From positions 1 to 33,349 of IMG/VR virus record IMGVR_UViG_3300023179_000314: 33,349 nt of DNA; one strand, 5' to 3'. The notes under the pieces are model-generated. The model saw only the letters and a list, made by a program, of their open reading frames with translations, had not been told where the DNA came from and made no database searches. This DNA comes from a virus. Positions 1 to 33,349 of this stretch are shown piece after piece; positions within the stretch are counted from its first letter, which is position 1, and the number at the start of each line of letters is the position of its first letter. The translations under genes and the position numbers were made by a program.

Positions 1-1
1 C

Positions 2-118
2 CGCGAGCGGGCCGAGCTGGAGGGCCGCATCGGCGGCTTGAAGAGCGCCATCGCCCACTACGCGGCGGCGATCAAGGTCTGGGCCCCCCGCCCCCTCCCC
101 TTCGAAAAGAGGGTTTGA
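2..118 (+). CDS. 3' end of an unidentified phage protein (partial)
   Basis: An open frame enters from the left edge and ends at TGA 116-118. Its 38 visible residues run from RERAELEGRIGG to FEKRV and are charged and helix-prone (an RERAELE stretch, then alanine-rich), ending in a proline-rich tail (APRPLPF). The other two plus-strand frames read as arginine/proline-rich shadow sequence. The function cannot be told from the remnant. The stop codon lies inside the TTGACA box of the promoter for the next gene, the same arrangement seen again at 775-780, which supports this reading frame as the real one. Confidence 0.6.
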   Translation, partial: RERAELEGRIGGLKSAIAHYAAAIKVWAPRPLPFEKRV

Positions 119-143
119 CAGGTCCCCCGGCCTGTCCCATATT
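115..143 (+). promoter_or_regulatory. Sigma70-like promoter P1
   Basis: A perfect -35 box TTGACA (115-120) is followed after exactly 17 bases by CATATT (138-143), a 4/6 match to TATAAT. The downstream leader contains AGGAGAT (157-163) and the ATG at 170. A second copy of this layout with the same 17-base spacing is at 775-803. The -35 box overlaps the stop codon of the upstream gene. Confidence 0.65.
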
Positions 144-150
144 TGGGACA
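133..150. promoter_or_regulatory. Operator-like inverted repeat over the -10 box of P1
   Basis: TGTCCCA (133-139), four bases, then TGGGACA (144-150) form a perfect 7-bp inverted repeat that covers the -10 hexamer at 138-143. A repressor bound there would block polymerase. In the second promoter copy the matching bases (794-810) keep only part of the symmetry. The natural candidate ligand is the HTH protein encoded at 1470-1700; this link is inference. Confidence 0.5.
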
Positions 151-169
151 TCGAATAGGAGATAGCATC

Positions 170-550
170 ATGGCACAGCAATCACAGCGCGGCGGCGGCA
201 CTTGGGCCCGATACATGTCGCGAGACGCCTTCCGCTACGGGTGGCAGTCCGCCGAGTGCGGCGAGCCCTTTACCGACGACGTCGCCCGCAAGGTATGGAA
301 CCACCCCACGGCGAGCGACAGCCTGCAGCGCGAGTACGAGGCGGGGCGCCTGATGGCGCTGGAGACGCGCATGCCGCTCCCGCCGAAGGCGGCGCGCATG
401 ACCAAGGTCATCACCGCCACCGTGGCGGCCGCCCCCGCGATGCGCAAGCAATTCATGACCGAACAGCTGCTGGCCCGCGAGGAGGCCAAGCGCGCCGCCG
501 CCCTGCGCCTGAAGGTCATCCACTACGAACGCCGGCTGAAGGCCGCGTAA
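170..550 (+). CDS. Hypothetical phage protein, 126 aa
   Basis: I do not recognise this protein. The ATG at 170 is chosen because AGGAGAT sits 7 bases upstream; an in-frame ATG at 143 would place the start inside the promoter. The product is basic, with an N-terminal polar stretch (MAQQSQRGGG), a central part with aromatic residues (WARYM, YGWQ) and a C-terminal half likely to form helices (REEAKRAAALRLK). There is no membrane segment and no recognisable catalytic motif. It is the first gene behind promoter P1 and is followed after 24 bases by another small gene. The position suggests an early accessory protein. Confidence 0.75.
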   Translation: MAQQSQRGGGTWARYMSRDAFRYGWQSAECGEPFTDDVARKVWNHPTASDSLQREYEAGRLMALETRMPLPPKAARMTKVITATVAAAPAMRKQFMTEQLLAREEAKRAAALRLKVIHYERRLKAA

Positions 551-574
551 GGGAGACAGGAACATGGCAAGCTT

Positions 575-778
575 ATGGACATCTTTGAAATGGGCGAGGA
601 GATCGCCGCCCAACACCGGGCGCAGGCGGCGCGCGACGACGCCGACCCCGCGTATCAGGCGGCGCTGAAGGCCAAGCGGGAGCGCGAGGAAGCCGCCCGT
701 GGCCGCACGATTTTGACCGAGGAAGAGGCCGCCGCCGAATGGGCCGCCCTTGAGGAAGAGGACGAAAACGACGCTTGA
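575..778 (+). CDS. Small acidic helical protein, 67 aa
   Basis: Unknown function. The product is highly charged and almost certainly helical: long runs of A, E, K and R (for example LKAKREREEAARG) and an acidic tail (EEEDENDA). The only good Shine-Dalgarno (GGGAGACAGG, about 551-560) is correctly spaced for an ATG at 564 in another frame, which yields only a 31-codon, arginine-rich shadow. The 575 frame has the composition of a real protein, so it may be translated by reinitiation or coupling. Its TGA stop (776-778) lies within the -35 box of the next promoter. Confidence 0.65.
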   Translation: MDIFEMGEEIAAQHRAQAARDDADPAYQAALKAKREREEAARGRTILTEEEAAAEWAALEEEDENDA

Positions 779-803
779 CGGCGGCCCCCGAATGGCCCAT
801 ACT
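775..803 (+). promoter_or_regulatory. Sigma70-like promoter P2, near-copy of P1
   Basis: TTGACG (775-780), a 17-base spacer and CATACT (798-803) repeat the P1 layout base for base in spacing. The bases after the -10 box (AGGACATTGAATAGGAGATA) nearly equal those after P1, down to the ribosome binding site AGGAGAT (817-823) and the ATG at 831. The palindrome of P1 is degenerate here. It probably drives the operon 831-2574 that ends in mom. Confidence 0.62.
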
Positions 804-830
804 TAGGACATTGAATAGGAGATACATCAG

Positions 831-1100
831 ATGACAACCACCCACACCATCGACGCATTCTGCCCCTTCGGCCGCGACGGTTTCGACGTCGAAATCACCT
901 ACACCTACACCCCCGGCGCGCCCGCTACCCGCATCGACCCGGCGGACCCCGCGGAAACCGACTTCGTGTCGGCCAAGGCGAGCGTCCCGCTCGACCCGTC
1001 GCTGCAGAAGCTGCTCGACGACTGGGCGGCGGACTGGGTCGGCGACGAGGGCTTTTCCGCCTGCTGCCAGCAGGCAGACTACGACAATGACGGAGAATAA
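831..1100 (+). CDS. Hypothetical protein, 89 aa
   Basis: Not recognised. The ATG at 831 has AGGAGAT 7 bases upstream in the P2 leader. The product is acidic, begins with a beta-prone segment (FDVEITYTYTP) and ends with an acidic tryptophan-containing stretch (LLDDWAADWVGDEG) and two adjacent cysteines (ACCQQ). There is no signal peptide or membrane helix. The stop TAA at 1098-1100 is 1 base before the ATG of the next gene, whose ribosome binding site lies inside this coding region, so the two are likely translated together. Confidence 0.75.
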   Translation: MTTTHTIDAFCPFGRDGFDVEITYTYTPGAPATRIDPADPAETDFVSAKASVPLDPSLQKLLDDWAADWVGDEGFSACCQQADYDNDGE

Positions 1101-1101
1101 C

Positions 1102-1470
1102 ATGGGATATTTTGACGAACTCTGGGCGGCAGCGCAGGCTGCCGCCACCAAGGCGGGCACCGAATGCAAGCCGGTGCCGATGCTGGTGCAGCAGATCAAT
1201 CCGTTCTCAGGGGCCGTGGTGAAGACCTACGATCCCGTGATGGACGGGGCCTGCGGCTTCGCGTGGGTCAACATCCGCCCCGCCAACGGCCCGTTCGCGC
1301 GTTGGCTCAAGCAGCAGAACGTCGGCCGCAAATCCCACCACGGCGGCTGGGACGTCAGCATCCACGCCTTCGACCAGAGCCACGCCCGCAAGGCCGCCGC
1401 CGCGCACGCCATGGCCGCCGTCCTGCGCGCGGCGGACATCAAGGCATACTCTTACGACAGGCTCGACTGA
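1102..1470 (+). CDS. Conserved phage hypothetical protein, 122 aa
   Basis: This resembles a family of uncharacterised phage proteins I recall from larger tailed phages, with a central CGFAWV motif, a following FARWL and a C-terminal helix ending near an A-Y-x-x-x-R-x-D motif (here AYSYDRLD). The function of the family is not known to me. The ATG at 1102 is preferred over the in-frame ATG at 1087, because GGAG (1092-1095) is well placed for 1102 and the longer start would overlap the upstream gene. The stop TGA overlaps the ATG of the next gene (TGATG at 1468-1472), indicating coupling. Confidence 0.8.
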   Translation: MGYFDELWAAAQAAATKAGTECKPVPMLVQQINPFSGAVVKTYDPVMDGACGFAWVNIRPANGPFARWLKQQNVGRKSHHGGWDVSIHAFDQSHARKAAAAHAMAAVLRAADIKAYSYDRLD

Positions 1471-1700
1471 TGCCGCGCAGTAGCGTTCCGCGGCCGGGGC
1501 CGCCCCGTCGCCTCGCCCGCGCGGCCTACCTGCTGTACGGGCCCCATCACATCGAGAGTACGGCGCGCCTGATCGGCGTCGACCGCCGCACCGTCTACAG
1601 ATGGCGCAACGGCCTCTCGCCGGTGCCAGACTACGTCGAGAAAGCCATGGTCGTCGCACTGCTCAAGCGTTGGAAAGACATAGAGGAGTTTCTGAAATGA
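1470..1700 (+). CDS. Small helix-turn-helix DNA-binding protein, 76 aa
   Basis: The central part reads as a helix-turn-helix of the Cro/resolvase type: a first helix around IESTARLIG, a turn, then a recognition helix VDRRTVYRWRNG followed by LSPVP. The N-terminus is very basic and proline-rich (RPGPPRRLAR), and the C-terminus is a helix (ALLKRWKDIEEFLK). The length fits a phage repressor or Cro-like regulator. The start ATG at 1470 overlaps the previous stop. The stop overlaps the next start by 4 bases (ATGA, 1697-1700). It lies downstream of P1/P2 and is the best candidate to bind the inverted repeat at 133-150. It could equally act elsewhere in the genome. Confidence 0.78.
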   Translation: MPRSSVPRPGPPRRLARAAYLLYGPHHIESTARLIGVDRRTVYRWRNGLSPVPDYVEKAMVVALLKRWKDIEEFLK

Positions 1701-1945
1701 CTGGCAGCTTTAGGAGGATCACCATCCTCCTCATCGCCGTAGGTTTCGTGCTGCTCACTTACGGCATTGCGAGAGCTGACTGGCAGGTGCACGAGTGGGA
1801 CGGCCAGCAGTGGGTTGCCGCCGTCACGCCCAAGGGCCGCACGGTGGCGGTCAACATCGAGAAGACGGCGTGCGAACTTGACCTCGCAAGCCTTGCGATG
1901 GTCAAGCCGGCGGGGGCTCGACTGCGGTGCTCGAAGGTAAAATAG
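1697..1945 (+). CDS. Small exported protein, 82 aa
   Basis: The N-terminus is a typical signal peptide or membrane anchor: basic residues (FRR), a hydrophobic core of about 17 residues (ITILLIAVGFVLLTYG) and a possible signal peptidase I site IARA before DWQVHEWDG. The mature part, about 57 residues, has two cysteines and a beta-like pattern. The ATG at 1697 overlaps the stop of the HTH gene (ATGA). The family is not recognised. An exported small protein in an accessory operon could act in superinfection exclusion or envelope alteration, but nothing in the sequence proves this. Confidence 0.72.
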   Translation: MTGSFRRITILLIAVGFVLLTYGIARADWQVHEWDGQQWVAAVTPKGRTVAVNIEKTACELDLASLAMVKPAGARLRCSKVK

Positions 1946-1951
1946 CGATAC

Positions 1952-2026
1952 GCGGAGATAGCATAATGGTAATGCGCGCGCGGACCACCCGCGAGAAGAC
2001 GGTTCGATCCCGATCTCTCCGCTCCA
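1952..2026 (+). tRNA. tRNA-like sequence with encoded CCA, possibly degenerate
   Basis: The segment is exactly 75 bases, the length of a class I tRNA with CCA. The acceptor stem pairs perfectly (GCGGAGA 1952-1958 with TCTCCGC 2016-2022) and is followed by T and CCA (2024-2026). The D arm is GCAT/ATGC with loop AATGGTA. The T arm carries the consensus GGTTCGATCC (2001-2010). The anticodon arm is abnormal: the stem CGCG/CGCG is fine but the loop lacks U33, and depending on register the anticodon reads ACC or CCA. The outer T-stem pairs also mismatch. It may be a relic, or a functional tRNA-like element. It overlaps the mom start codons. Confidence 0.45.
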
Positions 2027-2574
2027 CCGATCTCTTTGTAGCGTCTTGCGAACTGGAAGACGTCAAGGCGTTCATCGAGGCCCGCCACTACTCTCACTCA
2101 GTCTTCGGCGTCACGGCGTCGCGGTGCTTCAGCGTCATGTATCAGGGTGAGTTGGCCGGGGGCGCTATCTTCGGTCTGCCTGCGGGCGTCGGCGTAGCCG
2201 CAAAATACGCCGACGGCGGGAACCTGCTGGAGTTGCGCCGCTTCGTGCTGCATGACAACGCGCCACGCAACAGCGAGAGCCGCGCACTTGGCGTCATGTT
2301 TCGCGCGCTGCGCCGTGAGGGATACACGCGGATTTTGAGCTACGCCGACCCGATGCACGGGCATTCAGGCGTCATCTACAAAGCCACTGGCTTCGAGTAT
2401 CGAGGACGTACGGCCGCCCGCAAACACATCATGTGGAAGAATAAAAAATACCCTGATCGTAACGTGCATCAGGTCAATTTCCCTTATCACCTCGAACTTC
2501 GCGCGGCGCTCGCGGCAGGCGAAGCCACACAGGTCCGCATCGAGCCAAAGCACATATACGTCAAGAAGCTGTAG
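1966..2574 (+). CDS. mom: Mom-family DNA adenine hypermodification protein
   Basis: This matches phage Mu Mom, a GNAT-fold enzyme that converts adenine in DNA to N6-(carbamoylmethyl)adenine and so shields phage DNA from restriction. Visible motifs, numbered from the 1966 ATG, are HYSH (41-44), GGAIFG (65-70), ELRR (89-92), SYADP (125-129), GHSGVIYKA (132-140) and TGFEY. The order and spacing are those of the family. The 202-residue length is close to Mu Mom. In-frame ATGs exist only at 1966 and 1972 (plus a longer start at 1927); 1966 has GGAGA 7 bases upstream, and its leader GGAGATAGCATAATGG nearly repeats that of the 170 gene. The first 20 or so residues are encoded by the tRNA-like sequence. 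The 3' end overlaps the convergent helicase gene by 14 bases. No Com-like activator gene is visible nearby. Confidence 0.85.
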   Translation: MVMRARTTREKTVRSRSLRSTDLFVASCELEDVKAFIEARHYSHSVFGVTASRCFSVMYQGELAGGAIFGLPAGVGVAAKYADGGNLLELRRFVLHDNAPRNSESRALGVMFRALRREGYTRILSYADPMHGHSGVIYKATGFEYRGRTAARKHIMWKNKKYPDRNVHQVNFPYHLELRAALAAGEATQVRIEPKHIYVKKL

Positions 2575-3886
2575 CGAACACCGCGTCCTGCACCTCGGCC
2601 TTGAACGTCAGGCGCGGGAAGACAGTCTCCTCCTCCACCGTGTCGACGGCGACGGTCGCGTAGCTGACCGTCTCCGGGGCCGTCTGGCCCTCGCGGGCCA
2701 GCCGCATGATCGTCTGGTCAAAATGGTCGAGCGACCACGGCAGCGAACACCAGCAGACCACATGCCCGCCGAATTGAAGATTAAGCCCGTGGCTGAATGC
2801 CGCCGGATGCGCGATCAGCACGCGCAGCCGCCTTGCGTTCCAATCCTCGACGGCCCCCGCCGCGACCTTGCGCGTCGTGCCGTTGCCCAGCACCGGCGCA
2901 TCGGGATAGCGCAGCCGCAGCTCGTCGAGCTGCTCGCGGTAGTCGTAGACCAGCAGGACGGGCGACGTCTGCACGTCCACGACATCGCAGATCGCGTTGA
3001 CGCGAAACATGTCGAGGCGCTTGCCCTCGCCCGTCTCGTCGTAGACGAAGCCGGCGCAGACCTGCCGCATCTTGTTGACAACTTGCGCGCGGCCGCCGGG
3101 CATCATCAGCTCGCCCTCGACATCGGCCACGCTCGCCTTGTCCAGCTCGCCGTAGATGCGCCGGATGCTGTCGGGCAGCGTCACCGGCACCTTGACGTGG
3201 CGCACGGGCGGCGGCGCCCAATTTTCCGGCGACAGGATGAACGTCATGTCGGCGATGGCGGCCAGCGACTTCTCCAGCGTCCCCTTGCGCGCCTTCCAGA
3301 CGTTCTCGCTCTGCTCCCGCATGTTGGCCGCGCGCCACTGGACCCAGTCGCGCCCGAGGCGGCGGCCCCTGTCGATGATGCGCGTCTGGGCGAACAAATC
3401 TTCCGGCCCGTTGGGAACCGGCGAGCCGGTCAACCCGATGCGCGTCTGCATGTGGTCGGTGTGTTTCAATACCGGCCGCCACTTCGCGCTCGTCGGCCCC
3501 TTGAATTTCGACAACTCGTCGACCACGAAGCAGTCGAACGCCTTGCTGTGCTTGGTCAGGAAATCGACAAGGTTCTCGTGATTGACGACGACGATATCAG
3601 CCCCCCTGACGGCCTCGTCGCGCTCCTTCGGCGTCCCGGTCGCGATGGCGATGCGAAGATGCTGCAAGTGATCCCACTTCGCGCCTTCCTGCTGCCACAC
3701 CAGTTCGGCAACACGCAGGGGAGCCGTCACCAGCACACGGCGTACCACGCCGTCGCGCAGCATCTCACTGAGTGCCGTCAACGTCACGACAGTTTTTCCG
3801 GCACCCGGACGAGCGAAAATCATGCACTCGTTGCGTTCGTAGATGTGTGTGATTGCCTGCTCTTGTACAGGCCGCAGATCAGGCAT
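2561..3886 (-). CDS. SNF2-type superfamily 2 DNA helicase
   Basis: A 441-residue phage helicase of the kind found beside VRR-NUC and DUF2800 genes. An N-terminal Q-motif-like LRPVQEQAI is followed by Walker A RPGAGKT (K31), motif Ia TAPLRVAE, motif II VVDELSKF (D123, E124), motif III LTGSPVPN and a C-terminal motif VI QTIMRLAREGQ. The protein is short for an SNF2 enzyme, with both RecA-like lobes but little else. The ATG at 3886 overlaps the upstream gene by 8 bases; an alternative TTG lies at 3898. It probably acts in phage replication or recombination by remodelling or unwinding DNA, in partnership with the VRR-NUC nuclease encoded two genes upstream. Confidence 0.9.
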   Translation of the reverse strand: MPDLRPVQEQAITHIYERNECMIFARPGAGKTVVTLTALSEMLRDGVVRRVLVTAPLRVAELVWQQEGAKWDHLQHLRIAIATGTPKERDEAVRGADIVVVNHENLVDFLTKHSKAFDCFVVDELSKFKGPTSAKWRPVLKHTDHMQTRIGLTGSPVPNGPEDLFAQTRIIDRGRRLGRDWVQWRAANMREQSENVWKARKGTLEKSLAAIADMTFILSPENWAPPPVRHVKVPVTLPDSIRRIYGELDKASVADVEGELMMPGGRAQVVNKMRQVCAGFVYDETGEGKRLDMFRVNAICDVVDVQTSPVLLVYDYREQLDELRLRYPDAPVLGNGTTRKVAAGAVEDWNARRLRVLIAHPAAFSHGLNLQFGGHVVCWCSLPWSLDHFDQTIMRLAREGQTAPETVSYATVAVDTVEEETVFPRLTFKAEVQDAVFATAS

Positions 3887-4121
3887 CACGGCTACCAAGG
3901 ATGCGCTCGACTTCAGCCTTTACGACTCGAAGCGCGGCATCAATATCAATTTCAGGATCGAACTTGGGGTCGTCGAGGGTGTCGCAAATCAAGCGCGCGG
4001 CGACGCCGATAAAACATTCGAGAGGCACACCGCCTTGCGCCGCGCACACGTTACTAAAAACGCGGTGCAGAAATTCAGTTTCGTTTTCGTAGAGGTCGAC
4101 AGGTCCACAGCGCAGAGTCAC
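3879..4121 (-). CDS. Hypothetical protein between VRR-NUC and helicase, 80 aa
   Basis: Not recognised. The chosen start is GTG at 4121, which forms a GTGA overlap with the stop of the VRR-NUC gene and has AGGA 7 bases upstream; a TTG at 4127 is possible but too close to that site. The protein is acidic, with a middle segment likely to be helical (FIGVAARLICDTL) and a second helix (AALRVVKAEVERIL). It has no catalytic motif or membrane segment. Because it is sandwiched and translationally coupled between a nuclease and a helicase, it may be an accessory factor of one of them. Confidence 0.7.
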   Translation of the reverse strand: MTLRCGPVDLYENETEFLHRVFSNVCAAQGGVPLECFIGVAARLICDTLDDPKFDPEIDIDAALRVVKAEVERILGSRDA

Positions 4122-4381
4122 GGGCAAATCCTTTCAAAATCCGATGCGGTGTCGATGACGTGTACCTCGAAGCCTAACCCACGCAGTCTCGAATGCCAAG
4201 CCGCCTGCAACGGCGTCGGCTTTTTGCCGGGTGCCTTGAATTCGATGAAGACTGCACGGCCTTCAGTAGACAACATGAGACGGTCTGGGACACCCGGATA
4301 CCCCGGCACTACGAGTTTCCAGAAGAGGTGTCCGCGCGCTTTAGCGATCTTGCGGCACCGCGCCTCTATGTGTTTTTCCAT
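4118..4381 (-). CDS. VRR-NUC domain nuclease
   Basis: An 87-residue, single-domain VRR-NUC protein of the PD-(D/E)XK superfamily. The expected pattern is complete: an early helix with E6 (EKHIEARCRKIAK), G-V-P-D-R (D33), the beta strand FIEFKAPG with E47 and K49, and Q59 in TPLQAAW. Phage VRR-NUC proteins of this size cleave branched or structured DNA, and the family is related to FAN1 and Holliday junction resolvases. It is the first gene of the minus-strand block and faces the replication operon across a divergent gap. The ATG at 4381 lacks a strong ribosome binding site. Confidence 0.92.
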   Translation of the reverse strand: MEKHIEARCRKIAKARGHLFWKLVVPGYPGVPDRLMLSTEGRAVFIEFKAPGKKPTPLQAAWHSRLRGLGFEVHVIDTASDFERICP

Positions 4382-4398
4382 TTCTTAAAATACCATGA

Positions 4399-4428
4399 TT
4401 GACATTTTCGCGCGACCGTCGGTAATGT
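4399..4428 (+). promoter_or_regulatory. Probable promoter of the replication operon
   Basis: TTGACA (4399-4404) is followed after 18 bases by TAATGT (4423-4428), a weak -10. It lies in the only gap between the divergent nuclease/helicase block and the plus-strand replication genes. A good ribosome binding site (CAGGAGACAG, about 4440-4449) precedes the ATG at 4452. The -35 match is perfect but the -10 is poor, so activity may depend on an activator. Confidence 0.45.
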
Positions 4429-4451
4429 GCGACTAACAAACAGGAGACAGT

Positions 4452-5576
4452 ATGCAGCATGCACCCTTCGGGAGTTCGACCGCCGAGCGCGTAATGAACT
4501 GCCCCGGCTCAGTTGCCCTCAACGCCAAGTCACCAGAACAGCCAGCCAGCGAGTACGCAGCCAAAGGCAGCGCGCAGCATGCGTTGATCGAGCATCTGCT
4601 GCTGGACGGGGGCGAGCCTGCCGAATTTATCGGCGCGGTATTTGCCGGCGTGGAAATCGACGAGAGCATGGCCGACGACGTTGCCATCGCGCTGCGCGCG
4701 GCAGAAGAAATGCTGGAGGAGTACAACGGCGAGCAGCTCGTCGAGCAGCGGCTGGTGATCGTGCCCGACGCGATATTCGGCACCGGAGATGTTATTGCCA
4801 CGACGCGCGACGGCGCGCGGGCCTTGATTGCCGACCACAAGTTTGGCTACGTCGGCGTTGACGCGAGCAGTCCGCAGTTGAAGTTTCTTGCGGCGGCATT
4901 TCTGGTCGATCCGGCCACGGCAGATATCAGCAAGGACGTCGAGGAGTTTGAGCTGGCTATCATCCAGCCCGCGTTCGAGCCCGCAGTCACCAAGACCACG
5001 GCGACGCGCGCCGAAATCGAAGTATTCCTGCGCAGCATCAGGCTGGCGCATACGGCGGCCAAGGCGCCCGGAGCGGAAACGCGGATGGGCGACTGGTGCA
5101 AGTGGTGCCGCGCCAAGGCGATCTGCCCCGCGCAGATGAAGCTCTACTCGGACTTGGTCGACGTCAGGATACACCCCGACTGGTCGCTGCAGGCGCTGGG
5201 CGAGATGCTGGAGAAGAGCAAGCAGGTCGAGAGCCTGATCGAGAGCGTCAAGGATCGCGTCAAGCACGAGCTGGCAAACGGCCGCACCGTGCCGGGGTGG
5301 CGGCTGAAGGCGGGCGCGACGCGCCTGACGTGGGCGCTGCCGCCCAAGGAAACCATCGCATCGCTCCGGGGCCTCGGCCTGAAGGGCGACAAGGCGATAC
5401 AGCCAATTACGCCAGCCGCCGCCAAGAAGGCGTTGAAGCTGGAGGAACTTCCCGACGATCTCGTCGTGAAGGGCACGAGCGCGCCATCGCTCGCTCGTGA
5501 TGTCGACGCGGCAGACGCTGTCCTGCCCGCGGCGGCCTTTGCAAGGGCAGCAGCACTAGTAAAAGGAAACAGGTAA
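4452..5576 (+). CDS. DUF2800 family Cas4/AddB-like nuclease
   Basis: A 374-residue DUF2800 protein, a phage family of the PD-(D/E)XK group related to Cas4 and the AddB/RecB nuclease domain. Active-site positions visible are GTGD (D113) and IADHK (D128, K130). Four cysteines can form an iron-sulfur cluster as in Cas4: C17 in the N-terminal MNCPG motif and C216, C219, C225 in WCKWCRAKAICP. The N-terminal start (SSTAERVMNCPGS) and the AAKGSAQHALIEHLL segment are family hallmarks. It is the first gene of the replication operon, with a one-base gap to the next. The likely role is DNA end processing during replication or recombination. Confidence 0.9.
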   Translation: MQHAPFGSSTAERVMNCPGSVALNAKSPEQPASEYAAKGSAQHALIEHLLLDGGEPAEFIGAVFAGVEIDESMADDVAIALRAAEEMLEEYNGEQLVEQRLVIVPDAIFGTGDVIATTRDGARALIADHKFGYVGVDASSPQLKFLAAAFLVDPATADISKDVEEFELAIIQPAFEPAVTKTTATRAEIEVFLRSIRLAHTAAKAPGAETRMGDWCKWCRAKAICPAQMKLYSDLVDVRIHPDWSLQALGEMLEKSKQVESLIESVKDRVKHELANGRTVPGWRLKAGATRLTWALPPKETIASLRGLGLKGDKAIQPITPAAAKKALKLEELPDDLVVKGTSAPSLARDVDAADAVLPAAAFARAAALVKGNR

Positions 5577-5577
5577 C

Positions 5578-6267
5578 ATGAGCAACGAAATCAGTCTCTT
5601 CGCGAAGGGCGGCCTGCCGCCCGTGGACATGAACGCCTACAAGCAGTCGCTGAAGGCGATGGCGTCGGCCAGCAAGGCATCTCAGGGCGGCCTGCCGTTC
5701 CTGCGGCTGCTGCGCGACGGCCTGTGGGTCTACGGCGCCGACAACACCGAAGTCGAGGAAGGCAGCCTGTGGGCTGTCAACTCGTTCTCGATGTCCATCG
5801 GCTGGATCGCGTGGGGCAACGAGGGCAGCAAGGAAGAGGGCACGGTTCTGGGCGAGATGTTGGCGCGCGCCGACGAGCTTCCCGTCTCGCGCTCCGCTCT
5901 GCCGGACGTCGGTGCCGAGTGGACGCCGTGCGTCTCGTTCGACCTGATGTGCGCGACGGGCGAGGACAAGGGGACGCTGGTCCGCTTCAAGTCCAACTCA
6001 GTCGGCGGCCGTCGCGCGTTCAGCGACTTGCTGCAGCTCGTTTCTGCGGCAATGGACGACGGGGCGGGCAAGTGCATCCCGATTGTTAAGCTGGATGCCG
6101 ACAGCTACCCGCACAAGAAGTACGGCAAGATTTACACGCCGCTCTTCGACATCAAGAAGTGGGTGATGCCGGATGCGTCCGATCTGGGAACTGCCCCTGC
6201 GGAGGCTGTTGAGGAGCAGCCCGCCGCCGCCGCCGAAAGCACGGTTCGCCGTCGCCGCCAGCGGTAG
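5578..6267 (+). CDS. Hypothetical protein in the position of a ssDNA-binding protein, 229 aa
   Basis: No family is recognised. In related phages the gene after DUF2800 is often DUF2815, a single-strand DNA-binding protein, but its signature is not visible here. The sequence contains aromatic-rich beta-like segments (LWVYGADN, IGWIAWGN), a central cysteine pair (SFDLMCAT) and a lysine-tyrosine-rich patch (YPHKKYGKIYTP) that could contact DNA. The C-terminal tail changes from acidic (EAVEEQ) to strongly basic (RRRRQR). The ATG follows the DUF2800 stop by one base, with AGG upstream. An ssDNA-binding or recombination mediator role is inference from position only. Confidence 0.88.
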   Translation: MSNEISLFAKGGLPPVDMNAYKQSLKAMASASKASQGGLPFLRLLRDGLWVYGADNTEVEEGSLWAVNSFSMSIGWIAWGNEGSKEEGTVLGEMLARADELPVSRSALPDVGAEWTPCVSFDLMCATGEDKGTLVRFKSNSVGGRRAFSDLLQLVSAAMDDGAGKCIPIVKLDADSYPHKKYGKIYTPLFDIKKWVMPDASDLGTAPAEAVEEQPAAAAESTVRRRRQR

Positions 6268-6280
6268 TCGTCAGGGGAAC

Positions 6281-6303
6281 GGGGGCGGCCTCGTGCCGCC
6301 CCC
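6281..6303 (+). terminator. GC-rich terminator-like hairpin
   Basis: GGGGGCGGC (6281-6289), a 5-base loop, then GCCGCCCCC (6295-6303) make a perfect 9-bp stem. The following GCTTTC is only weakly T-rich, so it may attenuate transcription or protect mRNA rather than terminate fully. It lies in the 54-base gap between the unknown gene and the DNA polymerase gene, ending 18 bases before the polymerase start. Confidence 0.5.
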
Positions 6304-6321
6304 GCTTTCATGGAGAATGGT

Positions 6322-8307
6322 ATGGGATTGATTTGTTCTGTCGACTACGAAACGTCGTCGCCGCGCGACCTTACCAAAATCGGTGCCTACAAGTACGCCA
6401 AGAGCGCCAAGATCATGTGCGCCGGCTACGCGATATACGAGGAGAACACGTTCGAGCCCGCGATGGTCAAGCCGTGGCGCGCGTGGGCGAGCGAGCCCAT
6501 GCCCCCCGACTTGCTGGCAGCGTTGACCGATCCAGACGTCAGGCTGTTCGCTTGGAACGCCCAGTTCGAGCGTTTAATCACGCAACACGCTGCGGGCATT
6601 GCCGTGCCGCTGGAGAAGTGGCACTGCACCGCCGCGCGCGCCCGCGCCTCGGCCTATCCCGGCAAGCTCGACCTGTGCGCCAAGGCGCTGGGCATCCCGC
6701 AGAAGAAGGATTTGGCGGGCGGCAAGTTGATGAAGAAGCTGTCGTCGGAAGGCAGTGGCACACCGGAAGAGTACGAGCGTGTGCTTGAGTACTGCATGCA
6801 GGATGTCGTCGTCGAGGCGACCATCGGCATGGTCGTGCGCGACCTGACGCCCGACGAGTGGCAGGACTACTGGGTCTGCGAGCGCATGAACGACCGCGGC
6901 ATTCCCGTCGACATCGAACTGGCGCGCGCCGCGCAAAGCTATGCGCAGGTCGAGGCGGCGGAAATCGCGGCCGAATTGAAGAAAGTCACCAAGGGCGCGG
7001 TGACGAGCGCCAAGGAGTTCAAGCGGATCAAGGCGTGGCTCCTTGAACAGGCACCGGACCTCGTGGCCCTGCTGACCGGCGAAGACGGCAAAGTCTCGCT
7101 TGACAAGTCGGCGCGCATCACGGCGCTCGAAAGTGGGCTGCCCCTGCGTATCGAGGTCGAGGACTTGCTGCACCTGATCGACGACGCGGGCCGCGCCAGC
7201 ACGGCCAAGTACGCCGCGATAGAGAACAGGACCGACGAAGACGGGCGGCTGCGAGGCGCGTATCTGTTCAACGGAGCCGGGCAGACAGGCCGTTTTTCCG
7301 CAATGGGATTTCAGCCCCACAATTTGGTGCGCGACAAGCTAGAAAACGCGAACAGGGTGATTTCAGCCGTGCTCGATGGTTCGACGGCGAACGAAGTCAA
7401 GGCGCTGTCCGGGGTGAACATCCTGACGACGCTGGCGCGCCTGCTGCGTCCGACCATCGTCGCGGAGAACGGCAACGTCTTGGTTTGGGCCGACTACGCC
7501 GCCGTCGAGGCGCGCGCGCTGCCGTGGCTGGCCGACAACGTCGCCGCCAAGGGACTGCTCGATCTTTTCCGCAAGGGCGAGGATGTCTACAAATACACCG
7601 CCTCGGATATCTACCGGGTGCCGGTGGATCGCGTGGATAAAGAGCAGCGCCAGATGGGCAAGATTGCAGTGCTTGCGCTGGGATACCAAGGAGGAAAGAA
7701 CGCCTTCCGCAAGATGGCGCGCGCCTACGGGCTGAAGATCGACGACGACACCGCCGAGAAGATCAAGCTTTCGTGGCGTCACGTAAACCCGTGGGCGAAG
7801 AAATTCTGGTCCGACCTCGAAGCGGCGGCTATTTGCGCCGTGCGCAAGGCAGGCACGATCCATGCGGCGGGGCGCGTCAAGTACATGTTCCACGGCGACA
7901 TGCTGTATGCGCTGCTCCCCTGCGGGCGCCTGATCGCGTACCCCGAACCGCGCCTCGACGCGGTCGACGGAAAATTCGGGCCACAGATGCAGCTCACTGC
8001 CCTGAAGGCGTCGCTGCACCCCAAGAAAGGCGAGACTGCGTGGCCCCGCGTTGCGCTTTATGGGGGCTTATTGGCCGAGAATTGCACCCAAGCCTTCTGC
8101 GCTTCGCTGCTGCGTTCGGCCGCGCGCAGGCTCGACGATGCGGGCTGGCCTGTCGTCATGCACACGCACGACGAGATGCTGGTCGAGGTTGCCGAGGATG
8201 AAGTCGACGACGCCAAGATCGCGTTGCAGGCCGCCATGCTTCTCAACCAGTGGCCCGAGTTACCGCTTGCTGCGGAGCCGCAACACGGATACAGTTACGA
8301 CAAGTAA
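6322..8307 (+). CDS. Family A DNA polymerase with 3'-5' exonuclease
   Basis: A 661-residue replicative polymerase of the phage Pol I type. The N-terminal exonuclease begins with SVDYETS (D8, E10). The polymerase palm and fingers carry motif A ADYAAVEAR (D391), motif B RQMGKIAVLALGYQ (R443, K447, Y455) and motif C THDEML (H616, D617, E618). There is no 5'-3' exonuclease domain. The ATG at 6322 is chosen over 6310 because GGAG (6312-6315) is correctly spaced for it. The gene is followed 9 bases later by the primase-helicase. Together they probably form the core replisome, so the phage should copy its own DNA without the host polymerase. Confidence 0.96.
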   Translation: MGLICSVDYETSSPRDLTKIGAYKYAKSAKIMCAGYAIYEENTFEPAMVKPWRAWASEPMPPDLLAALTDPDVRLFAWNAQFERLITQHAAGIAVPLEKWHCTAARARASAYPGKLDLCAKALGIPQKKDLAGGKLMKKLSSEGSGTPEEYERVLEYCMQDVVVEATIGMVVRDLTPDEWQDYWVCERMNDRGIPVDIELARAAQSYAQVEAAEIAAELKKVTKGAVTSAKEFKRIKAWLLEQAPDLVALLTGEDGKVSLDKSARITALESGLPLRIEVEDLLHLIDDAGRASTAKYAAIENRTDEDGRLRGAYLFNGAGQTGRFSAMGFQPHNLVRDKLENANRVISAVLDGSTANEVKALSGVNILTTLARLLRPTIVAENGNVLVWADYAAVEARALPWLADNVAAKGLLDLFRKGEDVYKYTASDIYRVPVDRVDKEQRQMGKIAVLALGYQGGKNAFRKMARAYGLKIDDDTAEKIKLSWRHVNPWAKKFWSDLEAAAICAVRKAGTIHAAGRVKYMFHGDMLYALLPCGRLIAYPEPRLDAVDGKFGPQMQLTALKASLHPKKGETAWPRVALYGGLLAENCTQAFCASLLRSAARRLDDAGWPVVMHTHDEMLVEVAEDEVDDAKIALQAAMLLNQWPELPLAAEPQHGYSYDK

Positions 8308-8316
8308 GAGGTCGAC

Positions 8317-10596
8317 ATGGAATTGGATAATTTTATAGCCCGCGTTTTTGGCGACGTGCCCGACGACGAGATCGTCGGCATCGTCCAGCGCGGCAAGGAC
8401 AACTTCGGTTGGCTGGTGATACCCTACAAGAAGAGCCGCACCAAGCTGCGCCCCGACGCCGCCAGTTACTACTGCATCTCGACGTTGAAGAAGCCAGAGC
8501 CGGGCGAGCCGCTGCGTCGGCTGATGCCGAACATGGCCAAGACCTACGGCCTTGTCTGCGATGACGTCGGCACGAAGATACTGGCCAGTAAATTCGAGGG
8601 CAAATTCCTGCCGCACTACGTCATGGAGACGAGCAGCGGCAATTTCCAGTATCACTACAATGTGCGGATGGCGCCCGAGCAGGGGCAAGTCCTGATCGAG
8701 GCCCTGATCGAGGCGGGCTATTCCGACCCCGGCGCCCGCGATGTCCACCGGCTCGTGCGCCTGCCGGGTTCGCTGAACTACAAGTACGATCCGCCCTTCG
8801 TGTCTCGTCTCGTCGAAGAGAATTGGGACATGCCGCCCTACACGTTCGAGGAGATGGTTGCGGATTTCGGGCTGACGCCGCGCGAGCCGACGTTACTGCG
8901 GCTTACCAAGCGCGCATGGAGCGGCGACACTGGCGGCGACGTCATCCTGAAGTGGCTGACCGAGAAGGGCATGGTTCTCTCGGAGCCGAACGACGACGGC
9001 TGGCTGTTCATCGAGTGCCCGTGGGCCGCCGAACACAGCGACGGCCGTTCTGATGCCAAGTATCAGATCGGCAACGGCTCAACCGGCACGGTGCATTGCT
9101 TCCACGGCGGGTGCCAGCACCGGACGCAGCAGGATTTCCGGCTCTGGTGCGCCGAGAACGGAGCGCCCGACTTCGAGGACGAGGCAGCGAAACAGGTAAG
9201 CGCCCTAGGGCAGAGACTTGCCGCGGTACCGAAAGGAGTTTTCGCCCCGCCGGGCCCTATGCCAACCCCGCCGCAGGGGGCCGCTGCGGGGGATATCCTC
9301 ACCGGGCTGGTCCTGAAATACGCGGGGGCCCTGCCGCGCGAGGCTCTTCCAAGTCTTGAGAAGACAGGCAAGGGGGCCATAAAAGACGTGCAGAAGCCGG
9401 TTGCCGAGAACGTGCAGTGCATCATCGAAAGATGCGCCTTCGGCGTACTGCGCAACCATCTCAGCGGCGAAGTCGAGCTGACGCACGAGGACAAGGCGCT
9501 GGACGCCATACAGCTCCCCGAGGAGCGGGCGACATTGACCCGCGAGCTTATGATTTCGTTGGGGCAGCGGCTGGGCATATCCCTGCGCCCGACCCTGTCG
9601 GAATTGTTGCACGCCTTGGCGGGCAACAAGGGATATCACCCGCTGCTGGATTGGGTGATGGGGACGCCGTGGGACGGCAGCGACCGCCTGCGGGCCATGC
9701 TTGACACCGTTGAAACGCCAAACCCCATATGGAGGGACATAGCTATGAAAAGATGGTTTATTCAGTGCATCGCCGCGTGGACAAACTGGACGCGCAAAAC
9801 GCCCGTCAGCATTCCGCATGTCTGGGTGCTGGCCGGGCCGCAGGGTTGCGGCAAGACTTCCCTGATCGGGTCGCTGTTGCCCGCGCCGTGGCGGCTGCTG
9901 GAGCAGAGCGCGCATCTCGGTCACGCCAACAGCAGGGACGACGAGCGCCGCCTGACGAGCGGCGCGGGGATTGTGGAGCTGGCGGAATTCGAGACGATGA
10001 TCAGTCGCGCCGAGGCGGGGCAGTTGAAGAGTTTCATTTCGCGCCCGGTCGACAAGTTCAGGCTGCCGTACGACCGGCACATCACGACGCGCCCCCGCGG
10101 CGTCTCCTACTGCGCCACCGTCAACGACATGCAGTTTCTGAACGACCCGACGGGCGCGCGCCGGTTCTGGCCGGTCGAGACGACGCGCTGCGATTTCCGG
10201 CACGGCATCAACATCCAGCAATTCTGGGCGCAGATCGTCGCGATGTTCAACGCGGGCAAAAGCTGGAACCTCAAGCCGGACGAGGTGAAAATGCACGCCA
10301 CGGTCGTCGAGGAACACCGCGTCGTATCCAACGTCGAGGGCCGCCTCGAAGAGCTGCACGCCCGCATGGCGCACATCGACCGCAAGGATTGGACCTTTGC
10401 GACGCCGAGTATCATCTGCCGCTACTACGGCCTCGACAACAACTACACGAATGCCCGCACCGCGGGCGGCTACTTGCGCTCAGTGTTTGGCAAACGCATC
10501 AGCAACAACGGCAGGAAGGGCTGGTACGTCCCGCTCAAGCAAGTCGAGCTGCTCGCGGGCTACTCTCCCTACAACCCACCCGAGGACACGAAATGA
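8317..10596 (+). CDS. Primase-helicase: RepB-type primase, zinc finger and VapE ATPase
   Basis: A 759-residue multidomain replication protein. Residues 1 to about 190 match RepB-like primase: GLVCDD (D82, D83), HYVMETSSGNFQ (H100, E104) and DVHRLVRLPGSLN. A CHC2-like zinc site follows: C234, H240, C261, C266. The C-terminal part is a VapE/virulence-associated E P-loop domain: Walker A GPQGCGKT (K513), then ELAEFE, VDKFRLPYDR, CATVND and TGARRFWPVE. This layout joins primer synthesis and unwinding, comparable in role to T7 gp4 but built from different parts. The stop overlaps the next start (ATGA). A ribosome binding site (AGAGG) lies upstream of the ATG. Confidence 0.93.
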   Translation: MELDNFIARVFGDVPDDEIVGIVQRGKDNFGWLVIPYKKSRTKLRPDAASYYCISTLKKPEPGEPLRRLMPNMAKTYGLVCDDVGTKILASKFEGKFLPHYVMETSSGNFQYHYNVRMAPEQGQVLIEALIEAGYSDPGARDVHRLVRLPGSLNYKYDPPFVSRLVEENWDMPPYTFEEMVADFGLTPREPTLLRLTKRAWSGDTGGDVILKWLTEKGMVLSEPNDDGWLFIECPWAAEHSDGRSDAKYQIGNGSTGTVHCFHGGCQHRTQQDFRLWCAENGAPDFEDEAAKQVSALGQRLAAVPKGVFAPPGPMPTPPQGAAAGDILTGLVLKYAGALPREALPSLEKTGKGAIKDVQKPVAENVQCIIERCAFGVLRNHLSGEVELTHEDKALDAIQLPEERATLTRELMISLGQRLGISLRPTLSELLHALAGNKGYHPLLDWVMGTPWDGSDRLRAMLDTVETPNPIWRDIAMKRWFIQCIAAWTNWTRKTPVSIPHVWVLAGPQGCGKTSLIGSLLPAPWRLLEQSAHLGHANSRDDERRLTSGAGIVELAEFETMISRAEAGQLKSFISRPVDKFRLPYDRHITTRPRGVSYCATVNDMQFLNDPTGARRFWPVETTRCDFRHGINIQQFWAQIVAMFNAGKSWNLKPDEVKMHATVVEEHRVVSNVEGRLEELHARMAHIDRKDWTFATPSIICRYYGLDNNYTNARTAGGYLRSVFGKRISNNGRKGWYVPLKQVELLAGYSPYNPPEDTK

Positions 10597-10859
10597 AAGT
10601 TCTTTTGCACATGAATATGCCGTCGGGCGGCAACGACGGTACGCATCAGGTGATCCTGAACGTGCCTAATGTCGCGACGCTTGAAGTCCTGTCGGCGCAT
10701 ATCACCCGAAGCCAAGGCATCCTGATGGGCGAGCATCTCGTGTTCGACCGCGACCGTTCCGGCGAACGCATCTGGAGAGTACGCGGGCCCCTGCTGGTCA
10801 ACATGGATCACGTCGGCAAGATTGCCGTCTACTACGAGGGTGAAAATGAAACACGTTGA
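10593..10859 (+). CDS. Hypothetical protein, 88 aa
   Basis: Not recognised. The ATG overlaps the stop of the primase-helicase gene by 4 bases (ATGA), so it is probably translated by coupling. The sequence has beta strands (QVILNVPNVATLEVL), a helix around LSAHITRSQGILMGEHLVF and a charged end (YYEGENETR), and looks like a small soluble alpha/beta protein. The 3' end overlaps the next gene by 14 bases. It lies downstream of the replisome genes in the same operon; no more specific role can be given. Confidence 0.78.
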   Translation: MKVLLHMNMPSGGNDGTHQVILNVPNVATLEVLSAHITRSQGILMGEHLVFDRDRSGERIWRVRGPLLVNMDHVGKIAVYYEGENETR

Positions 10860-11115
10860 GCTAATGGCCGAAGCCGCCAAGCTGGTGCAGCCCCGTGGGG
10901 CCGTCTACGGCGACATCCGCGAGAACCACGAGCAGATTGCCAAGGTTGCGACGCTGCTCACCGGCATCGAACTGGACGCGCATAACATCCTGATGGTCAT
11001 GCTCGCGGTGAAGTTGTCGCGCATCGCACGTTCGCCCGAACACGTCGACAGCTACCTCGACGCGCTCAACTATCTGTCCTTTGCCGGGGAACTTGCGACC
11101 GAGGGCGAAGCGTAA
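10846..11115 (+). CDS. DUF6378 family protein
   Basis: An 89-residue helical protein matching DUF6378, a small family widespread in phage replication and accessory regions. The pattern RGAVYGDIRENH, then a helix, then MVMLAVKLSRIAR and a final D-x-Y-x-D-A-L-N-Y motif is typical. The family pattern resembles all-alpha NTP pyrophosphatase-like folds, but the function is not established. The start at ATG 10846 is favoured over 10822 because it gives MKHVELMAEAAKLV with a purine-rich site (GAGGGTGAAA) upstream. Confidence 0.82.
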   Translation: MKHVELMAEAAKLVQPRGAVYGDIRENHEQIAKVATLLTGIELDAHNILMVMLAVKLSRIARSPEHVDSYLDALNYLSFAGELATEGEA

Positions 11116-11140
11116 TTGTCATACCTTGAGGAGGAAGAAC

Positions 11141-11485
11141 ATGATCGACACTAGTCTACGCATGCAGAACGCCATGGAACAGGCGCACAGGTGTTGGGCG
11201 CGCGCGGTAAATGTCAGCCCGGCATTTGTTGAAAAATACCTATCCCTATGTGAACAGCTATTGCTTTCTCGCCCGGAAGTGCCGGGTGACGAGTTCAGGG
11301 GATACTGTCAACGAAATGGGCTTGTGAGGCCCGCAGCCTTGCACCCTAATGTGTGGGTCAGCGGGCCGCGCGCCTTAACGTCGCTTGGCTGGGTTGAAAA
11401 GAAGGCGCGCGTCGAGCCGACGCAGATGCACAATCATATGCACGTCGTCACGCTGTGGCGCAGTCTGATTTTCGGTGGCCGATGA
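11141..11485 (+). CDS. Phage hypothetical protein, possible winged helix, 114 aa
   Basis: The ATG at 11141 has AGGAGGAAG upstream, one of the best ribosome binding sites in the window. The C-terminal half (FRGYCQRNGL, then HPNVWVSGPRALTSLGWVEK) resembles a conserved phage protein in which the pattern HPNAWG-x-x-F/A-x-x-A-x-x-x-G-W-I follows a helix-turn-helix-like segment; these are often found after replication genes and may bind DNA. The function is unknown. The stop overlaps the next ATG (ATGA, 11482-11485). Confidence 0.8.
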   Translation: MIDTSLRMQNAMEQAHRCWARAVNVSPAFVEKYLSLCEQLLLSRPEVPGDEFRGYCQRNGLVRPAALHPNVWVSGPRALTSLGWVEKKARVEPTQMHNHMHVVTLWRSLIFGGR

Positions 11486-11655
11486 CAAAAAACAGCGTTG
11501 AGCATCACGCGAGAATCTATTGGTCCCTGCGCAGACAATTCTGCGCAGGGCAATGGAACATGCTCGCGACTGTCGCGATAACGGGGCTCCTGCAAAGCCC
11601 CTACGAGCGCGTAAGGCTGATGGCGTGCGAACTTTGGTACGGGATCACGTCTTGA
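11482..11655 (+). CDS. Small hypothetical protein, 57 aa, end of the plus-strand operon
   Basis: The ATG overlaps the stop of the previous gene (ATGA). The product has tryptophans and aromatic residues (IYWSLRRQF, GQWNML) and a helical middle (ERVRLMACELWYG). No family is recognised. Its last 11 bases overlap the end of the convergent tail-collar gene. A perfect 10-bp inverted repeat (11525-11550) lies inside it, so the frame may partly be conserved by that structure. It could be a real gene or a coupled remnant. Confidence 0.55.
   Translation: MTKNSVEHHARIYWSLRRQFCAGQWNMLATVAITGLLQSPYERVRLMACELWYGITS
11525..11550. repeat. Perfect 10-bp inverted repeat (hairpin) near the convergent gene ends
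   Basis: CCCTGCGCAG (11525-11534), loop ACAATT, then CTGCGCAGGG (11541-11550). The stem would form on RNA from either strand. It lies about 95 bases before the point where plus-strand and minus-strand operons collide. No T-run follows on either side, so ordinary intrinsic termination is uncertain. RNA stabilisation or a factor-assisted stop is possible. Confidence 0.55.
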
Positions 11656-12892
11656 TGATGTAGTTGAGCACGAGCGTCGGCTGCACGTTCAGGTGCGCGC
11701 CGCCGCCGCCAGTGGAGCCTATAGACGCGATAGAACCGCCATATCCGCCGCCTTGGTTTTGCCAAGAACCGCCCGTGTTTACGCCGGGGTAGGAATCGGA
11801 AAGCGCATGCGTATGCGACGGCATTTCCGCTGTGATGAGCGTGTGGGTCTGCGTCCCGCCCGTGGCTCCAAGCGTGTTCCCGTCGGGGGACATCGTGGTA
11901 GACGTAAGGCGACCCGCCGCCGAACCGCCCATGTTGTCTGCCCCGGCGGCCACCCGGCCGCGCATGTCGGGAAGATTGAACGTCGTGGTGCCGTCGCCGA
12001 TGCCGTAGGTCGTGCTGATGGCGCTGAAAAGAGTTGCGTAGGTCGTGCGCGAAATTGCCTGCCCGAAGCAGAGCAGCCAGCCCGACGGCGCGCTTGCCCC
12101 GGCAAAGACCATCATGGAGGCCGCCGGCGCGGTGACCGCCGTCGTTTGCGTCGTGCTGTCGGGAAACACGAAGCCGCCAGACGTGCTGGCGATGGTGCCC
12201 GCCACGGTCAGCATGTTGCTGCCGACGGTCGTCGTGCCGATGCCAACCTGCGTGCCCGACGGCGACAGGTACAGCGTGTTGCTGCCCACATTCAGCGTAT
12301 TCGGGATCGCCATTGCGTTCGAGTTGATCGTGAGCGTGTCGCCGCCCGCGTCGCCAAGTACGGTATTGCCGCTGTTGGTCAGGCCCGCGACGGCGAGCGT
12401 CGTTCCGTTGAAGGTGAGGTTGGCCGACCCCGCCATGGCCCCGGAACTGTTGAACTGGACTTGCGTGGTCGATCCCGCGGCGTTGGCGACGGCCGTGGTG
12501 TTGCGGACCATGCCGCTTGCGGAACCGTCGCAGGAGGCTTCCAGATTGTCGCCTGCGGAAACCGAAACGTAGGTGCCGCCCGATGCCGACTGAAGGCGGA
12601 TCGCGTACCCGTCGCCCACGCCATTGCGCACGACCCACTGGCCGCCGATGCCGGCGGCCACTTCGTAGGTGACGATGCCGCCGGGCGTCCCCGAGATCGC
12701 AAGCGTCGCCGGGCGGCACTGCGACTGCGAGAGCGTCACGGTCGTGTTGCCTAGGCCGGTGGCATTGAGCAGCGTACTGCCGCCGAGGGCTTGGTCGAGA
12801 TAGCCAAAATTGTTGTTGAGCGACGTGGTGCCCCACGTATTGGTTTCGGAGTTGTAGGTAGGCTGGGCGAGGCCCTTGTTGGTCGTCGTCAT
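11645..12892 (-). CDS. Tail fibre protein with tail collar domain
   Basis: A 415-residue virion protein. The N-terminus (LAQPTYNSETNTWG..LNNNFGYLDQALG) is a common phage tail-fibre attachment start. The middle is rich in S, T, G and N and likely beta-structured (VQFNSSGAMAGSANLTFNGTTLAV). Residues about 259-320 form a tail collar domain: APSGWLLCFGQAISR, a spacer, YGIGDGTTTFNLPDMRGR. The C-terminus (THTHALSDS, then HLNVQPTLVLNYIIKT) is the usual end of such fibres. It probably contacts the host surface. It is the last gene of the late operon, starts by overlap (ATGA) with the upstream ejection protein gene, and converges on the plus-strand operon. Confidence 0.93.
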   Translation of the reverse strand: MTTTNKGLAQPTYNSETNTWGTTSLNNNFGYLDQALGGSTLLNATGLGNTTVTLSQSQCRPATLAISGTPGGIVTYEVAAGIGGQWVVRNGVGDGYAIRLQSASGGTYVSVSAGDNLEASCDGSASGMVRNTTAVANAAGSTTQVQFNSSGAMAGSANLTFNGTTLAVAGLTNSGNTVLGDAGGDTLTINSNAMAIPNTLNVGSNTLYLSPSGTQVGIGTTTVGSNMLTVAGTIASTSGGFVFPDSTTQTTAVTAPAASMMVFAGASAPSGWLLCFGQAISRTTYATLFSAISTTYGIGDGTTTFNLPDMRGRVAAGADNMGGSAAGRLTSTTMSPDGNTLGATGGTQTHTLITAEMPSHTHALSDSYPGVNTGGSWQNQGGGYGGSIASIGSTGGGGAHLNVQPTLVLNYIIKT

Positions 12893-15195
12893 GAAAGCGC
12901 CTCGTCGGCAATGGCGAGCGCCTTGGTGATGGCTTCATCAGGCTGCTCAAGGAGTGACTGGGTCGTCGTGTTGTGGCCCTTCTTGGCCTTCTCTGCGGCG
13001 CGGATCAGCGACATCGCGATGCTGGTGTGGTCGAGCGCGCCAATCCGCCCGCCCGCCTTGCGGTTGGGCCGACGGGCTCTTTCTTCACTGGCGGGCCCTG
13101 TCTGCTCCTCCCGCACTGCCATAGTCGGGATGCGGGCCGCCTGCGTTACGCGATTTATCGCGGCGTCCTTTTCCACCATACGCCGCAGCGCGACCGCTCT
13201 GTCAGCTAAGGGCGCGCCGGTGGATGAAAGGACATCCGCTACTGCGGGGGTGTACCCCCGCGAGATAAGAGGAATGTTCTGGCCGCGTGAGAGACGAAGC
13301 ACGGGGCCAGCTTTGAATTTGTCGGCCGCCCACGCCAGCGTTGACTGCAGAGGGAACATCGCGTCAGTCAGACCGAGGCTAGAACGGCGGCCTGCCTCGT
13401 CCCCCGCTCCGAAATGTCTTTCGTACCCGCTCTGCGCGCCGCGCGCGCCGTGCTGTGCCCTACGTTCCGCTACAAGCCGCTCGGTGTTCATGAAACCGCG
13501 TTCGCGCTCACCGGCTCGAATGAGCCGATCTATGGCTCCGGGGCCGAAGGCGGTGTCGAGCAGCTCACGGCGCGGGTCGAGTTCCGAGCGCCCCGCCACA
13601 CGGCGAAGCCCCGACAGGTCGTCTGCCCCCCTCGTTATCTTGGTTTCAAGTTCCTGCCGCAGACCCGCGCGCAAAGCCTCGCCCAGATTGACAACGTCGG
13701 CGCTGGCCCCCGGCCGCGCTGCGTCGGCTAGAATCTCCATCGCCCGCTCGGTGGTCAGCGTGCCGCCCCCGAGGCGGTCTGCCGTTCCCGAAGGGCTTAG
13801 AAGTTTTCGCCCGGCATCGAAATGCTCGACTTGACGGTACAGGTTGCTGTAGGCCCCCGCCGCTTCGTTGTAGCCGGGGATTCCGCCTAGAACATCGCGC
13901 ACTTGACGATGCGCAAATGCATATGCGTCTTTCCGGGGGTCGCTGCTACTCCTGAACGGGGCGTTCGGGGGCCCGAAATCAACATCGCGTTGCAACGTCC
14001 TGAAATAGTTCTGCAACGCCTGCGCATCGACGGCGGCTGAAGTGCCCACAGCGTCGAGGACACCCTGCAAGACGGCGCGTGTGGGATCATCGGGCAGGTA
14101 ACGCTGCATTTCGGCGGTGATCGCGTTGCGCGCCGCCGTTAGGTCGACCGGCGGCGCCCCCTGTAGCGCGGCCGTCATCGGGTCGCGGCCTTCTTGACGG
14201 CGTACGGCGTCGATGTTCCGCCGCATGGTTTCCACGCCCGGTGGCGGGGGGCCCAACGTGTTATCGACTTCGGCACTGACACGCGCCGCGCGGTCGGCTT
14301 CGCGCGCCTCTACGCGCCCCGTGATCGTTTGTGTTCCCGGCCGCCCCTCGCCGACAAAGTTGGCCCCTGTTGTCCGGTAAGGGTCTATATCGAGGGGCAT
14401 CTCGCCGTTCGCCCCCCGCGGCAGTGAAAGCCCCCGGCGCTCTTGCTCGGCGAGGTAGTGCCTTGCACCAACGGGGAGCCCCTCAGCAGAACCTCGTGGC
14501 GCTACGGTTTTCTGAACGCCGCGCAAGACGGGGAAAATTTCAGGCACCGCCGAAAACAGCGCCGCCGGCAATACATCACCGGGGGTTACAGTCTCACCTG
14601 CGATTGCGCGGTTGGCGGCTTCGGACAGGGCGCCGCCCGCCATTTGCGTGCCGATGGCGAGCGGCAAGCCTACGCTTGCGGCCGGCGCGATGGCGCCCAG
14701 ACCGATGCCTACTGCCGCAGGAATAGCGGCCTGCGTGACGCCGCTCATGACGTCAAACATGTTCAGAAAGTCAGGGCGGTCGATGTGGTACGTTTTACCT
14801 TTATACACCGCCAGCGGGTTGCCGAAGCGGTCTTCTGTGATGCTCGCGCCGGGGACACGTTCCCGAATAATTTTGATCCGCTCTTCGGGCGAGCTGGCCA
14901 ACAGCGTCTTCACAGCCGTGAGATGCGACACATCTTTCGGCATCTCTGCGATTGTCGGATGATCTTCGTAGCGCTGCCTTTCGCGCGATGGCGAAACTTC
15001 TCGCGGCCTCCCCGGAGGCGGTAAGCCCCCGGGGTGCGCCGCATTTAGCTGCTCGAACGAAGGGGCCACCACGGGCGGACGGTTCATGAACCCTTCGCCG
15101 CGTATCTGTCCGTAGGGGACCACGCTCGGATCGTGCGTAACATCAACAGGTGAAGGCGCGCGCGAGGAGTCGTCTTCGATCTCGAAGGGGGGCAT
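12889..15195 (-). CDS. Internal virion (ejection) protein, 768 aa
   Basis: A large structural protein of the kind ejected with DNA by short-tailed phages. The N-terminus is proline-rich and disordered. Residues about 100-145 hold a charged conserved segment (ERIKIIRERVPGA, VYKGKTYHIDRPDF). Residues 146-198 are hydrophobic and glycine/alanine-rich (AVGIGLGAIAPAASVGLPLAIG), suited to membrane insertion. The rest is helical with many charged residues. The C-terminus has AGGRIGALDHTSIAMSLIRAA and TTQSLLEQPDEAI, a signature I associate with internal virion proteins of metagenomic podoviruses. The stop of the upstream gene overlaps its ATG (TAATG). A role in forming a DNA-transfer channel is inference by analogy with T7 gp14-gp16. 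Confidence 0.82.
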   Translation of the reverse strand: MPPFEIEDDSSRAPSPVDVTHDPSVVPYGQIRGEGFMNRPPVVAPSFEQLNAAHPGGLPPPGRPREVSPSRERQRYEDHPTIAEMPKDVSHLTAVKTLLASSPEERIKIIRERVPGASITEDRFGNPLAVYKGKTYHIDRPDFLNMFDVMSGVTQAAIPAAVGIGLGAIAPAASVGLPLAIGTQMAGGALSEAANRAIAGETVTPGDVLPAALFSAVPEIFPVLRGVQKTVAPRGSAEGLPVGARHYLAEQERRGLSLPRGANGEMPLDIDPYRTTGANFVGEGRPGTQTITGRVEAREADRAARVSAEVDNTLGPPPPGVETMRRNIDAVRRQEGRDPMTAALQGAPPVDLTAARNAITAEMQRYLPDDPTRAVLQGVLDAVGTSAAVDAQALQNYFRTLQRDVDFGPPNAPFRSSSDPRKDAYAFAHRQVRDVLGGIPGYNEAAGAYSNLYRQVEHFDAGRKLLSPSGTADRLGGGTLTTERAMEILADAARPGASADVVNLGEALRAGLRQELETKITRGADDLSGLRRVAGRSELDPRRELLDTAFGPGAIDRLIRAGERERGFMNTERLVAERRAQHGARGAQSGYERHFGAGDEAGRRSSLGLTDAMFPLQSTLAWAADKFKAGPVLRLSRGQNIPLISRGYTPAVADVLSSTGAPLADRAVALRRMVEKDAAINRVTQAARIPTMAVREEQTGPASEERARRPNRKAGGRIGALDHTSIAMSLIRAAEKAKKGHNTTTQSLLEQPDEAITKALAIADEALS

Positions 15196-18100
15196 TACTG
15201 CGGCCTCTTAAAGCGAAGCCCCGGCGCGCCCGAGTGGACTTCGTAACCTTTGTCCGGGTCAACTCTCTGCAGATCAGCCGCCCTGAAACGCTCCTTCTTC
15301 GTTTCCGGGTCTACCGAGTGTTCGATACCACGCAGCACGAAGAGATCGCCGGGGCGCAGTCCCTCTGCTCCGAGCTGCGTCTTCAACTTATGATCTCCCA
15401 TGTCCTTGGGCACGACATACACGACGCCTTCGGTCAACTTGCTCAGTGGCGGCAGCTCTCCCCCCTTGATATTGCCAAGGAGCCGATCTGCGGATTCGCG
15501 GAAGAGCCCCGGCGGATGCGCCTCTCGCCAACGCTCCAGAAAACTGCCAAAATTTCGGACGCCTTTTTCGCGGGCCGTATTCCAATCCTCACGCAGCGCA
15601 TTCTGCCAGAGCTGTTGCGCCATGTTTTCCTTCAGGAGGGAGACCGCAGCTCCTCCGGGGATGTTAGCTGAGGGAGTGGCCTCGGACGCTACGCGCTCAA
15701 ATTGTGACTGCGTCGGCGCCGCAAAGGACGTGCTTGACTTCTGAATTGCAGCGTCGAGCGCGGTCTTGGCGGCTAGATACGCCGCCCGAGTGTCGGGTTC
15801 TCTCTGCACGACATCCGCTGCCGAACCGAGGCCGAGGCCGCGCAGCATGTTGGCCACACGCGCCTTGTCCATAGTCAATCCCCCCGCCTCGACAACCTTC
15901 AAAGCGTTGCCAAACTTGAGCATGCTGGCCATGTTGATGTCCGCCTGCTGCCCCGTGGCGCGGCTCATGAAGGCTTTTTCTTGCTCCTCTGCTGCCTGCT
16001 GCGCGGTGGCATAGTACGAGTCCGTCCCTTCCAGAATATACGGCTGTTTCGGCAGGCCGGGGTCGCTTGGGAAACCTCCCGTCTTTGAATAAGGCAGTAC
16101 GGGGATTGACGTGCTGACGCCACCAGTACGCGGGTCAACGCTACCCGGCGTCATCGGCGGGAGCGGCGGTTCGGGCGTAGTGTCAGGCGTTGTGCCTGCC
16201 AGAGGGTTGAGCCGGTACGTCGTCCCTGAAGGCGTCTTCTGTTGAGGCGTGAGGAGATCGTACTGTTTCTGAAGTTGCGCACGCACGGGCGCCGATGTCA
16301 TCGGGTCGAGTATGCGAGGCACAAGCGCCGCGGGATCGCCCGGAGGAATCGGTTTTGGCGCGACATCAACGGGCGCGAATGGATCAAGATCGCCGCCAGC
16401 CTGCATAGCCACACGGCCGCCAGTCTGGCGCGGTAAAATAAACGGCGGCATCCGGTTAACACCGAGCTGACGGACGATGTCCGCTAGCTGCATCTTGTGT
16501 TGCCGGACCTGCCTATCCAGCAGGGCTGCCGCCTCCGGGGAGACCCCCGGCGCTCCAAGCTGCGACTCTTTGGCGGTGATGAGCTTGTCCAGCTCGACGT
16601 ACTGGTCGGTAAGAATGCCGCGGCGTTCTGCCGACAGCATACCGCCGGTCTGGCCTTTGATCCCCGCATCAACTTTAGCTGTCTCGATGTCAAGTTGCTT
16701 TTTCAAGTTTTCGTCGGGCACGATGGTGTGCCAGCCGTCGGCGGCCAACAATTGCTGCCCGCTGGCGATTTTCGCTTTGGCGGCTTCGATCTGCGCGGTG
16801 ATGCGCGTGCGCTCTTCGGGTGACGCCCCCGCGAGTTGCTGGTACATGAACCCGATGTCAAGCGATGGATGAAGCTGCCCCAGCGCGCCCGAACTGCGCT
16901 GCGGCGTGGACATCGCAAGACCCTCACCCGGCACGCCGTACAGAGTGTAGAGTTTCGAGGTGAGGCGCTTGATGATGTCGTTGTAGCTGGACACGTCAGC
17001 ATTGGCGTCGTTCTTGAGCACGTTGATCCGCTGCGACTGTGCCTCCCAGATTTGACGCTGAATGGCTTCTGCAGTGTCGACATTGGCGCGCTGCTTAGAG
17101 ATTTCGAGGCTCTGCTGCTTTTGGGAGGCACCCAGCGCCAACGGTGCTGCCTCTGCGAGCCCTTCGCCCGCGGCATTAAGGAAGTACGGCGAGCGCGACG
17201 CGAGCATCTTGCCGATGCCGCCGGCAAGCGGCAGCACCCAGTTCTGATTGCGGCCATACCAGTCGCCCGCACGGTCAAAGAAGTTGCGATCTGGGTCAGG
17301 GGTCGACGGCGTCGGTGCGACGCCTGTCGCCGGAAGGTTATGTCCGACGAGATCGCGGTCGCCATAAGTGCGCGGATCAGCAGGCGCAACGCCCCCCGGT
17401 GGAGACGTTGGCGTAGACTGAGGGGCGGGCGGGGCGCCGGCAGCGCGCTGTATTTGCGCTTTGAGGAGCGCCACCTGCGCCGGGTCTTTCGGATCAACCC
17501 TATCGGGGTCGATTGCTACCTCTGCTACCTCGCCCCCCATCGGGTAGCCATTCCGGGGCACGAGGCCGCCCGAGGCAAACCGATTGAAGCGGTCGGGCAT
17601 CTCAAAGTTTTCGTCGTCGTCGGGGACGAGCCCCATGGGCTCTTCGTCGTCGACGCTAATCTTCGGGGCGAGGCCCGCGTGCCGTGGTTCCGGCATTTCG
17701 GGGCGCATGTGCGCCTCGGCCGGGGGCGCGCCGCCCATGATCTTGCGCACGTAATCCTCGGTCGACATGTTGACGTCGCGCCGGCCCTGACGACGCGCCT
17801 CGGACAGCGGCACGCCGCTGTGCCACATCGAGGCGGCGTCGGCGAGATTGCCGTGCTGGCCGAGATACTTGCCGAAGTGATGCTCGAAGACGCGCTCCTG
17901 CGCCTCGGGGCTCTTCAGGAATTCTTCCGGCGTCATGCGACGCCCAAGCGCCTCTTGCGTCCACGACGGAAGGTTCGCACCCATAACCTGATACTTGCCG
18001 TGGGCGCGGTCGCCGCCAACCATTGGACCAAGGGCGTCGTAACGGCCGCCGCTCTCGATGCCCGCGATCCGGCGCTTGGCGTCGGCCATCATAGCTGCGT

Positions 18101-20567
18101 CGACACCGCCGCCGCCTTCGGCGTAGCCGATGCGGCCGCCTCTCGCAACCATGCCGCCCAGCATGCCGCCGGCCATGCTGCCGAGGCCCATACCCACCGG
18201 CCCGAACATCGCGCCGACCCCGGCGCCGACCAGAGAACCGACAGCCTTCCCGGTGCCGTCCTTTTTCTTATCGCCGCCAGCGCCAGCGCCGGCGCTCATG
18301 TCGAGCTTCGGCGCGTCAAGTTTATTCTGTTTTTGCGGGTCGTCGGCAAGGTCTTCAACTATTGATTTGTCGTCGTCGCCCCCGGTGTATGGAAGCGCCG
18401 GGTTGCTGCCGACCAAGCCGCCGGGGTTGTATCCGATGCGGCCACCGCGCGCGGCAAACCCCGACAAGCCTTCGAGGCCCCCAAGGCCTTCGCCGAGGCC
18501 CCCAAGGCCTTCGAGGCCCCCAAGGCTCGCAACGTCTTCCGTCGGGAGTGCGTCAAGCGACGCCGTTGTAATTTCAGAAGGCGCCGGCGCCACCTCGGCC
18601 GTTTCCAGCTTTGCTGCGCCCAGCCCCGGCGCCGGTGCCACCTCGGCCGTTCGCTGCGGCTCCGCTGCGCCCAGCCCCGGTGCGGGGGGCGGCGCCGCGC
18701 TCGTCTGCGTCGGCGCGCGGGCGTTCCACGTACCGCCGTAGCCAAAAGCACCCGGTGTGGCAGATGTCGCGGCTCGTCCGGGGGTGTTCCCCGTCGCAGG
18801 TACGGCCGGGCGCGCGGGCGCGCCCACGGCCTGCTCTCTGGCCCAGTCGTATGCTTTCTCGCCGCCCTTATAGACTTTCTCGCCAGTCTCGACGGCACTT
18901 ACGGCATCCTTGACGCCGCCCATGACCTCCGACAGCCCCGTCGGCCGCTGCGCGGGTGCCTTTAGCTGCACGCCAGAGCCAAGTATTTGCGCGGGTTGGG
19001 TCGGCGCCACGCGCCACGATTGCTTGCCCCCCGGCAGGCCGCCGCCGAAGGGCGTCGTCTTGTGCCTCGGGTCGGCCATACCTTGCAGAAGCTCGCGCGA
19101 ATAGTCGTCAACGCCCGGCGTGCCGCCCGCGGCAAAGCCAAGACCCGCCATGCTGGGATGCACGGCGCCGCCCTCGGACGACGGCATCAGCCCGCCCCCG
19201 TAGGCGCGCTCGGCCTGCTTCGTCGCGGCGTCGTAGTCGACGGCCTTGATGCCCTTGAACTCGCTGACGGCTTCCGGGTGATGCTTCTCGACGTCCTGCG
19301 CCGAGAGGCCGATATGCGGCTGGTTCGATCCCTTGTACTTGAACTTGATGATCTTCTGGCCGTCGTGGGTGCGGCCGATCTCGGTGATGTCTTCCTTGAC
19401 GCGCTCGTCCGAGAAGAACGGCGTCGGCTGCCCGGTGACGCCCGTTGTCGTGCTGCCGTAGAGGGGGCCGGTGCCCATCCCGATGTTCGCGAGGAACTGC
19501 GCGACCTGAAACGGGTACCCTTGCTGCTGCTGGAACTGATTGTAGAACGCGCTGTTGAGCTGCTGCTGGGTCTGTTGCTCCAGCGTGCCCGCGCCAAGCT
19601 GCGCCTGCCCGGTCGCGAGGCCCAGTTGGGCGCCCTGCTGGCCCAGCCCGGACAGTCCTTGGGCGACGTTCTGGCCGTAGCCAAGCAGGCCCTGCCCAAG
19701 CTGCTGCTGTGCCTGCGCGGCGGCCATGGGCTGCTGAAACGCCTGCTGGCCGATGGCCAGCGCCTGCGGCGAAAATTGTTGCACTGCAGCGCGGTTTGCC
19801 TGCGCCGCACCAAGGCCGACGCCCTGCTGCTGCTGGGCCGCCTGCAGGGCCTGCTGGAAGCCTTGGCTGCGCAGGCCAGCTTCGGTCTGGGCGGACGCCA
19901 AACCCTGCTGGCGGGCCAGATTTGCCGCCGCAATCGAGCCTCTGTCGCCGCCGAACGCCCCGCGCATGGCCTGCTGGCCCATGAGCTGGCTCTGCTCCAT
20001 CTGCTGCTGCTGGCGCAGCGCCGCCATGGTGGGGTCGACGACCGATTGAATGTACGGGTTCTGGTAGGCGCCAATGTTCAGCGCCTGCGGAGCGATTGCC
20101 TGCGTCCCGGCCAGCCCCGCCTGCGTTGCCAGCCCGGTGTAGGGCTGCCCCGCGCCTTGCGCCTGCGCGATATTCCCGGCCGCCTGCCCGTAGAACGGAA
20201 GCCCCGCCTCGGCCCCTCCGGTCAGGGCCGTAGTCGCGGCCTGCTGATAGGGCTGGTAGCTTTGCCCGGCCTGCCCGATCTGCTGGATGCCCTGCTGTTG
20301 CGTTGCCGTCAGGGGCGCGACGAACTGGCCCCCGTAGGGCGTGAAGGGCTGCTGCGCAACCTGCTCGGCGCGAGCGTTGATCGCGTCGTAGCGGGCCCGG
20401 ACTTCCGGGGGAATTTCGGTTTTCTGGGTCTGGTAGGTCGTGCCGCCGCTGCCGCCCTTGCCGCCGCCGTACGCAAGATGACGCCGCGCAACTGGCGGCG
20501 CGCCGTCGCGGCCCATGAAATCCTCGAAGGGGGCCCCGTCGTTCCAAATCTTGCGTTTGAAAAACAT
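15195..20567 (-). CDS. Giant internal virion protein with S74-like and lytic transglycosylase domains
   Basis: A 1790-residue virion protein. Residues 1-40 are basic and glycine-rich. About 60-385 is very rich in Q, A and G (QQQQ runs, GQQAMRGAFGGDRGSI) and helical. Residues 386-452 resemble a peptidase S74 intramolecular chaperone domain: SDERVKEDI (S386, K391), then HIGLSAQDVEKHHPEAV. Then low-complexity regions with proline/threonine repeats and motifs ARGGRIGY. Around 825-960 is a lysozyme-like lytic transglycosylase: IAGIESGG (E838), GKYQVM, AASMWHSG. The C-terminal 800 residues include coiled-coil-like stretches (KQQSLEISKQRANVDTAEAIQ). It probably degrades peptidoglycan and helps DNA entry, like T7 gp16. 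ATG overlaps the GNAT stop. Confidence 0.88.
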   Translation of the reverse strand: MFFKRKIWNDGAPFEDFMGRDGAPPVARRHLAYGGGKGGSGGTTYQTQKTEIPPEVRARYDAINARAEQVAQQPFTPYGGQFVAPLTATQQQGIQQIGQAGQSYQPYQQAATTALTGGAEAGLPFYGQAAGNIAQAQGAGQPYTGLATQAGLAGTQAIAPQALNIGAYQNPYIQSVVDPTMAALRQQQQMEQSQLMGQQAMRGAFGGDRGSIAAANLARQQGLASAQTEAGLRSQGFQQALQAAQQQQGVGLGAAQANRAAVQQFSPQALAIGQQAFQQPMAAAQAQQQLGQGLLGYGQNVAQGLSGLGQQGAQLGLATGQAQLGAGTLEQQTQQQLNSAFYNQFQQQQGYPFQVAQFLANIGMGTGPLYGSTTTGVTGQPTPFFSDERVKEDITEIGRTHDGQKIIKFKYKGSNQPHIGLSAQDVEKHHPEAVSEFKGIKAVDYDAATKQAERAYGGGLMPSSEGGAVHPSMAGLGFAAGGTPGVDDYSRELLQGMADPRHKTTPFGGGLPGGKQSWRVAPTQPAQILGSGVQLKAPAQRPTGLSEVMGGVKDAVSAVETGEKVYKGGEKAYDWAREQAVGAPARPAVPATGNTPGRAATSATPGAFGYGGTWNARAPTQTSAAPPPAPGLGAAEPQRTAEVAPAPGLGAAKLETAEVAPAPSEITTASLDALPTEDVASLGGLEGLGGLGEGLGGLEGLSGFAARGGRIGYNPGGLVGSNPALPYTGGDDDKSIVEDLADDPQKQNKLDAPKLDMSAGAGAGGDKKKDGTGKAVGSLVGAGVGAMFGPVGMGLGSMAGGMLGGMVARGGRIGYAEGGGGVDAAMMADAKRRIAGIESGGRYDALGPMVGGDRAHGKYQVMGANLPSWTQEALGRRMTPEEFLKSPEAQERVFEHHFGKYLGQHGNLADAASMWHSGVPLSEARRQGRRDVNMSTEDYVRKIMGGAPPAEAHMRPEMPEPRHAGLAPKISVDDEEPMGLVPDDDENFEMPDRFNRFASGGLVPRNGYPMGGEVAEVAIDPDRVDPKDPAQVALLKAQIQRAAGAPPAPQSTPTSPPGGVAPADPRTYGDRDLVGHNLPATGVAPTPSTPDPDRNFFDRAGDWYGRNQNWVLPLAGGIGKMLASRSPYFLNAAGEGLAEAAPLALGASQKQQSLEISKQRANVDTAEAIQRQIWEAQSQRINVLKNDANADVSSYNDIIKRLTSKLYTLYGVPGEGLAMSTPQRSSGALGQLHPSLDIGFMYQQLAGASPEERTRITAQIEAAKAKIASGQQLLAADGWHTIVPDENLKKQLDIETAKVDAGIKGQTGGMLSAERRGILTDQYVELDKLITAKESQLGAPGVSPEAAALLDRQVRQHKMQLADIVRQLGVNRMPPFILPRQTGGRVAMQAGGDLDPFAPVDVAPKPIPPGDPAALVPRILDPMTSAPVRAQLQKQYDLLTPQQKTPSGTTYRLNPLAGTTPDTTPEPPLPPMTPGSVDPRTGGVSTSIPVLPYSKTGGFPSDPGLPKQPYILEGTDSYYATAQQAAEEQEKAFMSRATGQQADINMASMLKFGNALKVVEAGGLTMDKARVANMLRGLGLGSAADVVQREPDTRAAYLAAKTALDAAIQKSSTSFAAPTQSQFERVASEATPSANIPGGAAVSLLKENMAQQLWQNALREDWNTAREKGVRNFGSFLERWREAHPPGLFRESADRLLGNIKGGELPPLSKLTEGVVYVVPKDMGDHKLKTQLGAEGLRPGDLFVLRGIEHSVDPETKKERFRAADLQRVDPDKGYEVHSGAPGLRFKRPQ

Positions 20568-21058
20568 CAGTGTTCAGCCTTGTTCGTGACGCCGGTTTCG
20601 CCCCCGATAAGCCAGTAGGCGCCTGCGGGCTTCCCGAAAACCCGCTCGTACAGCTTCACTTTGCCCTCGGTGCGATGGTTGGACAGGATGCCGATCAGCA
20701 GCGGCATTTCGAGCTTGGCGGCGGCGGCCATGGCGAATTCGCACAGTTTGCGGGCGCGACCGCCCTTGGCGGCGCGGTAGTCGGGGTGGACAAAAACGCC
20801 CCGCTCCTCCAGCACGATCTTGTCGCTGTACCAGAGCTTCGTCGTGCGGAGCAGGATGCCGCCCTCGAATTCCGCGCTTCCGGGCGTGCCGACGATGCCG
20901 CACAGGCCGCCGTCGCGGTTCAGCGCGGGCCACAATTCTTCAAGGAGCCGCGGCGCATCGGGCGTCACAAAGCCGTTTTCCTCGCTGCCCATCAGGCACA
21001 GGCTCATGAAACCGTGAACGTCTTCCGGCGTTCCAACTCGCACATGTATTTCGCTCAT
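20567..21058 (-). CDS. GNAT-family acetyltransferase
   Basis: A 163-residue protein with a GNAT fold: beta strands IHVRVGTPEDVHGF, a central VFVHPDYRAAKGGRARKL segment with the acetyl-CoA binding loop in the R/Q-x-x-G-x-A position (here YRAAKGGRAR), and a C-terminal YERVFGKPAGAYWLI. GNAT proteins in this place of podovirus late operons recur, but their substrate is unknown; they may modify a virion or host protein. The ATG at 21058 has GGAGGGGAG upstream. The stop overlaps the start of the giant virion protein (TGATG), so the two are coupled. Confidence 0.85.
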   Translation of the reverse strand: MSEIHVRVGTPEDVHGFMSLCLMGSEENGFVTPDAPRLLEELWPALNRDGGLCGIVGTPGSAEFEGGILLRTTKLWYSDKIVLEERGVFVHPDYRAAKGGRARKLCEFAMAAAAKLEMPLLIGILSNHRTEGKVKLYERVFGKPAGAYWLIGGETGVTNKAEH

Positions 21059-21069
21059 AGGCTCCCCTC

Positions 21070-21690
21070 CTAATCGCGGCGTGGGCCGGGTAGATTTTCA
21101 AGCGTCTTGATCGTCTTCGCCCGAAACCTTTTCACGAATTCATCGAGTATCCGGTGCCCGTCGTCGAGCGAGCCCTTGCCGAGGCGGGTAACGTCGTCCG
21201 GGTGGACTACGTACTCGCCGCCCGCGGCGACAATCGGCACCGTCGCCTCGCCGCCGGCGGCCTTGCGCGGCATGGACGCATCGTAGGGCAGCACGTCTTC
21301 GGTGTAGGGCTGGTCGCCTTGGGCGTCGTAAGGCTCGCCAGACTGGCCGTAGGGTGCCCCCGCACCCGCCTTTGAGGCGCTGTAGAAGGGCGTGCTGAAG
21401 ATCGACTTTGCGACCTTGAAGCCAGCCGTCGTATTGCCCTCGCCCATGGCCGAGATGATGTCCGCCGGGATCACGTAGGCCCCCGAGGGGACGTGCATCG
21501 GCAGGTGATCGGTGCGCCCGGCGACGGCGCTGTGGATGGCCCCGGCGTGTACCTTGCCGCCTTCGGCGCGCGACTTGCGCGCGGTGTTCAGGGCCGCCGC
21601 GACGGCTTGGTCGCGCGAACGGCCAGACGCAACCATCTCGCGGATATTCGAGCTGGTCGTGGCTTGCGAGGAACCGCGCTGCAGGGGCAA
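21070..21690 (-). CDS. Conserved podovirus structural-region protein, about 206 aa
   Basis: I recall relatives of this protein in many short-tailed phage late operons; their function is not known. It starts LPLQRGSSQATTSSNIREMV, contains AEGGKVHAGAI, the segment GRTDHLPMHVPSGAYVIPADIISAMGEGNT, and a C-terminal AAGGEYVVHPDDVTRLG. The TTG at 21690 is chosen because GGAG (21698-21701) lies 7 bases before it, while the ATG at 21696 is too close to that site, and because relatives begin M-P-L. It shares a double-glycine motif with two other virion proteins. It may be a minor virion or assembly protein. Confidence 0.8.
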   Translation of the reverse strand: MPLQRGSSQATTSSNIREMVASGRSRDQAVAAALNTARKSRAEGGKVHAGAIHSAVAGRTDHLPMHVPSGAYVIPADIISAMGEGNTTAGFKVAKSIFSTPFYSASKAGAGAPYGQSGEPYDAQGDQPYTEDVLPYDASMPRKAAGGEATVPIVAAGGEYVVHPDDVTRLGKGSLDDGHRILDEFVKRFRAKTIKTLENLPGPRRD

Positions 21691-21754
21691 ATACATACTC
21701 CGGGTAACGGCAGATACTACCTTACAACGTGCTCACCCTAAAGATGACAAGATG
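21691..21754 (-). other. Noncoding gap within the late operon
   Basis: One of the longer gaps on the minus strand. It contains the ribosome binding site of the next gene and a small inverted repeat (TGACA, AGA, TGTCA at 21744-21756) next to the upstream stop. A promoter is possible (TAGTAT as -10) but no convincing -35 is spaced from it, so none is called. Confidence 0.3.
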
Positions 21755-22225
21755 TCAGGACACTTGAACTACTGACACGATGATTGAAGGGACGCTTGGT
21801 TCAACCGGCGGCCCCACGGCCGCCGCCGTAGCGTAGACGCCGACCGACGTGGCGGTGCCCGCCATCCACAATTCGTAGTAGTCGCCCGCCGTCGTGCATT
21901 CGAGGTTTATGACTACGGCGAGAATGGTGGGTTCGCCGTTCAAGCAAATGACTTTCGTGTTGCTGGCCGCGACGTTGGAGCCGTTTTTACGAAACCAGAT
22001 CGAGCAGCTTTTGTTTGCCGCTGTCGCCTGCACCACGGCCGACACCGAGAACAGGTAGGTACCGATGGCCGGCAGCGTAATGCGCGAAGTGGTGACCAGC
22101 GTGATGCCGTCGGCGGCGCCCGTCGTGTTGAACGCAATGACTTGCGCCGTGTTGATCGCCGCGATGGTCTGCGTCGTGGTGTCGTAGACCGTAATGTGGG
22201 GCGTGGGCGGAATGCGGTATGTCAT
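21755..22225 (-). CDS. Beta-sandwich virion protein, C1q/TNF-like pattern, 156 aa
   Basis: The sequence is beta-rich with the pattern of phage C1q/TNF-like head-fibre or tail decoration proteins: LPAIGTYLFSVSAVVQA, then CSIWFRKNGSNVAAS, a strand ILAVVINLECTTAGDYYELWMAG, and a final strand near the C-terminus. Such jelly-roll proteins usually trimerise and decorate virions or bind surfaces. The ATG at 22225 overlaps the preceding stop (TGATGA); a GTG at 22240 is an alternative. It lies downstream of the tail/nozzle-like protein gene in a run of small structural genes. Confidence 0.7.
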   Translation of the reverse strand: MTYRIPPTPHITVYDTTTQTIAAINTAQVIAFNTTGAADGITLVTTSRITLPAIGTYLFSVSAVVQATAANKSCSIWFRKNGSNVAASNTKVICLNGEPTILAVVINLECTTAGDYYELWMAGTATSVGVYATAAAVGPPVEPSVPSIIVSVVQVS

Positions 22226-22614
22226 CAGATGATCCGCCACCCGATATTGGTCGAGATCATCGAGATGCTCTGATACTGCACGACTAGGAGCTGCGTTGCT
22301 GCGCCGTCGATGACCTCGCCTCCCGCAGCCGCCACCGTTATGACGCCGGTGCCGCTATTTTTCACGGTGAATATTTGCCCCTGAATTCCGGCGGCCGTTG
22401 GCAGGGTCACGGTGAAAGTGTTTGCCGTGCAGTCGATCACGCAATCCGTCGCTGCAACCGGGTAGGCGCCGGTGACAGCCGTGTACTTGACTTTGAGCGC
22501 GGCTCCCAGCGCCGGCTGGATCAGCGTCAGGAAGTCGCCCATCAGTCGCTGAATGCCGTTGATGGCAACGACGCCGTTCTTTTGTGTCGTAAGAATATCG
22601 TCTAACGAAGCCAC
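22225..22614 (-). CDS. Small beta-rich tail-associated protein, 129 aa
   Basis: The N-terminal third is helical (DDILTTQKNGVVAINGIQRLM). The rest is a beta domain with the recurring phage-fibre pattern DCVIDCTANTFTVTLPTA, GQIFTVKNSGTGVITVAA and GEVIDGAATQL. This pattern is common in fibre or spike tip proteins. The start is GTG at 22614, overlapping the TAG of the upstream gene by one base (TAGTG). It may form a trimeric fibre with the neighbouring beta-sandwich protein; that pairing is inference from gene order. Confidence 0.75.
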   Translation of the reverse strand: MASLDDILTTQKNGVVAINGIQRLMGDFLTLIQPALGAALKVKYTAVTGAYPVAATDCVIDCTANTFTVTLPTAAGIQGQIFTVKNSGTGVITVAAAGGEVIDGAATQLLVVQYQSISMISTNIGWRII

Positions 22615-24932
22615 TAGAACCTGCCCGCCGGCGTCAGCCGGTAGCGCGGGGCGCCGATGCGCCAGAACGTGTCGATGTCGTTGCTCTCGAACTTGAGGGA
22701 CACGAGACGGCCGCGCAGCCGCGGCGTGATGTACTGGGTTGCCTGTGTCAACGTGTAGGGCCCGTAGACGCGGGGCGTCTGACCCGGATAGTCAGTGACG
22801 TAGAAGGTCATCAGCAGCGAAGCATTCTGCGCGCCGTTGTAGTAGCCCCATTTGAAGTCGGGCCAGACTTGGTCGATGAACGAGAGCAAGTCGCCGTCCT
22901 GCACCGTAAAGTATCCGGTCTGGAAACTTGCGACCAGCGGCTGTCCGTCGGCGTCGGGCGACGTCTCGTGCTGGAAAATCAAGTTGTCCGACGAGCCGCC
23001 AACGGGTGGCCCAAGGACCGACTGGTCGATCCACGCCGTGCGCGACAGGTACCCGAAGTCCCACCCGCCGGTCGCCAGCGAGTACTTCACGTAGGCGTTG
23101 ACCTCGCCGCCGCTGGACTGGGTCGGAAAGAACCACGACACTTCGTTGAAACGCGAGTTGGCCGCCGCGCGAATGCGGTCGACTTGCGTCGTGTCGAGTT
23201 CCTGAAAGATGAAGTCCCAGACCGTACAAGGCAGCGGCTTCACGCCTTCGCCGCTGAAGGAAAAGAACTGCGACTGGCTCATCCAGAAGACCATGTTGTT
23301 CAAGGTCGCCATGGCCTTCTTGCCGATCAGGCCGCAGCCCGTCGCGATCTCATTGAAATTGTAGACGTCGGGCAAGTTGACGTACTGCATCGACCAGAGC
23401 GCGAGGTCGGTCCAGATCAGACCCTGCTGCGGCCCCTGCAGGCCGCCCACGATGCGGCTGCCCTTGGTCAGGCGGTACGAGCCCGCTTGATTGGTTACCA
23501 GCGCGATCCACTGATTGAAGTTGTTGATGTCGCACCAGCGAATGAGCAGGTGATCCTGCACGCCGGTAAATGTCGATCCCAGCGCCACGATTTGTCGCTG
23601 CGGCATCGCCAAGAAGATGCTGTGGTTGGTGATGGGCGCCTGCGGAATAATCTGCGCCAATTGAAAATTGGCTACCGGCGACCACTGAAAGATTGGGCCC
23701 CCGGGCTCCACGTCACCGACCTGAATGTTCGTCCCGTCGGGATTTGCAATCAGAATTTCGCCCCAGTTGTCGAGCGCCCAGTCGGTGGCAGGCACCGGGA
23801 ACCCGACGGCCGCCGTGGCGGGCGCGCCGGAAGAATAGCCGCCCACCGAGTAGCCGCCCGTCGAGTAGCCGGTGCCGGCGGGCAGCGGGCCGTAGGTTAT
23901 GTAGTACGTATATCGCGCGTCGCCGCCGTTGATTGCCCCGGAAGTCGTGGCCGTTGCCATTTGCGCCGTCTGAATGGTGAACGTGTTGGCGGTCGGCACG
24001 GTCTGCACCGTGTAATTGCCTTCCAGCGAGACGCCGCCAACTGTAGTTGCCACCAGCACGGGATACGTTTCGCCGACAGCAAACCCGTGATCGGCAAGAG
24101 TTACCGTCACGATGGAGCTGCCTGCAGCGGTATCGAAGACCGCGACCGCGCCGCCATTGTTGACGGTTGCCGTAGCCAGTGCGGGGCTGCCCAGCGTGTC
24201 CAGCGCAATGATCTGGTATGTCGTGGACGATGCCGCGATGCACGGGTACAGCCCGAAGAGGATCAGTCCGCCGACGCTGATGTGCGTCGAAATGAACACC
24301 GCGTCGTAGCTTGTGATATTGCTGCCGCTGTCGTCTACCGTGCCGGGCACGGTCTGCGCGCCCGTCGTGGAGCTGGCAAAGGAAACCGAACCCGCAACGC
24401 TGGCGGTGGCCGTGTAGGTACCGTTGTAGCCTACGGGCGTAACGCCCGCGACGACGACAGTGCCGCCGACGGGAAACACATGCGTTCCCGCGTAAGTGAT
24501 CGTGGCGGTCGCGCCGTCGCCCGAGGCGCCCGTCGTGGCGGCGCTGAAGCCGGGGTCGCCAATGGTGACCAGACTGGTGCTGATGGTTGTTGAACAATCC
24601 ACGGCAGGGTTGTTTTCAAGCGTTTGCGGCGTAATGTTGTTCGCCGCGCCGTCCGAAATCACGTAGAGCGGCCCCCCGAGGGGCCCCGACGTCGAGCAGC
24701 CGACGGCCAGATAGTCGTTCGTGAGATTGTCGCGCCAAGCCCACAGCGCGCGCGGCACCGCACCGAGTGCCGAAGCGTAGAACCGCGACCAGCCGCCCAA
24801 TTTCTGCACGAGGCCCAGATTTTCGCGGTCCTTGACGAACCGCACGAGCTGCGTCGAACTGATGGCAGCCTCGTTCAAGGCGGGCGTCCGGTTCGTGTCG
24901 ACCGTCGGTATGAGTTTCAGCGTGGCGTGCAT
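22614..24932 (-). CDS. Large tail/nozzle-like structural protein, 772 aa
   Basis: A major structural protein typical of metagenomic podoviruses. The N-terminus (NRTPALNEAAISSTQLVRF, GGWSRFYASALGAVPRALWAW) and the C-terminal region (WPDFKWGYYNGAQNA, YVTDYPGQTPRVYGPY, WRIGAPRYRL) are conserved in that group. Middle motifs are QIVALGSTFTG, HLLIRWCDINNFNQWI, VGGLQGPQQGLIWTDLALW and FWMSQSQFF. The pattern of repeated aromatic beta blades suggests a propeller-like tail nozzle or P22 gp10-like head-closure role. Two Ig-like insertions are seen around residues 125-190 and 265-330 (VFPVGGTVVVAGVTPVGYNGTY and FAVGETYPVLVAT). It starts at ATG 24932, 4 bases after the adaptor gene stop. Confidence 0.85.
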   Translation of the reverse strand: MHATLKLIPTVDTNRTPALNEAAISSTQLVRFVKDRENLGLVQKLGGWSRFYASALGAVPRALWAWRDNLTNDYLAVGCSTSGPLGGPLYVISDGAANNITPQTLENNPAVDCSTTISTSLVTIGDPGFSAATTGASGDGATATITYAGTHVFPVGGTVVVAGVTPVGYNGTYTATASVAGSVSFASSTTGAQTVPGTVDDSGSNITSYDAVFISTHISVGGLILFGLYPCIAASSTTYQIIALDTLGSPALATATVNNGGAVAVFDTAAGSSIVTVTLADHGFAVGETYPVLVATTVGGVSLEGNYTVQTVPTANTFTIQTAQMATATTSGAINGGDARYTYYITYGPLPAGTGYSTGGYSVGGYSSGAPATAAVGFPVPATDWALDNWGEILIANPDGTNIQVGDVEPGGPIFQWSPVANFQLAQIIPQAPITNHSIFLAMPQRQIVALGSTFTGVQDHLLIRWCDINNFNQWIALVTNQAGSYRLTKGSRIVGGLQGPQQGLIWTDLALWSMQYVNLPDVYNFNEIATGCGLIGKKAMATLNNMVFWMSQSQFFSFSGEGVKPLPCTVWDFIFQELDTTQVDRIRAAANSRFNEVSWFFPTQSSGGEVNAYVKYSLATGGWDFGYLSRTAWIDQSVLGPPVGGSSDNLIFQHETSPDADGQPLVASFQTGYFTVQDGDLLSFIDQVWPDFKWGYYNGAQNASLLMTFYVTDYPGQTPRVYGPYTLTQATQYITPRLRGRLVSLKFESNDIDTFWRIGAPRYRLTPAGRF

Positions 24933-24935
24933 GCG

Positions 24936-25661
24936 CTATCCGCGCGACGGCGTTGCGACTACGGCAGGCGACATGGATGTCCAGCCGCCCGCCTCGAATT
25001 TCTTACGCGACTCCTCGACCATCGCGCCCTTCAAGAGCACTTGATACTGGCTCTCGTAGTTGATCGGCATGGCGGGATCGTTGGGCTGGCTGGCGCCCAG
25101 CGCAAAATCGCGCTGATAGCCGCTGATGAAGACCATCGACGCCATCAGGAACAGGTCGGGCAAGTACAGGCTGATGAAGGTTGTCGCGTTGGCCGCCGCC
25201 AGCGAATCGGGGCGCACGGTGCCCACCAGCTCCACGGCGTAGTTCTGGTCGGGCCACGGGCCGAGGAGAACGGTATTCTGATTGAGCATGGCCATGTACG
25301 CGGGCACGCCGGTCACCGTTGCGCTGGGATACGTCACATCGAGCCAGAATTTGGTCACCGGGCACAGGGAAACGCGCGTCCCCGCGTTCGGGTTGGAAAT
25401 GCCGACGGGCGTTATCACGTTGACTTCCTGCAGCGTGATGAAGGCCGTCAACGGAAAAGTCAGTTGCCTGTTGCCGGCGACGAGAGAGTAGCCCGAGGCC
25501 GCCGTGACAGTCGCGAGCAAGTCGAGGTCGCGATAAATGCGGTTCTCGGCGTACGTGATGCACTGCGGCAGGTTGGCGACGAAGTTGACGTCGGTGGGGT
25601 CGACAACGGCGAGGTTGGCCAGTTCGGCCACGTATTGATTGTAGGTAAGGCCGGTAGTCAT
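24936..25661 (-). CDS. Phage adaptor (head-tail connector) protein, 241 aa
   Basis: Matches the podovirus phage adaptor group. The N-terminal helical part LPQCITYAENRIYRDLDLLATV is followed by a beta region (GNRQLTFPLTAFITLQEV), a PVTKFWLDVTYPSATVTGVPAYM segment, VLLGPWPDQNY and VELVGTVRPDSL. It ends with a helical LYLPDLFLMASMVFISGY and WGENYESQYQ-like QYQVLLKGAMVEESRKK. Proteins of this type bridge the portal and tail nozzle. The ATG at 25661 has AGGA 8 bases upstream. A second, partial adaptor-like protein lies at the right edge (33077-33349). Confidence 0.8.
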   Translation of the reverse strand: MTTGLTYNQYVAELANLAVVDPTDVNFVANLPQCITYAENRIYRDLDLLATVTAASGYSLVAGNRQLTFPLTAFITLQEVNVITPVGISNPNAGTRVSLCPVTKFWLDVTYPSATVTGVPAYMAMLNQNTVLLGPWPDQNYAVELVGTVRPDSLAAANATTFISLYLPDLFLMASMVFISGYQRDFALGASQPNDPAMPINYESQYQVLLKGAMVEESRKKFEAGGWTSMSPAVVATPSRG

Positions 25662-25664
25662 GCC

Positions 25665-25883
25665 CTAGTCCTTGTTCAGTTGGTTCGTCAGGTCAACCAG
25701 CTTGGCACGTTCGGCCGCAAGAAGGGCGTCAAACGCCGCCAGCTCGTCGGCCGTCGTCGCCGTGGGGCTCTGCGACAGGGCCACGCCCCGGCTGACGATC
25801 TCGGTCACGTCCATGCCCAATTTGATTGCCTGCGGCATGAACTGGATGGTTTCACCGAGGATGGCGATGATGGCTCCGATCAT
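25665..25883 (-). CDS. Small helical protein, 72 aa
   Basis: The ATG at 25883 follows the upstream stop by one base and has GGGAGG upstream. The N-terminus is hydrophobic and helical (IGAIIAILGETIQFMPQAIKLGM), followed by a polar helix rich in A and L (AAFDALLAAERAKLVDLTNQLN). It could be membrane-associated. Its place at the end of the lysis cassette, after the lipoprotein gene, makes a lysis accessory role possible, but no specific family is recognised. Confidence 0.65.
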   Translation of the reverse strand: MIGAIIAILGETIQFMPQAIKLGMDVTEIVSRGVALSQSPTATTADELAAFDALLAAERAKLVDLTNQLNKD

Positions 25884-25884
25884 G

Positions 25885-26265
25885 TCAGCCTCCCTTGGCC
25901 GAAGCGAGGATCGACTGGAGGACGGGGATGCCTTGCGTCGCAACCGCAATGGCCGCCACCACCGCGCTCTCGGTGACGCCGGGGGTCGCGGCGACGTTCA
26001 TCGCGGCGAACAGCGCCTTGGTGATCTGGTCGTTCGCCGCGCGCAGCTTGGCGACGATGGTTGGATCGGAGCAGGTGATGACCGTACGCGGCTCCGTGCA
26101 GCGCGGTCGCTTGTTGTAGGCGACGGCGACGGTCAAGACCGCCTCGTAGGCGATCTCCGCTTCAAGCACCATCTTCTGCGCCGCCGCCGTATTGACGGTC
26201 GGCTGCGGCGAGGGCTGGCAGGCCGCCAGCACGAGGATCAGTATTAACGCTATTGAGTTTTTCAA
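25885..26265 (-). CDS. Small lipoprotein of the lysis cassette, 126 aa
   Basis: A bacterial lipoprotein: the signal sequence ALILILVLAAC ends with the lipobox LAAC, then a proline-rich linker (QPSPQP). The mature part is helical and has two cysteines (RPRCTE and TCSD). The start is TTG at 26265 with AGGAGA 5 bases upstream; an overlapping out-of-frame ATGAGTTGA immediately before it encodes only Met-Ser. In lysis cassettes small lipoproteins often act as outer-membrane spanins, but typical o-spanins are shorter and lack such helices, so this remains a candidate. Confidence 0.7.
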   Translation of the reverse strand: MKNSIALILILVLAACQPSPQPTVNTAAAQKMVLEAEIAYEAVLTVAVAYNKRPRCTEPRTVITCSDPTIVAKLRAANDQITKALFAAMNVAATPGVTESAVVAAIAVATQGIPVLQSILASAKGG

Positions 26266-26279
26266 CTCATTCTCCTGCG

Positions 26280-26831
26280 TTAGGGGATATTTCCGCCGAC
26301 GGGATTAGCCACGCCCGGAGCCGCCTCGGTAAACACCTTCGTCCCCGGCGGGACGGGGTTGCCCGAGGGCGACTCGTTCATTGGCCCGTAGCAGTCAGCC
26401 AGTTTCGCGCCGTTTGTCGAGCCGGGTCGCACCACGCACGGGAACGACCACATGTTGCTCATGCCGCCGTCGGGAGCCATCGTCGTGACGAACGTGCGCG
26501 GTTTCGCGGGCACGACGGCCCAGCTAGGGGCCTGCGGGTAGGATGCGTAGGCCGCCGAGAACAGCGACCAGACTTTACCCGGCCCCGGCGGGGCGCAGGA
26601 GCCGTTGGTCAAATTGAGGTCGGCAATCGCGGGACCGGCCAGAACCGGGCAAACCGCATGACCCAGCGGGTAGACTTTATCGCCCACCGTGATCGTTTTA
26701 TTCGGGACGGGCGTCGTGCCGCTGGCCGCGCACAGAGCGAACTCGCCGGGGCAGATCGCGAGCTTGATGCCCTGCGCCTGCGCGGCGGTGCCGATGGCGA
26801 CGAGGACGAGAGCGAGGACTAGGCGTGTCAT
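26280..26831 (-). CDS. Exported phage protein of the lysis region, 183 aa
   Basis: The N-terminus is a signal peptide (RLVLALVLVAIGTAAQAQ) with a likely signal peptidase I cleavage at AQA. The mature part has five cysteines and a recurring phage motif set: AVCPVLAGPAIADLN, GKVWSLFSAAYASYPQAPSW, GGMSNMWSFPC and LADCYGPMNES. I recall such motifs in podovirus late regions but no assigned function. The ATG overlaps the holin-like gene stop (ATGA). It is probably periplasmic and disulfide-bonded. It may modify the envelope or assist lysis. Confidence 0.78.
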   Translation of the reverse strand: MTRLVLALVLVAIGTAAQAQGIKLAICPGEFALCAASGTTPVPNKTITVGDKVYPLGHAVCPVLAGPAIADLNLTNGSCAPPGPGKVWSLFSAAYASYPQAPSWAVVPAKPRTFVTTMAPDGGMSNMWSFPCVVRPGSTNGAKLADCYGPMNESPSGNPVPPGTKVFTEAAPGVANPVGGNIP

Positions 26832-27148
26832 GTTGGCGATACTCCGTTGTCGGCCTTGTCCATCGCCGCAGCGACGACGGTGGCGGGGGCGGTGTTGGTA
26901 TCGACCCTCACGGTGACACCGGGCATTGCACCGACAGACAGGGCGATGTTCTTGGGCGAGCGCGTGATAATACCCCAAACCACGGTGCCGACGATAGCGA
27001 TGATCGGTGCCGCCTGCGCGACGAGGTTGGTGATCTGGCCCGCCTGTTCGTTGGAAAGCCGCCCGCTGGAAACCAGCCACGTCAGGCCGATGCAGGCGGC
27101 GGTGCGGAGAAGGGACTTCCACTGGTCCTGACTAAGCCCGAGGAACAT
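26828..27148 (-). CDS. Holin-like membrane protein, 106 aa
   Basis: A small membrane protein directly downstream of the endolysin gene. It begins MFLGLSQDQWKSLLRTAACIGL, has a hydrophobic stretch around residues 16-27 and a stronger membrane segment around 46-63 (APIIAIVGTVVWGIIT), then a polar tail. Size, location and the short N-terminal amphipathic segment fit a phage holin, but no specific holin family is assigned. The ATG at 27148 has AGGAGGC upstream and overlaps the endolysin gene end by 17 bases. Confidence 0.72.
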   Translation of the reverse strand: MFLGLSQDQWKSLLRTAACIGLTWLVSSGRLSNEQAGQITNLVAQAAPIIAIVGTVVWGIITRSPKNIALSVGAMPGVTVRVDTNTAPATVVAAAMDKADNGVSPT

Positions 27149-27869
27149 AACTGCCTCCTAAAGACATACGAGTAAGCACGCCCACGACTCCGTCAACGTC
27201 GCCGCACGCCGGGTGCGTCCGCTGCCACTCCATGACGGCGCGCTTGGTGTCGGGACCGAAATCTCCATCCGCCGTAATACCGAGGGCTTTCTGGAGCGCC
27301 ACAACGTCGGGGCCGGGGCTGACGCCAATCATCATAAGCCGCGGCGGAGGCGGCGACACCGCGACGCCGTCCTCCGACAGACGGGACTTGAACACGTTGA
27401 CCGCGTCCAGAACGTCGCTCAGTCGCTGGGCGTAGTTGGGGTCAGTGGCGTAGCCGTCCGCCGCCAGACGCCGGAAGTATTCCTGATCCGACATCGTGTT
27501 GTCGTGGTCGAACACGTTCCTGTAGCGGCTGTTGTTCTTCAGGAACTGGAAGTGGTCCTCGATGCCATCGGCCAGAGTCGAGTAATCGCGGAAGGGTGCC
27601 ACGATGTGGACGACCGCTCCGTTCTCGACCTCCCACGTTGGCCGCATTACGACCGCGCCCTTCCACCCGGAAGACGCCTTGATGCCGAACACGTTGTTGC
27701 CGATGGCCGAACGTCCCCAGCCCGTCTCCTGCGCCGCCTGCGCCACGATGGCCTCGGGGCTGCACCCAATCTTGGCGGCGGACGCCTTGGATGCGTCGAG
27801 CATGCAGGCAACCCACTCCAGCTTTCGCTGCATGCCGGGGTCGGCGTAAGGCTTGTCGATGGTGTACAT
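27132..27869 (-). CDS. Endolysin: glucosaminidase with peptidoglycan-binding domain
   Basis: A 245-residue lysis enzyme. The N-terminal catalytic domain is glucosaminidase-like (GH73/FlgJ type): EAIVAQAAQETGWGRS (catalytic E48), NNVFGIKAS, APFRDYSTLADGIEDHFQFL and RYRNVF. The C-terminal domain is a peptidoglycan-binding type 1 fold (VVALQKALGITADGDFGPDTKRAV). It has no signal peptide, so it should need the holin for release. The start is ATG 27869 with GAGG upstream, preceded by an in-frame TTG at 27872 that is less well placed. It lies between two small membrane-protein genes. Confidence 0.92.
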   Translation of the reverse strand: MYTIDKPYADPGMQRKLEWVACMLDASKASAAKIGCSPEAIVAQAAQETGWGRSAIGNNVFGIKASSGWKGAVVMRPTWEVENGAVVHIVAPFRDYSTLADGIEDHFQFLKNNSRYRNVFDHDNTMSDQEYFRRLAADGYATDPNYAQRLSDVLDAVNVFKSRLSEDGVAVSPPPPRLMMIGVSPGPDVVALQKALGITADGDFGPDTKRAVMEWQRTHPACGDVDGVVGVLTRMSLGGSYVPRA

Positions 27870-27876
27870 CAAAGCC

Positions 27877-28080
27877 TCACAGTTTCAGGAAGTTTTTGGC
27901 TAGCGCGCCCGTGATCAAGGTCAGCGTAGAGAAAATACCAATCGCCGCGACCCACGCGACGTTTTTCAAGGCGCGCAACTCATGCCAGACCTGCCGGTTT
28001 TGGAGAAAGCACTCCTGAAGATGCGCCGCGAGAGTCTTGTCGATCTCGTGCATCTTCTTAGTGAGTTCACTTTGATCCAT
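27877..28080 (-). CDS. Small protein with coiled coil and one membrane helix, holin or XhlA-like
   Basis: A 67-residue protein: the first 40 residues are charged and helical (LTKKMHEIDKTLAAHL), followed by one hydrophobic segment (NVAWVAAIGIFSTLTLITGALA) and a short basic end (KNFLKL). The layout resembles XhlA-like lysis accessory proteins and type III holins. The ATG at 28080 has a strong site GGAGGTG. It lies immediately upstream of the endolysin, so it is likely part of the lysis machinery; which of the two membrane proteins is the main holin cannot be decided. Confidence 0.68.
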   Translation of the reverse strand: MDQSELTKKMHEIDKTLAAHLQECFLQNRQVWHELRALKNVAWVAAIGIFSTLTLITGALAKNFLKL

Positions 28081-28128
28081 AAAACACCTCCCCGCCGCCT
28101 TGGCGCGTCAGTTGTCAGGGGCGGGAAG

Positions 28129-28178
28129 GCTTTCGGCTGCGTACTTACGCAGCTTCTGCAAGCGGTTCCGCCGAAAGC
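28129..28178. repeat. Nested inverted repeats, possible three-way junction
   Basis: Outer arms GCTTTCGGC (28129-28137) and GCCGAAAGC (28170-28178) enclose two more hairpins: GCTGCGTA/TACGCAGC (28136-28143 with 28146-28153) and GCGG/CCGC (28162-28165 with 28168-28171). The inner arms overlap the outer by 2 bases. The structure spans the 3' end of the 54-aa gene and the following gap of the late operon. There is no T-run, so it is called a structured RNA element rather than a terminator. Confidence 0.45.
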
Positions 28179-28309
28179 TGCGCGTCACCCTGCTTCTTGA
28201 TGTCTTCGATCAGGTCTTTGACCTCCGCAAAGGGGCGAGCCCCAAGCGCGGCGAGGATGTAGTTGACCTGAGCGATAGTAAGTTCGAGTTTGATGTTGAC
28301 GTTTTCCAT
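28145..28309 (-). CDS. Small conserved tail-region protein, 54 aa
   Basis: The ATG at 28309 follows a perfect GGAGGT by 5 bases, and the frame ends at TAA 28145-28147. The product begins MENVNIKLELTIAQVNYILAAL and contains a segment of the type RPFAEVKDLIEDI-x-x-Q. This N-x-I-L-x-A-L-x-x-x-P-F-x-E-V pattern occurs in small phage proteins located between tail and lysis genes; the function is unknown. The gene's 3' end forms part of the nested hairpins at 28129-28178. Confidence 0.8.
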   Translation of the reverse strand: MENVNIKLELTIAQVNYILAALGARPFAEVKDLIEDIKKQGDAQLSAEPLAEAA

Positions 28310-28329
28310 AATTTACCTCCGATTTTATT

Positions 28330-28674
28330 CTATGCTGCGACAGGCGCGGCGGCAACGCTTTCGGCTGCGGGCCACGGCAGGGGCGGGGATGTTACTGCCA
28401 ACTGACTGTCCAACTGCGACTGGTAGGAGGAGGTCTGGTCCGCCGTCCACGCGCCGAGAACCCAGCCGGATACCTGTTCCTGCGTCAGGTCGGCGTAGGG
28501 CGTGAAGGGGCTACCTTCCGTGTAAGTCAGCGCAGTCGTTCCACCAAACGATCCCGTGTTGGTGCCGTCCGTGCCGAGGTAGTCCCAACCAACATTGATG
28601 ACTACGTCAGTCTCGCCGCTCGCTTGGGGAGCGCAGACCATTTCAGTAACTTTGAGCGTGTAGATGTTTGCCAT
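28330..28674 (-). CDS. DUF7936-like phage tail-region protein, 114 aa
   Basis: Matches a small phage family tentatively identified as DUF7936: KVTEMVCAPQASGETDVVINVGWDYLGTDG, then a beta region, FTPYADLTQEQVSGWVLGAW and a C-terminal polar helix. The family sits near fibre genes in many phages; the function is not known. The C-terminus carries an A/P-rich tail (PWPAAESVAAAPVAA). The ATG at 28674 has GAGGGCAC upstream. It is followed by a 20-base gap to the next, shorter gene. Confidence 0.72.
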   Translation of the reverse strand: MANIYTLKVTEMVCAPQASGETDVVINVGWDYLGTDGTNTGSFGGTTALTYTEGSPFTPYADLTQEQVSGWVLGAWTADQTSSYQSQLDSQLAVTSPPLPWPAAESVAAAPVAA

Positions 28675-28683
28675 TGTGCCCTC

Positions 28684-28821
28684 TTAACTTGTTGGAGGCC
28701 CTACCCTAGCCAAGAATGCTTGAAGCTCCGCGTTGTCCATGGGCAGAAACTCCTGCCCGTCAAATTGTTCCGCTGCATACGCACTTGTGATGGCCATCTC
28801 CGCGTTGCGATCTACAAACAT
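28684..28821 (-). CDS. Very small tail-region protein, 45 aa
   Basis: A short gene whose ATG at 28821 overlaps the stop of the upstream tail gene (TGATG) and has AAGGA upstream (GGAAAGGACGGCTG). It ends at TAA 28684-28686. The product begins MFVDRNAEMAITSAYA and ends with FLPMDNAELQAFLARVG, a pattern I recall from short phage proteins encoded next to fibre genes. It is acidic and likely helical. Function unknown. The overlap with the upstream gene and the good ribosome binding site support a real gene. Confidence 0.72.
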   Translation of the reverse strand: MFVDRNAEMAITSAYAAEQFDGQEFLPMDNAELQAFLARVGPPTS

Positions 28822-29621
28822 CAGCCGTCCTTTCCGCGTGAATCATTCCATCCAGAGCTTTGTATTGTACCTCCGTTGCTCATTGCCGGAACGGCGACGT
28901 ATATCTGACGGGATGAATTAGTCTGGGCCGCCAAAGCCACGCCAAACTGTTCGTATATGCCTGTTCCAGCACCATTGGCGCTATAAGCAATTGTGACACT
29001 AAGGGCAGAATTACTTGCCGGTGCAATGGTGATCTGAGTGCCGGTATTGTTAACGGACGAGGCATAGCCAGCCATATATGGAACCACATTAGGGGGCACC
29101 ATCGAAAGCGTGGTGAGGGTCGCCCCCTGCGTTGCTCCATAGGAGGCTTCGGTAGTCTGAGCATAAAAAAAGTCATCGCCAATCTGTAAGAACGTAAACC
29201 ACTGCGCCGAGCCGTTAGTCTTAATCCAGCCAATGCGCCGCTTGCGGGTGTAGCTCGCAGGCATTGTCGGCGCGGTGGCGCTTGTGCTGATGAGGACATC
29301 GACCACACCAGTATCTGTCCGCATGATCTCCCATACCGAATACCAAGTGCTGTTAGCGATTGCACCAGTATCAAGCGCGCCGTTAGCGTTTCCTACTGCC
29401 CACGCCGAAGTGGTCTTGGAGAGCGCCGAAGTAAGGACCATCGCGGAGGCGTTCGTGGCGTCCATCGCCGTACCCGCCGCGACAGAGAACGTGGCCGAGC
29501 TTCCCGCCGTGCTGAGCGTCAGGCCGGAGATGTAGCCGGGAACGTATGTCGGCAAGCTCGATGCGAGCGTCGTCGTCGTGACGGCGGTGCCGCCGCTGTT
29601 GCCGTCTACGGTGGTGGTCAT
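28821..29621 (-). CDS. Tail fibre or baseplate protein, 266 aa
   Basis: A beta-rich virion protein. The N-terminus contains a gly/thr-rich segment (VDGNSGGTAVTTTTLASSLP) then YISGLTLSTAGSSATFSVAAGTAMDATNA. The middle has the phage-typical WYSVWEIMRTDTGVVDVL and YTRKRRIGWIKTNGSAQW. The end is serine/threonine-rich. The pattern is that of podovirus tail proteins ending in a receptor or adhesive domain. The ATG overlaps the upstream paralogous tail gene (ATGA). The stop overlaps the next short gene. Confidence 0.8.
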   Translation of the reverse strand: MTTTVDGNSGGTAVTTTTLASSLPTYVPGYISGLTLSTAGSSATFSVAAGTAMDATNASAMVLTSALSKTTSAWAVGNANGALDTGAIANSTWYSVWEIMRTDTGVVDVLISTSATAPTMPASYTRKRRIGWIKTNGSAQWFTFLQIGDDFFYAQTTEASYGATQGATLTTLSMVPPNVVPYMAGYASSVNNTGTQITIAPASNSALSVTIAYSANGAGTGIYEQFGVALAAQTNSSRQIYVAVPAMSNGGTIQSSGWNDSRGKDG

Positions 29622-30208
29622 GGCACGACCTCGGTGATGGTGATGGAGGAGGCCATAGTGCCGTTGAACCTAGCTCCGGTAGTTTGGCCGTTGAAAGCCA
29701 TTGTATCGGCGCTGTGTACTCCCGCCCGCACCTTGAACGTCGTGCTGCTCGTTGTTCCAGAAGTCATATAATGAGTAAAATTGACGTTGGCGCTCGCAGT
29801 GGCGACGCCGGGAAACGTAAACCCTGACGCCAGAGCGTTTGCAGTGGAGTCCTGAAACAACGCAGCAGAAATCCATGTCCCGCCTGTGGAGCCGAAGAAC
29901 ACCACCTCGATTTTCAACTTGCTGGTAGCGGACTTCGGCGTGATCGCCAACGACATGTATTCGTTGCCCTCGGTGTTCTGAGGGGTGGTGTTATCGAGAG
30001 GCATAACCGTTGATCCGGTCGCGTATGCGCCCGTCTGATAGTTGACGACCTGAAGCACCGTGCCAGATGACACCGTCGTCCGCGCCGTGCCCGTCTCCGC
30101 TGGCAGCGTGATCGTGTTCGACCCGGCAACAGCGGGCTGCGTCAGCAGGATGGTCCCGCTGGTCGAGCCGTTGAAGTTGACACCGCTGCCGGTGACTTGC
30201 GTGGTCAT
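29618..30208 (-). CDS. Tail protein A, paralogue of the 30537-31112 protein, 196 aa
   Basis: A virion protein sharing its whole layout with the gene at 30537-31112: a variable N-terminus, [62 protein letters not shown], a differing central stretch with [28 protein letters not shown] and SITITEVVP at the end. The pattern (LAITPKSA..., ALFQDS, FKVRAG) is common in phage fibre C-terminal domains. The two copies probably arose by duplication and diverged in the middle. The ATG at 30208 has GAGGAAG upstream. Confidence 0.85.
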   Translation of the reverse strand: MTTQVTGSGVNFNGSTSGTILLTQPAVAGSNTITLPAETGTARTTVSSGTVLQVVNYQTGAYATGSTVMPLDNTTPQNTEGNEYMSLAITPKSATSKLKIEVVFFGSTGGTWISAALFQDSTANALASGFTFPGVATASANVNFTHYMTSGTTSSTTFKVRAGVHSADTMAFNGQTTGARFNGTMASSITITEVVP

Positions 30209-30220
30209 CGTGCTTCCTCG

Positions 30221-30526
30221 CTAGGCGGGCTTCGGATAGTCGGCCTTGACCTTGTCGATAGCGGCCTTTATTTCGGCCATCTCCTGCCCGCCCTTCCAGA
30301 GCGCATCCAACTGATCGCCCACGGGCGGGTACGCCTTGGCGCGAAGCTCGCGGTAGGCGACCTTGGCCTCGGCTGCTTCCAGCGCGGCGATCTCCGGGGC
30401 GACCAGACCCATGTCGATGGCGACGGGCTTCTCGCTCGCGTCGAACGCCTCGATGGGATCGTTGTAGACGATCTTGACGATGGTCGGATGCGTGTTGCGG
30501 ATAGCCTGATCGGTGTGCTTGTTCAT
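30221..30526 (-). CDS. Phage hypothetical protein with YPPVGDQLDALWK motif, 101 aa
   Basis: The start is ATG 30526 with AAGGA upstream; the frame is longer but lacks support. The C-terminal half contains RAKAYPPVGDQLDALWKGG, then a helix ending KVKADYPKP, a pattern widespread in short phage proteins encoded near tail fibres whose role is not known to me. The N-terminal part has a polar helix (RNTHPTIVKIVYNDP) and a linker. It lies between the two paralogous tail genes, suggesting that it moved or was duplicated with them. Confidence 0.8.
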   Translation of the reverse strand: MNKHTDQAIRNTHPTIVKIVYNDPIEAFDASEKPVAIDMGLVAPEIAALEAAEAKVAYRELRAKAYPPVGDQLDALWKGGQEMAEIKAAIDKVKADYPKPA

Positions 30527-30536
30527 GTGATGATCC

Positions 30537-31112
30537 TTATGGGACGACTTCGGTGATGGTGATGCTTGAGTATTGAATGGTGTTTCCAAAGACGGATGCT
30601 CCATTGAGGCCGTTGAACGTCGTAGTCCCCGCCCCATTGCCACCCGCTCGCACTTTGAACGTCGTCGCGCTGGTAGTGCCGCTGGTCATCGTGAACTGGA
30701 TTGGAATGATTACGAAATATCCAGACGAACCCGTGCTAACCGCAGCGGCGGCCAAGGCACTTGCTGTGCTGTCTTGAAATAGCGCGGCGCACAATGAGCC
30801 GGCTCCCGTACCTAGATTTACTTGAACAGAGATGACGAGAGTGCTGGTCGCACTCTTCGGCGTGATCGCCAACGACATAAATTGGTCGCCCTCGGTGTTT
30901 TGCGGGACGGTGTTATCGGATGGGATAACACCTGTTCCTGTCGCCACCGCGCCCGTTTTATAGTTCACTACCTGCAACACCGTTCCCGTCGATACCGTCG
31001 AGCGAAGCGTCCCCGTCTCGGCGGGAATCGTGATCGTGTTCGACCCGGCGACCGCAGGTACGACAACCGCGACCTGTCCGCTCGTGTCGCCCTTGAGATT
31101 GATTGTGCTCAT
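30537..31112 (-). CDS. Tail protein B, paralogue of the 29618-30208 protein, 191 aa
   Basis: The ATG at 31112 overlaps the stop of the fibre gene (ATGA), which is preferred to a TTG at 31124. The product shares with tail protein A the blocks [82 protein letters not shown] and SITITEVVP. The middle region, about 20 residues after LAITPKSA, differs most. The protein is beta-rich and probably belongs to the fibre complex, perhaps a receptor-binding or assembly component. Confidence 0.85.
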
Positions 31113-32878
31113 ACGACTGCCCAACTGCTTCCGGCGGAAACGGTAACGGTGATGCCGCCATTGACCGTCACCGGGCCCGCCGACATGGCGTTGTACCCAA
31201 CGGCGATGGTGTAGTCGGCGGCGACGGTCTGGCTATTGACGAACATGGCGTTCGATGCGGTGACGGACGCGCCCGTGACGACACCAGAGGCCGTGAGGTT
31301 GGTGGCGAGCGCCGTCCCCGTAAACGTCGGGCTCGCGCTCAGCACCATGGAGCCGGTGCCGGTGACGCTGTTGGAGAGGGTCACGCCGCCGTAGGTGAGG
31401 GCTCCTGTGACAGTAATTGCGCCCGCATCTGTTACGCTTAGAATAGCCGCGCTATATGCGTTGTTGAGAATTTGTAAGACGCCGCTAGTCACGCGAATTG
31501 TCTTGGCTGGCGTAGTTGCGCCGTCGCCTGTCAATCGTAAATTGACGCCATTGATTCCGGTATTGGTTAGGACAAGTGATCCAGTACTGGCGCTGTTTTG
31601 CACCATACTCACATCGCCGCTGAAGTTGGCCGCCGCCGCAGTCAGCGTACCCGTCAGCGTCGGGCTCGCGCTCAGCACCACCGATCCCGTGCCCGTGGAA
31701 GACGTAACGCCAGTACCGCCGTTGGCTACGGCCAGTGTACCGGCGAGGGTGATAGCCCCGGTCGTGACGCCTGACGGCGTGAGGCCCGTCGTGCCCGCCG
31801 AGAAGCTCGTCACGCCGCCCGTGCTGGTCGCCCAAGTCGGGACGCCGCCCGCGACGGTCAGCACTTGACCTGTCGAGCCGATAGGCAGCTTGGACACCGT
31901 ATTAAGCGCACTGGCGTAGAGCGTGTCGCCGGTCGCATAAGTAGACTGCGCCGTGCCGCCGTTGGCTGCGGGCAAAGTACCCGTCACGCCAGTGGTAAGG
32001 GGCAGGCCGGTGGCGTTCGTCAGCACTGCTGCCGATGGCGTGCCGAGGTTGGGCGTCACCAGTACTGGACTGTTCGACAAGACGACCGCGACCGTGCCCG
32101 TCGAAGACGTGACGCCCGTGCCGCCGTTGGCTACGGCCAGTGTACCGGAGAGGGTGATAGCCCCGGTCGTGACGCCTGACGGCGTGAGGCCGGTCGTACC
32201 GGCGGAAAAGCTCGTCACGCCGCCCGTGCTGGCGGCCCAAGTCGGAAGCCCCGCCGACAAAGTCAGGACGTAGCCGTTGGTGCCCGCCGTCAGCTTCGAC
32301 AGTGTATTGAGAGCCGATGCGTAAACAATGTCTCCAGCGGCGTAGGTCGAAAAGCCCGTGCCGCCGTTGGCCGATGCCAGCGTGCCGGCCAGCGTAATTG
32401 CGCCCGCCGTCCCGGTGCTGGGCGTGAAGCCGGTCGTGCCAGCACTGAAAGTCGAGACGCCAGTGCCTGCGGGCGTGCCCCATATGCCGTCGCCGCGCCA
32501 GAACGTGGCGGCGGACGCAGACGTTCCGCTGTTCAAGTTCGTGACGGGCAGATTACCCGTCACGCCCGTAGTGAGCGGAAGACCCGTCGCGTTGGTCAGG
32601 ACGCCAGACGCAGGCGTACCCAGAGCCGGTGTCACCAGCGTCGGGCTGGTGGACAGCACCGTGTTGCCGCTGCCGGTGCTGGTCGTTACGCCCGTGCCGC
32701 CATGCGCCACCGGCAGCGTGCCGGTAATGTTGGCCGCAGGCATGGCCGTCTGGGCAAGCGTCGTGATCTGAGCAGTGGTCGCCTTAACCGTTGTGCCGCC
32801 CTGGACGATTGGCAGCGCCTCCGTGCCATCAAGCGCAGCAGCCGACGTAAGATCCGTAATCTTGATGCCGTGGCTCAT
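31109..32878 (-). CDS. Repeat-rich tail fibre protein, 589 aa
   Basis: A long, low-complexity beta-fibre protein of T, G, S, A and V. Repeating blocks include [60 protein letters not shown] and [15 protein letters not shown]. This is the usual design of a trimeric phage tail fibre shaft. The C-terminal part changes to non-repetitive sequence ([35 protein letters not shown]). The first residues ([17 protein letters not shown]) resemble a fibre attachment segment. ATG at 32878 has AGGAAG upstream. Two 150-bp direct repeats at 31691-31840 and 32096-32245 make the gene prone to recombination. Confidence 0.9.
31691..31840. repeat. Direct repeat copy 1 within the fibre gene
   Basis: This 150-bp segment matches 32096-32245 with roughly a dozen mismatches by eye and no gaps; the longest identical run covers the middle, around GTTGGCTACGGCCAGTGTAC and the bases that follow. 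The repeat unit is 50 codons, in frame, encoding [20 protein letters not shown] and the [18 protein letters not shown] block. The copies lie 405 bases apart. Confidence 0.85.
32096..32245. repeat. Direct repeat copy 2 within the fibre gene
   Basis: Partner of 31691-31840, in the same orientation and frame. It encodes [20 protein letters not shown], a match with one or two residue differences from copy 1. A more diverged protein-level third copy ([20 protein letters not shown]) follows to the right, at about 32360-32480. Confidence 0.85.
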
Positions 32879-32888
32879 CTGCCGCTTC

Positions 32889-33077
32889 CTAGCTTGAGGT
32901 CCACGTCGCCGCGCTATTACTCTGCGACGACCATGTCGTGAGTGTGAAATCCACGATCAAAGCCAGGTCGTCTTCAGTGTGCAGCACGAGGTCGCTTTCC
33001 GTCGTCAAAGAGAACGCCGTGGGCGGCAGGGAATCCCATCCGCCAGTTGAGGTAAGCGGAGTCCACGTCGTTGGCAT
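32889..33077 (-). CDS. Small tail-region protein, 62 aa
   Basis: The ATG at 33077 overlaps the adaptor gene stop by one base (TGATG). The product is short, threonine/serine/tryptophan-rich ([30 protein letters not shown]) and acidic, with a beta-like middle ([16 protein letters not shown]). Proteins of this look are regularly found after the adaptor gene in podovirus late operons, but their role is unknown. Translational coupling with the adaptor and the 11-base gap to the fibre gene support a real gene. Confidence 0.7.
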
Positions 33078-33349
33078 CAGAACGCACGCCGACGTGCCGT
33101 AAGCTGAATTGTCGAGCGCATGGCGCGCTCGCTCTCAAGATTCATCGCGTCCATCACCTGCTGACGTGCCGCCGCCCAAAGCTGCACCCGGTCGTCGTCC
33201 TTGAGGTACGGGGACGCCTCAAGCAGCGCGCTGTACAAGTAAAGGTCGGGCGACTTGGTCAGCAGCCAGTTGGTCGTGTTGCTGTCGGACAGCGCGGGAA
33301 TCTTGGCGTAGTAAACCATCCGCAAATCAAGGTCGCTGCCAGGTGCGGG
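33077..33349 (-). CDS. Adaptor-like head-tail protein, C-terminal part (cut by the window edge)
   Basis: The frame is open through the right edge, reading into the window as PAPGSDLDLRMVYYAKIPAL, so the gene begins outside. The visible 90 residues include YYAKIPALSDSN, NWLLTKSPDLYLYSALLEAS and a charged end with ERAMRS. This is the characteristic C-terminus of podovirus adaptor proteins (RIPALS, TNWLL, PDLYLY, A-x-L-x-E-A). Together with 24936-25661, the phage would carry two adaptor-like proteins. The stop overlaps the next gene's start (TGATG). Confidence 0.85.
   Translation of the reverse strand, partial: PAPGSDLDLRMVYYAKIPALSDSNTTNWLLTKSPDLYLYSALLEASPYLKDDDRVQLWAAARQQVMDAMNLESERAMRSTIQLTARRRAF

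Follow-up and report, generated by a model that had tools for sequence, protein, structure and literature searches.

The mom gene in a viral DNA stretch of 33,349 nucleotides (IMG/VR record IMGVR_UViG_3300023179_000314; the whole stretch is called the window) raises the question of where Mom enzymes obtain the group that they add to DNA. The mark made by Mom of phage Mu is N6-carbamoylmethyl-adenine, the added group being C2H3NO. To our knowledge, no donor of this group has been established since the discovery of the mark in Mu. The features of the locus are collected in Table 1.

Table 1. Features of the window, in order of position
Feature	Position	Strand	Remarks
Promoter-like TTGACA-17-CATATT with leader, copy 1	115–166	+	promoter part 115–143
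Promoter-like TTGACG-17-CATACT with leader, copy 2	775–824	+	promoter part 775–803
Exported-protein candidate, 82 aa	1697–1945	+	immediately precedes mom; inconstant, relocated in L002
tRNA-Gly-like gene	1952–2026	+	GCGGAGA-TA-GCAT-AATGGTA-ATGC-G-CGCGC-GGACCAC-CCGCG-AGAA-GACGG-TTCGATC-CCG(A)TC-TCTCCGC-T-CCA; 7-bp acceptor stem, discriminator T (2023), encoded CCA (2024–2026); ARAGORN, Rfam, R1
Identical 80 nt	1952–2031	+	window = L002 = L003
Acceptor stem, 5′ strand, GCGGAGA	1952–1958	+	contains GGAG, plausible Shine-Dalgarno sequence of mom, paired in the folded tRNA
D arm, GCAT-AATGGTA-ATGC	1961–1975	+	contains the mom ATG (1966–1968)
mom	1966–2574	+	open reading frame, 202 aa; Mom-family GNAT-fold DNA modification enzyme; start codon inside the D loop of the tRNA-Gly-like gene
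Anticodon arm, CGCGC-GGACCAC-CCGCG, or CGCGG-ACCAC-CCGCG with 5-nt loop	1977–1993	+	C35 and C36 retained, U33 absent
T arm, GACGG-TTCGATC-CCG(A)TC	1998–2015	+	single bulged A
Acceptor stem, 3′ strand, TCTCCGC, with U73 and CCA	2016–2026	+	
Ser105 codon	2278–2280	+	equivalent of Mu Mom Ser124; NSES motif at the place of the CoA P-loop

Judged by its sequence and its modelled fold, the window gene is a genuine member of the Mom family, as a first-pass annotation had proposed from four motifs. All four are found in the product: HYSH (residues 41–44), ELRR (89–92), SYADP (125–129) and GHSGVIYKA (132–140). The PF25680 Mom profile matches residues 23–199 with 99.3 bits (cut-off 27.1), phrog_1384 (‘Mom-like DNA modification protein’) matches with an E value of 6.6e-42, and Mu Mom (8bv8) matches with E 2e-9 as a single sequence and 1.4e-25 by profile. 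The AF2 model has a pLDDT of 92.7, and its low-confidence part consists of residues 1–20, encoded by the tRNA described below (67–73, against >90). A Foldseek search with this model gives Mu Mom 8bv8 as the best fold match (E 4e-12). A VIA comparison of the model with 8bv8 gives Z 17.7 (r.m.s.d. 3.3 for 180 residues), and acetyltransferases, the next best, reach at most 15.3. The Foldseek comparison with Mu Mom had been suggested as a check, and 8bv8 is the closest fold. The Pfam, PHROG and Mu Mom sequence matches lie well beyond chance.

Serine 105 of window Mom aligns with S124 in the PRNSES motif of Mu Mom, the residue replaced in the 8bv8 entry, the title of which reads ‘inactive mutant S124A’. 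This serine is kept in 52 of 53 relatives, and H41, Y42, E89, R92, S125, D128, H133, Y138 and K195 are invariant among 53 sequences. The acyl-CoA P-loop motif [QR]xxGx[GA] is found in none of the 53 Mom sequences, its place being occupied by the essential serine. The lack of the motif does not prove a lack of CoA binding, as the fold is still that of a GNAT, like that of ordinary acetyltransferases. The anti-restriction function suggested at first pass is, by analogy with Mu, well supported as a predicted role.

Window Mom and Mu Mom have in common the family, the fold, the invariant residues including the NSES serine, and the role in DNA modification. The settings of the two genes differ. In Mu, mom goes with Com and a translation-inhibition stem and lacks a nearby tRNA; in the window, Com is absent and the start of mom is covered by a tRNA-Gly-like gene. 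As the first-pass annotation stated, no Mu-like genes are seen near the window gene, and a search for a Com-like CxxC...CxxC zinc-finger ORF close to it found none. The repeated promoter that was said to precede the operon is present in two copies (0.5 expected). A GGACAT.GAATAGGAGATA leader follows both of them, but neither stands directly before mom. PHROG matches in the window comprise a DNA polymerase, a primase/helicase, a tail fibre, a virion protein and an endolysin; no diagnostic podovirus gene is among them, the short-tailed phage of the first-pass annotation being a tentative description. No close DNA relatives of the window were found among deposited phages. At their 3′ ends, mom and a convergent helicase gene (2561–3898, minus strand) overlap by 14 nt (2561–2574).

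The first reading of the locus overlooked the tRNA-like gene that contains the start of the mom ORF. ARAGORN predicts a tRNA at 1951–2022 and labels it Val(GAC), a label taken to be a misreading of the irregular anticodon loop. The Rfam tRNA model scores the element at 28.6 bits, 0.4 under its gathering score of 29, and the covariance model R1 (see below), which has the window among its 27 building sequences, scores it at 69.2 bits (E 1.8e-17). A leader before the gene at 170 (158–173, GGAGATAGCATCATGG) closely resembles the 5′ part of the element (1954–1969, GGAGATAGCATAATGG); one may be derived from the other, or both may be ribosome-binding sites.

Two related loci, L002 and L003, indicate which parts of this arrangement are constant. 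Codons 1–21 of mom are unchanged across the window, L002 and L003, and about half of the remaining codons vary (95 of 203 differ overall, codon 22 among them). The homology of L002 to the window begins approximately at the 5′ end of the tRNA, the DNA directly upstream being unrelated and the exported-protein gene lying elsewhere, and the gene for the 122-aa protein is absent from L003. The small neighbouring genes had been put forward as partners in the pathway, and their co-occurrence with mom as a check; these comparisons speak against such a partnership, as neither the 122-aa nor the exported-protein gene is constantly found with mom in L002 and L003. The constant companion of mom in the relatives of the window is the tRNA-Gly-like element.

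The same association is observed well beyond these relatives. Searching 2.9 million viral contigs with the D-arm word ATAGCATAATGGTAATGC returned 54 stretches, nearly all of them tRNA genes and many tRNA-Gly. Mom is encoded on 11 of the 44 contigs that carry the word, and in all 11 the tRNA overlaps mom; most of these mom genes end ...KKQADIA*, their last codons forming the acceptor stem and D arm of the tRNA. Of the degenerate elements, the Rfam tRNA model detects only a part (in 3 loci of a set of 11). For the A3 clade, which is distinct from the Mom clade of the window, 80 mom loci were collected by similarity to three query proteins, which came from tRNA-bearing contigs, the loci themselves being chosen without regard to tRNAs. 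A tRNA-Gly-like element is present at the 3′ end of mom in all 79 loci examined (51 sense, 28 antisense), and the 50 distinct 3′ elements all overlap the mom ORF. When 27 diverse elements from the window, L004, L083 and others were aligned, 96.7% of cells were paired and 149 showed a double change, compared with 41 in shuffles; compensatory changes occurred in 15 of 21 pairs. The model R1, built from these finder-derived elements, gives 70 matches in 70 A3 loci, one apiece; every match adjoins mom, and the rest of the 490 kb yields none. Applied to 72 sources, mainly of the broader clade of the window, it places an element 5′ of mom in the window, L002, L003, L004/L099, L082 and L083, and before the second mom of L151. 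L083 and L151 each hold one divergent mom paralogue whose start codon lies within the D loop of its own 5′ element, and the main mom of L083 has another 5′ element. What these comparisons show is a cloverleaf, complete with encoded CCA, that is conserved and covaries across its mom-linked copies and that overlaps or closely adjoins mom in several lineages.

Mapped on a Mom tree, the element must have changed in presence or side at least five times, which implies several gains or losses. No element is found near most A2-clade mom genes, nor near those of Mu, ICP1, Listeria A511 and others, so not every Mom depends on a tRNA of its own. Scans of genome contigs found no copies in bacteria; prophages lay outside the survey. 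Several loci contain more than one mom gene: two and three mom-like genes stand in a row at L083:4299–5546 and L151:628–2728, and two adjacent minus-strand mom genes with a tRNA-Gly alongside at L326:1114–2351. In many A3-clade phages (L158–L236) the mom frame spans the whole tRNA-like element, the tRNA also encoding the C-terminus of Mom.

One explanation of the fold would be that it is a mere cis-regulator, masking the Shine-Dalgarno sequence and ATG of mom as the translation-inhibition stem of Mu does until Com binds, with another donor supplying the group. In the window, GGAG lies in the acceptor stem, six of whose seven predicted pairs have a probability of ~0.99, and the ATG lies in the D loop; a D-loop ATG is used in several separate 5′ fusions, and Mu mom is itself under the control of RNA structure and Com (PMC6483171). 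However, the elements of the A3, Arthrobacter, Microbacterium and Salinibacter phages lie 3′ of mom, often on the opposite strand, so that masking of the start is impossible in these phages, and a cis-regulator has no need to keep glycine identity bases or CCA. This explanation is regarded as unlikely. It is barely conceivable that the tRNA is an attachment-site remnant or a hot spot of recombination beside which mom landed: tRNA genes are common integration sites and mom modules are mobile between phages, as the unrelated DNA upstream of L002 illustrates, but compensatory changes extend over four helices, the window element is unchanged over three phages, and the 3′ elements occur in both orientations with overlap of the mom ORF in every distinct copy, none of which would be expected of a relic.

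The bases that mark tRNA-Gly for its synthetase are well established. The mom-linked elements retain G1-C72, C2-G71, G3-C70, U73, C35 and C36, a tally for which some bases were partly selected, since the element finder demanded GCG, T73 and acceptor pairing. The set of U73, C35, C36 and the first three acceptor pairs is found in the window element and the aligned copies, the L151 copy deviating at pair 2-71. The anticodon loops are far less regular. A canonical loop is found in 4 of 59 distinct mom-linked copies as against 34 of 35 other phage tRNA-Gly, the two groups having been read with different programs, of which ARAGORN favours regular loops in the controls; non-mom tRNA-Gly aligned by R1 also have regular loops. 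Most mom-linked elements have loops of 5–8 nt with U33 absent or shifted. The window element likewise does not have the 7-nt loop with U33 of a decoding tRNA, its loop being either GGACCAC with G33 or one of 5 nt. The D-loop GG is missing in 14 of the 59, and 13 of these have a corresponding change in the T loop as well. Regular UCC/CCC anticodon loops occur in the L158-type and Appa elements, which could act in decoding. The single irregular control is the tRNA-Gly of L273 (loop CGTCCAG, 4387–4404), situated at the edge of a contig that shows no mom; a mom gene is predicted just beyond that edge.

Phages often carry tRNAs, and the element could be an ordinary tRNA-Gly that decodes glycine or, being nuclease-resistant, replaces tRNAs cut by host defence, its linkage to mom being incidental. 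The regular loops of the L158 and Appa copies would fit such a function. The remaining copies argue against it, as most loops are irregular and the elements with altered D and T loops are unfit for decoding. Moreover, glycine tRNAs alone adjoin mom: in 133 loci picked by tRNA words, the 18 tRNAs near mom comprise 16 Gly and two of the window element, against 42 Gly among 791 tRNAs away from mom, and the linkage in the A3 clade is without exception. An ordinary tRNA is thus very unlikely.

The overlap or adjacency of such tRNAs with mom relatives in several unrelated phages suggests that the donor used by Mom is probably glycine carried on tRNA. By formula and mass, the C2H3NO of the Mom mark is exactly one glycine residue. 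It is considered likely that Mom and a dedicated tRNA-Gly-like RNA constitute a two-part DNA-modification module with glycyl-tRNA as the donor. The host glycyl-tRNA synthetase would charge the element RNA, and Mom would take the glycyl group from this charged RNA, in place of acyl-CoA, and transfer it to N6 of DNA adenine. The first product would be N6-glycyl-adenine, which has the same formula as N6-carbamoylmethyl-adenine and could be converted into the known mark if the glycine amine attacked C6 in a Smiles-type rearrangement. The irregular anticodon loops would keep most element tRNAs off the ribosome. With the Shine-Dalgarno sequence of mom embedded in the acceptor stem and its ATG in the D loop, any one transcript would yield either tRNA or Mom, a choice that may also restrict expression. 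The modified phage DNA would resist host restriction, and mom genes without an element, that of Mu included, would draw on host glycyl-tRNA. It also appears reasonably probable that Mom enzymes are in general glycyl-tRNA-dependent DNA transferases, and that several lineages have independently fused mom to their own, mostly non-decoding tRNA-Gly, one transcript serving as message or cofactor carrier.

The use of aminoacyl-tRNA by GNAT-like folds is known from the Fem ligases, L/F-transferase and MprF. Like the proposed Mom, these use an acyltransferase fold to draw an amino acid from tRNA, but their targets are peptidoglycan, protein and lipid, and their genes are not known to overlap those of their tRNAs. 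No aminoacyl-tRNA-using GNAT-like enzyme is among the matches listed for the fold, which is not counted against the proposal. Staphylococcus has non-proteinogenic tRNA-Gly for cell-wall bridges, charged by GlyRS and shaped to evade the ribosome. The proposed element would share both properties; the Staphylococcus tRNAs differ in being used for peptidoglycan, in being chromosomal and in not lying with a DNA-modification gene. An acyl-CoA donor such as glycyl-CoA has been proposed for the Mom genes of jumbo phages, which share the Mom domain and a predicted N6-adenine acyl transfer with the window, and for which fusions to REase-fold domains are described, the passages on them naming no tRNA link (PMC7824862).

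A further possibility is that Mom acts on glycyl-tRNA itself, in the manner of GNAT toxins that acetylate aminoacyl-tRNA, with the linked tRNA as target, decoy or antidote. The fold is near that of acetyltransferases and GNAT toxins acting on Gly-tRNA exist, but Mu Mom modifies DNA, the essential serine and the other invariant residues are retained, and the acetyl-CoA P-loop motif is absent, which makes this most unlikely.

The protein itself is of a known kind; the fused tRNA is new, and tRNA-dependent DNA modification would be new chemistry. No link between Mom and glycyl-tRNA, or any tRNA, was found in the open-access literature; subscription papers and preprints lie outside it, and an earlier report is possible. 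Were the glycyl-tRNA mechanism correct, translation chemistry would be joined to DNA modification, the glycinamide nature of the mark would be explained, and a defined assay of Mom, glycyl-tRNA and DNA would be available. Gene finders overlook tRNAs that overlap coding sequence.

Cultured phages offer test systems. The deposited record of Salinibacter phage B2_17 contains a tRNA-Gly 33 nt 3′ of mom, and that of Microbacterium phage Appa a tRNA-Gly(ccc) at the same distance 3′ of mom on the opposite strand. In Arthrobacter phages BarretLemon and Wyborn, unannotated elements overlap the 3′ end of mom (R1 47.2 and 48.3 bits). A weaker element is present in Pseudanabaena phage Pan3 (R1 24.4 bits). 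R1 found no element by mom in Mu, ICP1, SP-031, PMBT8, Geobacillus PK3.6, DSL-LC03, API480, Totinger, Stickynote, Ef6.1, JeffCo, Lifes, Maureen, Riggi, Exiguobacterium, JD024, A511, AS-zj, Phynn, P2-71 or CRP-212. An R1 match in phiEf11 was rejected as a mom element, being an ordinary tRNA-Asn 1.2 kb before mom. Among Enterococcus, Arthrobacter and Microbacterium phages (L238, L239, L240, L369), mom is preceded immediately or almost immediately by a ParB-like nuclease/partition gene. The mom gene of Synechococcus phage DSL-LC03 (L242:1430–2600) overlaps a gene annotated as a type II restriction endonuclease.
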